DNA of 64,000 nt from Butyrivibrio sp. GTDB taxonomy: Bacteria > Bacillota > Clostridia > Lachnospirales > Lachnospiraceae. Location: positions 62,001 through 126,000 of the forward strand of contig SVGC01000006.1 of the NCBI GenBank assembly GCA_015056495.1. Direction: 5' to 3'. Numbering within the stretch: position 1 is the first letter of the stretch; each line of letters starts with the position of its first letter. Of this stretch, positions 1 through 64,000 are shown piece by piece. The notes under the pieces are model-generated. The model had not been told where the DNA came from. It did no database searches and saw nothing but the letters and a program-made list of their open reading frames with translations. The translations under genes and the position numbers were made by a program.

Positions 1-1
1 G

Positions 2-571
2 GTAAAGGATCCTGGATTTAAGATTGAGACTAAAGCACTTGGAAATAAGACAGAACAGGTAGTTGATGAAGCATCCTTCAAAAAGATGGTTGGTCTTACA
101 ATTTCTCTTCCTAATGGTGTCCAGGCTAACAGTGCATCAATCGAAGGCCTCGTTGAGACTTCTCTTAACCTTGGTATCATGAAGCTTACAGCTGATGAAC
201 TTCAGCTTGAGTATTCAGTAAGAAGTAGCGTAGAGCAGTCAAAAGAGCTTCTTTTAAAGAAACTTGAGCTTATTACAGAAGCTTTTGGTGGATATCATTC
301 AACTAACAGCTCATACCCGGGATGGGCATACAAGGAAGATTCAGAACTCAGAAAGCATATGGTAGCTGTATACAAAGAGCTTAACGGAGTTGAGCCACAG
401 GTAGTTGCTATACATGCCGGTGTCGAGTGTGGTCTCTTTAGTGAAAAGATTGAAGACCTTGACTGTGTATCAATAGGTCCTGATATGGAAGCAATCCATT
501 CAACAGGTGAGCGCCTCTCAGTAGAGTCAACAGCCAAGACATGGGAATTTGTTAAAGCTATCCTGAAGTAA
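2..571 (+). CDS. pepD: Aminoacyl-histidine dipeptidase (PepD), C-terminal part
   Basis: The reading frame is open from the left edge and ends in TAA at 569-571, so only the last 189 residues are present. The sequence matches the C-terminal catalytic half of the M20-family PepD/PepV dipeptidases, cytosolic zinc enzymes that cleave Xaa-His and other dipeptides. Recognisable pieces are AIHAGVECGLF, whose His and Glu lie in the metal-site region of the family, and SIGPDMEAIHSTGERLSV, which carries the late metal-binding His. A strong terminator follows, so this is the end of its transcript. The metal-site assignment is from family knowledge; the upstream catalytic Asp lies outside the window. Confidence 0.88.
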   Translation, partial: VKDPGFKIETKALGNKTEQVVDEASFKKMVGLTISLPNGVQANSASIEGLVETSLNLGIMKLTADELQLEYSVRSSVEQSKELLLKKLELITEAFGGYHSTNSSYPGWAYKEDSELRKHMVAVYKELNGVEPQVVAIHAGVECGLFSEKIEDLDCVSIGPDMEAIHSTGERLSVESTAKTWEFVKAILK

Positions 572-640
572 TATATTTAGTTCAAATGTCCCGTTTTATA
601 TGGAGCCCATTTCGAACTAAGTTGTCTAAGGATTGATCAT

Positions 641-705
641 AATAACCAAAATAGTATTTAGATTAAGTTACAAAAACCATAATACTATTTTGGTTATTTT
701 TTTAT
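641..705 (+). terminator. Rho-independent terminator after pepD
   Basis: A perfect 18-bp inverted repeat (arms 641-658 and 681-698) encloses a 22-nt spacer and runs straight into a T-rich tract. It separates pepD from the TetR gene. Confidence 0.85.
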
Positions 706-801
706 TATTTATTTATATCATTTTGGACTCAATGATGATAAAATGGAAACTGTGAAAACTATATTAGTTTCTATAAATGCAGTGAGTTGAAAGGAATTGT
801 A

Positions 802-1368
802 ATGGACGAGAATCAGAAGAAAATTTTGGAAACTGTAATTGTTGAATTTAATAATAAGGGTATGAAGTTTACTATGGATGATGTTGCCAAGGACCTTCAT
901 ATGAGTAAAAAAACAATTTACAAAGAGTTTGGAGATAAAGAAGATCTTTTTAACAAGATGGTAGATTACTGCTTTTCTTCTATTAAGGAAAAAGAGGCTG
1001 AAATTCTTCGGGATCCAAATTTATCAACAATAGAACGTATATCCAAACTTTTGGTATGTCTTCCTGACAATTATCAACATGTGGATTTTCGTAAAATCTA
1101 TCAGGTAAAAGATAAATATCCTAATATCTATGCCAGAGTAGCTCAGAGGATCGAAAGTGACTGGGATGAGACAATTGCGCTGCTTGAAAAAGGTATGGAT
1201 GAAGGCGTTATAAAGAGAATTCCTATACCAGTCATCAAGCTTGTTGTAGAGGCTTCAATTGAGAAGTTCCTTACATCTGAGACCCTCATTGAGACAGGTA
1301 CTAATTATGAAGATGCATTAGGTATCATGATCGAGATGCTCATGAATGGAATTGCTACAGGCAAATAA
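802..1368 (+). CDS. TetR/AcrR-family transcriptional regulator
   Basis: This 188-residue protein has an N-terminal TetR-type helix-turn-helix at about residues 15-50 (MDDVAKDLHMSKKTIYKEF, then GDKEDLF), followed by an all-helical ligand or dimer domain typical of the family in length. The ATG at 802 is preferred over an in-frame TTG at 787 because AAAGGA lies just upstream of it. It sits between pepD and an alpha-galactosidase gene on the same strand, with a small hairpin between, so it may regulate itself or the galactosidase. The ligand cannot be told from the sequence. Confidence 0.85.
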   Translation: MDENQKKILETVIVEFNNKGMKFTMDDVAKDLHMSKKTIYKEFGDKEDLFNKMVDYCFSSIKEKEAEILRDPNLSTIERISKLLVCLPDNYQHVDFRKIYQVKDKYPNIYARVAQRIESDWDETIALLEKGMDEGVIKRIPIPVIKLVVEASIEKFLTSETLIETGTNYEDALGIMIEMLMNGIATGK

Positions 1369-1382
1369 TTGGTCATTTTACG

Positions 1383-1410
1383 AAATCCGCAGATAATGCG
1401 GATTTTGTTT
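1383..1410 (+). terminator. Short hairpin, probable weak terminator
   Basis: AAATCCGCA (1383-1391) and TGCGGATTT (1397-1405) form a 9-bp stem with a 5-nt loop, followed by TGTTT. Two similar hairpins occur at 46443 and 56589, which suggests a recurring element. Confidence 0.55.
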
Positions 1411-1436
1411 ACAAAAAAACTTATTTGGAGGCTATT

Positions 1437-3887
1437 ATGATCACTTTTCATAAGAATGCTTTTTTGATCCAGACCAGAAATACCTCTTATCTGTTTCATG
1501 TATTACCTTCTGGTCATTTGGAACATTTATATTATGGACATAATCTTTCAGGAGTTAAATCCTACGAAAGATTAGTCAGTCATGACAGAAACTGGATCAC
1601 AGCCAAGGCTATAGAAGTTATGGATGCCAATATCAGAGCGATGACACCGGTCCACTCTTTTGCCAATGGTAATATGATCTCATATTCAGATGATGCTGAG
1701 TCACTGTGCTTAGAGAACAGATGTCTCGAAATGTCATCCTTTGGAAAAGGAGATATAAGAGAGCCTTTCATAGAACTGGTTTATCCGGACGGATCTTCAA
1801 CCTGTGATTTCTTATATGACAGCTATGTCATAAAGGACGAGATTGAGCCATTAGAGACCCTTCCATCTGCGTATGATGAAAACGGAATATCAGAAGCAGA
1901 TCATGCGCAGCAGTTGGTCATGACATTAAAGGACAAGAAACACGGTACAGTTCTTGAACTGATCTACAGTGTTTTCCCTGATTGCGATATCATTACCCGT
2001 AGTTCTAAGATCACATTTGTTGGTACAGAAGGACAGGATGATGATGCAGTCGTTACAGTACAAAGGCTCATGAGTACTCAGGTTGATTTCTATCGCACAG
2101 GAATGCGTATGACTTCTTTCCATGGAAGATGGGCAGATGAAATGCATAGGACTGATGCTGTATGTGATGGAGGCAAGGTAGTTAATGAAGAACTTGCAGC
2201 TGGTGAATCAGGTAGCAGATCCAATCCATTTGTCATGCTCAGTAATCCAGAGACTACAGAGAACTATGGAGATTGCTATGGATTCAATCTGGTTTATAGT
2301 GGAGATCACTATGAAGCCCTGTCTTGTAATTATGTGGATTCCAGCAGATTTGTAAGTGGTATCCAGCCAACAGGCTTTGCATGGCATCTGAAAAAGGGTG
2401 AGAGCTTTGAATCACCTCAGGCAGTCATGGGCTTTTCAAGAAATGGCTTTAATGGTTTGAGCCATCATATGCATGATTTCGTAAGAAAGCATATTACAAG
2501 GGGTTCCTGGAGAGATAAAGAGAGACCTACTCTCATAAACAGTTGGGAAGCATCTTACTTTAATATCAACCAGAATAGCCTTGTTAATCTGGCAAAAGCA
2601 GCCAAGCAGTGCGGAATAGAGCTCTTTGTAATGGATGATGGCTGGTTTGGCCATAGAAATGATGATAAGAGTTCACTTGGCGATTGGTATGTTAATGAGA
2701 AAAAGCTTCCAGGCGGTATAGAAGCTCTTGCCAATAAGATCACTGAACTGGGTATGTTATTTGGTCTGTGGGTAGAGCCTGAGATGATCAATGAAGACAG
2801 TGATCTCTACAGAGCGCATCCTGACTGGGCAGTGCAGATACCTGGAATGCATCATTCCAAGGGAAGAAATCAGATGATCCTCGACCTGACACGTACAGAG
2901 ATTCAGGATTATGTGATATCTTCAATGAAAAAAGTATTTAGTAGTGGAAAAGTATCTTACGTAAAGTGGGATATGAACCGCATTTTCTCTGACAGATATT
3001 CTACCGCACTTTCTCCTGAGAAACAGTCAGAGTTCATGCATAGATATTATATGGGACTGTACCGTATCATGGGTGAGCTTACTAAGAGCTTTCCTGAGAT
3101 ATTGTTTGAAGGCTGTTCATCCGGTGGAAACAGATTTGACCTTGGTATCTTATGTTACTTCCCTCAGATCTGGGGCAGTGATGATACAGATCCTATCTGC
3201 AGACACTCAATACAAACAGGCTATAGCTATGGCTATCCTGGAATCACTGTTGGTTCACATGTTTCAGGAAGTCCAAATCATCAGACTCTGAATGTGACTA
3301 ATTTAGATACAAGATTTATCATAGCTTCCTTTGGATGTCTTGGTTATGAGCTTAATCTGTGCGATCTTTCTGATAAGGAAAAGGCAGAGATCAAGGAACA
3401 GGTAGATTTTTACAAGAAGTGGCGTGGAGTATTGCAGTTTGGAGATTATTACAGACTCGGTGATGGCAGATGCATGGTTGTCAGCAAGGACAAAAAGAAA
3501 GCTGTAGGCATGGTGCTCCAGCGCGACAGATTCCCTAACAGAGATATGGATATCTTCAAGACTAAGGGATTGGATAATGATACTTTCTATCATATGACCA
3601 ATTACGTTAACAAGCTGTCTCTCAAGGATTTTGGAAGTCTTATCAACACAATGACTCCGGTTCATGTCAAAGAGAATGGCATTGTTCAGAAGATTGCAGA
3701 TAAGGTAGTCCGTATGTCAGGTGAGAAAGAAGACATTTCAGCTACAGGCGGTATCTTTAATGAATGTGGTGTTCACCTTAAGACCGCTTATGGCGGAACC
3801 GGCTATAGCGAAGATACAAGAGTAATGCGTACCGGTGACGCAAGACTATATGTATTTGAAGCTATGGACAGCCAATACAAGATTTAA
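1437..3887 (+). CDS. Alpha-galactosidase, glycoside hydrolase family 36
   Basis: This 816-residue protein hydrolyses terminal alpha-1,6-galactosides such as raffinose, stachyose and galactomannan side chains. It has the GH36 layout: an N-terminal beta-sandwich to about residue 330, a (beta/alpha)8 barrel, and a C-terminal beta domain. The barrel signatures are FVMDDGWFG, LWVEPEMI, VKWDMNR with the nucleophile Asp near 512, CSSGGNRFD, and WGSDDTDP with the acid/base Asp near 582. There is no signal peptide, so the enzyme is cytoplasmic and presumably acts on imported oligosaccharides. The ATG at 1437 has TTGGAGG upstream and is preferred over an in-frame TTG at 1425. The length is normal for the family. 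Substrate range is inferred from the family. Confidence 0.93.
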   Translation: MITFHKNAFLIQTRNTSYLFHVLPSGHLEHLYYGHNLSGVKSYERLVSHDRNWITAKAIEVMDANIRAMTPVHSFANGNMISYSDDAESLCLENRCLEMSSFGKGDIREPFIELVYPDGSSTCDFLYDSYVIKDEIEPLETLPSAYDENGISEADHAQQLVMTLKDKKHGTVLELIYSVFPDCDIITRSSKITFVGTEGQDDDAVVTVQRLMSTQVDFYRTGMRMTSFHGRWADEMHRTDAVCDGGKVVNEELAAGESGSRSNPFVMLSNPETTENYGDCYGFNLVYSGDHYEALSCNYVDSSRFVSGIQPTGFAWHLKKGESFESPQAVMGFSRNGFNGLSHHMHDFVRKHITRGSWRDKERPTLINSWEASYFNINQNSLVNLAKAAKQCGIELFVMDDGWFGHRNDDKSSLGDWYVNEKKLPGGIEALANKITELGMLFGLWVEPEMINEDSDLYRAHPDWAVQIPGMHHSKGRNQMILDLTRTEIQDYVISSMKKVFSSGKVSYVKWDMNRIFSDRYSTALSPEKQSEFMHRYYMGLYRIMGELTKSFPEILFEGCSSGGNRFDLGILCYFPQIWGSDDTDPICRHSIQTGYSYGYPGITVGSHVSGSPNHQTLNVTNLDTRFIIASFGCLGYELNLCDLSDKEKAEIKEQVDFYKKWRGVLQFGDYYRLGDGRCMVVSKDKKKAVGMVLQRDRFPNRDMDIFKTKGLDNDTFYHMTNYVNKLSLKDFGSLINTMTPVHVKENGIVQKIADKVVRMSGEKEDISATGGIFNECGVHLKTAYGGTGYSEDTRVMRTGDARLYVFEAMDSQYKI

Positions 3888-3913
3888 ACTAAAAGCAAAA
3901 GTGCTGCTATAGT

Positions 3914-3999
3914 GAGTCACTGGGGACGTATCAATTTGACTCATTGTGTACAATGAGTCAGATTGATACGTCCCCAGTGACTCATTGCATACAATGAGT
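3914..3999. repeat. REP-like palindromic repeat, copy A
   Basis: GAGTCACTGGGGACGTATCA is followed by an inverted copy meeting at TGTACA, with a further partial half-unit (ACTCATTGCATACAATGAG). It lies between the convergent alpha-galactosidase and GTPase genes. The same unit recurs at 14963, 19848 and 56378. Confidence 0.8.
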
Positions 4000-4023
4000 T
4001 ACCTTCTCGCCGAAGGATAATAT

Positions 4024-6777
4024 TTATAACTCGATTCGGTTTCCTAGTTTAGTATTATTATCGCTGCTGAGAACAGAGGAAATACGTTCCCTTATTTGCT
4101 GCTGCGTATAGGCTATTTCAGCCCAGAAGTCTCTGGCAGAAAGAACGTTGGCGCTTCCAAGGATTATCACCTGCTCAATGGCATCGCTGGTAGCAACAGT
4201 TACTTTATGCTTTTTGCTGATCTCATGGGCAGTCCTTTCAATATACTGATCGGCAGTTTCAGCCTCCTTGGTATATACAATGTCCAGATTATGGAATCGC
4301 TCTACGTGTTCAGAACCTCCTGCGACCCTGTAGGCGTCAAATACAAGTATGACGATCTCTTTTCTGTAGCCCTGGAAATCTGATAATATATCCATCAGCT
4401 TATCTCTGGCGGCCTTTAAGTCTGTGGCTGCAAGAGCTTTAAGTTCATCGGAGGCATAGATGACATTGTAGCCATCCACCAGCAGATACTCGTCTTCATA
4501 AACAGGAGCCTTTGGGGCACGATATTTTACGCTAGGAGCTTTGGAATTATACACTCTTTTTCCTGACTCCTCGTTATTTCCAACCTTGGACTTGATAGGA
4601 CCGTAGGTTCTTTCAAATATCTCTTTAAGTTCATTTTCTGTAGCTCTGTAGTCCCTGTCCTGCTCGGTAAAAGAACGCCTATCAAGGCGCTTTCTTGCCT
4701 CGTTGGCTTTATAGGCTTCAAGCAGCTGATCATCTACAGTCAGATCAGTTACGGCGCCGCCCATGCCGGCAGCATCAAACCCACTTTCTACATGCATATA
4801 ATTTCTGACTTCATCCCAAGGTACAATAGTTCCGGCGCCATGAGAGCAGAAAACTGATGAGGAAGGATTATCAGTATCAAGTTCTGGATAATAATCCATC
4901 TGGCTGATCACATCCTCAGCATTGTGACAAGGCTCATAACCTTTTAGCTCGAGGGTCATACGTCCAAGACCTCCGGTATATGAGGCAATTTCGCTGGCAT
5001 AATCCCCAAGCTCAGAAGCTGGAACTGTTCCTGTAATGGTAGCAGTAGTACCATTTGAGTCCGGAGCATCATTGGTACCACACATCCTCTGGATATCGCT
5101 GAGAGCTCTGCCAAGATTTGTCTGAGGTACTTCAATACGATAATTGTAAACCGGCTCAAGCAGGATATTTTCAGCCATCATGAGACCTTGCCTGATAGCC
5201 CTGTAGGTAGCCTGTCTGAAATCGCCACCTTCTGTATGCTTTTCATGGGCTCTGCCTGCAATAAGTGTGATCTTCATATCAGTAAGCTCTGATCCTGTCA
5301 GGACACCGATATGCGTTTTTTCTTCAAGGTGAGTGAGAACAAGCCTTTGACAGTTTTTGTCCAGCTCATCAACAGGACAATCTGTCTCGAAGCGCATTCC
5401 ACTGCCTGGCTCTCCAGGTTCTAATAACAGATGGACTTCTGCATAGTGGCGGAGCGGCTCAAAATGGCCAACACCTTCAACGGTATTTTTGATAGTCTCT
5501 TTATATACGATATGTCCCGGTCCAAAAGATATATCCATTCCAAAACGTTCCAGTACCATATGGTGGAGGATCTCTTTTTGAACCTGTCCCATGACCTGAG
5601 CGTCAATCTCTCCGTTTTGCTCATGATAGATGATCTTGAGCATAGGCTCTTCTTCTTCAATTGTCTTAAAATCCTGATAGGCCTTAAATTTATCAACGCC
5701 CTCTGGAAGAATGATCTCACAGGTGAGGATAGGCTGAAGAACCTCGCCTGTGATACCTTCCTCTATTCCAAGCCCCATTCCTGCAATGCTTTTGGACAGA
5801 CCTGTTACTGCAACTACCTGTCCAGCCATTGCTTCAGGAATAGCGGTATATTTTTCACCAGAGTAGATCCTTATCTGATCTATTTTTTCAGTTATCTCTG
5901 TTTCGTTATCTGTAAAAGAGAGCTGTTTTCTTGCTGGAAGGCTGCCACCTGTGATCTTCATCCAGGTAAGCCTGTTGCCGGTATTATCCCGCGAAATCTT
6001 AAATACTCTGGCACCAAATTCCTCCGGATACTTTTTTTCTTCAAGACAGTGTTCCAGACTGTTCAAGAAAAAGGATACTCCCTTCATTTTCAAGGCTGAT
6101 CCCCAGAAACAAGGAAATAGCTTGCGCTGTAACATCAACTGTTTGATGTTTTCTATATCTATTTTTTCTCCATCCAAAAAGCTCTGGAGCAGATCATCAT
6201 CACATACAGCAATTTCTTCCTGCAATGTACTATCATCAAGACAGTCCATGATAGAGACGCCGGTTTCATCATCAGGCAGCTCGTTATAATCGTGAAAAGA
6301 CACGATGCCTGAATTTAGTTTGTCCTTCAGTATGGACAGGACCTTTTCCTGATCACTTCCAGGCTGATCCATTTTGTTGACAAAGACTACCACTGGTACA
6401 TTGTAATGTTTCAGCAGCTTCCATAAGACACCTACCTGCCCGGTAACCCCATCAGCTGCGCTTATAACGAGGATTGCAAGATCTAGTACCTGAAGTGTCC
6501 TCTCCATTTCCGGTGAAAAGTCACTATGTCCAGGGGTGTCCAACAGTGCTATATCATAGTCACCGACAGTTAGCTGAGCCTGTTTGGAAAAAATAGTGAT
6601 ACCCCTCGTACGCTCAAGAGAATAATTGTCCAGAAATGCATCTCCATGATCTACGCGACCGATTTTTCGGATACTTCCTGACAGATAGAGCAGTGATTCT
6701 GATAAAGTTGTTTTACCGGCATCAACGTGAGCCAGTATTCCTATACTAAGTGGTTTCCCCATAATTGTGTTCTCCAT
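4024..6777 (-). CDS. TetM/TetW-like translational GTPase with C-terminal YacP/Rae1-type NYN domain
   Basis: This 917-residue protein starts like ribosomal-protection or EF-G-family GTPases: AHVDAGKTTLSE (G1), RGITIF (G2), DTPGHSDF (G3) and VNKMD (G4). EF-G-like domains II-V follow to about residue 660. A charged linker leads to a C-terminal NYN/PIN-like domain at about residues 763-905, with LLVDGYNVI (Asp near 768), VFDAYRV, ADQYIERTAHE and ATSDAIEQ, which resembles B. subtilis YacP (Rae1), a ribosome A-site endoribonuclease. Ordinary Tet(M)/Tet(W) proteins are about 640 residues and lack this part. No mobile-element signs flank the gene, so a lineage-specific housekeeping or stress factor is likelier than acquired tetracycline resistance. 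The start is ambiguous: a second ATG five codons in has GGAG nine bases upstream. Confidence 0.88.
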   Translation of the reverse strand: MENTIMGKPLSIGILAHVDAGKTTLSESLLYLSGSIRKIGRVDHGDAFLDNYSLERTRGITIFSKQAQLTVGDYDIALLDTPGHSDFSPEMERTLQVLDLAILVISAADGVTGQVGVLWKLLKHYNVPVVVFVNKMDQPGSDQEKVLSILKDKLNSGIVSFHDYNELPDDETGVSIMDCLDDSTLQEEIAVCDDDLLQSFLDGEKIDIENIKQLMLQRKLFPCFWGSALKMKGVSFFLNSLEHCLEEKKYPEEFGARVFKISRDNTGNRLTWMKITGGSLPARKQLSFTDNETEITEKIDQIRIYSGEKYTAIPEAMAGQVVAVTGLSKSIAGMGLGIEEGITGEVLQPILTCEIILPEGVDKFKAYQDFKTIEEEEPMLKIIYHEQNGEIDAQVMGQVQKEILHHMVLERFGMDISFGPGHIVYKETIKNTVEGVGHFEPLRHYAEVHLLLEPGEPGSGMRFETDCPVDELDKNCQRLVLTHLEEKTHIGVLTGSELTDMKITLIAGRAHEKHTEGGDFRQATYRAIRQGLMMAENILLEPVYNYRIEVPQTNLGRALSDIQRMCGTNDAPDSNGTTATITGTVPASELGDYASEIASYTGGLGRMTLELKGYEPCHNAEDVISQMDYYPELDTDNPSSSVFCSHGAGTIVPWDEVRNYMHVESGFDAAGMGGAVTDLTVDDQLLEAYKANEARKRLDRRSFTEQDRDYRATENELKEIFERTYGPIKSKVGNNEESGKRVYNSKAPSVKYRAPKAPVYEDEYLLVDGYNVIYASDELKALAATDLKAARDKLMDILSDFQGYRKEIVILVFDAYRVAGGSEHVERFHNLDIVYTKEAETADQYIERTAHEISKKHKVTVATSDAIEQVIILGSANVLSARDFWAEIAYTQQQIRERISSVLSSDNNTKLGNRIEL

Positions 6778-6896
6778 TATTCCAGCTTTTTACCTGAAAA
6801 AAGATCAGTCAAAATAAAAATGCTGCCAAGCTATTAAGTTAGCCTGACAGCTCTTTTCCAATTATAAAAGATTTTTTGATAAGAAACAAATGACAA

Positions 6897-7226
6897 TCAT
6901 GCGTTATGGCTCTGAAGATAGTCGTTAAGTGCTACAACGATCTCTTCACCATCGATACCATGTACAGCACATGCATCTGATAATGATTCCATCTGTGAAG
7001 CAGGGCAGAAGATACACTCCATACCACATTCCATAAGGAACTGAGCAGCCATAGGGTGTTTTGCAATGATGTTACCTACAAGCTCGTCAGCTCTTACTTC
7101 TTCAAATCCAGTGCCTTCAGTACCTGCTGTTTGTGTGCTCTGTGTGTTATCTGATGCTGCAGTATCTACTGTTGCAGCCTTTTTTTCCTGTTCATCGCCA
7201 AAAAATAAATCTCTTAATGTTCCCAT
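6897..7226 (-). CDS. DUF1858 / hybrid-cluster-associated redox disulfide domain protein
   Basis: This 109-residue protein has a disordered Thr/Ala-rich segment (about 20-45) followed by a DUF1858-like domain at about 48-106. The domain carries the Cys pair in MECGMECIFCPASQ, the pattern of the small 'hybrid cluster protein-associated redox disulfide' family. The function of that family is not settled; a thiol redox role is inferred from the conserved Cys. The N-terminal part (MGTLRDLFFGDEQEKK) looks like an appended targeting or interaction tail. A good ribosome site (GAGTGAGATT) precedes the ATG. It is probably monocistronic. Confidence 0.75.
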   Translation of the reverse strand: MGTLRDLFFGDEQEKKAATVDTAASDNTQSTQTAGTEGTGFEEVRADELVGNIIAKHPMAAQFLMECGMECIFCPASQMESLSDACAVHGIDGEEIVVALNDYLQSHNA

Positions 7227-7314
7227 AATCTCACTCCTATCTGTATATAAAAAATCGATTGTTCACAATCTTTATTTAAGCATTGTATAATATCCGCATA
7301 AAATATGCAAGCTA

Positions 7315-7341
7315 TAATCTTTTTATTAAATTTACCGATAA
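7315..7341 (+). promoter_or_regulatory. SigD (sigma-28) promoter of the flagellin gene
   Basis: TAATCTTT at 7315-7322, 11 bases, then ACCGATAA at 7334-7341 closely fits the flagellar sigma-28 consensus TAAAGTTT-N11-GCCGATAA (6/8 and 7/8 matches). It lies about 110 bases upstream of the flagellin ATG, giving a long 5' UTR. Confidence 0.75.
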
Positions 7342-7453
7342 AAATTATAAGAACATGGATGTTTGTTTTGGTAATTATCAAGGTTGATGATTGATGGCTC
7401 ACAAGGCAAAAAGGATTTTGCATGTCATCAGTTGAAGTATGAGGCTTCAGATT

Positions 7454-9490
7454 ATGAGGATACAGCACAATACAACTTCCATGAATGCCAACAGGATGAT
7501 GAAAGTAAATACTTCTTCTCTTGCAGGATCTACTGAGAAGTTGTCATCAGGCTATAAAATAAATAGAGCAGCAGATGATGCTGCAGGTCTTTCAATTTCC
7601 GAAAAGATGCGAAAACAGATGAGGGGACTTGATCGTGGTTCGACCAATTGCGATGACGGAGTCTCTTTGTGTCAGGTTGCAGACGGTGCACTTAATGAGG
7701 TTAGCGATATGCTTAACCGCATGAAGGTACTGTCTATTCAGTCTGCCAATGGCACCAATTCTCAGTCAGATAGGGCAGCCATCGACGCAGAAGTGCAGGC
7801 TCTAAAAGAGGAAGCACAGCGCATTTTCGACACAACAACTTTTAATGGAAAATATATCTGGAAGGGTGAAAATACATACGCAGACAGATATAACTATGAA
7901 GAGGTTGTGTCTCTAAGAATTAATTCTATTTCAAGAACCTATACACCAACAACTGACAACACAGGCGTATGGCCAAGTGCTGGTTTCAACGTGACTGCTG
8001 ATGAAAGTAGTGGTATCAAGTTCAGTTGGACAGGACGAGATGGTACATCCTATGAGTCAGATGATATTCCATGGCCAAATCCTGAAAATAAGTCGCAGAC
8101 TCTTCAACTTGAGGATTACCTTACTCATTATTATGAGGGAGGCGTGTTGCCGTCAAAATTTCAGGGCGTTAATGCAACGATAAGTTACGCAAGCACTGAA
8201 TATACTAAGCTTGAGGATATTGTAAAAAATGTTAATGGTACGACATTAAATACCGATTTTTCATCATCAAATCGGGCCGCATGTTACGATGCTGCCGGAG
8301 GAAGGTTATCTTATACTACAAATGTATACCTTTCTGATGAAATACAGAGATTATCTGAAAGGGATACATCAGGAGCGTCAGATTCTGAATTTGCAGAGTG
8401 TACAGGCGTTAATATTCCGGATAGTGCAACTGATACTTCTACATTTACAATTGATTTCGCATTTAGAAATGTAGGTACGATAACTGCTACATTAAACAGC
8501 ATTTCATATAGCAAAAATAGTTTTTCTGGTAATTTGGAAGCTGATCATATGACTACAGATTGTAAGTCTTATGATGAGGCTCATGGGATATCCTGCCCTG
8601 TAGGAGATGTTTCATATACATCACACATGTCCAATGATAAATGGTGGGGATATGCTCCGGCATATAGTTCTAGTGAAGGATACTTAGGGTATTATACAAA
8701 ACAATCTCCAGTTATGAGTTCTAGTGGAGGTACTGGAGCTTCAATAGCTTATGCACTTACCAACTCAACTACCCTTGGAGGATTGCTGGATAATTACACT
8801 AACGATGGAGATACAAGCGATTCCGGCTATATGCAATTTTATTTTACTCTTTCAGATGGGGCTGGTAGTTTAAATTTTAGATTTCCTGTGTACGAAAGCG
8901 ACACTGTAGATTCAGTTTTTGCCAAGCTAAATGAAATCGCTAGTATAGATATTTTCGCCAGCGCAGATGGTAGTGATATTCATGGAGTTTCTGGCAATGC
9001 TGGTCCTAGTAGTGTTACAGTTTACAATGCTTATAAATCCTTCACCAAGATGGCTGATGTCAAATACGAAGAATTCGTAGGACCTGGTAAAAATACTGAA
9101 GATATTCACTCTGCTGATGAAGCAGATATGACTGTAAAGATCCCTATCAATTACGACAAGCTCAATAATGAATATCTTGGGATCAAAGAGTTGAACGTTA
9201 TGACTGAAAAAGCCAGTGATGAGGCTATGGGACTCATTGACAAGGCTGCAGAGATCATAACCACACAGCGATCAGTATTTGGTGCTTATCAGAACAGATT
9301 AGAGCATACTATCAAGAACATAGATAACGTAGTAGAAAACACAACTGCCGCAGAATCCCGCATCCGAGACACAGATATGGCAGAGGAAATGGTAAAACTT
9401 AGCCGATCCAACATATTGCAGCAGGCAGGCCAATCCGTACTGGCTCAGGCCAACCAGACCCCTCAGGGAGTCCTGAGCCTGTTACAATAA
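7454..9490 (+). CDS. Flagellin with a large central domain
   Basis: The 678-residue protein is the flagellar filament subunit. The N-terminal D0/D1 region (MRIQHNTTSMNANRM, LSSGYKINRAADDAAGLSISEKM, about 1-140) and the C-terminal D1/D0 region (about 565-678, AAESRIRDTDMAEEMV, ending VLSLLQ) are typical. Between them are about 420 variable residues rich in Ser, Thr, Asp and Gly, which would be exposed on the filament surface. The ATG at 7454 is chosen over one at 7439 because flagellins start exactly at MRIQ and GAGG lies nine bases upstream. It is transcribed from the sigma-28 promoter at 7315. Length is well above the 270-500 residues usual for clostridial flagellins. Confidence 0.95.
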   Translation: MRIQHNTTSMNANRMMKVNTSSLAGSTEKLSSGYKINRAADDAAGLSISEKMRKQMRGLDRGSTNCDDGVSLCQVADGALNEVSDMLNRMKVLSIQSANGTNSQSDRAAIDAEVQALKEEAQRIFDTTTFNGKYIWKGENTYADRYNYEEVVSLRINSISRTYTPTTDNTGVWPSAGFNVTADESSGIKFSWTGRDGTSYESDDIPWPNPENKSQTLQLEDYLTHYYEGGVLPSKFQGVNATISYASTEYTKLEDIVKNVNGTTLNTDFSSSNRAACYDAAGGRLSYTTNVYLSDEIQRLSERDTSGASDSEFAECTGVNIPDSATDTSTFTIDFAFRNVGTITATLNSISYSKNSFSGNLEADHMTTDCKSYDEAHGISCPVGDVSYTSHMSNDKWWGYAPAYSSSEGYLGYYTKQSPVMSSSGGTGASIAYALTNSTTLGGLLDNYTNDGDTSDSGYMQFYFTLSDGAGSLNFRFPVYESDTVDSVFAKLNEIASIDIFASADGSDIHGVSGNAGPSSVTVYNAYKSFTKMADVKYEEFVGPGKNTEDIHSADEADMTVKIPINYDKLNNEYLGIKELNVMTEKASDEAMGLIDKAAEIITTQRSVFGAYQNRLEHTIKNIDNVVENTTAAESRIRDTDMAEEMVKLSRSNILQQAGQSVLAQANQTPQGVLSLLQ

Positions 9491-9641
9491 TTAAATTACT
9501 ATAAAATCATACATTTGGATATTTTATTTTGATATAATGAAGTGTAAGTATAAGGAGTGCTTTCAAAAGCACTTGTATGGTAAGTATCAAGGATGATCGT
9601 GCTGGCCGTATGGTCAGTATTGTTAGGAAAACAGGAGATTT

Positions 9642-9998
9642 ATGGCAATATCAGGAATATCAGGAATAAGTGCATATGCTCCAATTTCATCTATAAAGCC
9701 TATGAATATGCCGCTGGAAGCACAGTCTGAGTTATCGAGTGCGTATACGGATTCTGTGAAAGGGCTGTCAAGGGCGCAGTCTGCCAATCCGGTTTCATCG
9801 GTGAGTCCGGTCCGTTATCCCAATGCTATTGAGACAGATGATGAGGACAAAGAGGACAAGGGTATAACAAGTGCGACCCTCAACAAAGCATTTAACAAGA
9901 TCGCAGCAGGATTTGGCAATGCTGTTACAGGTTATAGTAGGACTGGAGCTGGCCAGGGCTATGCTCAATTGGGTACCGCTATAGATATTGGAGTATGA
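9642..9998 (+). CDS. Small protein of unknown function, between flagellin and GGDEF genes
   Basis: I do not recognise this 118-residue protein. It begins MAISGISGISAYAPISSI, is rich in Ser, Ala and Ile, has an acidic patch (ETDDEDKEDKG, about 66-76), and a C-terminal part rich in Gly and Ala. There is no signal peptide or membrane segment. The start is supported by CAGGAGATTT immediately upstream. The leader from 9540 holds two small hairpins (GTGCTTT/AAAGCAC and CTGGCC/GGTCAG). Its position between flagellin and a diguanylate-cyclase-like gene suggests a link to motility, but that is only context. Confidence 0.6.
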   Translation: MAISGISGISAYAPISSIKPMNMPLEAQSELSSAYTDSVKGLSRAQSANPVSSVSPVRYPNAIETDDEDKEDKGITSATLNKAFNKIAAGFGNAVTGYSRTGAGQGYAQLGTAIDIGV

Positions 9999-10052
9999 TA
10001 TTTGTAATACTTTTGCTACTGTAGAGCTAATGTAATTTGGAATGATCAGAAT

Positions 10053-11861
10053 ATGGAACATAGATATAATATTCAGGATGCAATTTTATGTGATGCCAGA
10101 GTTACTATCACTAAAGATATGGAGATCAAACAAGCTGATGCCGAGTACTATGCCTTTATAGGTGAGAAGGCAGCAGCTTTTATTTTCTCGCGTCTTGTCC
10201 ATATAGACGATCTTCCTGCTTTCAGAAAATGCGTCAAATACGTTCAAAATAAAGATGAATCTACATTTCTCACATTTCGTCTTTTGCATAAGCTTGGGAC
10301 CTATAGCTGGGTAGTTGCCAATATATCTGACTATAAGGGCACTATCGTCATGCATATCACAGATGTTGATATACTATTCGGATTTGATCAGAATAAAAAT
10401 CCTCTGGCAGAGCACTATTCAGATCTGCTGGATATTCTTGACGGTTATATCATGCAGTACGACCTGACCACTAAAGAGCTGCTCATCACAGTTCCTGAAG
10501 TGACTAATCAGCTAAAAATCTACAATGGTCCTATTGATGGTTGGAAAGAATACATGCTATCTGATGGAGTTATTGTAAAAGATGATTTGGCAAAGTTCAT
10601 TGAACTCTGCAATGAGATGACTGAAGGTGCAGAGGTCATCAAAAAGAAGATACGCTATAACAAGCTCTTTGGCATCGAGGACATAGATAGCTGCATATAC
10701 AGATGCAAGACCATAACAGATAGTGATGGAAGCAGATATGTGCTTGGCATCATATTTGTGATAAAGACAAAAGAGGCTGTAGAAGAATTCCTTGTTTCAG
10801 ATAATATAAATACCTCATACAAGGATTTTGGAACTGATATATTTAATAAAAGAGCTATTACGGAATACACGACAAGGCTCATCGAAAGCCAGCCGGATTA
10901 TAATATTGCTATTGCTATCGTGGATATTGATGATTTTAAGATCATCAATGATACCTATGGACACCTTTTTGGAGATGATGTGATAGATCAGGTTGCCAAT
11001 GTCATCAAGCGTGTAGTGGGCCATAACGGGCTATGCGGCAGGATTGGCGGAGATGAGATGTTCATTGTCATGGAAAATGTCAAAGATAAAGATGACATGA
11101 GGGGCATTTTCAGGAATATCAAAACAGATCTTAGAGAATTATATGAAGATGATGAAAAACATCCGATGCAGTTGACCTGCTCTATTGGCTGTGCCATGTA
11201 TCCTGAGGACGCCTGCAACTACATGGATCTGTTCAATGTTGCAGACAAAATGCTTTATCTAGCCAAGGAAAAAGGCAAGAACCGCTACCTGATCTACAGG
11301 GATGAACTGCATCATGATTATGTCTACTCATCTTTTTCTGGAGAAAACAAGGTAATAAAATCGGTAAGATCAGAACGTATTATGGCGCTGAATGCCATGA
11401 TACAGTACTATCAGACCTCCGGTAACGGTAGAAAAAGAGAACTTTTGACCAATTTATGCAATGTCTTCAATATAGATGAAATATATATTTATGACGCCAT
11501 AACCCATCGATTTTACCTTATATATGGCAATGATGAGGTCAAGGTCACTGAGTACAAGTACATTGACAAAGAAAACTATCTTAACAATTTCAACAAGGAT
11601 GGTATCTTTGTCATTGACAATATTGCTACCTTCGAGGGAAAATCACCTAAGATGTACAAGCTCTTTACCAATGTCCACCTGGAGCAGGCGGTTCAATATG
11701 CAATGCTCCACAATGGCATAGTAGATGTCAACACCGTTGTTTCTTTTTGCAGAAACACCAGAAGGAAAAAGTGGTCAGAGCTTGAGATCAGTTCTCTTGG
11801 AATCATGGGCTGTCTTATAGGAAACGTATATGAGCGTTATGCATCTGCTCTGAATAATTAA
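10053..11861 (+). CDS. GGDEF-domain protein with PAS-like sensor regions
   Basis: This 602-residue soluble protein has a PAS-like N-terminus (about 10-110), a second sensor-like region (about 125-245), a GGDEF domain at about 260-425, and a C-terminal GAF-like extension (about 440-600). The GGDEF domain has IVDIDDFKIINDTYGH and YPEDACNYMDLFNVADKMLYLAKEKGKNR, both characteristic. The catalytic loop reads GGDEM at 332-336 instead of GG(D/E)EF, and no RxxD inhibitory site lies five residues before it. It may still make cyclic di-GMP, or may be a degenerate receptor. The ribosome site is weak. The sensor-domain calls are by fold pattern and are less certain. Confidence 0.85.
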   Translation: MEHRYNIQDAILCDARVTITKDMEIKQADAEYYAFIGEKAAAFIFSRLVHIDDLPAFRKCVKYVQNKDESTFLTFRLLHKLGTYSWVVANISDYKGTIVMHITDVDILFGFDQNKNPLAEHYSDLLDILDGYIMQYDLTTKELLITVPEVTNQLKIYNGPIDGWKEYMLSDGVIVKDDLAKFIELCNEMTEGAEVIKKKIRYNKLFGIEDIDSCIYRCKTITDSDGSRYVLGIIFVIKTKEAVEEFLVSDNINTSYKDFGTDIFNKRAITEYTTRLIESQPDYNIAIAIVDIDDFKIINDTYGHLFGDDVIDQVANVIKRVVGHNGLCGRIGGDEMFIVMENVKDKDDMRGIFRNIKTDLRELYEDDEKHPMQLTCSIGCAMYPEDACNYMDLFNVADKMLYLAKEKGKNRYLIYRDELHHDYVYSSFSGENKVIKSVRSERIMALNAMIQYYQTSGNGRKRELLTNLCNVFNIDEIYIYDAITHRFYLIYGNDEVKVTEYKYIDKENYLNNFNKDGIFVIDNIATFEGKSPKMYKLFTNVHLEQAVQYAMLHNGIVDVNTVVSFCRNTRRKKWSELEISSLGIMGCLIGNVYERYASALNN

Positions 11862-11868
11862 AGTTAAA

Positions 11869-11918
11869 AAACCACAGAAAGTGGCTAATTCAGCCTACTT
11901 TTCTGTGGTTTCTTTTAT
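11869..11918 (+). terminator. Rho-independent terminator after the GGDEF gene
   Basis: AAACCACAGAAA and its complement TTTCTGTGGTTT form a long interrupted stem extended by GGCT/AGCC, followed by a T-rich tract. Confidence 0.85.
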
Positions 11919-11994
11919 TTTTATGCGATATAATAATATAAGAAAGGTATTTCTGATAATCTAGGTTAATCTGACCGGTGAAAGGAGTAGGGGG

Positions 11995-13134
11995 ATGAGT
12001 AAAAATAGCATGTTAGCGATGGTTCTGGCCGGCGGTCGCGGAAGCAGACTTAAAGATCTTACAAATAAGGTTGCCAAGCCTGCTGTTTCTTTTGGTGGTA
12101 AATATCGTATCATTGATTTCCCTTTAAGTAATTGTGCCAATAGTGGAATCGATATAGTAGGAGTGCTTACTCAGTATGAGTCTGTACTTCTTAATAGTTA
12201 TGCAGCCGGAGGCCGTATCTGGGGACTTGACAGTAAGGATAGCGGTGTGTTTATCCTGCCGCCTCGTGAAAAAGCTGACGCAGGACTGGATGTATATAGA
12301 GGAACAGCGGATGCTATTTCACAGAATATTGATTTTATTGATAGCTATGATCCTGAATACCTGCTGGTTTTATCCGGAGATCATATATATAAAATGAATT
12401 ATGATAAGATGCTCCAGGCTCATATAGACAAAAAAGCTGACGCTACAATAGCTGTTATTGGCGTACCTAAAAAGGAAGCCAGCAGATTTGGAATAATGAA
12501 TACTGCAGAAGATGGCAGGATCATTGAATTTGAAGAAAAACCTGAGCATCCAAAGAGCAATCTTGCTTCTATGGGTATCTATATTTTTAGCTGGAAGCTC
12601 CTTAGAAAGATGCTTGTAGCTGATATGAAGAATAATGAATCCAACCATGATTTTGGTAAAGACATTATTCCTACTATGCTTAATGACGGCAAGGCTCTAT
12701 ATGCCTATAAGTTCAAGGGCTATTGGAAGGATGTTGGAACTATTGATTCACTTTGGGAAGCCAATATGGATCTTCTTGATAAGAGCAATGAGCTAAATCT
12801 TGCTGATCCTTCATGGAAGATATATACAGAGGATGCCATCGAACTACCTCAGTACATCGGACCGGATGCAGAAGTAAAAAATGCTTATGTCACTCAGGGA
12901 TGTCGTATCGAAGGTAAAGTAGAGAATTCAGTCCTGTTTACAGGTACTACGATTGGTAAAGGTGCCAAGGTAAAAGATACTGTACTTATGCCGGGAGCTT
13001 CTGTTGCTCCGGGGGCAAAGGTTACAAGAGCACTGATTGCTGATGGCGTTAAGATTGGAAAAGGCGCTGTAGTAGGAAATGCCAAGAGTGAAAATATTCT
13101 TTTGGTAGCAAAAGATGTAAAGGGAGGAAAGTGA
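11995..13134 (+). CDS. glgC: Glucose-1-phosphate adenylyltransferase, catalytic subunit GlgC
   Basis: The 379-residue enzyme makes ADP-glucose from glucose-1-phosphate and ATP, the committed step of bacterial glycogen synthesis. The N-terminal nucleotidyltransferase domain shows [47 protein letters not shown] and [15 protein letters not shown]. The C-terminal left-handed beta-helix (about 290-370) has the hexad pattern [16 protein letters not shown]. The start has AAGGAG and GGGGG upstream. It lies one base upstream of glgD and is translationally coupled to it, as in other Firmicutes where GlgC and GlgD form a heterotetramer. TATAAT near 11928 may be its promoter. Confidence 0.95.
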
Positions 13135-13135
13135 T

Positions 13136-14254
13136 ATGGCAAAGGCATTTGGTATAGTAGCTCCTGCTGGAGGCTACATTAAAGTAGAAGGATTACAGGA
13201 CTTTAGACCTATAAACGCTTTTTCATTCCTTGGAAGATACAGAATAATAGATTTTCCTTTATCATCTTTTAGTAATAGTGGAATTGAACGTATTCAGGTG
13301 TACGCTACCAATGAAAATCCTCGTTCACTTGCTGAACATATCGGCAGCGGAAGAATATACAATATCAATTCCAAACGTGGTCTTTTACAGATGATGTTCA
13401 GTAAGGAAGATTTCCTGAATGAGGTATACAACACCGATATTAAGGCATACATGGATAACATCTCTATCATTGAGCGTATGCACCAGCCATATGTCATCAT
13501 TACTCCGGGATATATGGTATTTAAGCAGGATTATGAACAGCTTTTGGAAGAACATGTTAAAACCGGTGCAGACATCACACTGTTGTACCACAAAGTTAAT
13601 AATGCCAACACTTCTTACAGAAACTGCTTCACCCTTAATCTGAACAGACAAAGGGGTGTTAAGTCTATAGAGATGAACAATGGCTGCACAGCTGATAGAA
13701 ATATCTTTATGGATACCTATGTTATGAGCAAGGATCTGTTCATACAGCTTCTATATGATGCCAAGGTTATCTCATCTATTTACAGAATGGTGGATATTGT
13801 TAATTCCAAATGTGAAGAGCTTGATATCAGAAGCGTGCAGCATAAAGGCTATTTTGCAGCTATCACAGATTTCAAGAGCTATTACGACTCCAACATGGAG
13901 CTTCTTGATTATGATATCTCTTCAGAGATGTTCTCAGATGAATGGCCTATCTACACAAGGACTACCGATTCATGCCCTGTTAGATATATCAACGGTTCAT
14001 CTATCAAGAATTCTATGGTTGCAAACGGCTGTCTCATAGAAGGTAAAGTTGAGAATTCAGTTATAGGCCGTGGTGTTGAGATCAGAAAAGGCGCTGTGGT
14101 CAAGAACTGCATTGTTATGGGACACTCTATAATTGACGCCGGTGTCCACATTGAATATCAGGTAGTTGATAAGTGGGCTAAGATAACCAATATCAAGCAG
14201 CTGCTTGCTCCGTCTGATAAGCCTGGATATATTAAACGACTAGATACTATTTAA
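13136..14254 (+). CDS. glgD: GlgD subunit of glucose-1-phosphate adenylyltransferase
   Basis: The 372-residue protein is a GlgC paralogue that in Firmicutes acts as the non-catalytic or regulatory partner. It keeps the fold ([21 protein letters not shown], then a C-terminal beta-helix with [19 protein letters not shown]) but lacks the GGRGxRL pyrophosphorylase loop: its N-terminus reads VAPAGGYIKVEGLQDFRP instead. The AGGGAGGAAA ribosome site is inside the end of glgC and only one base separates the stop of glgC from this ATG, which fits balanced subunit production. Confidence 0.93.
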   Translation: MAKAFGIVAPAGGYIKVEGLQDFRPINAFSFLGRYRIIDFPLSSFSNSGIERIQVYATNENPRSLAEHIGSGRIYNINSKRGLLQMMFSKEDFLNEVYNTDIKAYMDNISIIERMHQPYVIITPGYMVFKQDYEQLLEEHVKTGADITLLYHKVNNANTSYRNCFTLNLNRQRGVKSIEMNNGCTADRNIFMDTYVMSKDLFIQLLYDAKVISSIYRMVDIVNSKCEELDIRSVQHKGYFAAITDFKSYYDSNMELLDYDISSEMFSDEWPIYTRTTDSCPVRYINGSSIKNSMVANGCLIEGKVENSVIGRGVEIRKGAVVKNCIVMGHSIIDAGVHIEYQVVDKWAKITNIKQLLAPSDKPGYIKRLDTI

Positions 14255-14271
14255 AAGGATTAGGATTATTA

Positions 14272-14874
14272 ATGGATACATATAATTTTTTTGCTACACT
14301 TTCAAGAATGAAATACATTGAGAGATGGGCTCTTATGCGCAACTCAAGAGAAGAAACATTAAGTGAACACGCAGTAGATGTTGCAATGATAGCTCACGCC
14401 CTGTGCACCATAGGTAATGTAAGATATGGCAGACACCTGGATGCTGACAAGGCAGCTCTTGTTGGTTTGTATCATGATGCATCTGAGATCATCACAGGAG
14501 ATATGCCTACTCCGGTAAAGTATTATAATGATGAGATCAAGACAGCATACAAGATGGTTGAAAAAGTAGCAGTTGGCAGGCTTTTGGAGCGTCTTCCTGA
14601 CGATCTTAGACCTACCTATGAGAAGATTTTTAAATATGACAAGGAAGATCAGGACGAATACTACATGAGACAGCTGGTAAAGGCAGCAGACAAGCTGTCA
14701 GCCCTTATCAAGTGTATTGAAGAGGAACGTTCTGGTAATACAGAGTTTAGAACTGCCAAAGAGTCAACTCTTAGAGTAATAGGCAGTCTTAGAATGGAGC
14801 TTCCTGAAGTGCATGACTTTATGGAAGAGTTCATGCCATCTTATGGCAAGACATTGGATGAATTGTCTGAATAA
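14272..14874 (+). CDS. HD-domain 5'-deoxynucleotidase, YfbR-like
   Basis: The 200-residue protein matches YfbR, a metal-dependent phosphohydrolase that dephosphorylates deoxynucleoside monophosphates. Metal-binding HD-superfamily residues are seen in LSEHAVDVAMIAHAL, GLYHDASEIITGDMPTPVKYY (the HD pair) and KAADKLSALIKCIEEE. Length is typical. It begins 17 bases after glgD and probably shares its transcript, although the two functions are not obviously related. Confidence 0.85.
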   Translation: MDTYNFFATLSRMKYIERWALMRNSREETLSEHAVDVAMIAHALCTIGNVRYGRHLDADKAALVGLYHDASEIITGDMPTPVKYYNDEIKTAYKMVEKVAVGRLLERLPDDLRPTYEKIFKYDKEDQDEYYMRQLVKAADKLSALIKCIEEERSGNTEFRTAKESTLRVIGSLRMELPEVHDFMEEFMPSYGKTLDELSE

Positions 14875-14962
14875 TAAGAACAAAGAATGTCGCTTGCGAC
14901 ATTCTCGCGCCGAGCGCGGTTGCATTTATGCAACATTTACCTATCGCGCGAGTGCGCATCTT
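14875..14962. other. Hairpin-rich intergenic segment
   Basis: GAATGTCG/CGACATTC (14885-14904) and GTTGCA/TGCAAC form two short hairpins in a CG-rich stretch, with TCGCGC-type repeats between. No gene is seen. They may help end the glg-yfbR transcript. Confidence 0.5.
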
Positions 14963-15036
14963 AAGAGTCAGTGGGGACGTATCAAAATGACTCATTGTGC
15001 ACAATGAGTCATTTTGATACGTCCCCACTGACTCTT
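14963..15036. repeat. REP-like palindrome, copy B (perfect 74-bp palindrome)
   Basis: Two 37-base arms are exact reverse complements and meet at GTGCAC (14997-15002). The right arm runs into seven T residues, so the element could also work as a transcription terminator for yfbR. Confidence 0.9.
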
Positions 15037-15101
15037 TTTTTATACTAAAAACGTAAATGCGCATATTTAATAAACGTTTAATTGATTAATTTATAGAATG
15101 A

Positions 15102-15109
15102 GCCGATAA
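15102..15109 (+). promoter_or_regulatory. Possible sigma-28 -10 element of the chemoreceptor gene
   Basis: GCCGATAA is an exact match to the flagellar sigma -10 box, 76 bases before the chemoreceptor ATG. I see no good -35 box at the right distance, so the call rests on the -10 and on the gene's function. Confidence 0.45.
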
Positions 15110-15185
15110 TAAAATTGTCCATATATATGATTTTGGTTGCAAATTGCGGATAACCATGTTTTTTGAATAGACGGGAGGTTCTATT

Positions 15186-16922
15186 ATGGGCTTTGTAAAA
15201 GAATTACTCAAACCAGATGCTTCTAAGATGCGTAATATGAAGGTTAATGATAAGTTAAGATCAACCTTTACTACATTTGCTGTTTTATGCGCTATTGTTG
15301 TAGCATTTCTTACTATGACTATAGTTATGGCGATGGCAAGCTATTATACCATGTATAAGAAATACTATGAGCAGGATCATCAGCAGGGTGAGATGCGTAT
15401 CAATGTCCAGGCTTATGCCAAGGCTGCTTTTTGGATGTTATCTACCAAAGAGGAGGATGTATTTAAAGAGCAGTGGGGCAATGTAGATGATAAAATTGAT
15501 GAGTTTTATCAGAATCTGGAGGATCTGAGAGCTGTATATGATAATGAAACTAATCTTGCAGCTGTAGAAAATGACATTAAGACTCTGGAAACTCTCACTG
15601 CCCAGCTGGATGAGTTGTGTGCCACAAATCAGATCGTTGATGGAGAGATGACCAATGGTCTTCAAATGTATGAGCTTTTAAATGGTGATATTACTACTAC
15701 AATAAAAGCTTTGGCAGCAGACCTTAAAGTAATATCAACGGATTCATATGCTATTGCTTTGTCAGCATTTACTAAAGTACTGATTACAGCTATTGTTATG
15801 ATCATACTGTCAGTAATAGTTATAGTTACCAGTGTATTCTTTATCAAGGATTCCAGAATGAAGCTTACAGACAGTATCCTTGAACCAGTTAATCAGATGT
15901 CAAGAGTTGCAAGTCATATGTCCAATGGTATCCTGGATGTTGATATCGACTACGAATCAGAAGATGAACTTGGCGCTATGGCTAGAGACATGCGCAAAGC
16001 AACTGAGACTCTTAAGGCAATCGTTACAGATATTGATGATACCCTTAACAGAGTATCAGATGGTGATTTTTCACATGGTACAGACAAACCTGAACTGTAC
16101 ATGGAAGACTATGGATCGATCAGACACTCGCTTGATAATATCACAGATAAATTGTCAGATACTATTGGAAAAGTAAGAGAATCCTCTGCACAGGTATCTC
16201 AGGGTGCTGCAAATATGTCTCAGGGAGCTACTGATCTGGCAGAAGGTGCAACCAATCAGGCATCAGCAGTTGAACAGCTTACCAATTCTGTATCAGTTGT
16301 AACAGAACAGACTAAGACCATGGCTTCTTCTGCAGAACAGGGAATCAGCATGGCTAATAAGGCGCAGGAAAGTGTTGAGATATCAGCCAGAAAGATGAAG
16401 CTTGTTACAGATGCTATGGGTAGGATCACAGATGCTTCTAATGAAATTGAGCAGGTAACAAATGAAATCGAGGCTATTGCTAAACAGACTCAGCTCCTTG
16501 CTCTTAATGCAAGTATTGAGGCAGCCAGAGCAGGAGATGCCGGTAAAGGATTTGCAGTTGTTGCAGAAGAGATCACAGCCCTTGCAAATCAGTCATCTGA
16601 AGCAGCCAAGAATACTCATCAGCTTATCAACGATACCATGGAAGAGGTTAGAAATGGTAATACCGTTGTAGATGAGACCAAGGAAGCGCTTCAGGTTGTA
16701 CAGGATACTGTTAATGATGTTACCATGATGATGACTGAGTCCGGAGAAATGGCACAGCAGCAGGCTGAAGCTATGGCTCAGATCAATGAAGGTATCGAGC
16801 AGATCTCTAACGTAGTACAGAACAATTCTGCTACAGCCCAAGAGTCCAGTGCAGTATCACAGGAACTTTCTGAGCAGTCAGAAAATCTGAATGACCTTAT
16901 TTCACAGTTTAATGTGAAATAA
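15186..16922 (+). CDS. Methyl-accepting chemotaxis protein
   Basis: The 578-residue chemoreceptor has a first membrane helix near residues 32-55, an extracytoplasmic helical ligand-binding domain (about 55-198), a second membrane helix near 200-225, a HAMP domain (about 225-280), and a cytoplasmic methylation and signalling coiled coil. The hairpin tip is KQTQLLALNASIEAARAGDA, followed by GKGFAVVAEEI, the family signature for contact with CheA and CheW. GGGAGG lies seven bases before the ATG. It probably senses a small molecule; the four-helix-like sensor gives no clue to which. A perfect flagellar -10 box upstream suggests co-regulation with flagellin. Confidence 0.95.
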   Translation: MGFVKELLKPDASKMRNMKVNDKLRSTFTTFAVLCAIVVAFLTMTIVMAMASYYTMYKKYYEQDHQQGEMRINVQAYAKAAFWMLSTKEEDVFKEQWGNVDDKIDEFYQNLEDLRAVYDNETNLAAVENDIKTLETLTAQLDELCATNQIVDGEMTNGLQMYELLNGDITTTIKALAADLKVISTDSYAIALSAFTKVLITAIVMIILSVIVIVTSVFFIKDSRMKLTDSILEPVNQMSRVASHMSNGILDVDIDYESEDELGAMARDMRKATETLKAIVTDIDDTLNRVSDGDFSHGTDKPELYMEDYGSIRHSLDNITDKLSDTIGKVRESSAQVSQGAANMSQGATDLAEGATNQASAVEQLTNSVSVVTEQTKTMASSAEQGISMANKAQESVEISARKMKLVTDAMGRITDASNEIEQVTNEIEAIAKQTQLLALNASIEAARAGDAGKGFAVVAEEITALANQSSEAAKNTHQLINDTMEEVRNGNTVVDETKEALQVVQDTVNDVTMMMTESGEMAQQQAEAMAQINEGIEQISNVVQNNSATAQESSAVSQELSEQSENLNDLISQFNVK

Positions 16923-16951
16923 ATGTTATTATAAATTCCTCTAATATAAGT

Positions 16952-16997
16952 AAAAGAAAAAGAACCAGTCAAGCTGCGATTGGTTCTTTTTCTTTTG
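16952..16997. terminator. Terminator between the chemoreceptor and the flagellin-like gene
   Basis: AAAGAAAAAGAACCA and its complement TGGTTCTTTTTCTTT form a 15-bp stem around a 13-nt loop. Runs of A on one side and T on the other could let it serve both convergent genes. Confidence 0.8.
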
Positions 16998-17044
16998 CCG
17001 AGTATTTATTAAAAAAATCTCCGTTTACTGCTTTTGCAAAAACA

Positions 17045-17731
17045 TTAAACGAACAAAGCCATGTTTCTTTGTTCTTCATCTTCCATCATTTGCTTTTGAA
17101 GTGAAATTCTTGTTGCGTCCAATGTATTCTCTGTAGCAAGTCCTGTTGTAGCTTCAGCTATATCAGCATCTTCGATGCCGCTTAGAGCAGCTGTATCGTT
17201 TTCATATTCAACATCAGCTACCGCAGAAGCATACTCAAGACCATTGGTCTGGGCGCCGTTCTGTGATCTGGCATTGTTCAGTGAAGCAACAGCACTATCA
17301 ATAGAACTAAGGTCAAATTTATTAGCATTGACACCACTAGTTGCACTTGAGCTTACAAGGCTCTGTCCATTGTATGTAGTATCAGCAAGCTGGTTCATTC
17401 CCTGACTTAACTGACCTACATAATCGGAAATACTTGCTCGGTCTGATGAAGACAACGTTCCATTCTGGGATTTAACAGACTGTACGTTGATATCCTGCAT
17501 GTAGTCAGACATTCCGCTATAAACAGAATCAGCAACATTGTTCTTATTGACTTGATCCTTGTAATTGTTAGAGCTTACTTTGGCTGTAGTAGCACTTTTT
17601 TGCAGTCTCTGTGCAATAGCAAGTCCTGCTGAATTGTCAGCTGCGCTATTGATCTTTTTGCCACTGGCAATCTGCTGCATATATTTAGATGCTCCATAAC
17701 CATTTCCGCTCGCAATAGCAGACACGCTCAT
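17045..17731 (-). CDS. Short flagellin-like protein
   Basis: The 228-residue protein carries the flagellin N-terminal signature (ASGKKINSAADNSAGLAIAQRL, about 22-45), a heptad-rich D1-like helix with NVQSVKSQNGTLSSSDRASI, and a helical C-terminus. It lacks a variable central domain and ends NMALFV instead of the usual SLLQ. The ATG at 17731 has AAAGGAGGGG at good distance; the longer frame upstream is not supported. It may be a minor filament protein, a chaperone-like paralogue or a hook-associated protein. Its upstream region shares 17 identical bases with that of the main flagellin gene. Confidence 0.82.
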   Translation of the reverse strand: MSVSAIASGNGYGASKYMQQIASGKKINSAADNSAGLAIAQRLQKSATTAKVSSNNYKDQVNKNNVADSVYSGMSDYMQDINVQSVKSQNGTLSSSDRASISDYVGQLSQGMNQLADTTYNGQSLVSSSATSGVNANKFDLSSIDSAVASLNNARSQNGAQTNGLEYASAVADVEYENDTAALSGIEDADIAEATTGLATENTLDATRISLQKQMMEDEEQRNMALFV

Positions 17732-18088
17732 GTTCACCCCTCCTTTCCCTAGGATAAAAAGTAAACAAATCATTTGTTTACCATCACATAATTTCGTAGA
17801 TGTACTATACACTAAAAATCATAAAATGTCATCCGAATTAATAAAAAGATTATAAATTTGATTTTAAAATCATATTCTCAACTCTTTATTTATTTTTAAA
17901 ATATCCGATATATATCTTTAGCCTAAAAATGGAGCAAGCCAATACGGCGGGGACCGCATTGGCTCGTATGAAAAAATTGTTATGAGGGGGAGAAGCGTTT
18001 CGCTTCTTTAGGTACAATATACATTGCGAACCTAAAACGAACCTAAAAGAATTATTAAATCTGAAAAAAATTAGGCCCCTTTATATTT
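17732..18088. other. Intergenic region upstream of the flagellin-like gene
   Basis: No gene is seen. It holds the shared motif TATAATCTTTTTATTAA (minus strand, 17838-17854), a GCCAAT/ATTGGC hairpin (about 17938-17964) that on the minus strand is followed by an ATTTTTAGG tract and could terminate the HAD gene, a GAAGCG/CGCTTC hairpin near 17991, and a tandem CGAACCTAAAA repeat near 18028. Confidence 0.5.
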
Positions 18089-18874
18089 TTAAATCAATCC
18101 GAAATGCTTGCAGGCATTGAAAATACCATCGTCCAGGATGTCGGTGGTGATAAAGTCTGCTTCCTTCTTGGCTACATCCGTACCGTTGCCCATGACGATG
18201 CTGGTGCCGGCTATTTTGAGCATGTCGATATCATTTACGCTGTCGCCAAAAGCATAGGTATCTGCAATGTCTGTGTCAAAGAGCTCGCAGATCTTTTGGA
18301 TACCTGTACCCTTGGTAAAGCCCAGCGGTACAAACTCTGCAACTTCAGGGTTGTGTACCAGGAAATGATAGTAAGGAGAGAGCTCATCAAAACATTCCTG
18401 AGTGTGATCTGATTTTGTGGCGCAGGAAAGTTTGGAGAATTCCCATTTTCCCCAGTTATTTTTTATGGACAGCAGGTTGTCGCCCATATCAGACTTTATA
18501 AATTCACCATAGGGATCATCTCCAAAATCTTCATTATCAAAATATAAGTAATCTTTGCCCTCAAGAATAGGCTTAAGACCATATTTTTTAACTGTTTCGA
18601 CAGTTTTGATGGCAAGCTCATCTTCGATTTTTTTGTAAAAAATGAATTCGCCATTATATTCGATCTGAGTACCACAACCGGCAACAATGCCGTCAAAACC
18701 AATCCCAAGAAGATCTTCAGAATGTACAAAGGCTCTTGTACGACCGGTGTTGATAAAAGCAAGGTGACCGTTTTTGTGGAGCTGTCTTATAGCTGAAATT
18801 GTACTGACAGGGATGGTTCCTTTTGCATCCCATAAAGTGCCGTCGATATCAAAAAAACATATTTTTTTACTCAT
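18089..18874 (-). CDS. Cof-type HAD-superfamily (IIB) phosphatase
   Basis: The 261-residue protein has all HAD motifs: FFDIDGTLWDAKG (motif I with both Asp), INTGRT (motif II), a conserved Lys in LGFTKGTGIQKICELF, and FGDSVNDIDMLKIAG (motif IV, Mg2+ site). The cap type and length fit the Cof/YidA subfamily, which dephosphorylates sugar phosphates and flavin or pyridoxal phosphates with broad specificity. It stands alone on the minus strand. The exact substrate is not predictable. Confidence 0.9.
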   Translation of the reverse strand: MSKKICFFDIDGTLWDAKGTIPVSTISAIRQLHKNGHLAFINTGRTRAFVHSEDLLGIGFDGIVAGCGTQIEYNGEFIFYKKIEDELAIKTVETVKKYGLKPILEGKDYLYFDNEDFGDDPYGEFIKSDMGDNLLSIKNNWGKWEFSKLSCATKSDHTQECFDELSPYYHFLVHNPEVAEFVPLGFTKGTGIQKICELFDTDIADTYAFGDSVNDIDMLKIAGTSIVMGNGTDVAKKEADFITTDILDDGIFNACKHFGLI

Positions 18875-18981
18875 TTAGATTCTCCGTTCTAAATAAATCC
18901 GCTTTTAACCATAATATGGTACTTGCTCTTGACGAAAGTGTCAATTGTAGATAGCATAAAGACAAAGAGGTGACAAAAAAT

Positions 18982-19845
18982 ATGACAAAGAGATACATGG
19001 CGCTTGAAACTGCGGCTGAAGATTGCAGACTATACCATTATACTCAATGTAGTAGTATGAAGGGTATAGTTGCTGGAAAATGTATGTATGCCACGGATTC
19101 AAGCTTTTTAAATGATGTCAACGAAATTGAGTATATGCTTTCTGTTGCAGATAACGTAATAGGATATATGCTTAAACCGGAATGGTGTCAGCTGCTTCGT
19201 GAGCAGATCCATACTACAATGCAGGAGATGAGAAAAGCAGATTATTACATCATTTCTTTTTCAACTGATCCTGACAGTATCACCTTGTGGTCAGAGTTTG
19301 GAAATCAGACAGGCTATAATATCGGATTTAATGCAGGTGAACTGATCAAGCGTATTGAAAAAGAGCGTGAGATTTTTTGCCATGGCTATGTAATTTACGA
19401 TAAAGAAGCACAAGAAGAGCTCATCAAATCCCTTTTATTTAAGAGAATACCGGCTAAGGTGGGAATGGATTTTGATAAGATCATGGACACCAGGATACGT
19501 GAAGGCCAGTGCAAAGAGTTTGATGACTTGTGTAAACGCTTTAGAAGCATTATTTCTATCTATGCTCTTTTCTTTAAGCAGCAGGAGTTTGAAGCTGAAA
19601 AAGAATATAGGATAGTTTTTAGAAATTGTAAAAAAGAAGAGCTGATGTTCAGAGAACGTGATGGTTTCCTGATGCCTTTCATCAGAGTAGGACATATCAA
19701 TCAGGAACCTATGCCAATAACCAGCATCACAGTAGCACCTAAAAACCATGTGGACCTTGCCCGCAAAGGCGCTGAGCAGTATCTGCTCCATATGGGCTAC
19801 AAAAATCCAACTGTATATTTATCCAAGCTTAAGCTTAGATACTAA
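18982..19845 (+). CDS. DUF2971 family protein
   Basis: The 287-residue protein has the DUF2971 pattern: RLYHYTQCSSMKGIVAGKCMYA, FLNDVNEIEYML, then YYIISFSTDPDSITLWSEFGNQTGYNIGF. DUF2971 proteins are widespread, often near defence or mobile genes, and have no settled function. The ATG at 18982 is favoured over a GTG at 18970 because AGAGGTGA lies eight bases upstream. A REP-like repeat starts three bases after its stop codon. Neighbouring genes give no functional hint. Confidence 0.8.
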   Translation: MTKRYMALETAAEDCRLYHYTQCSSMKGIVAGKCMYATDSSFLNDVNEIEYMLSVADNVIGYMLKPEWCQLLREQIHTTMQEMRKADYYIISFSTDPDSITLWSEFGNQTGYNIGFNAGELIKRIEKEREIFCHGYVIYDKEAQEELIKSLLFKRIPAKVGMDFDKIMDTRIREGQCKEFDDLCKRFRSIISIYALFFKQQEFEAEKEYRIVFRNCKKEELMFRERDGFLMPFIRVGHINQEPMPITSITVAPKNHVDLARKGAEQYLLHMGYKNPTVYLSKLKLRY

Positions 19846-19847
19846 AA

Positions 19848-19959
19848 GAGTCACTGGGGACGTATCAGATTGACTCATTGTGCACAATGAGTCATTTTGA
19901 TACGTCCCCAGTGACTCATTGTGCACAATGAGTCATTTTGATACGTCCCCGGTGACTCA
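19848..19959. repeat. REP-like repeat, copy C (three half-units)
   Basis: Three half-units with GGGGACGTATCA or its complement alternate with two TTGTGCACAA centres. The first two form a near-palindrome, and the third repeats the second head to tail. It fills the gap between the convergent DUF2971 and purF genes. Confidence 0.85.
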
Positions 19960-19973
19960 TTTGTCTTATAAGT

Positions 19974-21392
19974 TTACTCTTTACCATCCCAGCAGTATGT
20001 GCAGAGCTTAGAACGGTCAATACCTACAGCATCCAGCATGTCATCAAGACGGTTGTAGTTAAGACTTGTAAAGCCAAGCTGCTTGCGGATATCCTCGATC
20101 ATCTTTTTGTAACGATCAGAATCTGGGTTACAGTAATCATCAAGAACAGCGCGCTCTACATTCTGACCTTCTTCCTTGTTGATAATGCGTCTTGCGATCA
20201 GCTCCATCTCAGAAGTTGAACGTGAGAAGTTTAAGTATTTACAGCCGTACATGATAGGAGGACAGGCAGGACGTACATGGACTTCCTTGGCACCACTTCT
20301 ATAGAGGAAATCAGTTGTTTCTCTAAGCTGTGTGCCTCTTACGATAGAGTCGTCTATAAGCAGGAGTTTGCGGTTCTCAATAAGCTCATGGACTGGGATC
20401 AGTTTCATGCGGGCTATCAGATCACGCTTGGACTGGATAGTTGGCATAAATGATCTTGGCCAGGTTGGAGTATATTTGATAAAAGGTCTGGAGAAAGGTA
20501 CGCCAGATTCGTTGGCATAGCCTACAGCGTGGGCGGTTCCGGAATCCGGTACTCCGGCTACAATGTCTATATCATCTTTTGTCATGCCGTCACGTTTAGC
20601 CATGGCACTTCCGCAGTTGTATCTCATCTGTTCTACAGATACACCTTCATAACTGGAAGATGGATAACCATAGTATACCCATAAGAATGTACATATGCGC
20701 ATGTTGCTGCCTGGCTTTGCCAGAGTAGTAACACCTTCAGGAGTCATGATGACTATCTCGCCAGGTCCAAGTTCCTTGAAATCGCGATAGCCAAGATTCA
20801 GATAAGCAAAGGCTTCGAAAGAAGCACAAAAGCCCTCATCCTTCATGCCTATTATCAGAGGTGTTCTGCCCATTTTATCCCTGGCACAATAAATACCGTT
20901 TGTTGTAAGCAGCATGAGAGTCATTGAGCCATCGATCTTATCCTGAGCATATTTGATACCGTCAATGATATTATCTTTCTGGTTGATGAGTGCAGCCACA
21001 AGCTCAGTAGCGTTGATATTTCCGCCGCTCATTTCCAAAAAGTGGCTACTGCTTGATCCGCCTATTACTTCCTCGGATAACTGCTCTAAATTATTTATTT
21101 TTCCAACAGTGGTGATTGCATAAGTGCCATGATGTGACCTGACGATCAGCGGTTGTGGCTCGTAATCAGAAATACAGCCAATACCAAGATTACCGCTCAT
21201 AGAGTGAATTTCTTTTTCAAATTTTGTTCTAAATGGTGAGTTTTCGATATTATGAATGGAACGATTAAAACCATCTTTTCCAAGGACTACCATACCAGCC
21301 CTTCTGGTTCCAAGATGTGAATGATAATCAGTTCCAAAAAACAAGTCAAAAACACAGTCATTCTTTAGTGCCGTAGCAAAAAAGCCGCCCAT
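19974..21392 (-). CDS. purF: Amidophosphoribosyltransferase-like protein (PurF variant lacking the N-terminal Cys)
   Basis: The 472-residue protein resembles PurF, which makes 5-phosphoribosylamine from PRPP and glutamine in purine synthesis. It has an N-terminal Ntn glutaminase fold (DYHSHLGTRRAGMVV) and a phosphoribosyltransferase domain with LLLIDDSIVRGTQLRE, the PRPP-binding loop. The tail LCTYCWDG resembles the PurF C-terminus. The expected start is Met-Cys, with Cys as the glutaminase nucleophile; here it is Met-Gly-Gly. AAGGAGGAGATTT sits directly upstream, so this start is well supported. It may use free ammonia, work with another amidotransferase, or have changed role. It is unlinked to the pur cluster at 32 kb. 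Confidence 0.8.
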   Translation of the reverse strand: MGGFFATALKNDCVFDLFFGTDYHSHLGTRRAGMVVLGKDGFNRSIHNIENSPFRTKFEKEIHSMSGNLGIGCISDYEPQPLIVRSHHGTYAITTVGKINNLEQLSEEVIGGSSSSHFLEMSGGNINATELVAALINQKDNIIDGIKYAQDKIDGSMTLMLLTTNGIYCARDKMGRTPLIIGMKDEGFCASFEAFAYLNLGYRDFKELGPGEIVIMTPEGVTTLAKPGSNMRICTFLWVYYGYPSSSYEGVSVEQMRYNCGSAMAKRDGMTKDDIDIVAGVPDSGTAHAVGYANESGVPFSRPFIKYTPTWPRSFMPTIQSKRDLIARMKLIPVHELIENRKLLLIDDSIVRGTQLRETTDFLYRSGAKEVHVRPACPPIMYGCKYLNFSRSTSEMELIARRIINKEEGQNVERAVLDDYCNPDSDRYKKMIEDIRKQLGFTSLNYNRLDDMLDAVGIDRSKLCTYCWDGKE

Positions 21393-21626
21393 AAATCTCC
21401 TCCTTAAAATTCAGGTAAATTCCTTTAATAGTTTGCAGTAATAAATTTTCATTGTCAATAAAAATCCTTTTATTAAATTTTAATAATTCAGAGGAGGTCA
21501 ATTTATTGAGTTATATTTGACGAAATTTTATAATATATGTATTGGAATAATGCATATAGTAATGTAGTTTATTGCCATCTGGATGATTTTTATGGAAAAG
21601 GAAAAAGTCATACAAGAGGATCAGAT

Positions 21627-23636
21627 ATGAATTATTTTCTCTATACAATGCCTGATGAAGAGAAAAATATATTAGAGCACATACCCGGATATCTGGCTGT
21701 TTTTTGCTATAGTAATGGCGAATACAGCCTTATTTTAGTATCAGAATTACTTGCCAAAGTATTCGGAGGCAGCAAGGATGAGCTGCTGGCTATGTATCTG
21801 CAGCAAAAGGCTGATTTTATCCATCCTGATGATGTACCATCGGTTGCTGCAGTAATGGGGCAGGTACTCATGGAGTCTGACAATCCCTATGAGATAGCTC
21901 TTCGCGTTCAGGTACCTCCTGAAAATGAATACAAACTCTTTAAGGGCAGCGTATCAGGCAAGGCTGTAGAAAAAGGGATTGTCCTTATATACGTAAATGT
22001 CTATGAAATAACTGAGAATTTTGACTATGACAGAACTGGCAACAAGCTCACAGCACTGGATTACAACACTATACTTCTGGATCGTATTTTAAATACTACT
22101 CAGGCCATGATCTTTTGGAAGGACAAAAATAGAAGATTTTTAGGCGTCAATCAGGCGTTTTTGGACTATTATGGCTTTTCATCCCTGTCAGAGGTCATAG
22201 GCAAAAATGATGAGGACATGGGTTGGCATCCTGATCCTGAACCTTTCAGAAAAGATGAGGAAGAGGTGCTGAGCGGCAAGAGCACTTTTATGGTGCAGGG
22301 TGAATGCGTGGTCAGAGGACAGGTGCGCCAGATCAGAGCCAGCAAAGGACCGGTTTATGATAATGGGAAGATAATCGGGCTTGTAGGAAGCTTTATAGAT
22401 GTTACAGATGATTTCGAGAAGAACAAACAGATCAACAAACTGAATAATGAACTTGAAAAAGCCAATAAATCAATGGTTGAATTCATTTCACGCATGAGCC
22501 ACGAGATGAGGACACCTATGAATGCGGTCATAGGACTGGCGACCCTTGGACTTGATAAGACTGAGGACCCTCTGGCAAAAGAATATCTGAAAAAAATACT
22601 GTTCTCGGGGCAGTATCTGCTGGGAATAATCAATGATGTTCTTGATGTGAGAAAGATTGAAGGCGGAGAGATTGTATTAGATCACAGGCCATTTAGTTTT
22701 GGCGATGTCCTTGATGCGGTTGAGACTATCATAAGGCCGATTGCTGATGAGAAAAATATCAGTTTTATCATGGACGACAGCAAGATCAACACCTGGAATA
22801 TAGTTGGTGACAAGATGAGGATCCAGCAGATATTGATCAATCTCCTTAATAATGCAGTCAAATTCACTGACAATGGCGGAAGAGTCTATCTGGATATAAA
22901 CCAGCAGATCCAGGGGGACAATGTTGAGATGGAATTTGTAGTTGAAGACAATGGCTGCGGAATGAGTGAAGAATTTCTTCCTAAGCTGTTCAATAATTTT
23001 GCTCAGGAAAATAGAGATCCTTCTAAATATGGCACTGGAACCGGCCTTGGACTCGTTATTTCCAAGAAGTTTGCCAATATGATGGGAGGAGATATTTCAG
23101 TAGAGAGTAAGGAAAATGTTGGAAGCAGATTTACAGTGAAGATAGTCCTGGAGTTGGGACTTCAGGATGAGGGAATATTAGACACTGCTTCTACCTGGAA
23201 ACAGCATCATGACGATTTTTCTGTCCTTAAGGGTGCAAGGATCCTTTTGGCAGAAGACAATGAAATCAATGCAGAAGTGGCACAGGGGTTGTTGGATGAA
23301 GTGGGAGCCAACGTTGATATAGCCTCAAATGGCCGTATAGCTGTGGATATGTTTAATAAATCCGAAGAGTATCACTACGATGCAATTCTTATGGATGTCA
23401 GGATGCCGGTAATGGATGGTTATGAGGCAACAGCCAGGATCAAAGCTCTCCCAAGAATGGACAGCATTGATATACCGGTAATTGCAATGACAGCAGATGT
23501 TATGGAAGAAACTATGAAAAAAGCGCGGGAATGTGGAATGGCAGGTTATGTATCCAAGCCTATAGATGTGCATGAGTTTTTCAGTACACTGGCTGGATTT
23601 GTGAGTGATCTTAGGAAAAAGAACAATGGCAAATAA
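21627..23636 (+). CDS. PAS-containing hybrid histidine kinase with receiver domain
   Basis: The 669-residue soluble protein has PAS-like sensor regions (about 15-115 and 145-265, the second with FWKDKNRRFLGVNQAFLDYYGF), a dimerisation domain with the phospho-acceptor His in SRMSHEMRTPMN (about 292), a HATPase domain with NLLNNAVKFTDNGG, EDNGCGMSEE and GTGTGLGLVISK, and a C-terminal receiver with the acceptor Asp in LMDVRMPVMDGYEA (about 590). The start is uncertain: ATG 21627 has AGAGGA at a good distance, while an in-frame ATG at 21537 has none. It overlaps the next kinase gene by 11 bases, so the two are co-translated. The signal is unknown. Confidence 0.9.
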   Translation: MNYFLYTMPDEEKNILEHIPGYLAVFCYSNGEYSLILVSELLAKVFGGSKDELLAMYLQQKADFIHPDDVPSVAAVMGQVLMESDNPYEIALRVQVPPENEYKLFKGSVSGKAVEKGIVLIYVNVYEITENFDYDRTGNKLTALDYNTILLDRILNTTQAMIFWKDKNRRFLGVNQAFLDYYGFSSLSEVIGKNDEDMGWHPDPEPFRKDEEEVLSGKSTFMVQGECVVRGQVRQIRASKGPVYDNGKIIGLVGSFIDVTDDFEKNKQINKLNNELEKANKSMVEFISRMSHEMRTPMNAVIGLATLGLDKTEDPLAKEYLKKILFSGQYLLGIINDVLDVRKIEGGEIVLDHRPFSFGDVLDAVETIIRPIADEKNISFIMDDSKINTWNIVGDKMRIQQILINLLNNAVKFTDNGGRVYLDINQQIQGDNVEMEFVVEDNGCGMSEEFLPKLFNNFAQENRDPSKYGTGTGLGLVISKKFANMMGGDISVESKENVGSRFTVKIVLELGLQDEGILDTASTWKQHHDDFSVLKGARILLAEDNEINAEVAQGLLDEVGANVDIASNGRIAVDMFNKSEEYHYDAILMDVRMPVMDGYEATARIKALPRMDSIDIPVIAMTADVMEETMKKARECGMAGYVSKPIDVHEFFSTLAGFVSDLRKKNNGK

Positions 23637-26600
23637 TGACACGTCCAATAATGTAAAAAAATTCTTCGCGGAACATAAAGCAATAATAAGGCTTTTGATT
23701 GATTTTATAATGATCATGATCGCCAGTTTTTTGATGATCAAATATAACGAATCCATTACAACAGAGACCAGCATTGATAGTCTGTTTAAATGGTTCATCT
23801 ATGCCTTTAAATATGTACCACTGATGATCGTATCATCTCTTTCCGGCATAGCTTCCGGCACTATCTGTGTTATATTTTTGTTTGTCTCTAAAACTATTAC
23901 AGAGAGTAGTTTTGCGTTCCTGAGTGCTATTTACCTTGGAGCTGGAATTGTCACTTATGAGATAACCAAGTACAAATGGTTCAGGAGCCTGAAAAAGACA
24001 ATCCTGGGAATAATAGTCCTGTCTATTAACCTGGGATGCGTCTGGGGCGGAATGCTTGGAATCATTGCCGGAAGAGGCTTTTCTGAATTTACTCCTTATA
24101 AGATGTTCTTTTATTTTCTAAATGAGCTGTTGGAATGTACCCTGGTAATGGTCATTCTGTATCTTTTTTATAATCATGCCCCTGATTCTGTAAAAGAGTA
24201 TTTCTATACAGCTCAGCTATATTCAAGTCGCATTGAGAATAATCCGGATCTGGACAATTATGAATATTCCAGACGATCTAAACTGGGCAGGGTTGTTACC
24301 AATATTATTATTTTCCAGGCAGCACTGCTTGGTCTGTTGGCGGCTTTTTTCTCTAATACTCTGATCCCTAATATGCATGCTACTCAATCTGCCATAGAGA
24401 ATGGCGATTCTGTGACTATACAATCCGATTACTGGGATAGTATCACCAATGTTGTCACTCTTGAAAGAGAAGTCAGTATGTTTGTTGAAAGTAGTGCCAA
24501 CAGGATAGACTACGATCTTTCCAATGCCACGCTGGCCTACGATATAGAATTATTACTTCTGATAATGATCATAGTCGTTCCATCTGCTGTTTTTGTAAAT
24601 AAATACGCTGTATGGAGAATAGTAAGACCTATCAGTAATATGTCCCGAGTGGTCAAGAACTTTGCAAAATCTCAGGGTGAAGATCTCCAAATGGATCTGA
24701 ACCTTGTTCATGAGTTAAAGATAGATACCGCAGATGAGATAGAGGATCTCTACAATGCCTTCAGGATAACGGTTACGACAACAGTAGGATATATCAATTA
24801 TATCAAGATGCAGCGCAATCTTGAGGAAGACCTTGTTGTTGCCAAAGAAGCCAATGCGGCAAAATCAAGATTTTTGTCCAATATGTCTCACGAAATCAGG
24901 ACGCCTATCAATGCTGTTCTTGGATTTGATGAGATGATCATACGTGAGAGCACGACACCTAGCATCACCGAGTACGCCAGAGAGATCCAGAATGCAGGTA
25001 AGACGCTGCTGAGCCTTATCAACGATATTCTTGATTTTTCCAAGATCGAAGCAGGTAAGATGGAGATCATTCCTGTTGAATACGAACTGTCGTCAGTTAT
25101 CAACGATCTTGCCAATATGATAAATATAAGGGCCAAGGACAAGGATCTGGAGCTCATATATAACGTAGACGAAAATATCCCTCATATCCTTGTGGGCGAT
25201 GAAATGCGCATAAGGCAGTGTGCTCTTAACCTTATGACCAACGCCGTCAAGTACACCCAGCAGGGAACAATAACTGTAAAGATCGGTTATGAAAAAGTCG
25301 GCAATAATCATATCAATCTGACCTTCAGGGTAAGTGACACAGGTCAGGGTATCAAGGAAGAAGACCTTGAAAAAATGTTCTCAGCTTTTGAAAGGATAGA
25401 TGAGGCCAAAAATAAGACTATTGAAGGAACCGGCCTTGGAATGAACATTGTTAAGCAGCTCCTTGACCTTATGGGATCGCAGCTGATCGTACATAGTGAA
25501 TATGGTGTGGGAAGTGATTTCTCTTTTTCAGTAAGGCAAAAAGTCGTATCCTGGGAGCCTGTTGGTAAGTTTACTCAGGATTATAAAGAATCTTTGTCCA
25601 AGCTTGAAATATATGAAGAATCCTTCCATGCACCAAAGGCCGCAATACTTGTTGTTGATGATACCAAGGCCAATCTGACAGTTATCAAGGGACTTCTGAA
25701 GGAGACAGGAATTCAGATAGATACTGCAGAGAGTGGTAAGGAAGCTCTGAAAAAAGTATGTGAGAAAAAGTATGATGTCATATTCCTTGATCACAGAATG
25801 CCTGAAATGGACGGCATTGAGACTTTCCATGCCATGAAGAAGCTGGATAATACTTACAATCTGAATACCCCGGTCATTGCTCTTACAGCCAATGCCATAT
25901 CTGGTGCCAGAGAAGAGTATTTCAAGGAAGGCTTTACAGATTACCTGTCCAAACCTGTTGACAGTAGCAGACTCGAAGAGATGCTCCTAATGTATCTTCC
26001 TGAGGAAAAGGTGTCCAAGAAGGGCGATGCTGATTATGTAACAGATGCCAGAAAAGAAGAAACACGAGAAGCTGAAGCTAAGGCCTATGCAAGGGTAGTC
26101 CTGGTAACCGGAATAGACATGCAGGCTGCTATCAATAACTGCGGAAGTGCAGAGCTCTTGTTAGAGGTAATGACTGATTTCTGGCTGACTATTGATGATA
26201 AGGCCAATCAGATCGAAGAAATGGAGAAAAAGGGTGATATTACCAATTTCACTATCTATGTCCATGGATTAAAGAGCGCAGCCAGGACCATAGGAGCCCT
26301 CAAGCTATCTGATATGGCAGCACATCTTGAGAGAGCAGGCAATGAGAAAAATATAGAAGAAATTGCTCAAAAAACTCCAGCGCTTCTTGAATCCTATCGC
26401 AGCTATAAGGAGCAGATAGCTCCGGCAATGGCTGATGACAAGAAAAATGATGAAAGACCTGAGATATCTATAGAAGAACTTGAAAGTGCTTTCCAGGGAA
26501 TGAAAGAATTTATAGAAGCTTCATATTTTGACAGTGCAGACGATATCATGAAGATGCTGGCTGATTATAAGATACCTGATGAATATGAGGACAAATATAA

Positions 26601-26658
26601 AGAAATTAAAAAGTTACTCGCTGCTGTTGACAGAGATGGTCTGTTACGTATATTGTAA
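23626..26658 (+). CDS. Membrane hybrid histidine kinase with receiver and Hpt domains
   Basis: The 1010-residue protein has about five N-terminal membrane helices (to about residue 180), a further hydrophobic pair around 220-245 and 305-325 flanking a short extracytoplasmic loop, a HAMP-like linker, HisKA with NMSHEIRTPINAVLGF (His near 422), HATPase with LMTNAVKYTQQG and GTGLGMNIVKQL, a receiver with FLDHRMPEMDG (Asp near 722), and an Hpt domain with YVHGLKSAARTIG (His near 880). It therefore contains a full internal phosphorelay. The ATG at 23626 lies inside the end of the previous gene. The terminal partner may be the double-receiver protein encoded next. Confidence 0.92.
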   Translation: MANNDTSNNVKKFFAEHKAIIRLLIDFIMIMIASFLMIKYNESITTETSIDSLFKWFIYAFKYVPLMIVSSLSGIASGTICVIFLFVSKTITESSFAFLSAIYLGAGIVTYEITKYKWFRSLKKTILGIIVLSINLGCVWGGMLGIIAGRGFSEFTPYKMFFYFLNELLECTLVMVILYLFYNHAPDSVKEYFYTAQLYSSRIENNPDLDNYEYSRRSKLGRVVTNIIIFQAALLGLLAAFFSNTLIPNMHATQSAIENGDSVTIQSDYWDSITNVVTLEREVSMFVESSANRIDYDLSNATLAYDIELLLLIMIIVVPSAVFVNKYAVWRIVRPISNMSRVVKNFAKSQGEDLQMDLNLVHELKIDTADEIEDLYNAFRITVTTTVGYINYIKMQRNLEEDLVVAKEANAAKSRFLSNMSHEIRTPINAVLGFDEMIIRESTTPSITEYAREIQNAGKTLLSLINDILDFSKIEAGKMEIIPVEYELSSVINDLANMINIRAKDKDLELIYNVDENIPHILVGDEMRIRQCALNLMTNAVKYTQQGTITVKIGYEKVGNNHINLTFRVSDTGQGIKEEDLEKMFSAFERIDEAKNKTIEGTGLGMNIVKQLLDLMGSQLIVHSEYGVGSDFSFSVRQKVVSWEPVGKFTQDYKESLSKLEIYEESFHAPKAAILVVDDTKANLTVIKGLLKETGIQIDTAESGKEALKKVCEKKYDVIFLDHRMPEMDGIETFHAMKKLDNTYNLNTPVIALTANAISGAREEYFKEGFTDYLSKPVDSSRLEEMLLMYLPEEKVSKKGDADYVTDARKEETREAEAKAYARVVLVTGIDMQAAINNCGSAELLLEVMTDFWLTIDDKANQIEEMEKKGDITNFTIYVHGLKSAARTIGALKLSDMAAHLERAGNEKNIEEIAQKTPALLESYRSYKEQIAPAMADDKKNDERPEISIEELESAFQGMKEFIEASYFDSADDIMKMLADYKIPDEYEDKYKEIKKLLAAVDRDGLLRIL

Positions 26659-26684
26659 AAATACGAAAGGACGATAAAAGGTTT

Positions 26685-27449
26685 ATGGATAAAAGAGTGC
26701 TATTGATAGGTAGTACCAAGAGTTTTATGGTCAGTGCTATCGCTAAGGGCCTTGAAAAAGAAGAATATGAAGTGGTTAGCTGCGAGCCTAGCAGAGCAGC
26801 TGTTGCTGCACTGGAAAACAGGCCGTCGATCTATCTGTTATACCTTGGTGATGAAGTGGCATTAAATTCTGATCTGGAATTGTATCTTTCCGAGCAGATC
26901 GATGCCGAGCAGTTTGTCCTGTATCTTATTGGAACTCAGAGAGAATTTGAAGCTGCTCTTGTACATATATCCCGTTCCAAAGTGACAGATATGTTCCTCA
27001 GACCGATCGATGTGAAGGAACTGGCTGAACAGCTTGATATTGTTGTAAGAGACAGTTCTGTGGCTGAAGAACAAAAAAAGAAGATCCTTGTCATTGATGA
27101 TGATGGCACAATGCTCAGAATGATCAAGACATGGTTGTCTGTAAAGTACAGAGTATATATGGCCAGTACCGGCAAGATTGCAATGTCATTTTTACAGAAT
27201 AATACTGTAGATCTTGTACTTTTGGATTATGAGATGCCTACCATGAATGGCCCGCAGGTACTCAAGCTTATCAGAGCCAACCTGCCGACTTCAGAGCTTC
27301 CTGTTATGTTCCTTACATCCAAAAGTGATAAAGAAAGTGTATTGTCGGTGGCTAATCTCAAACCTGAGAAATATCTCCTGAAGACAATGCCTAAGAACCA
27401 GCTGCTAGGTGCGATAGACGACTTTTTTACAAAAAAGAGTGGTGTATAA
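26685..27449 (+). CDS. Two-receiver response regulator without output domain
   Basis: The 254-residue protein has two receiver folds in tandem. The first (about 1-120) lacks the phosphorylatable Asp: the expected position reads IYLLYLGDEV. The second (about 127-250) is canonical, with LVIDDDGTML, LVLLDYEMP (Asp near 181) and MFLTSKSD. No DNA-binding or enzymatic output domain follows. It begins 26 bases after the membrane hybrid kinase and probably accepts phosphate from its Hpt domain, acting through protein contacts. The order kinase, kinase, receiver with tight spacing supports one phosphorelay. Confidence 0.88.
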   Translation: MDKRVLLIGSTKSFMVSAIAKGLEKEEYEVVSCEPSRAAVAALENRPSIYLLYLGDEVALNSDLELYLSEQIDAEQFVLYLIGTQREFEAALVHISRSKVTDMFLRPIDVKELAEQLDIVVRDSSVAEEQKKKILVIDDDGTMLRMIKTWLSVKYRVYMASTGKIAMSFLQNNTVDLVLLDYEMPTMNGPQVLKLIRANLPTSELPVMFLTSKSDKESVLSVANLKPEKYLLKTMPKNQLLGAIDDFFTKKSGV

Positions 27450-27463
27450 TATAAACGAAATAT

Positions 27464-27508
27464 TATCAGAGAGTATATTAAATAATATATTCTCTGATTT
27501 TTTTTACT
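27464..27508 (+). terminator. Terminator of the kinase operon
   Basis: ATCAGAGA and TCTCTGAT form a stem extended by TATATT/AATATA, followed by eight T residues. Confidence 0.85.
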
Positions 27509-27619
27509 ATTTTATGTGACAAATTTAGATATTATGGTAATATAGGTGTAGTCGTAAAAAGGACTCTGTACGTTTAAGTACGTCAGAGTGCTAAAAAACT
27601 TGGAAAAGGAACATTACAG

Positions 27620-28549
27620 ATGATTCAGAAATTGATTAGTGGCATAAAAAGGACTAATGCCCCGATTGTAGTAGGTCTGGACCCGAAGCTGTCCTTCATA
27701 CCGGAGCGTATCACATCCAAAGCTTATGCTGAGTTTGGTGAGACCCTTGAAGGAGCGGGTGAAGCTATATGGCAGTTCAACAAGGAGATTGTTGACGCTG
27801 TGTACGATCTGATCCCAGCAGTTAAGCCTCAGATTGCCATGTACGAGCAGTTTGGCATTCCTGGACTTGTTGCATTTAAGAAAACAGTAGATTATTGTCA
27901 TCAAAAAGGCCTTATTGTCATTGGAGATATTAAGAGAGGCGATATCGGTTCTACTTCAGAGTCATATGCTATTGGTCACCTTGGAAGTATTCAGGTTGGA
28001 AACAATACATATTCAGGTTTTGAAGAAGATTTCGCGACCGTTAATCCTTATCTTGGCTCTGATGGAGTAAAGCCTTTTATTAATGTTTGTAATAAGGAAG
28101 ACAAAGGTATTTTTGTTCTTGTAAAAACATCAAATCCTAGCAGTGGTGAGTTCCAGGATAGAGAGATCGATGGAAGACCTCTGTACGAGCTGGTTGGTGA
28201 ACAGGTTGAAAAATGGGGTCAGGAATCTATGGAAGGTGACTACAGCAATGTCGGTGCTGTTGTAGGTGCTACATATCCTGAGATGGGCAAGATCCTGAGA
28301 AAGATAATGCCTCACGCATTCATTCTCGTACCTGGCTACGGTGCTCAGGGTGGTAAAGGCAAAGATCTGGTACACTTCTTTAATGAAGATGGACTTGGAG
28401 CTATTGTCAATTCTTCAAGAGGAATCATAGCTGCATGGCAGAATGAGAATTACAGCCAGTTTGCTGATGGACAGGTAGGACCTGCAGCAAGATGTGCGGT
28501 TAATGATATGATAAAAGATATTTCAGATGCACTTACATCTAATAATTGA
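27620..28549 (+). CDS. pyrF: Orotidine 5'-phosphate decarboxylase, type 2
   Basis: The 309-residue enzyme makes UMP from OMP. VGLDPKLSFIPE and the catalytic region VIGDIKRGDIGSTSE, with the Lys and Asp of the family, together with the length, match the longer type 2 PyrF. It lies 14 bases upstream of pyrE and forms a pyrimidine pair with it. GGAAAAGGAAC precedes the ATG. The 5' region has a possible promoter (GTGACA 27516, TAATAT 27538) and a hairpin ACTCTG/CAGAGT (27563-27589) that does not match the PyrR-binding consensus I know. Confidence 0.95.
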   Translation: MIQKLISGIKRTNAPIVVGLDPKLSFIPERITSKAYAEFGETLEGAGEAIWQFNKEIVDAVYDLIPAVKPQIAMYEQFGIPGLVAFKKTVDYCHQKGLIVIGDIKRGDIGSTSESYAIGHLGSIQVGNNTYSGFEEDFATVNPYLGSDGVKPFINVCNKEDKGIFVLVKTSNPSSGEFQDREIDGRPLYELVGEQVEKWGQESMEGDYSNVGAVVGATYPEMGKILRKIMPHAFILVPGYGAQGGKGKDLVHFFNEDGLGAIVNSSRGIIAAWQNENYSQFADGQVGPAARCAVNDMIKDISDALTSNN

Positions 28550-28563
28550 GGGGAGATCTGACT

Positions 28564-29247
28564 ATGGAAAAGTACAAAGAAGATTTTATTGATTTTATGG
28601 TAGACAGCAATGTCTTAAAGTTTGGAGAGTTCACATTAAAAAGTGGACGTAAGTCTCCATTTTTCATGAATGCAGGAGCATATGTTAAGGGCTCACAGCT
28701 CAGAAAGCTTGGAGAATACTATGCAAGAGCTATCCATGATACATTTGGTCTTGAATTTGATGTTCTTTTTGGACCTGCATACAAGGGAATTCCTCTTGCT
28801 GTTATTACAGCCAGTGCTATCAGTGAATTATACGGAAGAGATGTAAAATACTGCTCAAACCGTAAAGAGATCAAGGATCATGGTGACAAGGGTATCCTTC
28901 TTGGAAGTAAGCTTCGCGATGGCGACAGAGTGCTGATCATTGAAGACGTTACAACATCCGGTAAGTCTATCGAAGAGACAATGCCTATCCTTCAGGAGCA
29001 GGCAGATGTTGACGTAGTAGGTATGATGGTATCTCTGAATCGTCAGGAAAAAGGTCTTGATACAGACATGAGTGCTCTTGATGAGATCCGTGAGAAATAT
29101 GGTTTTGAGGCTCATGCAATCGTAACTATGAGTGAAGTAATTGAGCATCTGTACAACAGACCTATCGATGGCGAAGTGCTTCTTACAAAAGATATCAAGA
29201 AAGCTCTTGATGAATATTACGCTGAATATGGCGCTATATCCAAATAA
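28564..29247 (+). CDS. pyrE: Orotate phosphoribosyltransferase
   Basis: The 227-residue enzyme joins orotate to PRPP to give OMP, the substrate of PyrF. The PRPP-binding motif is RVLIIEDVTTSGKSIEETM, and FTLKSGRKSPFFMNAG and GPAYKGIPLAV are typical of PyrE. The start at 28564 with GGGGAGA upstream is preferred to the earlier in-frame start at 28546, which would overlap pyrF. The genes pyrF and pyrE lie in one operon. Confidence 0.95.
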   Translation: MEKYKEDFIDFMVDSNVLKFGEFTLKSGRKSPFFMNAGAYVKGSQLRKLGEYYARAIHDTFGLEFDVLFGPAYKGIPLAVITASAISELYGRDVKYCSNRKEIKDHGDKGILLGSKLRDGDRVLIIEDVTTSGKSIEETMPILQEQADVDVVGMMVSLNRQEKGLDTDMSALDEIREKYGFEAHAIVTMSEVIEHLYNRPIDGEVLLTKDIKKALDEYYAEYGAISK

Positions 29248-29301
29248 TAATGTATAATTAGAGTGGTGTTTTTTCTATATTATAGAAAGGTGGATTTGGA
29301 T

Positions 29302-29454
29302 ATGGAAGAAAGAACATATAAGGTTATGGGAAGATCAGGCGCTCTTAACATTGCATTTGGTGTTATTTCAATTGTAGCAGGTATGGCTGCAGGAGTACTC
29401 CTTATCATTAGTGGAGCCAAGCTTTTACAGAACCGTTCTAAAATAATGTTTTAA
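29302..29454 (+). CDS. Small membrane protein
   Basis: This 50-residue protein begins MEERTYKVMGRSGALNIAFG and has one strongly hydrophobic helix (about 16-42) with a Gly/Ala-rich face, followed by a basic end. The ATG at 29302 has GAAAGGTGG upstream; an earlier start at 29263 is unlikely. It lies 10 bases upstream of the next gene, another small membrane protein, and the two may act together. I do not recognise a named family with certainty. Confidence 0.6.
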   Translation: MEERTYKVMGRSGALNIAFGVISIVAGMAAGVLLIISGAKLLQNRSKIMF

Positions 29455-29464
29455 TGTGTGAGTT

Positions 29465-29839
29465 ATGAGAATTGATTTTTTTAACCATAAGTTTAAAAGA
29501 CCTAAAATAAAGATCAGACCAAGATTTCTGTGGAACAGATATATGTTCACAGATAACAAACACCCGGATAGAGGAATCATGTCCTCTATCCTGGGTGTTA
29601 TTTCTGTAGTTACAATTATTGTAGCTATTGTACTTACATATAATGCAGGTGGACAGGCTGGGATCCGTTCGGGAGCAGCCGTATTTCTGGCCACCTGTTT
29701 TTCTATTGTCGGCCTGATACTTGGTATCAAGTCACGTTTCGAGAAAGATATATTTAAGTTTTTTCCTAATTTTGGAATTTCCATAAATAGCATTGTTATC
29801 CTATTTATGATTTATATAATGGTTATTTCGTATATTTGA
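29465..29839 (+). CDS. Small three-helix membrane protein (DUF6142-like)
   Basis: The 124-residue protein has a basic N-terminus (FNHKFKRPKIKIRPRF), then KHPDRGIMSSILGVISVVTI and two further hydrophobic segments, with GLILGIKSRF between the second and third. The KHxxKGxxSxxLGxIS and GLILG pattern resembles a family of small membrane proteins common in Lachnospiraceae, which I recall as DUF6142. That name is from memory. No function is known. It lies in a compact row with its neighbours. Confidence 0.6.
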   Translation: MRIDFFNHKFKRPKIKIRPRFLWNRYMFTDNKHPDRGIMSSILGVISVVTIIVAIVLTYNAGGQAGIRSGAAVFLATCFSIVGLILGIKSRFEKDIFKFFPNFGISINSIVILFMIYIMVISYI

Positions 29840-29852
29840 TTTTGGAGGATTT

Positions 29853-31943
29853 ATGATCGATCAGGAAATGCAGGAGATTTTGTCAGAACGTTTAGAACTT
29901 GCATGTGAGAGACTTGCTAATATAGATGAAGAACATCTGAAGGATGAAGCTTTTGATGACTATTTTCATACAGTCAAGGGCTTCCTTTCAGATATTATAG
30001 ATACATATAATTGGAGCATCAGCGGTGGTAAGGACAGCGATAGCCTTGATAAGCTCAAAGAGAGAAATCATAAGCTTTATGAGGATATCCTTCCTGAAAA
30101 TTATGATAAAAGCTATGCTAACCCGACAGTAGCTGTTGAAAGACTTGGCAAGAGCCTTGGACAGCTTCTTTCATGTCTGTATTTTGAACTTCGCTCACTT
30201 ATTCCTAGTGTGTATGAAGGTTCACTTTTTGATCTTGTTATCAGACTGGAACTGTTTTTGGAGATCTACGGAGCGTTCGTTTCTGCTGATGAAGATGGAC
30301 GCGCTCTTCCAAGGAACACAGAGATCAGGGATATCCTGTACTACTTTTTCTGCGACTACGCAGAGGATGAGAGACAGATCCGTTTTGAACATATCGTATA
30401 TGGCGAAGAGGATTATGCAAGGGATATCGTATTAAACAGTGATCTTGAGGATATGTCTTATCTGTATCGCTACGGCGAATATGTGACAGACAACGAAGTT
30501 GCCATGGCGCAGCATCTTAATTCCCTTCCGGAATCTGTTATAAAGACTATGGCAGATACCTATACCGAAGGATATAGAATAGGTTTCGCCCTTACAGGCA
30601 AGGATATTACCAAAAAGAAGACTGTAAGCATAAAATACGTCATTGGTTTTGAACGAATGATCAGATATGCTATCCACAATTTTGAAGAAATGGGACTGCG
30701 CTCAACCTTATTCAGAGCACATCCTAGCTTGTTCCATTCAGTGAACAATTCAGTTCCTGATGGATATACAGGTGCCAGTGCCAATAAGCAGTATGAGTAT
30801 GATCACAAGGATGATAACGCTCTGTTCCTTGATGGAACATACAACAACAGACGTCTTGAAGCTATCAAATCTGCTGGTGAGATGTTTAAAGACAAGGCTC
30901 ACGGTTATGGCGGCCCTGCTGTTGTAAGATCTTTTGGCGAAAAGCCATTTGAACCTGTTCAGAAAGAGGATGCGGTTCACCTTACTGCCGAGCAGAAAAA
31001 GCTCATTGGAGATTACAGGATACAGGCGTCACTTGCTCAGAGTGAGTACATCATTCCTGAGGAGAGGAGCTTTACTATCATAGCTTTCCCTGTTCCTGAG
31101 ATCGGACCAGAGTTTAAAGAGATATTTAATGAGACTGTACGTATTAATACATTGGATTACAAACTGTATCAGGGCATACAGCAGAAACTTATTGATGCCC
31201 TTGATAAAGCAGAGTATTGTTGCATAAAGGGTATGGGCAACAACCATACAGATATGAAGGTAATGCTTCATAAGCTTAAGGATCCGTCAAAAGAGACTAA
31301 TTTTGAAAACTGCGTTGCTGACGTAAATATTCCTGTTGGAGAGGTATTTACATCTCCGATCCTCAAGGGAACAGAAGGTGTCCTTCATGTCAGCTCTGTA
31401 TTCCTCAAGGGTCTGTTATACAAGAACCTTGAAGTGAAGTTTAAAGATGGCCTTATAACTGATTACAGCTGTGACAATTTTGCAGATAGTCAGGAAGGCC
31501 GCAAATATATCAATGACAATGTCTTGTACAATCATGAGACTCTTCCTCTTGGAGAGTTTGCAATCGGTACTAATACAACGGCCTATGTTATGGCCAGAAA
31601 GTATGGCATAGCAGATAAGCTGCCTATTCTGATCGCTGAAAAGACAGGCCCGCATTTTGCTGTGGGTGATACCTGCTATTCACATGAAGAAGACTTAACT
31701 ACATATAATCCAGATGGCAAGAGTATTATTGCCAGAGAAAATGAAATATCAGCACTACGAAAAGAAACTCCGGAAAAGGCATATTTTGGATGCCATACAG
31801 ATATAACTATTCCATATGATGAGCTTGGGGAGCTCTCAGCAGTACTACCAGATGGAAGTAAGATTACTATCATTGAGAAAGGTCGCTTCGTTCTTCAGGG
31901 AACTGAGGAGCTGAATAAGCCTTTAGATGTAACAATTTTGTAA
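29853..31943 (+). CDS. M29-family-like aminopeptidase with long N-terminal extension
   Basis: The 696-residue protein has in its C-terminal 400 residues the pattern of M29 metallo-aminopeptidases (AmpS/PepS): CVADVNIPVGEVFTSP with a metal-ligand Glu, LPLGEFAIGTN, and AEKTGPHFAVGDTCYSHEED with His and Asp ligands. M29 enzymes are normally about 410 residues. The first 290 or so residues here are an all-helical, acidic extension with no family I recognise. It lacks a signal peptide, so it should be cytosolic and cleave N-terminal residues from peptides. The ATG has TGGAGGATTT upstream. Confidence 0.82.
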   Translation: MIDQEMQEILSERLELACERLANIDEEHLKDEAFDDYFHTVKGFLSDIIDTYNWSISGGKDSDSLDKLKERNHKLYEDILPENYDKSYANPTVAVERLGKSLGQLLSCLYFELRSLIPSVYEGSLFDLVIRLELFLEIYGAFVSADEDGRALPRNTEIRDILYYFFCDYAEDERQIRFEHIVYGEEDYARDIVLNSDLEDMSYLYRYGEYVTDNEVAMAQHLNSLPESVIKTMADTYTEGYRIGFALTGKDITKKKTVSIKYVIGFERMIRYAIHNFEEMGLRSTLFRAHPSLFHSVNNSVPDGYTGASANKQYEYDHKDDNALFLDGTYNNRRLEAIKSAGEMFKDKAHGYGGPAVVRSFGEKPFEPVQKEDAVHLTAEQKKLIGDYRIQASLAQSEYIIPEERSFTIIAFPVPEIGPEFKEIFNETVRINTLDYKLYQGIQQKLIDALDKAEYCCIKGMGNNHTDMKVMLHKLKDPSKETNFENCVADVNIPVGEVFTSPILKGTEGVLHVSSVFLKGLLYKNLEVKFKDGLITDYSCDNFADSQEGRKYINDNVLYNHETLPLGEFAIGTNTTAYVMARKYGIADKLPILIAEKTGPHFAVGDTCYSHEEDLTTYNPDGKSIIARENEISALRKETPEKAYFGCHTDITIPYDELGELSAVLPDGSKITIIEKGRFVLQGTEELNKPLDVTIL

Positions 31944-32032
31944 TATTTGCTATTGGCTATACCCAATATATTGTGGTATGGTTTAGATAGGAATACTAAA
32001 AGAATATTTATGTAAAAGAGGAGAAAAAAGAC

Positions 32033-32539
32033 GTGGCACAAGTGGGAATTGTAATGGGCTCTGATTCTGATATGAAGGTCATGGCCAAAGCAGCTGATAT
32101 TCTGGATCAGCTTGGAATAACATATGAGATGAACATCATCTCTGCGCATAGGGAACCAGACGAATTTTTCGAATATGCAAAAAGTGCAGAGGAAAAAGGT
32201 TTTAAGGTAATTATTGCAGGTGCAGGAATGGCAGCACATCTTCCTGGAATGTGTGCAGCAATATTTCCAATGCCGGTTATAGGTATTCCAATGCATACAA
32301 CATCACTTGGTGGCCGAGATTCTTTATATAGTATCGTGCAGATGCCAACAGGTATACCTGTAGCAACCGTTGCTATCAACGGCGGAGCAAATGCAGGTAT
32401 CCTTGCAGCTAAGATTCTTGCAACATCAGATTCTGAGCTTCTTGCAAAGCTTAAAGATTATACTAAGTCACTTAAAGAAAACGTTAAGGAAAAAGACGCA
32501 CATTTACAGGAAGTAGGCTATAAGAACTACGAAGTCTGA
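32033..32539 (+). CDS. purE: N5-carboxyaminoimidazole ribonucleotide mutase (PurE, class I)
   Basis: The 168-residue enzyme rearranges N5-CAIR to CAIR in purine synthesis. The active-site sequences are IVMGSDSDM, ISAHREPDEF (with the catalytic His), AGAGMAAHLPGM and GGRDSLYSIVQMP. The start is GTG at 32033 with AGAGGAG upstream. It leads the pur cluster. No purine riboswitch is visible in the 90-base gap before it. Confidence 0.95.
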   Translation: MAQVGIVMGSDSDMKVMAKAADILDQLGITYEMNIISAHREPDEFFEYAKSAEEKGFKVIIAGAGMAAHLPGMCAAIFPMPVIGIPMHTTSLGGRDSLYSIVQMPTGIPVATVAINGGANAGILAAKILATSDSELLAKLKDYTKSLKENVKEKDAHLQEVGYKNYEV

Positions 32540-32617
32540 TGGCTAAATATGCATAGCACTCAGATTTAGTAATATATTTAAATGATCATTTAGAAGTCTA
32601 AGGAGTAGGAGTTAGGT

Positions 32618-33649
32618 ATGGAACTGAATTACAAGAATGCTGGAGTTGACATTGAGGCAGGATATAAGTCTGTTGAACTTATAAAGAAGTATGTAGGAGA
32701 GACAATGAGACCAGAGGTTATTGGTGGTCTTGGTGGATTCTCCGGAGCTTTTTCTCTTAAAGCAATAAAAGATATGGAAGATCCGGTTCTTTTATCCGGT
32801 ACAGATGGCGTTGGTACTAAGATCAAGCTTGCATTTGTTCTTGATAAGCATGACACTATTGGTATTGACGCAGTAGCTATGTGTGTAAACGACGTTGCAT
32901 GTGCAGGTGGCGAGCCACTCTTTTTCCTGGATTACATTGCATGTGGTAAAAATATTCCTGAGAAGATTGCTGCAATCGTTAAGGGTGTTGCAGAAGGCTG
33001 CAAACAGTCTGACTGTGCACTTATTGGCGGTGAGACAGCTGAGCATCCTGATCTTATGCCTGTAGATGAATACGACGTAGCCGGATTTACAGTTGGCGTT
33101 GTGGATCGTAAGGATATGATCGATGGAAGCACTATCAAACCTGGTGATACACTTATCGGTGTTGCTTCAAGTGGTGTACACAGCAATGGTTTCTCACTTG
33201 TAAGAAAAGTATTTGATATGAGCAAAGAAAGCCTTGAGACATATTATGATGAACTGGGCACAACTCTTGGTGAGGCACTTCTTGCTCCTACAAGAATATA
33301 TGTGAAGATGATGAAGTCTATCAAGAATGCAGGAGTTAAGGTTAAGGGCTGCAGCCACATTACAGGTGGTGGATTCTATGAAAATATTCCTAGAATGCTT
33401 CCAGATGGTGTAAAGGCTGTTGTTAAGAAGGATAGCTATGAGATCCCTGCTATCTTCAAGCTTATGCAGAAAAAAGGCAATCTTGATGAGCACATGATGT
33501 ATAACACATTTAACATGGGTCTTGGTATGGTACTTGCTGTAGATCCAAGTGATGTGGATAAGACAATGGAAGCAATCAAAGCTTCTGGCGAGACTCCATA
33601 CATCGTTGGTAGTGTTGAAGTAGGAGAAAAGGGAGCTGAAGTATGCTAA
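32618..33649 (+). CDS. purM: Phosphoribosylformylglycinamidine cyclo-ligase
   Basis: The 343-residue ATP-dependent enzyme closes the imidazole ring, making AIR from FGAM. GLGGFSGAFSL, SGTDGVGTKIKLAF, GGETAEHPDLMP and the late CSHITGGGFYENIPRML are typical PurM sequences. AAGGAGTAGGAG precedes the ATG. Its end overlaps the start of purN by seven bases. Confidence 0.96.
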   Translation: MELNYKNAGVDIEAGYKSVELIKKYVGETMRPEVIGGLGGFSGAFSLKAIKDMEDPVLLSGTDGVGTKIKLAFVLDKHDTIGIDAVAMCVNDVACAGGEPLFFLDYIACGKNIPEKIAAIVKGVAEGCKQSDCALIGGETAEHPDLMPVDEYDVAGFTVGVVDRKDMIDGSTIKPGDTLIGVASSGVHSNGFSLVRKVFDMSKESLETYYDELGTTLGEALLAPTRIYVKMMKSIKNAGVKVKGCSHITGGGFYENIPRMLPDGVKAVVKKDSYEIPAIFKLMQKKGNLDEHMMYNTFNMGLGMVLAVDPSDVDKTMEAIKASGETPYIVGSVEVGEKGAEVC

Positions 33650-34287
33650 GGATTGCTGTTTGTGTTTCTGGTGGAGGCACTAATCTGCAGGCTATTATCG
33701 ATGGTATAGCTTCAGGTCTTATTACAAATACTGAGATCGTACTTGTTTTTTCTAATAATAAAAATGCCTATGCTCTGGAAAGAGCTAAAAAGGCTGGAAT
33801 ACCTACAGCAGTTCGTTGTCCTAAGGACTATGCCAGCAGGGATGAATTTAATGAAGAATTCCTTAAAGCACTTAAGGAGGCTCAGCCTGACCTGGTAGTA
33901 CTTGCAGGATGCCTTGTAGTCATTCCTGAGGCTGTTGTAAAAGCATTTCCAAATAGGATCATCAATATCCATCCATCACTGATACCATCATTTTGCGGCA
34001 AGGGCTACTATGGACTTCATGTTCATGAAAAAGTCCTTGAGCGTGGTGTAAAAGTATCGGGAGCAACGGTTCATTTTGTTGATGAAGGTACAGATACAGG
34101 TCCTATCATCCTTCAGAAGCCTGTTATGATCAGGCAGGATGATACACCTGAGACACTTCAGAAGAGGATAATGGAGCAGGCTGAATGGGTGATCATGCCA
34201 AAGGCCATAGACCTTATTGCCAATGGCAAGGTAACAGTAAAAGATGGTCATGTTGTCATTGATGGTTATGACGAGATGGTCTTTTGA
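33643..34287 (+). CDS. purN: Phosphoribosylglycinamide formyltransferase
   Basis: The 214-residue enzyme transfers a formyl group from 10-formyl-THF to GAR. VCVSGGGTNLQAII, then NIHPSLIPSFCGKGYYGLHVHE (Asn and His of the active site) and TVHFVDEGTDTGPII, with the catalytic Asp, are diagnostic. The start overlaps the end of purM, so the two are translationally coupled. Confidence 0.96.
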   Translation: MLRIAVCVSGGGTNLQAIIDGIASGLITNTEIVLVFSNNKNAYALERAKKAGIPTAVRCPKDYASRDEFNEEFLKALKEAQPDLVVLAGCLVVIPEAVVKAFPNRIINIHPSLIPSFCGKGYYGLHVHEKVLERGVKVSGATVHFVDEGTDTGPIILQKPVMIRQDDTPETLQKRIMEQAEWVIMPKAIDLIANGKVTVKDGHVVIDGYDEMVF

Positions 34288-34391
34288 TGATGATCATAGA
34301 AAAATTGCAGTAATGATCTGATTTTTTTATAGAAGAATAAATGATTTTTTTATATAATAATTGAGCGACTTTGAAAGGGAGATTTGGTACG

Positions 34392-35666
34392 ATGAAGGTA
34401 CTTATTGTTGGTGGAGGCGGTCGTGAACACGCTATTGCTGAGGCTGTCAGCAGATCAAAGCGTGTATCAAAAATCTATTGCGCACCTGGAAATGCAGGAA
34501 TTGCAGAGCTTGCAGAGTGCGTTCCGATTACTCCTATGGAATTTGATAAAATTGTTGCTTTTGCCAAGGAAAAGGCAATTGATCTGACTATTGTTGGAAT
34601 GGATGATCCACTGGTTGGCGGACTTGTTGATGAACTTGAGAAAAATGGTCTGCGCGCCTTTGGACCTAGGAAAAATGCAGCTATTCTTGAAGGAAGTAAG
34701 GCTTTTTCCAAGAATCTTATGAAAAAATATGGAATTCCAACAGCGTCTTATGAGACATTTGATAATGCAAAGGCTGCGCTTGATTATCTTGAGACTGCCA
34801 AGATGCCTATCGTACTTAAGGCTGACGGACTTGCTCTGGGTAAGGGTGTTCTGATCTGTAAGGATCTTGAAGAGGCCAAGGCTGGAGTTAAAGAGATCAT
34901 GGAAGATCGCAAATTTGGAGATGCAGGAAATCATCTTGTTATCGAAGAATTTATGACTGGTAGAGAAGTATCTGTTCTCTCTTTTGTTGATGGTAGCACA
35001 TATAAGCTCATGACATCAGCACAGGATCATAAGAGAGCAGGAGATGGAGATACCGGACTTAACACAGGCGGTATGGGAACATTCTCACCAAGCCCATTCT
35101 ATACAAGTGAAGTAGATGCATACTGTAAGGAACATATCTATGGCAAGACTGTAGAAGCTATGAAGGCAGAAGGCAGAGAGTTCAAGGGAATTATCTATTT
35201 TGGACTGATGCTGACTCCTGATGGACCAAAGGTTCTTGAGTATAATGCAAGATTTGGAGATCCGGAAGCTCAGGTAATCCTGCCTAGATTAAAGACAGAT
35301 ATTATCGATATCTGTGAGGCTTGTATTGATGGAAAGCTTGCTGATCAGAAAGTTGAATTTGAGGATAATGCAGCAGTATGTGTTGTACTTGCTTCAGAGG
35401 GCTATCCTGTAGCTTATGAGAAAGGCAAGAAGATCACAGGTTTTGAGAACTTTAAGGATAAAGATGGTTACTACTGCTTCCATGCAGGTACCAAATTTGA
35501 TGGCGACAGTATCGTAACAAACGGAGGACGTGTTCTTGGAATAACAGCCAAGGGTGCTGACCTCAAAAGCGCCAGAGCAAATGCATATGAAGCAACTGAG
35601 TGGATTGCATTTGATAATAAATATATGCGTCATGACATTGGTAAAGCAATCGATGATGTAGACTGA
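34392..35666 (+). CDS. purD: Phosphoribosylamine-glycine ligase
   Basis: The 424-residue ATP-grasp enzyme makes GAR from phosphoribosylamine and glycine. KVLIVGGGGREHAIAEAV, SKAFSKNLMKKYGIPT, LKADGLALGKGV, DHKRAGDGDTGLNTGGMG and LEYNARFGDPEAQVILP are typical. The ATG at 34392 (GGGAGA upstream) is chosen over a TTG at 34371. A 100-base gap with a weak GATCAT/ATGATC hairpin and T-run precedes it, so it may have its own promoter. purC and purH are absent from the window, and the purF-like gene lies 13 kb away. Confidence 0.96.
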   Translation: MKVLIVGGGGREHAIAEAVSRSKRVSKIYCAPGNAGIAELAECVPITPMEFDKIVAFAKEKAIDLTIVGMDDPLVGGLVDELEKNGLRAFGPRKNAAILEGSKAFSKNLMKKYGIPTASYETFDNAKAALDYLETAKMPIVLKADGLALGKGVLICKDLEEAKAGVKEIMEDRKFGDAGNHLVIEEFMTGREVSVLSFVDGSTYKLMTSAQDHKRAGDGDTGLNTGGMGTFSPSPFYTSEVDAYCKEHIYGKTVEAMKAEGREFKGIIYFGLMLTPDGPKVLEYNARFGDPEAQVILPRLKTDIIDICEACIDGKLADQKVEFEDNAAVCVVLASEGYPVAYEKGKKITGFENFKDKDGYYCFHAGTKFDGDSIVTNGGRVLGITAKGADLKSARANAYEATEWIAFDNKYMRHDIGKAIDDVD

Positions 35667-35730
35667 TAATGCAGATTGTCTGCTATTAGGTCACAAAGCG
35701 TGACTGCGGTTTTGTTTAGGAGGTATTTAT

Positions 35731-37383
35731 ATGATCAGAATGAAAAAAGGAATGTTGGCGAAGGTATGTGCTGCTGCAGTTCTAACAGGGGTGATGGCAC
35801 TGGCAGTTCCGAATGTAAGCTTTGCTTATACTCAGACAACAGGTACAGTTACTAGTACCAACGTAAAGGTAAGATCAGAGGCCAGTTCATCAGCTTCTCA
35901 GATTAGTAGTCTGGATAATGGTGATGTTGTGGATATCGTTGATGAAGCAACGGATTCCAGTGGATATGTATGGTACAAGATATATGTTAACAAGTCTACT
36001 TTTGGCTATGTCAGAAGTGATCTTGTGACAAAGAGTGGTTCATCATCAACATCTACTCAGACATCAACATCAACATCAACAACTACAACTACTGATTCTT
36101 CAAGCACATCAAGTACACCGGCATCGCTTCCTGCTACAACCGTTACATCAATAGCAGAGCAGTCAGCTACAGTAGTAGCAGATAGCGCCAATGTACGTGC
36201 AGGTGCAGGTACAGCTTATGATACTGTTGGTAAAGTTGTAAAAGGTGACGTTGTTACAATTACAGGTGAAGCAACAGGAACTGATAGCAAGAAGTGGTAT
36301 CAGATCACTTTCGGAAGCAGCAATAAGGTTGGATTTATCAGAAATGACCTGTTAACGATCGGTGCAGTAGCAGAGATTACAACGGAGGAGAATACTGAGA
36401 CTCAGACAGATACAACTGCTGAAGGTACTGATGCTGCAACAGAGGCGTCATCTGATGTCACAGAAGCTACATCTGAAGAATATACAGAAGAGACTCAGAG
36501 TACAGAACAGACAGTTGTAAATGATGATTATTCATTAGAGTATTCAACTGATGAAGAGGGCAATGCAGTCTGGTATCTGTATGATAAGGCTAATGATACA
36601 TACACATCTATCGCTGATCTCAAGAGTGCATACGAGCAGGTGCAGAATGGCGATACTGATAAATCAGAAGGTGTTGGCAAGGGTGTTGTTATAGTTCTTG
36701 CGATCATTATCATATTATTAGTTGCAGTTGTATTCCTGCTCATCTATAAGATCCGTGATCTTTCTTACTATGAGGAAGATGAAGACGAGGATGATGAGGA
36801 ATTAGATGATAGAAGACCATCAAGGCGCGAAGATGAGGAAGACAGAGTAGTATCTCCAAGAGCCAGAGATGAGAAATATGCTGCTCGTGATGGCAGAGAA
36901 CCTAGAGAAAGAGATCCAAGAGATAGAGAGCCAAGAGAACGTGAGCCTAGAGAAAGAAATCCACGTGAGAGAGATCCTAGGGAAAGAGATGCACGAGAAG
37001 CTCGAAATCCAAAAGAGCCTAAGGAACAAAAAGAAGGCAGAGAGTTTAGATTTAGTGATATGAATCCACTGGCTCAGAGAGCTGCTGCAGCTAAGAAAGA
37101 TGCTCCTGGCAGAGACAGAGTAAATGCTGAGTCTCGTGACAGAAATAATGCAAGACCTGTTTCCCGCGATGAAGATAAAGAAGTAAGAAGTCAGGTAAGA
37201 CCTTCTAGAAATACAGAAGACAGACCTAGAAGAGACGAAAGAAGAAGTTCTGAACCAGACTTTAGATCAAGCTCACAGAGAAGTGAAGCTCCAAAGACAT
37301 CTGGACGCAAGGCACGCAATTTTGCCAGCGATGATGATGACTTTGAATTTGAATTCTTAGATCTTGACGGAGACGAAAGATAA
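35731..37383 (+). CDS. Membrane-anchored double SH3 protein with charged repetitive tail
   Basis: The 550-residue protein has a signal peptide (about 1-32, cleaved near VSFAYT), two bacterial SH3 domains (about 42-108 and 145-213, each with NVKVRSEAS or NVRAGAGTAYDTVGK and a late GFIRxDLL/YVRSDLV strand), a Ser/Thr then Glu/Thr-rich linker, and one membrane helix (about 312-337). An acidic patch (EEDEDEDDEELDD) follows, then a long Arg/Glu/Asp/Pro-rich tail that repeats PRERDPRE-type units (about 385-430). The SH3 domains should face the cell wall and bind peptidoglycan, with the charged tail in the cytoplasm. The repeats recall low-complexity scaffolds. AGGAGG precedes the ATG. Function is unknown. 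Confidence 0.75.
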   Translation: MIRMKKGMLAKVCAAAVLTGVMALAVPNVSFAYTQTTGTVTSTNVKVRSEASSSASQISSLDNGDVVDIVDEATDSSGYVWYKIYVNKSTFGYVRSDLVTKSGSSSTSTQTSTSTSTTTTTDSSSTSSTPASLPATTVTSIAEQSATVVADSANVRAGAGTAYDTVGKVVKGDVVTITGEATGTDSKKWYQITFGSSNKVGFIRNDLLTIGAVAEITTEENTETQTDTTAEGTDAATEASSDVTEATSEEYTEETQSTEQTVVNDDYSLEYSTDEEGNAVWYLYDKANDTYTSIADLKSAYEQVQNGDTDKSEGVGKGVVIVLAIIIILLVAVVFLLIYKIRDLSYYEEDEDEDDEELDDRRPSRREDEEDRVVSPRARDEKYAARDGREPRERDPRDREPREREPRERNPRERDPRERDAREARNPKEPKEQKEGREFRFSDMNPLAQRAAAAKKDAPGRDRVNAESRDRNNARPVSRDEDKEVRSQVRPSRNTEDRPRRDERRSSEPDFRSSSQRSEAPKTSGRKARNFASDDDDFEFEFLDLDGDER

Positions 37384-37395
37384 GAAAAAAAGAAG

Positions 37396-37426
37396 CGCCC
37401 GCCGATGAAAATCGGCGGGCGTTAAT
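37396..37426. terminator. Bidirectional terminator
   Basis: CGCCCGCCGAT and ATCGGCGGGCG form an 11-bp perfect stem with a GAAA tetraloop. AATTTTT follows on the plus strand, and CTTCTTTTTTT follows on the minus strand, so it can serve both converging genes. Confidence 0.92.
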
Positions 37427-37440
37427 TTTTGAAATAATCA

Positions 37441-38304
37441 TCAAGGTTTGTTGATAATATTGTTAATGAGCTGAATATCAAATTTCGGGAAATCACCTTC
37501 TGTGCAGGAAATTTCCTGAAGCATTTGGATCATCTTTTGACCGGCAAATCTTGCCTCACTCATTTTTTCTGAATGATAGAGAATATCCAGTTTGTTGGCT
37601 ATATCCAGCATAGTCTTTTCGAATGCAATGATCTTTTCAGAAGTAATGTAATCATCTTCAAAGACTTCAAGAGCGCCTGCAAAATCATTTAGCAGACCAC
37701 CTGCTGTTACTTTAAGACCTACAAGATATTCATCTTTTTTCAGAAGAGGCTCGATTCTGTCCTGAACCTGGAAACACATAGTCATTCCGGCATATCTCTT
37801 TAGCATTTTGCCAAAATCATTAAGACTAAAGTCTTCTCCATCAATTGACAGTCTGACTTTGCCCAATGAATCAAGCCTGATATCCACATTGCCACGAGGA
37901 TTTAATGAATAATCGATACCCTTTTTTGTGAGAGTATCATCATATAATCCCATACTTACATCTCTGTCGATGGTTTTGTAGGATATACCTGATATTATCT
38001 TGTACTTGAAACGTTTGATGACATCAGAAGTATTGTCATCAATGTCTGACATGAACTCAAATATGTAGCTGCCATCAATTTCTTTGGCTGTCCAAAAAAC
38101 GCCATCTTCCATGACGCGATGTGACAGTTCAAATTGTCTGACAGTTCCATCTGGTTCATATACATAGATTGAATCTGGATGTTGAAAATCGTCCTTTCGT
38201 CCATGCATCTCCAACATCAACTTGTTGTTACAGTTGAGGCATACATATCCGTGACCTGTGATATGAGTAATTGCCTCATGCTTCAAACAGCATTCACATA
38301 ACAT
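37441..38304 (-). CDS. Unknown protein with N-terminal zinc ribbon
   Basis: This 287-residue protein opens with a probable zinc ribbon (Cys3, Cys6, Cys22, Cys25, as MLCECC and YVCLNC). The rest has two parts: a beta-rich region at about 40-190 and a helical C-terminal part. I do not recognise the family. The N-terminal ribbon resembles those of proteins that bind nucleic acid or act as adaptors. AGAGGGGGA lies upstream of the ATG. It has no evident operon partner; the region upstream is the 450-base gap that holds the small peptide gene. Confidence 0.65.
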   Translation of the reverse strand: MLCECCLKHEAITHITGHGYVCLNCNNKLMLEMHGRKDDFQHPDSIYVYEPDGTVRQFELSHRVMEDGVFWTAKEIDGSYIFEFMSDIDDNTSDVIKRFKYKIISGISYKTIDRDVSMGLYDDTLTKKGIDYSLNPRGNVDIRLDSLGKVRLSIDGEDFSLNDFGKMLKRYAGMTMCFQVQDRIEPLLKKDEYLVGLKVTAGGLLNDFAGALEVFEDDYITSEKIIAFEKTMLDIANKLDILYHSEKMSEARFAGQKMIQMLQEISCTEGDFPKFDIQLINNIINKP

Positions 38305-38489
38305 AAGCAGTTCCCCCTCTAAAATACCACATATGTTTGTTGATGTACCTTTTATGATACATCAATTATAACAGATATATCGGTAATAAACAGTAAAAAT
38401 ATTAGGGTTTTTGTACAATTTTCTGATTTTTTTAAATTTATCAAATTTTTTATTCCTATACAGAAATATGTAAATGTTTTTACGTACAC

Positions 38490-38531
38490 CACTAAATATA
38501 GTGAACTCTTGATTTGTATTATTCATAATAC
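38490..38531 (+). promoter_or_regulatory. Two palindromes upstream of the small peptide gene
   Basis: CACTA/TAGTG (38490-38503) and GTATTATTCATAATAC (38516-38531) lie in tandem just before the ribosome site of the 30-residue peptide. They could be operator sites or RNA hairpins. The rest of the gap (38305-38489) is AT-rich and I see nothing further in it. Confidence 0.4.
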
Positions 38532-38552
38532 TTTCAAAGGAGAGTAGAATTA

Positions 38553-38645
38553 GTGAGGCAATTTTTTGAATTTATTAATCAATATATCGTTTTTATATAT
38601 ATTTTCACGGCCAATTTTATAGCATTTATCGGTTTCTTTTTTTAG
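38553..38645 (+). CDS. Small hydrophobic peptide (30 residues)
   Basis: A GTG-started frame of 30 codons ending in TAG encodes a peptide that begins MRQFFEFINQY and continues as an unbroken hydrophobic stretch rich in Phe and Ile, ending GFFF. AAAGGAGAG lies ten bases before the GTG, a strong ribosome site. The peptide would form one membrane helix. It might be a small membrane regulator, a type I toxin-like peptide or a leader for the XRE-like gene 117 bases downstream. The AT-rich context raises the chance of a spurious frame, but the ribosome site argues for translation. Confidence 0.5.
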   Translation: MRQFFEFINQYIVFIYIFTANFIAFIGFFF

Positions 38646-38722
38646 AGTCATATTATATACTATTGAGGTAAATGTTAACGGTTTATATAGGATTCAGATT
38701 TAACAGGTTTGTGGGGGAGCCA

Positions 38723-38733
38723 ATAGGTCCTAT
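38723..38733. promoter_or_regulatory. Possible operator before the XRE-like gene
   Basis: ATAGGTCCTAT is an 11-base palindrome 29 bases before the start codon, with TATAGGA further upstream also able to pair with its right half. Autoregulation by the XRE-like protein is a guess from position. Confidence 0.3.
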
Positions 38734-38761
38734 ATGCTATTTTTATAATAGGTAGGGAGAA

Positions 38762-39262
38762 ATGGGAAAGAAGTCAGTTAAAGAAAACAAAAATGTTTAT
38801 CAGATCAGCCGTGAGAATTGTAACTTAACCAGGGATAAGGCTGCAGAAGAGATGGTCTTTGTTTCCGCTGATCGTATTGAAAAAATAGAGAATGAGCGTA
38901 CAGCAGCACATCCGGAAGATATCATGGCTATGGCAAAATGCTATAAGGATCCTGGTCTGTGCAATTATTATTGCTCTCACGAATGCCCAATAGGACAGGA
39001 GTATGTACCTGAACTTAAATCAAAAGACATCACACAGATTACTCTTGAGATCCTTTCTGGACTCAATACAATGGAGCAGGAGAAGAACAGACTCATCGAT
39101 ATAACAGCTGACAGCAATATTGATGAGACAGAGATAGAGGATTTTGTTAAGATCAGACAGAAGCTTGAGCAGATTTCATTATCTGTAGATTCACTTCGTC
39201 TCTGGATCGATACACAGATTGCTTCTGGTAAGCTTGATTCTTCTGTATTAGATAAGAACTAA
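38762..39262 (+). CDS. XRE-like regulator with Cys cluster
   Basis: The 166-residue protein has an N-terminal Cro/C1-type helix-turn-helix (about 13-60, ISRENCNLTRDKAAEEMVFVSADRIEKIENE). A Cys-rich segment (about 67-80, DPGLCNYYCSHECPIGQ) may bind metal or an Fe-S cluster, and a helical C-terminal part follows. Proteins of this plan are common in Lachnospiraceae; a redox or metal-responsive role is possible but untested here. GTAGGGAGAA precedes the ATG, and a terminator follows, so it is transcribed alone or with the small peptide upstream. Confidence 0.75.
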   Translation: MGKKSVKENKNVYQISRENCNLTRDKAAEEMVFVSADRIEKIENERTAAHPEDIMAMAKCYKDPGLCNYYCSHECPIGQEYVPELKSKDITQITLEILSGLNTMEQEKNRLIDITADSNIDETEIEDFVKIRQKLEQISLSVDSLRLWIDTQIASGKLDSSVLDKN

Positions 39263-39271
39263 ATGATTTAA

Positions 39272-39310
39272 AAAGAGCTGTAACAATTGAGTCACAGCTC
39301 TTTTTCTTTT
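39272..39310 (+). terminator. Terminator after the XRE-like gene
   Basis: AAAGAGCTGT and ACAGCTCTTT form a 10-bp stem followed by TTTCTTTT. Confidence 0.85.
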
Positions 39311-39311
39311 C

Positions 39312-40571
39312 TCAGCGCCTTCGCTTCAAGGTAAAAATGTTCATGATCAGAGTGAAAACTGAAAACAGTATCAGCAGCACGGTAATGGAAAGTGTTGTAA
39401 ACATAGCAGTACCATTTTTTTCCAACTTATCGTATAGAGGTAAAAAAGTCTTCACCAGTGGATCCTCATATGCTTCAGTGCCTGTAGAATGGTCTATTCC
39501 CAGAGAACGGGCATATTCCTCTAGTGTGATTTCTTCTTCACCATAGTGAAATGTGTCAAAGATCAGAGTATTACTTGGTGTCCTTGCATCAAATATGTTG
39601 TAGGCTCTTACCATAAGGTTTGGTTTTTGACCGCTTGGAACAGTTAAGGTAATAGTAAAACTCTCATCATTAGTACTGTTTAGCACATCGCTTCCGGGCC
39701 AGGTACCTAGCTCTGACCAGTTAAGACCTGCATCAAGACTATAGTCATAATATAGAAGAGGAGCGTCTGAATCACCGCCGCTTACGGTAATTGTAATATC
39801 TCCATTGTCGTAGTCTGCATCCACAAGCTCGATACTACAGTATTCCGGTGCAGTATAAGAGTTGCGGGCATAGGAGACTATAGTGTCAGCTGTGATATTA
39901 GCCAGGTTATTTTGTGCATAGCCTGAATAGTCTACGCCAAGTTCTGTGCTTTTTAGTCCCAGATACTTGGCAACTGAGGTGGCATCTGCCCTGCCAAAGG
40001 CAATGAGCTGATCTTTGGTCTCACAATAGACGCTGTCCCTTGATTCATCAACATGACAGTGTTCAATGATGCAGGCGGGAATATCAAGTGTGGTGGACTG
40101 CCTGATTATGCCATAGTAGTCCTGACCGTTATCACCGATCTTACTTTTGACTCCGCGGAGTGATAGACCCATGTCTGCCATTGTCTCCATCTGTACTGCA
40201 CCGAATTGGTAGCCATATGAATGAAATGGTGCAAAGGCCGGTATCCAGACCTCTGATCCGTACAGATTGTGGTGCACAGAAGCATTGTAGTGGATACTGA
40301 AGAGAAAATCAGCCTCTTTTTCCGCAGCAAACTCAGCTCGCTCCAGTAGTGACATTTCAACATCATCTGTTCTGGTCATGTAGACAGTTACATTGTCATA
40401 TTTAGAGAGCTCTTCATACATAGCAGTAGCTGTAGTCAGAGTCATTTCTTTTTCAAGATGTCCATTTTGAATTGTGCCGTAATTCTCTCCGCCGTGTCCC
40501 GGATCGATCACTATTACAGTCTCTTCCCCAAGATCCTGTATTCTGTTCCCGTCAAAACTTAGTTGTGTCAT
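39312..40571 (-). CDS. N-acetylmuramoyl-L-alanine amidase (Amidase_3), tail-anchored
   Basis: The 419-residue protein has an Amidase_3 domain at about 18-215, with VIVIDPGHGGENYGTI (zinc His), a later Glu in LEKEMTL, SIHYNAS with the second zinc His, and CIIEHCHVDES with the catalytic Glu. A beta-rich region (about 235-345, with YSLDAGLNWSELG) follows, then a membrane helix at about 392-414 ending LKRRR. No N-terminal signal peptide is present, and the upstream frame closes without another start. That is odd for a wall hydrolase. GGGAGAAGT precedes the ATG. It lies 44 bases after the beta-helix gene and should share its transcript. Confidence 0.82.
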   Translation of the reverse strand: MTQLSFDGNRIQDLGEETVIVIDPGHGGENYGTIQNGHLEKEMTLTTATAMYEELSKYDNVTVYMTRTDDVEMSLLERAEFAAEKEADFLFSIHYNASVHHNLYGSEVWIPAFAPFHSYGYQFGAVQMETMADMGLSLRGVKSKIGDNGQDYYGIIRQSTTLDIPACIIEHCHVDESRDSVYCETKDQLIAFGRADATSVAKYLGLKSTELGVDYSGYAQNNLANITADTIVSYARNSYTAPEYCSIELVDADYDNGDITITVSGGDSDAPLLYYDYSLDAGLNWSELGTWPGSDVLNSTNDESFTITLTVPSGQKPNLMVRAYNIFDARTPSNTLIFDTFHYGEEEITLEEYARSLGIDHSTGTEAYEDPLVKTFLPLYDKLEKNGTAMFTTLSITVLLILFSVFTLIMNIFTLKRRR

Positions 40572-40615
40572 ACTTCTCCCGGTTATATATTGTTTACAGA
40601 TTTATTGAAAGCAGT

Positions 40616-43354
40616 TCAGGATGTAACGACTTCCGTCACGATATCCATAGGCCCTGTGCCTATTCTGTATATTACATCTTCAAGAGATATAAATTTCTTG
40701 TTCTGGATAAACTTAAGGTACTTTGGTGTAAGACGCATGGTGATACCCAGAGGTTCGATCTTGTTGTTGACCTTATCACGTATGGTCTCGCAGGCATCAT
40801 CAGGATCATGATCCATGCTCCTCGAGAGGATGCATAATAGCGTGCCTACAGTTTGGGTAAGGCCGATCATATTGATATCAACTGATGCATCTGTTGACTG
40901 CATTGAAGATATCTCATAATTATTTATTGATCGGTATATGCCGTATTCGCAGTCTATCTCTACAAGGCGCTGGTTCTTCATATCCAGAAGCCATGCCATA
41001 TTTCCCCTGACAAACATATCTGAGACTATGAAAAGAGATCCTTCAAATGGGAAGCTGACATTTTTGCAATTGGTGATAGTCAGATCAGCCTGAACCTTGT
41101 GGATAAAGGTTTCATCTTCAATGTCCTTGAGATTGGATCCATCCTCATCCACAGATTCCTCATTGGAGGTGATGTCCTGGGTTTTTTCATAGGACTCATC
41201 AACAGTACTGTTATCGTTGTCTTCTTTTGCGCCACTTTCATCTGCGCCTTTTTCACCTAATATGATCACCTTGTCAGCTGTTACCTTGGCGGTTTCAATG
41301 CGCTTACGTTCAGCCTCTTCAATAGCTTTGCCATCATATGGAGGGAAGGCTACAGTTACTCTGTCAGAGATGCCTTCTTCAAAAGGTCCGCAGAGAGGAT
41401 GAATACCACGATTTCTTCCAAAGTAGTCTTCATGGAATTCAACTGGGGTACCATCAGGATTTTCAAAAAACTGTTCCGGCTCAAATGCCATGCCCAGTAT
41501 ATTTGATGATACAGGACAAGTCAGGTTCCTTGGCAGGTATTCGTAGAGATTGGTCTTAAGTGTATATCTGCCGTCTTTTTCCAATAGCTCAACCACAATC
41601 TTGTGCTTGTCATCAACGTATCCATACTGCTCAACATTGCAAGGCAGGGCACCATTAAAGTAAGCATTGCCGCCAGTATAAACAGGCAGATGATCATAGT
41701 AGGCATCATTGCTGCCGGTATTTTTCTTGGTATTTGGACCAAGTCCTGCAAAATAAATGTCGGCTGTAGGATAGTTGTCGTAAGGCTTGGTGCCGCAGAT
41801 CATATTATTTTTGTTCAGAGTATCAGCATTGTTGGAGATGATGTACTCCATAAGATCTCTGCGCACATTTTTCTGTATAAAGATGTTGTTGTAAAATCTT
41901 GCATCACCGTGAAGGATAGTCATAAAACCGGCTATCTTAGTGCTGTGAGGAACATGGTAAGGAGTATAGCGGTCTGTAGCAAATTTGCGGCCGCCATTGT
42001 CGGTTCCGCTTCCAACATAGGTAAATGAACCCATTATCAAATTGTGAACAAGAGCAATACCCTGAGTACTGAGCCTGCAGGCAATATCTGATAACAGAAG
42101 GTTATGATCTATGAGTGTAGGACCATGGGATACTTCTACAAATATATCCTCTCCAAGGGCAAGTCCGCTGTTGATCTGAGTGTTTTTAGGCGGCACATTG
42201 TCATGAAAGAGATTCTGGGTGACTCTGGTGCCCTGAGCCTGCCAGTCAAGCCACAGACCTCTGGTACAATGATCGATATGGTTACGTCTTATGATCACGT
42301 CGATGGCTGCATGGAGCTTGATTCCGCCAATCTCTGCACCTGCAAGGTTTTGCATATTATTGATGTGATGGATGTGATTGTCCTCGATGATGGAGAAAAC
42401 AGCACCCATGTGGCCTACTATACCTGTCTGGCCGCAATCGTGGATGTCACAGCGCCTGATGATATGAGAGCCTATAGTCTCCTTGCTCCAGCCATCATTG
42501 ACTGCCTGGCATACAGCGTCTCTTTCTGTCTGTGTACCGTCTTTTCTCCAAAAAGTAGTCCATTTATTGTCGTTTCCGGCCTGATAGTATTTACCAAGCG
42601 AGATTCCGCTACATTTAGAATCATAGATCTCGCATTCCTCAATGATCCAGCCCTTGGACCAGTGAGGACCTATCATTCCTTCCTGATAAGCTGTTGGAGG
42701 CGCCCATCTTGTGGCAGCCTGCCTTATCTGGAAGCCTGAAACAGTAATGTAATTTATTCCTGTTTTGCTAGGATAAAAACAGTTTGGTCTGACTGTTATC
42801 TCGATGCTTTCTTCCTCAGGCTTACTCTCCTGGAAATTGGCATAGATGACTGTAAAGCCTTCCTCCTGCTGGACATACCAGGTATGGAGAGTATAGTCAG
42901 GATACCAGGAGGACATCTTTTTGACCGGATGTCTGCATTCTTCAAGGGACATGACTTCATACATGGCTTTGCCGTTTAAAAATACTTCTCCAAGATGAGC
43001 CTTAAAATCTCTGGAAAACCAGTCACCGGCTATGAGCTCATTGAATGGATTAAAGGATCCAAAGTAGCTGTTTGGAATCCTCAGGCGATAAACATTTTCT
43101 TCAAAAAGTTCCCATCCCTGTACTTCTTCGGCGCCTGTAATGATTGCACCATTTGGAGCTGAACTGATATATTCGATTCGGGCTTCTTCTGTGCCACCAT
43201 GAGCAGGATCAACTGACTCGCGATAAATACCTGGTCCGACTAATATCCTGTCACCAGGCATTGCGATTTTTGCAGCCTCGGATATGGTTTTGAATGGATG
43301 AATTCGACTACCGTCACCACTTCTGACAACGTTACAAGAAACATAGATCTGCAT
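40616..43354 (-). CDS. Right-handed beta-helix protein, probable GH141-like glycoside hydrolase
   Basis: The 912-residue protein has the start typical of beta-helix carbohydrate enzymes (GDGSRIHPFKTISEAAKIAM, PGDRILVGPGIYRESV) and many helix coils with Asn/His turns (IIRRCDIHDCGQTGIVG, IIEDNHIHHINN, VIIRRNHIDHC). The overall plan, with GAEEVQGWE and GEVFLNGKAMYEV, resembles GH141, a family with known alpha-L-fucosidase and xylanase members. A Glu/Asp-rich linker (about 710-755) leads to a 155-residue C-terminal domain I do not recognise. No signal peptide is seen, so it should be cytoplasmic. The family name is by pattern memory. Confidence 0.75.
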   Translation of the reverse strand: MQIYVSCNVVRSGDGSRIHPFKTISEAAKIAMPGDRILVGPGIYRESVDPAHGGTEEARIEYISSAPNGAIITGAEEVQGWELFEENVYRLRIPNSYFGSFNPFNELIAGDWFSRDFKAHLGEVFLNGKAMYEVMSLEECRHPVKKMSSWYPDYTLHTWYVQQEEGFTVIYANFQESKPEEESIEITVRPNCFYPSKTGINYITVSGFQIRQAATRWAPPTAYQEGMIGPHWSKGWIIEECEIYDSKCSGISLGKYYQAGNDNKWTTFWRKDGTQTERDAVCQAVNDGWSKETIGSHIIRRCDIHDCGQTGIVGHMGAVFSIIEDNHIHHINNMQNLAGAEIGGIKLHAAIDVIIRRNHIDHCTRGLWLDWQAQGTRVTQNLFHDNVPPKNTQINSGLALGEDIFVEVSHGPTLIDHNLLLSDIACRLSTQGIALVHNLIMGSFTYVGSGTDNGGRKFATDRYTPYHVPHSTKIAGFMTILHGDARFYNNIFIQKNVRRDLMEYIISNNADTLNKNNMICGTKPYDNYPTADIYFAGLGPNTKKNTGSNDAYYDHLPVYTGGNAYFNGALPCNVEQYGYVDDKHKIVVELLEKDGRYTLKTNLYEYLPRNLTCPVSSNILGMAFEPEQFFENPDGTPVEFHEDYFGRNRGIHPLCGPFEEGISDRVTVAFPPYDGKAIEEAERKRIETAKVTADKVIILGEKGADESGAKEDNDNSTVDESYEKTQDITSNEESVDEDGSNLKDIEDETFIHKVQADLTITNCKNVSFPFEGSLFIVSDMFVRGNMAWLLDMKNQRLVEIDCEYGIYRSINNYEISSMQSTDASVDINMIGLTQTVGTLLCILSRSMDHDPDDACETIRDKVNNKIEPLGITMRLTPKYLKFIQNKKFISLEDVIYRIGTGPMDIVTEVVTS

Positions 43355-43610
43355 ATTACCCCTCCTAATGCGTCCACCTTGTTACTGTTAACTCGCTGAC
43401 AGCTCGTTTGAGTAACTCAGCCATCACTATTTTTAATAAAATAAATAGTCATTATATTAATTCTACCATGTTCTTTGAAAAAATGATAAAATTTACTTAG
43501 ATTGTGGAAAATTAGATTTTGCGTATTTCTTTTCTAAAAGATGCTTGGCAGGCATCGTATTGGAGCACAATTGAAACTGTTTTATTGTTATGAAGATAAG
43601 GAGATTTAGT

Positions 43611-44744
43611 ATGGCGGAGAAATATTTTGGCGAAAACACTCCAAAGCTAGGGTTTGGACTTATGAGACTTCCCAGGGTTGCAGGAAAAGAAAATGAAATA
43701 GACATAGAGCAGACCAGCAAGATGGTAGATATGTTCATAGAAGCTGGGCTCACATATTTTGATACAGCTTTTGTTTATGAAGGTTCTGAAGAGGCTACAA
43801 GAAAGGCTCTTGTTGAGAGATATCCAAGAGACGCCTATACACTGGCTACCAAGCTTAATGCCGGATATTCAGGATGCAGAAACGCTGAAGATGCCAAGAA
43901 GGAACTGGAAATAAGTCTTGAGAGAACTGGTGCAGGATATTTTGACTATTATCTGCTCCATGCTCTTGGAAAAGGCAATATAGATAAATACGACAGCTAT
44001 GGTATTTGGGATTTTGTAAAAGAGATGAAGGAAAAAGGTCTCATCAAGCATTGGGGATTTTCTTTCCATGATACTCCTGAGTTCCTTGACGAGCTGCTTA
44101 CAAAACATCCTGATGCAGAGTTTGTACAGCTTCAGATCAACTATGCTGACTGGGACAATCCATCAGTTCAGTCCAGAGCCTGCTATGAAGTAGCAAGAAA
44201 ACATGGCAAGTCAATCGTTGTTATGGAGCCTGTTAAGGGTGGAGCATTGGCTAATCCTCATCAGGCAGTTCAGGATGTCTTTAAAAAGGCTAACCCTGAG
44301 ATGTCTGTAGCATCATGGGCTATCAGATTTGTTGCTTCTCTTGATGGCATACTTACTGTTTTATCAGGTATGTCCAATGTTCAGCAGATGGCAGACAACC
44401 TTTCTTATATGGCTGACTTTAAAAAGTTAACACCAGAAGAAGAGGAAGTTATCAAGAAGGCACAGGAGACTCTTAAAAATATTGATTCAATTCCATGTAC
44501 AGCCTGCCACTATTGTACAAAGGGCTGTCCAATGCAGATCAATATCCCTGCTATTTTTGCTGCCAGAAATAAACAGCTTATATTTAATCTTACAGCTCAG
44601 GGACAGGGCGATTATGATCGTGCAATAAACGGCAGAGGCAAGGCTTCAGATTGTATCGCCTGCGGACAGTGCGAAGCAGCCTGCCCACAGCACATCAATA
44701 TAATAGAAAGGTTACAGGAGTGTGCTTCTAATTTTGAACACTGA
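43611..44744 (+). CDS. Aldo/keto reductase with C-terminal 4Fe-4S domain
   Basis: The 377-residue protein has an aldo/keto reductase barrel: KLGFGLMRLPRV, YFDTAFVYEGSEEATRKAL (catalytic Asp and Tyr), LLHALGKGN, and KHWGFSFHDTPEFLDELL. Two 4Fe-4S motifs follow: CTACHYCTKGCP near 297-308 and CIACGQCEAACP near 350-361. This fusion is a common clostridial AKR subfamily; the clusters may pass electrons or be structural. AAGGAGATTT before the ATG at 43611 decides the start. Its distance of about 35 bases to larE suggests a shared transcript, which would fit hydroxy-acid or sugar metabolism, but that is inference. Confidence 0.9.
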   Translation: MAEKYFGENTPKLGFGLMRLPRVAGKENEIDIEQTSKMVDMFIEAGLTYFDTAFVYEGSEEATRKALVERYPRDAYTLATKLNAGYSGCRNAEDAKKELEISLERTGAGYFDYYLLHALGKGNIDKYDSYGIWDFVKEMKEKGLIKHWGFSFHDTPEFLDELLTKHPDAEFVQLQINYADWDNPSVQSRACYEVARKHGKSIVVMEPVKGGALANPHQAVQDVFKKANPEMSVASWAIRFVASLDGILTVLSGMSNVQQMADNLSYMADFKKLTPEEEEVIKKAQETLKNIDSIPCTACHYCTKGCPMQINIPAIFAARNKQLIFNLTAQGQGDYDRAINGRGKASDCIACGQCEAACPQHINIIERLQECASNFEH

Positions 44745-44778
44745 TCTTTTATAGTTGTATTGAATATATTTGGAGCAC

Positions 44779-45588
44779 ATGAGTTTTATGGATAAATTAG
44801 AAGAATTAAAAGAGTATTTAAAAGGAATTGGAAGCATAGCCATTGCATTTTCCTCAGGAGTTGATTCCACATTTCTTCTGAAAGTGGCACACGACACACT
44901 TGGGGATAAGTGTATCGCTATTACCGGTCAGTCTCCTTCTTTTCCTGAAAGGGAGAAGCAGGAGGCAGCAGCCTTTTGTCAAAAGGAAGGAATAAAGCAG
45001 ATAGCATTTGATGCCAACGAGATACAGGATGAGAATTATGCTCAGAATCCTAAAAACAGATGCTACTACTGCAAACACATTCTTTTTAGTAAGATGCTTG
45101 AGATCGCAAGGCAAAATGGCATTGAACATGTTGCCGAAGGCTCTAATATGGATGATCTTGGAGATTACAGACCGGGACTTCAGGCCATCAGCGAGCTCAA
45201 GGTCTTAAGCCCTTTAAGAGAGGTGGGACTTACCAAGGCCGAGATCAGAGAGTATTCAAGAGAGCTGGGACTTCCAACCTGGGAAAAGCAGTCTTTTGCC
45301 TGCCTTGCATCCCGATTTGTATATGGTGAGCGTATTACAGCTGACAAGCTTAAGATGGTGGAAAAGGCTGAGGAGCAATTGTCACAGCTTGGGCTAAAGC
45401 AGTACAGAGTAAGGATCCACGGCAATCTGGCAAGAATCGAGGTTGCACCATCAGATATAGCGTTACTTGTTCAGGAGGATATAAGGAACGGAATAGTCAA
45501 TTCTTTTAAAGACTATGGATTTAGCTATGTTACCCTTGACCTTCAGGGCTATAGAATGGGCAGCATGAATGAAGTAATAAATAAATGA
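44779..45588 (+). CDS. larE: ATP-dependent sacrificial sulfur transferase LarE
   Basis: The 269-residue protein is a PP-loop ATPase (IAFSSGVDSTFLLKVA) of the LarE family, which sulfurises the pyridinium precursor of the nickel-pincer nucleotide cofactor. NRCYYCKHILF, SNMDDLGDYRPGL and CLASRFVYGERIT, which contains a conserved Cys, fit the family. The start is uncertain: GGAG is three bases before ATG 44779 and twelve before ATG 44788. It is the first of larE-larB-larC. No larA homologue is in the window, so the client enzyme lies elsewhere. Confidence 0.92.
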   Translation: MSFMDKLEELKEYLKGIGSIAIAFSSGVDSTFLLKVAHDTLGDKCIAITGQSPSFPEREKQEAAAFCQKEGIKQIAFDANEIQDENYAQNPKNRCYYCKHILFSKMLEIARQNGIEHVAEGSNMDDLGDYRPGLQAISELKVLSPLREVGLTKAEIREYSRELGLPTWEKQSFACLASRFVYGERITADKLKMVEKAEEQLSQLGLKQYRVRIHGNLARIEVAPSDIALLVQEDIRNGIVNSFKDYGFSYVTLDLQGYRMGSMNEVINK

Positions 45589-45642
45589 TTAATGTGACTG
45601 ACATATGAGCTTTTGGCTATGGTCATATTTGGAGCAGAGATA

Positions 45643-46431
45643 ATGGAAAACGATGTAAGAGCTATGCTTGAAAAGCTTAGCAGAGGCGAAGTATCCGTTG
45701 AGGAAGCTTTGCTGGAGATAAAAAAAGAACCCTTTGAGGATATCGGTTTTGCCAAGATAGACACTCACAGACAAGTGAGAAAAGGCGTATCTGAGGTGAT
45801 CTATGGAGCAGGTAAGACTGCAGATCAGATAACGGGAATTGTCAGAGCTATGAATGACAGGGGACAGAAGAGGATCCTGATCACAAGACTGGATATTGAA
45901 AAGGCCAATCTGGTCAAAAGAGGTCTGTGCGGAAGTGTGGGCTTTGGAGAGGACAGCAAGGATGCAATCCAGCTGGATTATCATGAAGACGGCAGGATAG
46001 GTATCATTGGAGGTCTTCCTGAGCCAAACGGTCTTGGCAAGATCGTGGTGGCTACAGGAGGCACAAGCGATATACCGGTTGCTGAGGAGGCGGCTCTTAC
46101 AGCTGAGTTTATGGGAAATGATGTCCAGAGGCTATATGATGTGGGAGTTGCAGGACTTCATCGCATGCTTTCACATCTTGATGATATCATGGAAGCCAAG
46201 GTCATCATTGCTATTGCCGGTATGGAAGGTGCTCTCGCCAGTGTGATTGGCGGACTTGCTGATTGCCCTGTTATTGCAGTACCTACATCTGTTGGTTATG
46301 GAGCTAATTTTGGCGGATTGTCAGCTCTTTTATCTATGTTGAATTCCTGCGCAAGCGGAGTATCTGTTGTAAATATTGACAATGGCTTTGGAGCAGCATA
46401 TCAGGCCAGTATGATCAATCACATAAAGTAG
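45643..46431 (+). CDS. larB: Nickel-pincer cofactor biosynthesis protein LarB
   Basis: The 262-residue protein carboxylates and hydrolyses nicotinic acid adenine dinucleotide at the first step of nickel-pincer cofactor synthesis. It shows the PurE-like core with VVATGGTSDIPVAEEAA and VGVAGLHRMLSHL, and IAGMEGALASVIGGL and PTSVGYGANFGGLSAL, which are typical of LarB. The ATG at 45643 has TTTGGAGC seven bases upstream and is preferred to an earlier in-frame start at 45613. Confidence 0.93.
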   Translation: MENDVRAMLEKLSRGEVSVEEALLEIKKEPFEDIGFAKIDTHRQVRKGVSEVIYGAGKTADQITGIVRAMNDRGQKRILITRLDIEKANLVKRGLCGSVGFGEDSKDAIQLDYHEDGRIGIIGGLPEPNGLGKIVVATGGTSDIPVAEEAALTAEFMGNDVQRLYDVGVAGLHRMLSHLDDIMEAKVIIAIAGMEGALASVIGGLADCPVIAVPTSVGYGANFGGLSALLSMLNSCASGVSVVNIDNGFGAAYQASMINHIK

Positions 46432-46442
46432 TTATGTTTTTG

Positions 46443-46467
46443 GAAATCCGCATTGACTGCGGATTTC
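46443..46467 (+). terminator. Short hairpin between larB and larC
   Basis: GAAATCCGCA and TGCGGATTTC form a 10-bp stem with a 5-nt loop. There is no strong T-run, so it may attenuate rather than end transcription. It is one of three similar hairpins in the window. Confidence 0.45.
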
Positions 46468-46502
46468 TGTAATATAATCACAATTTTTATAGAGGACAAT
46501 GA

Positions 46503-47810
46503 ATGAAGATTTTGTATATTGATTGTGGCATGGGAGCGGCGGGTGATATGCTCACTGCAGCACTGTTGGATGCCTGCACAGATGATGAGAAAAAAGAAAT
46601 ACTGCAGCAGCTTAATAATATAGGTATCCCTGATGTTACATATACTCTTACAAGGAGTGTAAAATGCGGCATCACAGGCAGTCATATGGAAGTAGCTGTA
46701 GCGGGAGTCGTAGAATCTGAAGATATGTACGACCATCACCATGGCGAGCATGAGCATCATCATGGTGAGGATGGCCATCATCACGACAGCCACCACGACC
46801 ATCATTATGAGCATGACCATATGCGTGACGGGCATGAAGCTCATCATCACCACCACAGCATGTCTGATATCATGGCTGTTGTAAATGGTCTCAATGTATC
46901 AGACAGAGTCAAAAAAGACGTGGAAAATGTTTATGACCTCATTGCTGAGGCAGAGAGCCACGTTCATGGAGTCAAGGTTGAGGATATCCATTTTCATGAA
47001 GTGGGAACAATGGATGCTATAGCTGATATTACTGCGGTCTGTGTCCTCTTTGAAAAAATAGCAGCAGATAAGGTAGTCGCATCCCCTGTACATGTGGGAA
47101 GCGGACAGGTCAGATGCGCCCACGGAATATTGCCGGTGCCGGCTCCTGCAACAGCTTTTATCTTAAAATCCATTCCAATATATGGAGGACAGATAAAAGG
47201 CGAGCTCTGCACTCCTACTGGTGCGGCTTTACTTAAATATTTTGTTGATGAGTTTGGCAGTATGCCTGTTATGTCAAGTGATCAGATCGGATATGGCATG
47301 GGCAAAAAAGATTTTGACAGAGCCAACTGTGTACGTGTCATAGTAGGAACAGTGGAAGAGCGTGACCAGGTTTCAGATGGCTTTTTTTCATCCAATGACA
47401 GAATAGTTGAGCTCTCCTGTAATATCGATGATATGACTGGCGAGGAAATAGGCTTTGCAGCTGATATGCTCATGCAGCAAGGTGCAAGAGACGTTTTTAC
47501 CATTCCTATCTATATGAAAAAAGGCAGACCAGCTGTGCTTTTGAGAGTTATATGTCAGCCGGATGACAGAGAAAAAATCGTAAAAGCTATTTTTAAATAT
47601 ACAAGCACCATCGGAATCAGAGAGACTCTATGCAATAGATATATTTTAGACAGGAGCATGGAACAGCAGGAGACCGTATATGGAACAGTAAGTAAAAAGA
47701 CCGTTTCCGGATATGGAGTATCCAGAGCTAAGTACGAATATGAAGATCTGGCAAGGATTGCCAGGCAGCAGGATATAAGTATCAGTGAAGTTAAAAATAT
47801 GCTTAATTGA
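46503..47810 (+). CDS. larC: Nickel insertion protein LarC
   Basis: The 435-residue protein puts nickel into the pincer cofactor in a CTP-dependent reaction. ILYIDCGMGAAGDML, then DIHFHEVGTMDAIADI, ELCTPTGAALL and the C-terminal SCNIDDMTGEEIGFA and FTIPIYMKKGRP are diagnostic. A His-rich loop (about residues 77-119) holds runs such as HEAHHHHHS and probably stores or binds nickel. In Lactobacillus plantarum the protein is made by frameshifting of two frames; here it is a single open frame. GAGGAC precedes the ATG. The stop overlaps the promoter of the next operon. Confidence 0.94.
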   Translation: MKILYIDCGMGAAGDMLTAALLDACTDDEKKEILQQLNNIGIPDVTYTLTRSVKCGITGSHMEVAVAGVVESEDMYDHHHGEHEHHHGEDGHHHDSHHDHHYEHDHMRDGHEAHHHHHSMSDIMAVVNGLNVSDRVKKDVENVYDLIAEAESHVHGVKVEDIHFHEVGTMDAIADITAVCVLFEKIAADKVVASPVHVGSGQVRCAHGILPVPAPATAFILKSIPIYGGQIKGELCTPTGAALLKYFVDEFGSMPVMSSDQIGYGMGKKDFDRANCVRVIVGTVEERDQVSDGFFSSNDRIVELSCNIDDMTGEEIGFAADMLMQQGARDVFTIPIYMKKGRPAVLLRVICQPDDREKIVKAIFKYTSTIGIRETLCNRYILDRSMEQQETVYGTVSKKTVSGYGVSRAKYEYEDLARIARQQDISISEVKNMLN

Positions 47811-47834
47811 CATATCTGTGCGATTTGTTATACT
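47807..47834 (+). promoter_or_regulatory. SigA promoter of the GntR-clpC operon
   Basis: TTGACA (47807-47812), 16 bases, then TATACT (47829-47834) is a near-consensus housekeeping promoter. The -35 box overlaps the larC stop codon. Confidence 0.8.
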
Positions 47835-47856
47835 TAATGTATCACAGACGAACATC

Positions 47857-47867
47857 TCACATTGTGA
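47857..47867. promoter_or_regulatory. Possible GntR operator
   Basis: TCACATTGTGA is an inverted repeat (TCACA/TGTGA around one base) about 22 bases downstream of the -10 box of the GntR-clpC promoter, well placed to block early transcription. Confidence 0.4.
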
Positions 47868-47903
47868 CATGGTGTTACGATCGTGGATGTTGTGGAGGTG
47901 GAT

Positions 47904-48284
47904 ATGTTAATACAAATTGATTTTAATAGTGATCAGGCAATCTATGTGCAGCTTTGTAATCAGATCATTCTCGGTATTGCCACCGATCAGTTCCATGAAG
48001 GCGATCAGCTGCCTAGCGTTAGACAGCTGGCGGAGACTATCGGAATCAATATGCATACCGTGAATAAGGCCTACAGCATTCTTCAGCAGGATGGATTTGT
48101 TAAGATTGACAGACGAAGAGGTGCTATAATTGCAGTAGATATCGACAAATTGCAAGCTCTTGATGAAGCTAAACAGGAGATGGCATATGTATGTGCAAGA
48201 GCCGTATGTAAGGGGCTCGGAAGAGAAGATATGCATAATCTTGTCGATACTTTATTTGATAATTACGAAAGGAATACTTTATGA
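47904..48284 (+). CDS. GntR-family regulator, YtrA subfamily
   Basis: The 126-residue protein is a winged helix-turn-helix regulator (DFNSDQAIYVQLCNQIILGI, then GDQLPSVRQLAETIGINMHTVNKAYSIL), with only a short C-terminal helical tail, as in the YtrA subfamily. GGAGGTGGAT supports the ATG at 47904. Its stop overlaps the start of clpC (ATGA), so it is translationally coupled to that gene and probably controls it. In many Firmicutes clpC is controlled by CtsR with mcsA and mcsB; none of these is seen here. Confidence 0.9.
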   Translation: MLIQIDFNSDQAIYVQLCNQIILGIATDQFHEGDQLPSVRQLAETIGINMHTVNKAYSILQQDGFVKIDRRRGAIIAVDIDKLQALDEAKQEMAYVCARAVCKGLGREDMHNLVDTLFDNYERNTL

Positions 48285-50914
48285 GCTCACAATACACTGA
48301 CAAGGCAGCCAATGCCTTAAAACTGGCCAAGAGAACAGCCAGACAGCTAAAGCTTAATTACATAGGCACTGAGCATATTCTCATGGGTCTTATCAAAGAA
48401 GACAATTGCGTAGCTTCAAGAATCCTCAGGGACAATGGAATTGATGAAAACAGACTCCTTGATATGATAAAGGATCTGATCGTTCCAGATAGTGGAGTAT
48501 CTACCCTTGATAAAGGCGGTTATTCTCCTAGAGCAGAAAAGGTTCTTGAAGAAGCTGACAGAATGTCTGACAGATTCAACTCTGATAAGACAGGTACAGA
48601 ACATATACTTTTATCAATCATCAAAGAAGGCGAAAATGTAGCTGTTCGTCTGCTTTCAACTATGGGAGCACCTCTTCAGAAGATCTATGCTGAGACTCTG
48701 GCTGCAATGGGTGAAGATCCTAATCTGGTCAAGGAAGACCTTGGCAGAAAAAATGCTGGCAAGAAAAAGAACAGCATGCTTGCTCAGTACAGTAGAGATC
48801 TTACAGCACTGGCAGCTGATAAAAAGCTTGATCCTGTGATCGGCAGAGACAGTGAGATCAAGCGTGTGGTACAGATCCTGAGCAGACGTACCAAGAACAA
48901 TCCATGTCTTATTGGTGAGCCTGGTGTTGGTAAAACAGCAGTAGTAGAGGGACTTGCCCAGCGTATAGCTCTTGGAACTGTTCCTTTTACAGTAAGAGAT
49001 AAGAGACTTCTTACTCTTGATCTTTCAGGAATGATAGCAGGATCAAAGTACAGAGGTGAATTTGAAGAGCGTATCAAGAAAGTCATCGCAGAAGTTGCAG
49101 AGGATGGTAATATCATTCTGTTTGTAGATGAGATGCATACACTTATAGGAGCCGGTGGTGCTGAAGGTGCCATTGATGCTTCCAATATCCTTAAGCCATC
49201 TTTGGCTCGTGGCGAGATCCAGATGATCGGAGCTACAACCATTACAGAATATAGAAAATATGTTGAAAAAGATGCTGCCTTAGAGCGTCGTTTTCAGCCT
49301 GTAACTGTGGAAGAGCCTACAGTTGAAGAAACTAAAGAAATTCTTAGTGGTATAGTTGGAAAATATGAAGAGCATCATCATGTAAAGATCACAGATGAAG
49401 CTATAAATGCAGCTGTTGAATTATCTTCAAGATATATCAACGACAGAAATCTGCCTGATAAGGCTATTGATGTTATTGATGAAGCAGCCTCTGCAGTCAG
49501 ACTCAGAGAGATGGCTGTTCCTAGCAAGATCAAAGAGATGGAAGAAGAGATTCAGGCACTTGATGATAAGGTAGAAGAGGCTCTCAGAAGAGAAGACTTC
49601 GCTATGGCCAGTGAATACAACAAACAGCAGACTGACCTCATCAAGAAGTACAACAGGACCAAGACTAATGCAGCTATAAAGGAAAAGAACACACCTATCT
49701 TTGTTAATGAAAATGATGTGGCAGAGGTAGTTGCATTATGGACCAAGATTCCTGTAAAGAAGATTGCAGAGAAAGAATCTGATAAGCTTCTTAAACTGGA
49801 GTCAGTCCTTCATCAGAGAGTTATTGGCCAGGAAGATGCCGTAGTAGCCGTATCCAAGGCAATCAGACGAGGCAGAGTAGGACTTCAGGATCCTAACAGA
49901 CCTATCGGTTCATTCCTGTTCCTTGGACCTACAGGTGTTGGTAAGACAGAGCTTTCCAAAGCACTTGCTGAGGCAATGTTCGGCTCAGAAGATGCACTTA
50001 TAAGAGTTGATATGTCTGAATACATGGAAGGTCACTCCGTATCCAAGATGATCGGTTCACCGCCAGGATATGTTGGATATGATGAGGGTGGTCAGCTTAG
50101 TGAAAAAGTCAGAAGACATCCATATTCAGTTATTCTGTTTGATGAAATAGAAAAAGCTCATCCTGATATCTTCAATGTATTACTGCAGGTATTGGATGAT
50201 GGACATATTACAGATGCCAAGGGTAGAAAGGTAAGCTTTAAGAACACTATCCTGATCATGACATCTAATGCGGGAGCTCAGCACATTATTGAACCAAAGA
50301 AGCTTGGTTTCGGTGCTGGAGCAGATGCCAAAAAAGATTATGAAGATATGAAATCCGGCGTAATGGAGGAAGTTAAGAGACTCTTTAAGCCTGAATTCAT
50401 TAACCGTATTGATGAGATCATGGTATTCCATCCTCTTACTGAAAAAGAGATGATGGAGATAGTTACACTTCTTTCTGCAAACCTTACAAAGCGTTGCAAG
50501 AAGCAGCTTGATATCACTCTCAAGATCGCAGAACCAGTTAAGAAGTTCCTTGTTAACAAGTATTCTGATGCCAAGATGGGTGCAAGACCTCTTAAGAGAG
50601 CTATTCAGTCTGTTATTGAAGACGCAATGGCAGAAGAACTCTTGAAGGGCAATATTTCAAGAGGACAGGAAGTTACTATATCTCTTAAGGATGACAAGAT
50701 CGTCTTCAAGGGAAAAGATAAAGCTCCTGTAAAGGAAGTAAAAGCTGAAAGTAAGTCTAAAGCTACAGGCAAAGCAGCATCTAAGTCCACAAAGACATCA
50801 AAGACTGCAAAGAAGCCAAAGGCTACGAAGACTACTAAAACTTCAAAGACTACTAAGTCTTCAAAGTCAGCAAAGACAGCAAAGAATACGAAGTCTTCAA
50901 AAACAAAGCATTAA
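48281..50914 (+). CDS. clpC: ATP-dependent Clp protease ATPase subunit ClpC
   Basis: The 877-residue Hsp100 unfoldase feeds substrates to ClpP. It has an N-terminal Clp_N repeat domain (about 1-145), a first AAA+ domain with GEPGVGKTAVVEGLAQ and LFVDEMHTLIGAG, a UVR-type coiled-coil middle region (EALRREDFAMASEYNKQQ), and a second AAA+ domain with GPTGVGKTELSKALAEAM and VILFDEIEKAHPD. It ends with an unusual tail (about 815-877) composed nearly only of Lys, Ser, Thr and Ala. Usual ClpC proteins of 810-820 residues lack this. The gene is coupled to the GntR gene. Confidence 0.95.
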   Translation: MSSQYTDKAANALKLAKRTARQLKLNYIGTEHILMGLIKEDNCVASRILRDNGIDENRLLDMIKDLIVPDSGVSTLDKGGYSPRAEKVLEEADRMSDRFNSDKTGTEHILLSIIKEGENVAVRLLSTMGAPLQKIYAETLAAMGEDPNLVKEDLGRKNAGKKKNSMLAQYSRDLTALAADKKLDPVIGRDSEIKRVVQILSRRTKNNPCLIGEPGVGKTAVVEGLAQRIALGTVPFTVRDKRLLTLDLSGMIAGSKYRGEFEERIKKVIAEVAEDGNIILFVDEMHTLIGAGGAEGAIDASNILKPSLARGEIQMIGATTITEYRKYVEKDAALERRFQPVTVEEPTVEETKEILSGIVGKYEEHHHVKITDEAINAAVELSSRYINDRNLPDKAIDVIDEAASAVRLREMAVPSKIKEMEEEIQALDDKVEEALRREDFAMASEYNKQQTDLIKKYNRTKTNAAIKEKNTPIFVNENDVAEVVALWTKIPVKKIAEKESDKLLKLESVLHQRVIGQEDAVVAVSKAIRRGRVGLQDPNRPIGSFLFLGPTGVGKTELSKALAEAMFGSEDALIRVDMSEYMEGHSVSKMIGSPPGYVGYDEGGQLSEKVRRHPYSVILFDEIEKAHPDIFNVLLQVLDDGHITDAKGRKVSFKNTILIMTSNAGAQHIIEPKKLGFGAGADAKKDYEDMKSGVMEEVKRLFKPEFINRIDEIMVFHPLTEKEMMEIVTLLSANLTKRCKKQLDITLKIAEPVKKFLVNKYSDAKMGARPLKRAIQSVIEDAMAEELLKGNISRGQEVTISLKDDKIVFKGKDKAPVKEVKAESKSKATGKAASKSTKTSKTAKKPKATKTTKTSKTTKSSKSAKTAKNTKSSKTKH

Positions 50915-50984
50915 TTGGGTTTGAAGCAAGGGCAATAACCAACTTTGCCAAATTAAATACCAAATTTGCCAGAAAAAAATATAT

Positions 50985-51028
50985 GAATTCCTCCTATGTA
51001 AAATGAAGTTACATAGGAGGAATTTTTA
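50985..51028 (+). terminator. Terminator after clpC
   Basis: AATTCCTCCTATGTAA pairs with TTACATAGGAGGAATT around a short loop, followed by TTT. A second hairpin (TCATAGGAAA/TTTCCTATGA, 51031-51054) follows at once. Confidence 0.85.
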
Positions 51029-51060
51029 TATCATAGGAAAGCAATTTCCTATGATATAAA

Positions 51061-51083
51061 AAGCTCCGCACGAGGCGGAGCTT
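51061..51083 (-). terminator. Terminator of the minus-strand endosialidase-like gene
   Basis: AAGCTCCGC and GCGGAGCTT form a 9-bp stem; on the minus strand it is followed by TTTTATATC. Confidence 0.8.
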
Positions 51084-51097
51084 CCTTAGTCATATAT

Positions 51098-51508
51098 TCA
51101 CTTTTCAATTTTAACCGGTACAGCGCCTGCTCCGGCAAGTTCAACGCTGATGCTTAATTTTCCACCAACATTTGTACTCATCTTGCCTTCGGATTTTCCT
51201 TTAACAAAAACCTTGTACTCAGTATTTTCTTCTAGTCCTACTGTTATCTGAGCGTCTTCCTGACCTTCTACAGAAAACTCAACGCCTTTGGATGATTCCT
51301 TGAAATTAGTAACGACTGTTCCTGGAACTGATTCATAAACAAAATTCTCATTTCGTTCCAACTTTGTGATGTCTTTAAATGTCTTAACCTTCAGCAGTGC
51401 ACCCTTATGCTTGAATCCATCCAGTTTAGCTTTTTCTGGAAGTTCATAATTTCCGAAACTGATAGTTCCGTCTTGCTCTGCTCGCAGTAACTGTTCAACG
51501 ACAGCCAT
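51098..51508 (-). CDS. Small 'endosialidase-like' protein of unknown function
   Basis: The 136-residue protein starts MAVVEQLLRAEQDGTISFGNY and ends KLSISVELAGAGAVPVKIEK. It contains VKTFKDITKLERNENFVYES and EGQEDAQITVGLEENTEYKV. Similar short proteins are common and highly expressed in Lachnospiraceae and are often labelled endosialidase, a name that I doubt: it is too short for such an enzyme. It is beta-rich and acidic, lacks a signal peptide, and may be a structural or storage protein. AGGAGGTACAAG directly before the ATG at 51508 decides the start and suggests high expression. Confidence 0.7.
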   Translation of the reverse strand: MAVVEQLLRAEQDGTISFGNYELPEKAKLDGFKHKGALLKVKTFKDITKLERNENFVYESVPGTVVTNFKESSKGVEFSVEGQEDAQITVGLEENTEYKVFVKGKSEGKMSTNVGGKLSISVELAGAGAVPVKIEK

Positions 51509-51783
51509 CTTGTACCTCCTGAATGCTGATACATTACTTGTGTAATGCATCGGGACCAATCAATCCCTGTAATCTTATTATTATGCTTACAAATATAGTA
51601 AGCTTATTACGTACTCTTATTATAAGCTATATATTCCGAATATAAAATGAAAAAAATATAACTTTTTTTACCCTATTTACCCAATCCTGCTATTGATTTA
51701 TTTTAATTCATCAAGGTAGTTTGTATTGATTCATATAATTGTATAAGTGTAAAATGGTTATAGATTGTTATTGGAGGAGTATT

Positions 51784-53166
51784 GTGGCTACTAAGATCAA
51801 AACAGTATATTTTTGCCAGAACTGCGGGTATGAATCATCCAAATGGATGGGACAATGCCCTGGGTGCAAAAATTGGAATACATTTGTTGAAGAAACGGTC
51901 AAGAAGACTACTGGTACTAAGGCTGCTGCAGCTAAGACCATTGCTGATGTCAGAGATATTCAGCCTATGAGCCTCTCTGCAGTGTCCACAGATGAAGAAG
52001 ACCGCGATGATACACATATAACTGAGCTTAACAGAGCCCTCGGCGGAGGCCTTGTGAGAGGTTCTCTTACCCTGGTAGGTGGAGACCCTGGTATAGGTAA
52101 GTCTACCCTGATGCTGCAGGTGGCAAGAAATCTTGCTGCTGACGGAAAAAACATGTTATATATATCAGGAGAGGAATCACTGCGACAGATCAAGCTCAGA
52201 GCTAACAGATTAGGTGATTTTACTGATGATCTTAAGTTTCTATGCGAGACCAATCTTGATACAATAGAGGCTGTGATCGAGAGAGTCAAGCCTGAGATAG
52301 TGGTTATTGATTCGATCCAGACCATGTTTAGCGATGAAGTATCAGCAGCTCCTGGTAGTGTTTCTCAGGTAAGGGAGGCAACAGCTGTTCTTTTGAGAAT
52401 TGCCAAGAGCCTCAATATTTCAGTATTTATCATAGGACATGTTACCAAAGAGGGCACGGTTGCCGGCCCGAGAGTATTGGAACACATGGTAGATACAGTA
52501 CTTTATTTTGAAGGAGACAGACATGCGTCCTATAGAGTCCTTAGAGCTATCAAGAACAGATTTGGCTCAACTGATGAAATAGGCGTATTTGAAATGAGAG
52601 AAGAAGGTCTGGTGGAAGTACTCAATCCTTCAGAGTTTATGTTGGAAGGCAGACCAGAAAATTCAAGCGGCAATGTTGTTACCTGTTCGCTTGAAGGTAC
52701 AAGACCTATACTTATTGAGGTGCAGGCTCTTGTGTGTAGAAGTAATTTTGGATTTCCAAGGCGACAGGCCACAGGAACTGATTTTAACAGGGTCAACCTC
52801 CTGATGGCTGTACTTGAAAAGAGACTGGGCCTGCAGATGGGCGACTGTGATGCTTACGTCAATCTGGCAGGTGGTATGAAGCTTAATGAACCGGCCCTTG
52901 ATCTTGGTATATGCATGGCTGTTATTTCAAGCTTTAGAAATAAGCCTGTAGACAGTGATGTTATAGCATTTGGAGAAGTGGGACTAAGCGGAGAGGTAAG
53001 GGCTGTCAATATGACAGAGACCAGAATACAGGAAGCCGCCAAACTGGGATTTAATACCTGTATAGTTCCTGCAGTTTCAGTCAGCAAGCTGAACAAGAAG
53101 TTTGGCAAGATGAAGATCATTGGAGTTAAGTCAGTACAGGATGTAATGGATTATATGGCAAATTAA
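51784..53166 (+). CDS. radA: DNA repair protein RadA
   Basis: The 460-residue DnaB-like helicase works in recombination, promoting branch migration. It has an N-terminal zinc finger (CQNCGYESSKWMGQCPGC), a RecA-like ATPase with GGDPGIGKSTLMLQVARN, the RadA motif KNRFGSTDEIGVFEM, and a C-terminal Lon-like domain (about 345-455). The start is GTG at 51784 with GGAGGAG upstream; an earlier ATG at 51739 is not supported. It is often found next to clpC in Firmicutes, and here only one divergent gene separates them. Confidence 0.95.
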   Translation: MATKIKTVYFCQNCGYESSKWMGQCPGCKNWNTFVEETVKKTTGTKAAAAKTIADVRDIQPMSLSAVSTDEEDRDDTHITELNRALGGGLVRGSLTLVGGDPGIGKSTLMLQVARNLAADGKNMLYISGEESLRQIKLRANRLGDFTDDLKFLCETNLDTIEAVIERVKPEIVVIDSIQTMFSDEVSAAPGSVSQVREATAVLLRIAKSLNISVFIIGHVTKEGTVAGPRVLEHMVDTVLYFEGDRHASYRVLRAIKNRFGSTDEIGVFEMREEGLVEVLNPSEFMLEGRPENSSGNVVTCSLEGTRPILIEVQALVCRSNFGFPRRQATGTDFNRVNLLMAVLEKRLGLQMGDCDAYVNLAGGMKLNEPALDLGICMAVISSFRNKPVDSDVIAFGEVGLSGEVRAVNMTETRIQEAAKLGFNTCIVPAVSVSKLNKKFGKMKIIGVKSVQDVMDYMAN

Positions 53167-53190
53167 ATAAAAAGCTGAGAGGAAAAAGGA

Positions 53191-54366
53191 ATGGATAATT
53201 TTATTTACCACGCACCTACAGAAGTCGTTTTTGGTAAAGAAGCAGAAGATCAGACTGGTAAGATGGCTTTTAAGTACGGCGGACATAAAGTTATGCTTGT
53301 ATATGGTGGCGGAAGCGTTGTCAGAAGCGGACTTCTTGATAAAGTAAAGAATTCTCTTGAAAGCGCCAAGATAAGTTTTGTTGAATTTGGCGGAGCAAAG
53401 CCAAATCCGACGGTTGAACATGCTATGGAAGGCATAAAGCTTGCGCTTGAAGAACACGTGGATATGGTAATAGGTATTGGAGGCGGCAGTTCTATTGATA
53501 CAGCCAAGGCAATCGCCCATGGAACAGCCAATCCTGATTTTGAACTATGGGATATCTGGACAGGAGAGAGACCGCTTATCATGTCACTCCCTGTTGGAGC
53601 AGTTCTTACAATTCCTGCAGCAGGCAGTGAGATGAGTGATTCAGCTGTTCTTACCAATGAAAAGATTGGCAAGAAATCCGGTATAAACACTGATTTTAAC
53701 AGATGTAAATTTGCCATCATGAATCCTGAGTGGTGCTTTACACTTCCTAAATATCAGCTTGGTGCCGGTATTACAGATATTTTGATGCACACTCTGGAAA
53801 GATATTTTATTCCTGATTATAACTGCATGTTGACTGATGAGATAGCAGAAGGTCTTATGCGAACTGTCATAAACAACGGTCTGAAGCTCATGAAAAATCA
53901 GGAAGATTACGACGCTATGGCTGAGATCATGTGGTGCAGCAGCCTGTCACATAATAATATTACAGGCCTTGGAAGACCAAAGGATTTCTCAGTTCATAAG
54001 CTTGGACATGCGCTTAGTGCTAAATATGACGTTACTCATGGAGCATCCCTGTCAGCTGTATGGGGCAGTTGGGCTGAGTATCTGTACAAATATGCTACAG
54101 ACAGATTTGGTCAATATGCCCGCAGAGTATGGTATGTAGATAGCCTTAATGATGAACAGGCATCCCGCGAAGGAATCCTTCGTACCATAGACTTTTTTGC
54201 ATCTCTTGGAATGCCGACTTCACTGTCAGACCTTGATGTAGAGATCACAAAGCGTGATATCCAGCTGCTGGCGCTTGATGCGACCAAAGATGACACTGTC
54301 AAGCTGTCTCAGATCATTCCTTTGGGAGCAAAAGAGGTTATGGATATTTATATGGCAGCAATGTAA
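53191..54366 (+). CDS. Iron-containing alcohol dehydrogenase, butanol dehydrogenase-like
   Basis: The 391-residue protein is a group III alcohol dehydrogenase of the YqhD/Bdh type, reducing aldehydes to alcohols with NAD(P)H. VVFGKEAEDQTG, YGGGSVVRSGLLD, GIGGGSSIDTAKAIA and the iron-ligand region GAGITDILMHTLERYF and HKLGHALSAKYDVTHGASLS, with the Asp and His ligands, are diagnostic. It starts 24 bases after radA with GAGAGGAAAAAGGA upstream, and a terminator follows. A fermentative role is likely. Confidence 0.93.
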   Translation: MDNFIYHAPTEVVFGKEAEDQTGKMAFKYGGHKVMLVYGGGSVVRSGLLDKVKNSLESAKISFVEFGGAKPNPTVEHAMEGIKLALEEHVDMVIGIGGGSSIDTAKAIAHGTANPDFELWDIWTGERPLIMSLPVGAVLTIPAAGSEMSDSAVLTNEKIGKKSGINTDFNRCKFAIMNPEWCFTLPKYQLGAGITDILMHTLERYFIPDYNCMLTDEIAEGLMRTVINNGLKLMKNQEDYDAMAEIMWCSSLSHNNITGLGRPKDFSVHKLGHALSAKYDVTHGASLSAVWGSWAEYLYKYATDRFGQYARRVWYVDSLNDEQASREGILRTIDFFASLGMPTSLSDLDVEITKRDIQLLALDATKDDTVKLSQIIPLGAKEVMDIYMAAM

Positions 54367-54386
54367 ATCATAAAATGATTCATGTG

Positions 54387-54430
54387 GAAAACAAGCCATG
54401 GAATGTTGCTTTTGATGGCTTGTTTTCTTT
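54387..54430 (+). terminator. Terminator after the alcohol dehydrogenase
   Basis: GAAAACAAGCCAT pairs with ATGGCTTGTTTTC around a 15-nt loop, followed by TTTAA. Confidence 0.8.
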
Positions 54431-54460
54431 AATGTAAAAAAGTTATGCGAGGAGTTAGCA

Positions 54461-55117
54461 ATGCTAGATTATTTTAAAAATTATCTTAAACAGCCGGGAC
54501 TCAAAAGAAGAGTAGGCATAATGCTTTTGGGAGTCTTTTTGATGGGATTTTTCTTATCATTCCTGATACCGATTAATCTCGGAACAGATCCATGCACATT
54601 TATGAATGTTACTATTTCAGGGAGACTTGGAATACTTTTTGGCACTTGGCAGCTTTTGCTGAATCTTGTTCTTATCATCATTGTATTTATTTCTGAATAC
54701 AGATACATTGGACCTGGAACAATTGCCAATATGGTGCTTATAGGATATATATCAGATTTCTTCAGATGGGTTTGGAGTAATATCATTCCAGACACTTGCT
54801 TTACTGATATGCCATCCAGAGCAGTGATCTTTGTTATCACACTGGCCGGATTTATTGTAAGTGCTTCATTATATATGAATGCTGACGTTGGAGTATCTCC
54901 ATATGATGCTATGCCGCTTATTGTTCATGATAAGTTCCTGAAAAAAGTACCATTTAAGTTTGTACGTATAGGATACGATTTTCTTGTGATCATTATTGGA
55001 TGTCTGTTTGGAGGCACACCTAACATAGGTATTATCTTAATGGCATTGGCACTTGGTCCGGTGATCACAGCTGTAGGCAAAAAGCTCAGCAGATTTCTTG
55101 GGGTAGATGTAAAATAG
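54461..55117 (+). CDS. YczE/YitT-like membrane protein
   Basis: The 218-residue protein has about five membrane segments starting with GIMLLGVFLMGFFLSFLIP. The duplicated motif LGTDPCTFMN and VGVSPYDAM, each in a half of the protein, is the hallmark of the YczE/YyaS family. Function is not known for the family. GAGGAGTTAGCA precedes the ATG. It stands alone after a terminator. Confidence 0.82.
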   Translation: MLDYFKNYLKQPGLKRRVGIMLLGVFLMGFFLSFLIPINLGTDPCTFMNVTISGRLGILFGTWQLLLNLVLIIIVFISEYRYIGPGTIANMVLIGYISDFFRWVWSNIIPDTCFTDMPSRAVIFVITLAGFIVSASLYMNADVGVSPYDAMPLIVHDKFLKKVPFKFVRIGYDFLVIIIGCLFGGTPNIGIILMALALGPVITAVGKKLSRFLGVDVK

Positions 55118-55172
55118 TATTTTAGAGTTATATTTTTTTATATTTAAAGAAAGATATATTGGGGGAATTGTT

Positions 55173-56372
55173 ATGGGAAATAGTTTTGTATTAAGGGAAT
55201 TTTTTTGCAATAAAGATGAAGTGAAGATATATACCAGAGAATACCTGCCGGAAGGAGCAGACTTAGAATCTGGAAAGTATCAGGCAATGATACTGTGCCA
55301 TGGTTTCGGCGATGACTGTGATGGCATAAAGAGAGAATGTGAGCATTTTGCATCAATCGGCTATGCAGTATATAGCTTTGATTTTTGCGGAGGCAGTGCT
55401 CCTGACAGAGGCGGCAGAAGTGACGGCGCAGATATTGATATGACTATCAGATCTGAGACAGAAGACCTTCTGACTGTATTTGAGTATGTTAAGAGTCTTT
55501 CATATACAGACAATGAGCATATTACATTTATGGGCTTTAGTCAGGGCGGCTTTATTTCCAACCTTGCTGCCGCAAAATGCCCTGACGAGGTTGAAAATCT
55601 TGTTTTAGTATTTCCTGCATTGTGCATCCCGGATCATGCAAGGCTTGGATGCCTTGGCGGCGGACATTATGATCCAAACGTTACACCTGAAAAGATAGAA
55701 TGTCCTAATGGTATGACCCTTGGAAAACAGTTCTTTTATCAAGCCTCATACCTTGACCCATTCAAGGAAATGGCAGCTTTTAAGGGAAGAGTATTGCTTG
55801 TTCATGGAATGGAAGACCCGGTTGTTAATTACAGCTATTCTATCAAGGCTTCCAAGAGCTTTTCGTCTGCCAAGGAATGCCATCTGGTGCTGATCAGAAA
55901 TGCAGGCCATGGATTTGATGAAGAAAAGACAGAAAGCCTCTACATTGCCACAGAACATTTCCTGACCTATCGTAAAGAACTGCTGACTATACAGGTATTC
56001 GTGACCGGTCTTCAGGAAGTACCTTCAGACAATGATGAAAGTCCAGATGGTGAACTTATCAAGAAACAGGAAGTCTATTTTACCGGTTATTGTGATAACG
56101 AAATCTTCAGAGGCAGTATAAGCCCTGAAGGCGTAGATATTCAGAGAATATATAAAGATGGCAGAGTTGTATTACACGCCGATTATAGCCTTGTAGGAAT
56201 TGACAAGGACAATAACAAAGCATCGCTTCACGTGATCAATGAGAAAAAGGGTGACAGATTCAAGCCGGTCATCGACACAGACAACAATAATCTGTTATTC
56301 CTTAATAAAACTGATCTTACAGCAGCCATTGAAGGCTTTAATGGTGGTCTCACCGTCCGCATCTGGGGATAA
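55173..56372 (+). CDS. Alpha/beta hydrolase fused to a DUF3237-like domain
   Basis: The 399-residue protein has an alpha/beta hydrolase domain (about 1-275): LCHGFGDDCDG (oxyanion region), GFSQGGFISN with the nucleophile Ser, VHGMEDPVVNY with the acid Asp, and NAGHGFDEEKT with the His. The C-terminal 125 residues (FRGSISPEGVDIQRI, RVVLHADYSLVGID, and a late GLTVRIWG) resemble the DUF3237 lipocalin-like fold. It may be an esterase with a binding domain. The DUF3237 call is by pattern. GGGGGAATT precedes the ATG. A REP-like repeat follows within six bases. Confidence 0.8.
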   Translation: MGNSFVLREFFCNKDEVKIYTREYLPEGADLESGKYQAMILCHGFGDDCDGIKRECEHFASIGYAVYSFDFCGGSAPDRGGRSDGADIDMTIRSETEDLLTVFEYVKSLSYTDNEHITFMGFSQGGFISNLAAAKCPDEVENLVLVFPALCIPDHARLGCLGGGHYDPNVTPEKIECPNGMTLGKQFFYQASYLDPFKEMAAFKGRVLLVHGMEDPVVNYSYSIKASKSFSSAKECHLVLIRNAGHGFDEEKTESLYIATEHFLTYRKELLTIQVFVTGLQEVPSDNDESPDGELIKKQEVYFTGYCDNEIFRGSISPEGVDIQRIYKDGRVVLHADYSLVGIDKDNNKASLHVINEKKGDRFKPVIDTDNNNLLFLNKTDLTAAIEGFNGGLTVRIWG

Positions 56373-56377
56373 GCCTA

Positions 56378-56461
56378 TGAGTCCCCGGTGAGTCACCGGG
56401 GACGTATCAAACTGACTCATTGTGCACAATGAGTCACCGGGGACGTATCAAATTGACTCAT
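56378..56461. repeat. REP-like repeat, copy D
   Basis: Two head-to-tail units of GAGTCACCGGGGACGTATCA, each followed by TGACTCA, are separated by TTGTGCACAATGAGTC, with a truncated GAGTCCCCGG fragment at the left. Unlike copy B, the intact units are in direct order. Confidence 0.85.
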
Positions 56462-56672
56462 TTGCAGCGACAAAAAGGTATAGGAATACATACATTTTTG
56501 AACATAAAGTTCAAAAATGTTGCAACCAAGCCATTTAAAGTCGATTAACATCGAAGGGCTTGGTTGCCTCTTGTTTCACTGCCTTACGAAACCCGCAGCT
56601 AGTGCGGCTTTCTGTTTGACGTCATAGGAATACATACTATATTTCGATATATATATATCATTGAAAAAATTG
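56462..56672. other. Hairpin-rich gap before tRNA-Trp
   Basis: No gene is seen. It contains three hairpins: ACATTTTTGAAC/GTTCAAAAATGT (56492-56520), GCAACCAAGCC/GGCTTGGTTGC (about 56521-56568), and the recurring CCGCA/TGCGG hairpin (56589-56611). The 14-base sequence ATAGGAATACATAC occurs at 56480 and again at 56624. Confidence 0.6.
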
Positions 56673-56702
56673 TTGCACGATAGATAATTACTATGCTATA
56701 AT
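56673..56702 (+). promoter_or_regulatory. Promoter of tRNA-Trp
   Basis: TTGCAC (56673-56678), 18 bases, then TATAAT (56697-56702), about 31 bases before the tRNA. Confidence 0.7.
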
Positions 56703-56733
56703 CATTTTCGTTGAGCGCGTTATATGTGCACTC

Positions 56734-56805
56734 AGGGGAATCATACAATGGCTAGTATCACGGTCTCCAAAACCGTTCATGCGGGTTCGAATCCTGCTTC
56801 CCCTG
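56734..56805 (+). tRNA. tRNA-Trp (anticodon CCA)
   Basis: The 72-base sequence folds as a tRNA: acceptor stem AGGGGAA/TTCCCCT, a four-pair D stem (ATAC/GTAT), anticodon stem ACGGT/ACCGT with loop CTCCAAA, and T arm GCGGG-TTCGAAT-CCTGC. The anticodon is CCA, for tryptophan. The 3' CCA is not encoded. Confidence 0.95.
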
Positions 56806-56813
56806 CTAACTAA

Positions 56814-56859
56814 GAAAGCCTGTAATAATAGCTGAAAGCTAGATATTATGGGCTTTTTT
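56814..56859 (+). terminator. Terminator after tRNA-Trp
   Basis: AGCC and TAGCT pair with AGCTA and GGCT in an interrupted stem, followed by six T residues. Confidence 0.75.
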
Positions 56860-57369
56860 CATTAATCACCATGGTATGCTATTGTCTGTTTGAGTTCATT
56901 CTAGTTCAAAAAAGAACGAAATATGTAGGGCCGTTTTAGGGTCACTATAATAACTATTAACAGGCAAACAATCTGAAAAAAATAAAGCATTTTTACCCAA
57001 AGCAATTTTGTTTGGGAATAACAAGCATAAAAATAGCCGATAGTCAAAATGATATATACCCTCTTTACTGGATGTCCAGTAAAGAGGGTACATATCATTT
57101 TGAACAAGCAGTTATTGCATACTGTAGACAAAACTAACCTCTAGAGATTAGTATCCATGCGAATTTCATGATGTCATCTATTTAAAGTACTCAAAACAAC
57201 TTATGGTCAATGTTATAAGAAATGTCAAATGAGGGGGCATGAATCGGAGTGACGTGATTCGAACACGAATTACACTTCTCCGAAACCAGCGTAGAAAGGG
57301 GGCTTGACGGCACCGACTTGACCTCTGGTCAAACAACTGGTCAAACACTTTTCTATACGTATGTATTAA
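56860..57369. other. Gene-poor stretch after tRNA-Trp
   Basis: No convincing gene is seen; two overlapping minus-strand frames of 65 and 76 codons lack ribosome sites and known patterns. The stretch contains a 58-base near-perfect palindrome at 57045-57102 and, near 57246-57270, a sequence that on the minus strand reads GTGTTCGAATCACGTCACTC and resembles the T arm and acceptor end of a tRNA. Confidence 0.55.
57045..57102. repeat. 58-base near-perfect palindrome
   Basis: The outer arms CAAAATGATAT/ATATCATTTTG and the inner arms CCCTCTTTACTGGA/TCCAGTAAAGAGGG meet at a two-base centre, with one mismatch between. There is no T-run on either strand. Confidence 0.8.
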
Positions 57370-58017
57370 TCATTCCTGATTGCTTACTTCTGACTCACAA
57401 AGCTCTTTGGTTATGAGCATTCGTACGCTTTCAGGTATCTCTTTGCGTTCGTCCTTAATAGTCAAAGTATCATAGATCGCTTTACTTGCATCTTTAGAAA
57501 AGATAAAATCGATTACCTCTCCACCGCCACTTTTGTTAACAGATGAATCTTCCACACGTAGAGTCATTGGAATAAACCTGTTAGGCATTGCGTTACCATT
57601 ATTATCAGTCTGCTGTACTAATCCCAAAGTAAACTCCAAATTAGTAACACTCAGCTTATATGTTATAGAAAGCGTTTGCATATCTTTCAATACACATACC
57701 ATAGTATTTGTAAGCTCAGGGGCTCTTTTTAAGCACGGCAGTTTCTTTCGAGCCGAGTTATAAGGGTGTTCAGAATTAAAAAAGAACTGATCACATGTTA
57801 AAGTTGCATTCTTAGCATTTTTATAAAATTCTTTACCAGACAAATAAGTTGCAACACCAGTCAGATGCAGAAATCTGTTTGTTGGAAAGTATAATTCAAA
57901 ATATTCCTCCCCATACACATATAAAAAAGACCGTCCTGCAAGATTCTGACTGTACACAATAGCAGCATCCAATATATCTTGACGTATTATGTTTTTCTTT
58001 TCAGCCTTAGTCAGCAT
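57370..58017 (-). CDS. Putative BECR-fold nuclease, PBECR4-like
   Basis: This 215-residue protein resembles the PBECR4 group (phage-linked relatives of barnase, EndoU, colicin E5/D and RelE nucleases) in its first half: DILDAAIVYSQNLAGRSFLYVY, then FELYFPTNRFLHLTGVATYL and SGKEFYKNAKNATLTCDQFFF. The rest is beta-rich. I assign the family by pattern memory, so it is a moderate call. GGAGAATCA precedes the ATG. It lies downstream of a strongly structured leader (58038-58290) with its own promoter, in a stretch with transposase and gene remnants next to a tRNA, which fits a mobile or defence gene. Confidence 0.55.
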   Translation of the reverse strand: MLTKAEKKNIIRQDILDAAIVYSQNLAGRSFLYVYGEEYFELYFPTNRFLHLTGVATYLSGKEFYKNAKNATLTCDQFFFNSEHPYNSARKKLPCLKRAPELTNTMVCVLKDMQTLSITYKLSVTNLEFTLGLVQQTDNNGNAMPNRFIPMTLRVEDSSVNKSGGGEVIDFIFSKDASKAIYDTLTIKDERKEIPESVRMLITKELCESEVSNQE

Positions 58018-58037
58018 TGATTCTCCGTATACATAAA

Positions 58038-58290
58038 GAGGAGTGTGCGGTTAAACACACTCCTCAGACTATTTTTGTTAAGAGTTTTCTGCTGGTTGTC
58101 AGCCTCGGCACCCAGTTAAGATGCCTTAAAGGTGCAGAAATAATTAAGTCCCCTGCCTGGACTACAACATTTATCCCTGTTGCCGGGCTCGATACCTGCA
58201 AATGGTATCTTATGAGATGGAATAATTACCCTGCTCCATCCGCAGCACAACTTTTTACGATGCTCTTACATCGGAAACATTTCTGTTTCT
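58038..58290 (-). ncRNA. Candidate structured RNA upstream of the putative nuclease
   Basis: Read on the minus strand, the region forms a row of stems: GAAAC/GTTTC (58274-58289), CGATG/CATCG (58258-58273), GATGGA/TCCATC (58216-58240), GATACC/GGTATC (58191-58209), and a closing helix GTTGTAG/CTGACAAC (58095-58168) that holds two inner hairpins. A last 10-bp hairpin (58038-58065) lies 20 bases before the start codon and is followed by only TTTAT. A promoter lies just upstream. It could be a riboswitch-like leader, an sRNA or an RNA antitoxin. I do not recognise a known class. Confidence 0.45.
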
Positions 58291-58296
58291 ACTTTC

Positions 58297-58324
58297 ATTA
58301 TATCGACTACAAATCAAAAATCAA
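58297..58324 (-). promoter_or_regulatory. Promoter of the structured RNA
   Basis: On the minus strand TTGATT, 16 bases and TATAAT (58297-58302) place the start of transcription near 58290, right at the first stem of the structured RNA. Confidence 0.5.
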
Positions 58325-58401
58325 TGCAACTATTTCACAAAAAATGTTAAATAATTGTGATATTATTATCGCTTAAGTTTCTTTTTCTCCAATTCCTATA
58401 A

Positions 58402-58431
58402 AGAGGGTTAATAATCGATTATTAACCCTCT
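58402..58431 (-). terminator. 30-base perfect palindrome, probable terminator of the gene remnant
   Basis: AGAGGGTTAATAATC and its exact complement form a 30-base palindrome around ATCGAT. On the minus strand it is followed by TTTATAGG and lies 30 bases after the stop codon of the remnant gene. Confidence 0.6.
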
Positions 58432-58461
58432 ATTACAATATTCAGTTGTCAAATGTTAGAG

Positions 58462-58722
58462 TTACTGTACAGGAACTTCGATTGTTGTGTAGTAGTAATA
58501 GTATTCAACACCGGATACTTTTCTGTGAATGATTGTTCCGTCTTCATCTACATCTGATGAAATTTCATCAGCTGGAATTGTATACTCATCATCACCATCT
58601 GCAGATACCATGCGAGAACCAACAACATAACCATTCTCATCATAAGTAAATTCCTGACTGTAAGAAGGGTTAACTTCTGTAAGAACTGAACCAAATTCAT
58701 TATACGTGTCTATTATGAGCTG
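58462..58722 (-). pseudogene. C-terminal remnant of an unknown gene, cut by an IS fragment
   Basis: A frame without start codon ends in TAA (58462-58464) and encodes about 85 residues, including IIDTYNEFGSVLTEV, FTYDENGYVVGSRMVSADG, DDEYTIPADEISSDVDEDG and VEYYYYYTTIEVPVQ. The sequence is acidic, beta-rich and looks like the end of an extracytoplasmic or YD-type repeat protein. Its 5' part is lost where the IS3-family fragment begins. The codon use is gene-like, which supports a real former gene; I do not recognise the family. Confidence 0.55.
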
Positions 58723-59067
58723 ACACTGTTCATGGACATCTGGAACAATGAGATTCTCTCTTACTCCCTGTCAAAGAAACGTGGTGACAGGATGACATAC
58801 ATGAGTGGCCTCAAAGAGATCCTTGATATCAAGGCGCAGTATCCTGAAATGGAAATGGTCCTTCATACTGACCAGGGTTCTGTTTACTCTTCAAAGAGCT
58901 TTAACGAGCTTCTGCCACTGTATAACATAGTTCATTCAATGTCTCGGGCAGGAACACCTACCGATAACGCCGCCATGGAGGCAATCAACGGCTGGATAAA
59001 GGCCGAGATGTTTAAGGACTTGCACATGAAAAGTAGTTTATTGATATCCAAATTGGAAAAAGGTTAG
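58717..59067 (+). pseudogene. Truncated IS3-family transposase (integrase core)
   Basis: The fragment carries the DDE integrase core of an IS3/IS150-type OrfB: FMDIWNNEILSYSL with the first Asp, HTDQGSVYSSKSFNELL with the second, and TPTDNAAMEAINGWIKAEMF with Glu 35 residues after it. The N-terminal part of the protein is missing, and similarity stops after EMFKDLH near 59028, where an unrelated 13-codon end follows. So it is an internal remnant without visible terminal repeats, though the three catalytic residues remain. Confidence 0.8.
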
Positions 59068-59181
59068 GCCTAACGCTGAGAAGAGTGCATGATAGGCCTT
59101 ACAGTAAAAAACGCAATTTTTATTTTAGGTAAAAAATGTTATTTTACTGCAACTAAGCCTAAAAAATAAAGACCACAGAAT

Positions 59182-59406
59182 TTATAAAATTTGTTCAACT
59201 TTTATTCTGGCAGTAATGTCATTGCTTAGAGCAAAGCTATGCCCTAAGAATTTTACAATCACACTGCCATTGCCAAAATTTTGAAGTACATATAACTCAT
59301 CATCTTCTGAAATACTTGCGTATTCCCTAAGCATGTCCGAAGGACTCAGGAGCCATATGATCCTGCATTTCATTCCATCTTTTATCTTACTTAAACTGGT
59401 AATCAT
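59182..59406 (-). CDS. FeoA-like protein
   Basis: The 74-residue protein has the SH3-like FeoA pattern (MITSLSKIKDGMKCRIIWLL, DDELYVLQNFGNGSVIVKFLG, FALSNDITARIKV). FeoA proteins assist the FeoB ferrous-iron transporter. No feoB is near, so this copy is an orphan in a gene-poor stretch with an IS remnant. GAGG eight bases before the ATG at 59406 decides the start over longer in-frame ATGs. Confidence 0.7.
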   Translation of the reverse strand: MITSLSKIKDGMKCRIIWLLSPSDMLREYASISEDDELYVLQNFGNGSVIVKFLGHSFALSNDITARIKVEQIL

Positions 59407-59436
59407 AGGCATTACCTCGCTATCAACATAAAACAA

Positions 59437-60102
59437 GAAACGAACAGACTTCTATCTACTTTTGATTATGCTCACAGACGCCATGTTGGTCAAGGCTAAC
59501 CCCTATTTGATACTGTTTCAAACACCATCGCACTTGCTGCGGCTTTCATAAGAAAATGATACAAGAGGCAAATAGGCTCTGGGACGAAGTCGCCTTCGAA
59601 TAGAGTAGTGGCAAAAAATATGGATTTTACTTAAAAACACGGGGAATAATCTGACAATAATAAAAATTTTCACTTTTATTTATAAAAATATAATCAAAAA
59701 TAAATGTTTTTACATTGATTATATTATCGTAAAAACGGATAATAGTACTATAATTCTCATTTCATGGGGATTACAGAGCAGCTGATGTTACTATATCAAG
59801 CTACAAGCGAATGATCAGCAGCAATAGGCTTAAGTGGCAGAAAAATCAATATTATGATATTTAGCAGATGCACATAAGCGGGTTAAAATAGTAATTCGCG
59901 GCAACCTGTTAATATACTTTATAAAAGGGGCGGCAGATCCTTGACGACTGCTGCTTCTTTTTTTGATGCAGATGCTTGCATACAAACTCATTGCTTGAAA
60001 GATGAACTGATATTACATATACTATAAATGTCGGAAACGATACCGATCCGAGCAATAGAGTATTTAATCAATACATAAAGCAATATGTGATAAGGGAGTA
60101 CT
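59437..60102. other. Gene-poor gap before the amylase gene
   Basis: I see no intact gene. Short open stretches near 59490-59560 (ending in IALAAAFIRK) and 59765-59860 (DYRAADVTISSYKRMISS) look like gene remnants but have no starts and I cannot assign them. A terminator-like hairpin lies at 59930-59963. The last 100 bases lead into the amylase gene. Confidence 0.4.
59930..59963 (+). terminator. Terminator-like hairpin
   Basis: GCGGCAG pairs with CTGCTGC (one G-T pair), followed by TTCTTTTTTT. It would end plus-strand transcripts before the amylase gene. Confidence 0.7.
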
Positions 60103-61926
60103 ATGAGAAAACAGATCAGATCAATAATACCTATAGCACTTGCATGCGCAGTAGGATTAACAGCCTGTGGAAGTAAGGCTGAGCCACAAGAAAGCAGTAC
60201 TATGCAGGAAAGTGAAAGCACTGAGTCAACAGCGGGTAGTAGCAATGGGGCTGATGGCACTAGCATAAATGAAGGTACTGGCATAGATGGAAGCAGTGAG
60301 GAGAGTGCTGACAGTCAGGCTTCCAGCTCAGATACAACTGCCTACCAGCCTGACTATAGCTATATTCCACAGATAATAGATGATAACTACAGGACCTGCT
60401 ATGAAGTATTTGTCTATTCATTTTATGACAGTGACGGAGATGGAATAGGTGATCTTCAGGGACTTATACAGAAACTGGACTACATAAATGACGGTGATGA
60501 TTCAACATACAGCGACCTTGGCTGTAACGAGATATGGCTGATGCCAATCTGCCCGTCAACTACATACCATAAGTATGATGTTACGGATTACATGGATATA
60601 GATCCTGAATACGGCACACTGGATGATTTTGATCAGCTCATAGCCGAGTGTCATGACAGAGGAATCAATGTGATCCTTGATACCGTTATCAATCACACAT
60701 CATCACAGCATCCTTGGTTTGAAGCTGCTGCAGAATATTTAAAGAGTCTGCCAGCAGATGCAGATCCTGATCCTTCAGAGTGTAAGTATGTTGATTATTA
60801 CAATTTTTCCAAAGAAGAGCAAGATGGATATTGCCAGCTATCAGGTACTGATTGGTACTACGAGGCAAGATTCTGGTCAGAGATGCCGGATCTGAATCTT
60901 GAAAATGAAGATGTAAGAGCAGAACTCTCTGAGATGGCCAAATTCTGGATAGACAGAGGTGCCGATGGATTTAGAATGGATGCTGTCCTGTACTACGACT
61001 ATGGGAATAATGACAGTAGTATAGAAGAATTGAAATGGTTTGTTGATACTGTAAAAGAATATAAAAGTGATGCTTACGTAGTAGGTGAGGCGTGGGCAAA
61101 TCAGTCAACTTATGCAAAATACTATGAAAGCGGAATCGATTCTCTTTTTGAATTTGATTATTCAGGAAGTGAAGGAATCATATCCAAGGCAGCTCATGGA
61201 AGATACAGTGCCCTGAAGTTTGCTAGCGGACTTGAGGATATGCAGACACTGTATAGTCAGTATAATGAAGACTATATCTCAGCTCCTTTTTATACCAATC
61301 ATGATATGGCAAGAAGCTCAGGCTACTACGTTGGTGAGGATTCTGAGGCTATGACCAAGTTTGCCGGAGCCCTTAATCTGATGATGAGCGGCAACGCATT
61401 TATCTATTATGGTGAAGAACTTGGAATGTATGGCTCTGGAAAAGATGAAAACAAACGAGCTCCAATGTACTGGTCTGAGGATGCAGACAGCGAAGGACTA
61501 TGTGATGGTCCTTCCGGAATGGATGATATCACAATGAAATATGGCTCTCTTGAGGCTCAGGTTGGTGATGCAGATTCAATCTACAACTATTATAAACAGG
61601 CCATTGCTATAAGAAATGCATTTCCTGCAATTGCCAGAGGGGATGTAACTGTATTTGAAGAGATTTCGGATGATGATGTCTGCTTTATGGAAAAAAGCGT
61701 TGATGGCGGCGAAGTGACTAATGCAAATGGCGATACTGTGCAGGTTCAGGACATTGCCATTGCAATCAATATGTCAGAAGAGACCAAAACTGTGACTCTT
61801 GCAGGAGATGCTCTGGAATATACAGCCCTTGGGGCTCAGCTTACAGTTTCTGATGAAGCTGTTGTATATGATGGAACTGAGATCACTATGCCAGCCAGAT
61901 CAATTGCGATTTTGGTAAAAGAGTAA
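60103..61926 (+). CDS. Alpha-amylase family (GH13) lipoprotein
   Basis: The 607-residue protein starts with a lipoprotein signal (LTAC lipobox, Cys22), then a Ser/Glu/Thr-rich linker (about 23-85) and a GH13 barrel. Conserved regions are DTVINH (I), GFRMDAVLYY with the nucleophile Asp293 (II), VGEAW with acid/base Glu329 (III) and TNHDMA with Asp401 (IV). A C-terminal beta domain follows. It should be tethered outside the membrane and cut starch or maltodextrins. AAGGGAG precedes the ATG. The HAD gene follows after 20 bases, and an MsmX-type ATPase for sugar uptake lies 1.7 kb on. Confidence 0.93.
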   Translation: MRKQIRSIIPIALACAVGLTACGSKAEPQESSTMQESESTESTAGSSNGADGTSINEGTGIDGSSEESADSQASSSDTTAYQPDYSYIPQIIDDNYRTCYEVFVYSFYDSDGDGIGDLQGLIQKLDYINDGDDSTYSDLGCNEIWLMPICPSTTYHKYDVTDYMDIDPEYGTLDDFDQLIAECHDRGINVILDTVINHTSSQHPWFEAAAEYLKSLPADADPDPSECKYVDYYNFSKEEQDGYCQLSGTDWYYEARFWSEMPDLNLENEDVRAELSEMAKFWIDRGADGFRMDAVLYYDYGNNDSSIEELKWFVDTVKEYKSDAYVVGEAWANQSTYAKYYESGIDSLFEFDYSGSEGIISKAAHGRYSALKFASGLEDMQTLYSQYNEDYISAPFYTNHDMARSSGYYVGEDSEAMTKFAGALNLMMSGNAFIYYGEELGMYGSGKDENKRAPMYWSEDADSEGLCDGPSGMDDITMKYGSLEAQVGDADSIYNYYKQAIAIRNAFPAIARGDVTVFEEISDDDVCFMEKSVDGGEVTNANGDTVQVQDIAIAINMSEETKTVTLAGDALEYTALGAQLTVSDEAVVYDGTEITMPARSIAILVKE

Positions 61927-61946
61927 TAGCAACAACGAGGAAACAA

Positions 61947-62729
61947 ATGAAAGTTTACGACACATATATTTTTGACTTATATGGAACATTGATAGATATC
62001 CACACAGACGAGAGCATAGACGAGCTGTGGGAAGAACTGGCTGCTGAATATGGAAAAAAGGGCGTTGTATATACACCGGCAGCTATTCATGAAAAATACC
62101 TTGAGATGGTAGGGCAGGAAGAGCAGGATCTCGCCAAGGCAACAGGCTTTAAATACCCTGAGATCAGGCTTGATAAGGTATTTGCAAGATTATATAACGA
62201 AGGTAAAAAAGGTGATCCTGTAGGAACACAAGCTGAGATATCTATGGATGATCCCTGGATACAGCAGGTAGCTCTGCAGTTTAGAGAAAACTCCAGAACT
62301 CGACTTGATGTATATGAAAACACAGTCAGCACTTTAAAGAAATTGAAAGAGCTGGGGAAAAAAGTATATCTCTTATCCAATGCACAGCGCTGCTTTACAG
62401 AGCCTGAAATGCGTCAGGTTGGTATATGGAATCTGTTTGATGACATTTTTATCTCATCAGACCATGAGAAGAAAAAGCCACAGCCTGAGTTTATGGAAGA
62501 ATTGCTGAAAAAGCATCATATAGATAGAGACAGAGCAGTCATGATCGGCAATGATTTTACCAGCGATATCAGGATTGCCCTTGAATGTGATATGGAATCA
62601 ATATTTCTGAACACGGACAGACATTCAGAAGCAGAGATGAAGTCTCTCCTTGCAAAGCAAAAAGCCCAGAAGCCCTCTGAAAAAGAAGTATATATTATTT
62701 CCAGCGGAGACATTAAAGAGATAGTATAA
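61947..62729 (+). CDS. HAD-superfamily hydrolase
   Basis: The 260-residue protein has the HAD motifs: TYIFDLYGTLIDIHTDE (motif I; a Tyr stands between the two Asp-containing positions, as DLYGT), LLSNAQ (motif II), KKPQPEF with the Lys of motif III, and MIGNDFTSDIRIAL (motif IV). The cap is helical, as in YjjG or haloacid dehalogenase relatives. It follows the amylase by 20 bases and may be in its operon. Because DLYGT keeps only the first Asp (nucleophile) and has Tyr where Asp+2 is usual, dehalogenase-like chemistry rather than phosphatase is possible. Confidence 0.82.
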   Translation: MKVYDTYIFDLYGTLIDIHTDESIDELWEELAAEYGKKGVVYTPAAIHEKYLEMVGQEEQDLAKATGFKYPEIRLDKVFARLYNEGKKGDPVGTQAEISMDDPWIQQVALQFRENSRTRLDVYENTVSTLKKLKELGKKVYLLSNAQRCFTEPEMRQVGIWNLFDDIFISSDHEKKKPQPEFMEELLKKHHIDRDRAVMIGNDFTSDIRIALECDMESIFLNTDRHSEAEMKSLLAKQKAQKPSEKEVYIISSGDIKEIV

Positions 62730-62750
62730 AAATCTTAAGAAAAAACGCAC

Positions 62751-62779
62751 TTGTATATAAATATTTATTCCTCTATACT
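62751..62779 (+). promoter_or_regulatory. Promoter placing the vanZ start codon at +1
   Basis: TTGTAT (62751-62756), 17 bases, then TATACT (62774-62779). The expected start of transcription, six to eight bases downstream, falls on the ATG at 62787. Confidence 0.6.
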
Positions 62780-62786
62780 TTAAAGC

Positions 62787-63401
62787 ATGAAATATTTTTG
62801 GATGTATATAAAACAGACACTGCGTTTCGTATTAAAGCCAATGTCTTTTTTGCCGGCAATATTCATGATGTGCCTTATATTTTCGTTTTCAGCTCAAAAT
62901 TCCAATGAGAGTAGTCAGCTTAGCTATGAATTTGGAAAAGAGGTGTTAAGCATAGCTAATGAAACTTTTGATCAGGGCTGGACATCAGAGCACATCGAAT
63001 ATCTGACCGAGCATTTTCAGTACTATATACGAAAGGCAGCACATATAACTGAATATTTCCTACTGGCAGTATCAGTAGCTTTTCCATTGTACGTATATGG
63101 ACTTAGAGGAATTCCACTTGTGCTTGTGGCAGGAACGTTCTGCGTGGGCTATGCCTGTCTGGACGAGTTTCACCAGTCATTTGTAGCAGGCAGATCACCT
63201 CAGAAAAAGGACGTATGCATAGACAGTATCGGAATTTTTGCAGGTATCATCCTGACGCGTATTGTGGGCTGGACAGGTCGTATGACCATTTTCAGGCCTC
63301 TCTCTAATTCCAGGAAAAAGAGAAAAGCTAATGAAGCTCAGTACTATCGCGAAAGAGATTATGATAGAAGATCTTCCAAAAAAAGATATCGTTCTGCATA
63401 A
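62787..63401 (+). CDS. VanZ-family membrane protein
   Basis: The 204-residue protein has about four membrane segments with the VanZ pattern: IFSFSAQNSNESSQLS, RKAAHITEYFLLAVSV, and CLDEFHQSFVAGRSPQKKDVCIDSIGIFAG. VanZ of Tn1546 gives low teicoplanin resistance; the role of chromosomal copies is unclear, and recent work links some to lipid or envelope changes. The C-terminus has a basic tail. No ribosome site is visible before the ATG, and the promoter position suggests a leaderless message. A strong terminator follows. Confidence 0.85.
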   Translation: MKYFWMYIKQTLRFVLKPMSFLPAIFMMCLIFSFSAQNSNESSQLSYEFGKEVLSIANETFDQGWTSEHIEYLTEHFQYYIRKAAHITEYFLLAVSVAFPLYVYGLRGIPLVLVAGTFCVGYACLDEFHQSFVAGRSPQKKDVCIDSIGIFAGIILTRIVGWTGRMTIFRPLSNSRKKRKANEAQYYRERDYDRRSSKKRYRSA

Positions 63402-63408
63402 ATATATG

Positions 63409-63477
63409 GCCGGCACCGGCGTGCCTGCTCATTCATGGTCATAGATGGATGAGCAGGCACACTGGTGCCGGTCTTTT
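63409..63477 (+). terminator. Terminator after vanZ
   Basis: GCCGGCACC and GTGCCTGCTCAT pair with ATGAGCAGGCAC and GGTGCCGGT in a long stem with one internal bulge, followed by CTTTTT. Confidence 0.92.
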
Positions 63478-63595
63478 TGCTGACTGAATAATATTTCCTA
63501 CCCAATAAAATGCGGCTAGCCCCTATGGATGCTACAGTAAAATGTGATAGAATAGCCTCAGTGGAAAAATACTTTGTTGAAAAAGTGGAGGATTT

Positions 63596-64000
63596 ATGAA
63601 AGTTTCATTACAAAATCTGACTAAGAAATTCCCAAACAGAAATAAAAAAATACACAGTGATGTTGTAGCTGTGGATAATTTCAATATTGAAATACCAAGC
63701 GGCAAGCTGGTAGGACTTCTTGGCCCGTCAGGATGTGGTAAGAGTACCGCACTTAACATGATCTGTGGCCTTGAAAAACCAACAGAAGGCAAGATCTTTT
63801 TTGATGAAGATGATGTAACAGGACTGCCTCCTGAAAAAAGAGGTGTCGGCATGGTGTTCCAGAACTATGCACTGTATCCGCATCTGACTGTTAAGCAGAA
63901 TATTACTTTCCCTCTGGAAAACCGTAAGGGCAAGGACAAGCTCTCCAAAGAGGAAATGGATAAGATGGCTTATGAAGCTGCCAAGCTTGTGCAGATTGAA
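63596..64000 (+). CDS. Sugar ABC transporter ATP-binding protein, MsmX/UgpC type, N-terminal part
   Basis: The frame starts at ATG 63596 (GTGGAGGATTT upstream) and is open to the right edge, so about 135 residues are seen. The Walker A motif is LLGPSGCGKSTALNM, and the Q-loop region VGMVFQNYALYPHLTVKQNI is typical of MsmX/UgpC/MalK, ATPases shared by several oligosaccharide importers. Between NLTKKFPNRNKK and VAVDNFNIEIP the loop is longer than usual. With the amylase nearby, a maltodextrin role is plausible, but the ATPase may serve many importers. Confidence 0.92.
   Translation, partial: MKVSLQNLTKKFPNRNKKIHSDVVAVDNFNIEIPSGKLVGLLGPSGCGKSTALNMICGLEKPTEGKIFFDEDDVTGLPPEKRGVGMVFQNYALYPHLTVKQNITFPLENRKGKDKLSKEEMDKMAYEAAKLVQIE

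Follow-up and report, generated by a model that had tools for sequence, protein, structure and literature searches.

The window analyzed here (the whole 64,000-nucleotide stretch of Butyrivibrio sp. DNA) carries on its minus strand a locus that, judged by its sequence, is most probably a toxin-antitoxin module with type III layout, of a family undescribed in the literature that we searched. The underlying observation, again read from sequence, is real, conserved and general across the PBECR4 protein family: the loci combine an order of promoter, RNA, hairpin and PBECR4 gene with paired and pseudoknotted RNAs, repeats in part of them, a mobile context, and RNA that persists where the toxin is missing. 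In the window, as in type III systems, a structured RNA lies directly upstream of the putative toxin gene, with one promoter. A previous reading made from the letters alone (the sequence-only reading) had placed the promoter, several stems, the hairpin, the ribosome site and a 215-aa frame, all of which we recovered at the same positions (Table 1), and it had proposed a new type should the locus be real; we consider the locus better called a new family with type III layout than a new type, its toxin lying outside the ToxN family.

Table 1. Parts of the window locus, with positions in the window.
Feature	Positions	Strand	Basis
Sigma-70-like promoter: TTGATT 58324-58319, 16-nt spacer, TATAAT 58302-58297	58297..58324	(-)	sequence
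Structured RNA, proposed RNA antitoxin	about 58066..58290	(-)	start placed from the -10 box; fold, covariation
Closing stem P1: 58252-58249/58086-58083 and 58246-58243/58094-58091	58083..58252	(-)	alignment of homologues
H-type pseudoknot: S1 AGUCC/GGACU 58163-58159/58151-58147; S2 58156-58152/58138-58134	58134..58163	(-)	
Degenerate internal repeat 1: GATGGAGCAGGG .. hairpin 58209-58191 .. GAGCC	58186..58240	(-)	by eye, alignment A5
Degenerate internal repeat 2: GCAGGGGACTT .. hairpin 58125-58107 .. GAGGC	58101..58156	(-)	by eye, alignment A5
Terminator-like hairpin GAGGAGTGTG/CACACTCCTC, 28 nt, RNA/toxin boundary	58038..58065	(-)	best window energy -19.6 kcal/mol
Ribosome site GGAGA	58026-58022	(-)	sequence
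PBECR4 protein, 215 aa, proposed toxin (predicted RNase); ATG at 58017	57370..58017	(-)	Pfam profile
Conserved end of integrative element: GTTTGACC direct repeats and tRNA-Pro(AGG) 3' end (57267-57242)	57236..57362	(-)	

The CAGGG pentamer that the same reading had seen three times is there (58233-58229, 58179-58175 and 58155-58151), but as part of the degenerate internal repeats, which were recognized by eye. An antisense coding gene over the RNA (a 119-aa frame, 58017-58376, plus strand) was considered and rejected: over the 255 bases of the window, the longest antisense stretch that stays open measures 85 aa, and it measures 44-70 aa in five diverged homologues from alignment A5 (see below). 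Two further features were noticed by eye, namely a long near-perfect palindrome around ACCCTCTTTACTGGACATCCAGTAAAGAGGGT at 57046-57101, between the attachment-site tail and tRNA-Trp, and a 111-aa frame at 58732-59067 (plus strand) that resembles an IS3-type transposase fragment.

PBECR4 proteins and the regions upstream of their genes

The window protein matches Pfam PBECR4 (PF18813) with E 8.5e-34 and 118 bits against a cut-off of 27, across profile positions 1-187 of 188, so that the family call of the sequence-only reading was correct. The family is named for a predicted barnase/EndoU/colicin/RelE-like nuclease, and the protein also matches PHROG 18856 (E 2.1e-32), whose function is unknown. 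In the available part of Iyer et al. 2017 (PMC5512222), PBECR domains are described as a predicted RNase group in phage polyvalent proteins; the authors give five of the six families an active-site histidine and note that phages also carry solo versions. Across 70 of 70 distinct intact relatives, His51 and Gly54 were the sole fully invariant residues; taking the BECR fold as an N-terminal helix plus a four- or five-stranded core with an active-site histidine, the invariant His51 is compatible with that histidine and would be the obvious candidate for catalysis. Differences between the window gene and its relative L033 number 73/43/121 by codon position, which we counted as selection on the protein. 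As for other collections, NCBIfam gave no match to the window protein up to E 10 and, for the 14 proteins in A3, nothing beyond stray matches of single members, the PDB searched by sequence gave no credible match, and PADLOC on 9 proteins gave a single stray match (E 0.01). The viral contig scans revealed no relative, and the window's own protein matched neither these contigs nor the phage collection, which we count against the toxin-antitoxin reading.

The relatives search found PF18813 in 12 of its 61 genomes, the phylum set had it in 4 of 398 and the order set in 55 of 392, and each of these counts includes the window's own genome. That genome has two further PBECR4 genes with leaders of the Rfam family drum (G000:C5 and G000:C14), and it also has a ToxN gene (G000:C71:360-863). 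Elsewhere, the plasmid pCY360 carries a PBECR4 gene, and in L152 and L162 PBECR4 lies inside longer frames (391 and 516 aa) with leader and hairpin still there. We tabulated 84 PBECR4 loci, made up of 19 from the relatives search, 3 from the phylum, 25 from the order, 28 from further regions and 9 named plasmid or phage loci. From the order genomes, 25 of 26 new loci were tabulated (the broken L141 was left out) and three further matches stand outside the table, the further regions contributed 28 of 29 (L168 had no hit), and L033 was left out because it had been brought in by its RNA. The table contains near-copies (L004/L127, L120/L121, L003/L126 and L116/L117), and L022/L028 and L024/L027 appear to be identical records.

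Upstream of PBECR4 genes we found a recurrent order of promoter, 130-200 nt RNA, hairpin, ribosome site and gene. For 68 of 69 intact genes, the 105 nt before the start contained a hairpin of -12 kcal/mol or lower, these 69 being the ones with at least 200 nt upstream among 72 tabulated loci that look intact (at least 180 aa and at least 0.77 of the profile). The one miss, L136, came from a start taken too late, the hairpin being visible there, and L156 was scored as a hit though no RNA precedes its gene. A narrower scan found the hairpin in 42 of 45 PBECR4 genes versus 5 of 41 control genes (Mann-Whitney p 1.6e-13), with PBECR4 starts set by a ribosome-site rule and control starts taken as the first start codon, which may blunt the control hairpins. 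From this upstream reading and the hairpin counts, the toxin-antitoxin-like layout that had been proposed for the window alone is borne out and is general to the PBECR4 family.

Thermodynamic stability was tried as a family-wide test and rejected, as PBECR4 leaders were not separated from control upstream regions: the RNA part had a median z of -0.94 versus -0.83 in controls, and z of -2 or lower was reached by 7 of 45 leaders versus 14 of 41 controls, a result that we count against the toxin-antitoxin reading. With stability dropped as an argument, we relied upon covariation.

Folding and covariation of the RNAs

The window leader including its hairpin folds at -86.5 kcal/mol (z -4.17), and none of 200 shuffles was equally stable. 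Searching Rfam with the window RNA returned nothing at gathering (best sub-threshold E 8.4, on the opposite strand), and drum (RF02958, threshold 43 bits) gave no match in it. Leader DNA matches were found in 12 of 79 same-genus genomes at 77-100% identity, three of them partial, with 95 bases in L034 (at a contig end), the final 73 bases of the core in L035 and, in L036, 56 bases that cover only the terminator region. The block common to several genomes starts precisely at the -10 box and stops where the closing stem ends (58304-58080).

Alignment A5 holds 12 window-class RNAs, aligned by sequence and scored on a structure that contains the pseudoknot. Standard pairs filled 97.4% of its 652 cells and both-sided changes occurred in 15 of 56 pairs, values that 0 of 500 shuffles reached in either case, and pairing fell to 29-43% when partners were slid. 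The structure was drawn from the window and RNAalifold, so the paired share is helped by construction, and two-sided changes are the stronger measure. Further pair types were not above shuffles (202 of 500), which we count against the toxin-antitoxin reading. Two checks that the sequence-only reading had named for its RNA thus came out with no Rfam match to a known riboswitch or T-box class and with covariation present among leader homologues; this covariation and the homologues in the genus speak against chance as the origin of the window leader. Considering the single elements, S1 is invariant in the 12 sequences, so that only conservation speaks for it, S2 has 8 two-sided-change cells in 2 pairs and 0 broken cells, and P1 is mostly invariant, with few broken cells and 0 two-sided changes. 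The pseudoknot known from type III antitoxins is found in the window class (S1/S2) and in class II (loop-tag, described below), recognized by conservation and covariation only.

Tandem repeats, which the earlier reading had reported missing, are plain in 29 of the 84 PBECR4 loci; they are plain in class II and in L158 of the window class, while the window RNA's own two are degenerate and were recognized by eye only. Among relatives, L157 resembles a fusion of the window RNA's two internal repeats, and L158 (L200 is the same place) has two plain tandem repeats ending GAGGCUGACAACCAGCAG and was found at E 1.9e-8 by a model built without it.

The class II RNA consists of two tandem repeats of about 50 nt, each with a 5' tag (e.g., UCUG), a hairpin GUUG-loop-CAAC and an A-rich border, in a scheme of cross-pairing, loop 1 to tag 2 and loop 2 to tag 1. 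This reciprocal scheme left 99.4% of 168 cells paired across 21 sequences (0 of 500 shuffles as high) versus 81.5% for loop-tag pairing within the same repeat, which we rejected. Both-sided changes were seen in 31 cells (0 of 500 shuffles), spread over 5 of 8 pairs, a number that 12 of 500 shuffles attained, and further pair types were not above shuffles (500 of 500). Of the five covariation measures, further pair types (in both RNAs) and the number of class II pairs changed on both sides are thereby counted against the toxin-antitoxin reading. Reciprocal pairing was seen again in all six tested loci outside the alignment, with tag 2 sitting 7-9 nt after hairpin 1 (four pairs in five loci, three in L176) and a complementary tag 1 lying 31-37 nt before hairpin 1 in every one, in regions that were hand-picked and of which four hold another complementary 4-mer within the tag 1 search range. 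These six include an Erysipelothrix phage, a Streptococcus phage, a Pediococcus plasmid and a gammaproteobacterial 4.3-kb Avibacterium plasmid of five annotated features, where three others that we saw are replication, sigma-like and mobilisation genes. In L175 the sequence of the first-hairpin stem differs.

By class, the 84 loci comprise drum at 20 loci at gathering plus 6 weaker, class II at 29 (L133 and L175 placed there by hand), the window class at 5, and 24 unclassed, with 55 of the 84 scanned directly by Rfam and 8 more covered via window or whole-genome searches. The unclassed set, whose size we count against the toxin-antitoxin reading, takes in loci at contig ends, copies that are degenerate, one near-copy of a drum locus, leaders resembling drum and additional RNA types, and many of its members show by eye a promoter, an RNA-sized gap and a hairpin. 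Further RNA types before PBECR4, also distinguished by eye, are those of L011/L155/L159/L166, whose leader has repeated CGGAGACC..AAAACCCG-like blocks, and of L012/L160. To the eye, the RNAs of different PBECR4 groups look unalignable to each other, which we count against the toxin-antitoxin reading, as we do the missing drum match of the window RNA.

Drum directly before PBECR4 is found mostly in Lachnospirales and also on two Enterococcus plasmids and one Streptococcus suis plasmid (46-52 bits). Within the genus, drum matched 28 times, in 21 of 79 genomes, and 21 of these matches exceed gathering. PBECR4 or its remains come next after 19 of the 28 (15 whole genes, 4 broken or fragmentary); the remaining 9 precede a type I-like module (1), a contig end (1) and other or no genes (7). 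In L095, a contig of 361,399 bases, drum is followed by a gene that by eye resembles a macro domain. Other known RNAs lie near some PBECR4 loci, with DUF3800-XI (L129, 2378-2425, minus strand) and Clostridiales-1 (L122, 2453-2620, minus strand) each a few hundred bases upstream, and a RatA antitoxin-like RNA just downstream of PBECR4 on a Pediococcus plasmid (L179, 1760-1852, minus strand; 44.2 bits, gathering 49).

Mobile setting and RNAs without PBECR4

Behind the window gene lies a tail of 127 nt, in which repeats resembling the arm sites of integrases are joined by the 3' end of tRNA-Pro(AGG), and this is the relevant neighboring tRNA, not the tRNA-Trp at 56734 to which the sequence-only reading had pointed. 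The tail matches in 47 of 79 same-genus genomes, many through the 26-nt tRNA end alone, and ARAGORN found tRNA-Pro in 9 of 18 stretches around relatives. In relatives, the tail closes islands that start at an intact tRNA-Pro gene, such as that of L069 (1506-14361, about 12.8 kb), with a tyrosine integrase and a D5-type primase, and that of L067 (1787-3281, about 1.4 kb), where an integrase-sized frame was not noticed. Given these tail features and tRNA-Pro islands, the module adjoins the attachment site of integrative elements, a neighborhood that is a common place for maintenance or defence cargo. Named PBECR4 relatives are carried by plasmids and phages. Two further islands lie in tRNA-Pro(AGG), that of L068 closed by the same tail as the window locus and that of L070 having two tails in tandem.

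Behind the same-genus copies of the window leader, PBECR4 is intact in the window and L033, broken or short in L026, L027 and L028, and absent in L029-L032 and L035. Model R1, describing the window-class RNA with the pseudoknot left out, gave 11 matches in 10 of 392 order genomes (4 training, 7 new: L194 and L197-L202). Within the fetched 1500 bases, an intact PBECR4 follows 3 of the 11, a broken one follows 2, and no PBECR4 follows the other 6, an orphan share that is not free of choice because orphan RNAs are part of the training set A8. One of the six toxin-less RNAs, L201, looks degenerate. The converse, a clear intact PBECR4 without upstream RNA, was seen in one case, L156, whose class II RNA, with its reciprocal tags, lies about 300 nt beyond the gene on the downstream side (about 1730-1960); upstream RNA was also not found at L153 and L164, both degenerate PBECR4 loci. 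Taken singly, these three loci count against the toxin-antitoxin reading. RNA that often stands without toxin, and intact toxin that clearly stands without RNA once, are as an antidote predicts.

The orphan copies also bear on whether the RNA might be a cis-acting, riboswitch-like or autoregulatory leader working through the hairpin, with PBECR4 no addiction toxin. Such a leader would fit the single hairpin between RNA and gene, which is like that of transcription attenuators, and the near-constant adjacency of RNA or hairpin to the gene, and PBECR4 could autoregulate by binding its own leader; we nevertheless consider it unlikely, since orphan RNAs keep the -10 box, which falls within the block common to the orphan copies of the window RNA, and keep the fold without the gene, since several RNA classes, some with reciprocal tandem repeats, precede one protein family, unlike a conserved ligand pocket, and since the window has no Rfam riboswitch or T-box match.

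Other genes take the place of PBECR4 behind these RNAs. By eye, L029, L031 and L032 have a type I toxin-antitoxin-like module behind the RNA, in which a second RNA overlaps a small hydrophobic peptide (MEGLIAVLALCATFFGLGYSIGRN or near) encoded on the opposite strand. In L030 one more transcript unit comes before the module, and L035 has the RNA half only. That extra unit of L030, with promoter and hairpin, lies at about 1740-1850 between the orphan RNA and the module, as seen by eye. A tblastn search found the MEGLIAVLALCATFFGLGYSIGRN peptide in the stretches around L029-L032 and not in the stretch around L035, and Rfam gave no match at gathering for the module of L032. In L094, a type I-like module stands in PBECR4's place behind a drum RNA, a PemK/MazF-like gene follows the PBECR4 stub of L026, and an Abi_2 gene (E 1.4e-18; L199, 378-1364, minus strand) lies behind an orphan window-class RNA with hairpin. 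Short frames behind two orphan RNAs (L194, 1958-2209, plus strand; L197, 1275-1454, minus strand) resemble type II antitoxins by eye, and Pfam gave no match for them.

That the same RNAs also precede other modules counts against the toxin-antitoxin reading, and the type I-like modules (L029-L032, and L094 for drum), the MazF-like gene and Abi_2 are what one would see if the RNA were an independent small RNA of the element, serving defence, replication or packaging, with PBECR4 as one cargo gene of the same slot. We judge this quite unlikely, because outside the islands, in other orders and in one other phylum, PBECR4 still comes with RNA of these classes, and because the hairpin accompanies almost all intact PBECR4 genes, as does an RNA wherever the locus was classed, which a shared slot does not predict. 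That PBECR4 is instead an RNA-loaded effector, with the RNA as guide or cofactor of the nuclease and not its antidote, seems highly unlikely: the RNA-protein pairing is fixed, and an RNA-guided origin is discussed for AbiF-like proteins in the available text of PMC12373285, but a variable guide segment was not noticed (without systematic search) and the class II repeats keep structure and A-rich borders, like several ToxI RNAs.

Proposed mechanism and known systems

Under the toxin-antitoxin reading that we prefer, one promoter would drive an abundant structured RNA that mostly ends at the hairpin, and read-through past the hairpin would yield a lesser amount of toxin mRNA. By analogy with ToxIN, the RNA would bind PBECR4 directly and occlude its active site, and PBECR4 may trim the RNA at A-rich stretches. 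Should transcription stop or the element be lost, the RNA would decay first and the freed PBECR4 would cut cellular RNA, so that the mobile element would be stabilised and phage infection perhaps aborted. On balance, we lean toward a wider picture, where PBECR4 proteins would be the toxins of a wide new type III branch, drum would be one of its antitoxins, and the two-repeat RNA would form a ring of two pseudoknots, in which the tag of either repeat locks the loop of the other and which presumably accommodates two toxin molecules. If true, drum and a Pfam domain named by prediction would each gain a partner and a testable job, and type III systems would be extended by a toxin family from a different lineage, one that occurs in gut Lachnospirales, on plasmids of enterococci and streptococci, in phages and on a Pasteurellaceae plasmid; as the reciprocal pairing covaries, it lends itself to testing by mutation.

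Our full-text literature search returned nothing on PBECR4, with PF18813 or the family's long name appearing only in an in silico survey. For drum, which Weinberg et al. 2017 reportedly introduced, the literature as available covered structure only, with no function found, and that paper may carry an earlier remark on drum neighbors. A survey of structured RNAs in human microbiomes (PMC8040213) describes candidates that precede ToxN; neither 'PBECR' nor 'drum' occurs in the main text, as far as available.

Setting the locus against what is known, Iyer et al. 2017 described the predicted RNase group behind the Pfam name PBECR4, but the targets proposed there are host or phage mRNA or CRISPR RNA, and an RNA partner is not mentioned in the available part (PMC5512222). 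Drum is alike in that, throughout one large branch of the family, it lies immediately before PBECR4, with a similar spacing of hairpin and start, whereas the window RNA does not match the drum model. In AvcID, a non-ToxN toxin is inhibited by a long RNA and the authors use the term type III; unlike PBECR4, that toxin is a deaminase, and in the available text the authors predicted no terminator between RNA and toxin (PMC10511110). In AbiF-RCd22 of C. difficile, a predicted RNase is likewise preceded by an RNA motif that is conserved and is reported, in the text available, to neutralise it by direct binding (PMC12373285), but the protein is a HEPN protein and the RNA motif another one.

Type III systems are recognized by a toxin preceded by a terminator with a tandem-repeat RNA before it, and the solved antitoxins fold as pseudoknots that occlude the toxin active site, according to the available portion of PMC5086642. 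ToxIN, CptIN and TenpIN share with the PBECR4 loci the promoter, a pseudoknotted RNA (with plain repeats in part of the PBECR4 loci), terminator and toxin gene, and nine usable ToxN loci from the same taxonomic order showed the same layout, with repeats and a hairpin before the gene and A-rich repeat borders plain in five. The proteins differ, PBECR4 being unrelated to ToxN by hhalign (probability 0.1-0.4% versus 9 ToxN proteins, while the two PBECR4 branches match each other at 94.5%), and so do the RNAs, which before PBECR4 are drum, the two-repeat RNA with reciprocal pairing, and a large multi-branch fold with a pseudoknot.
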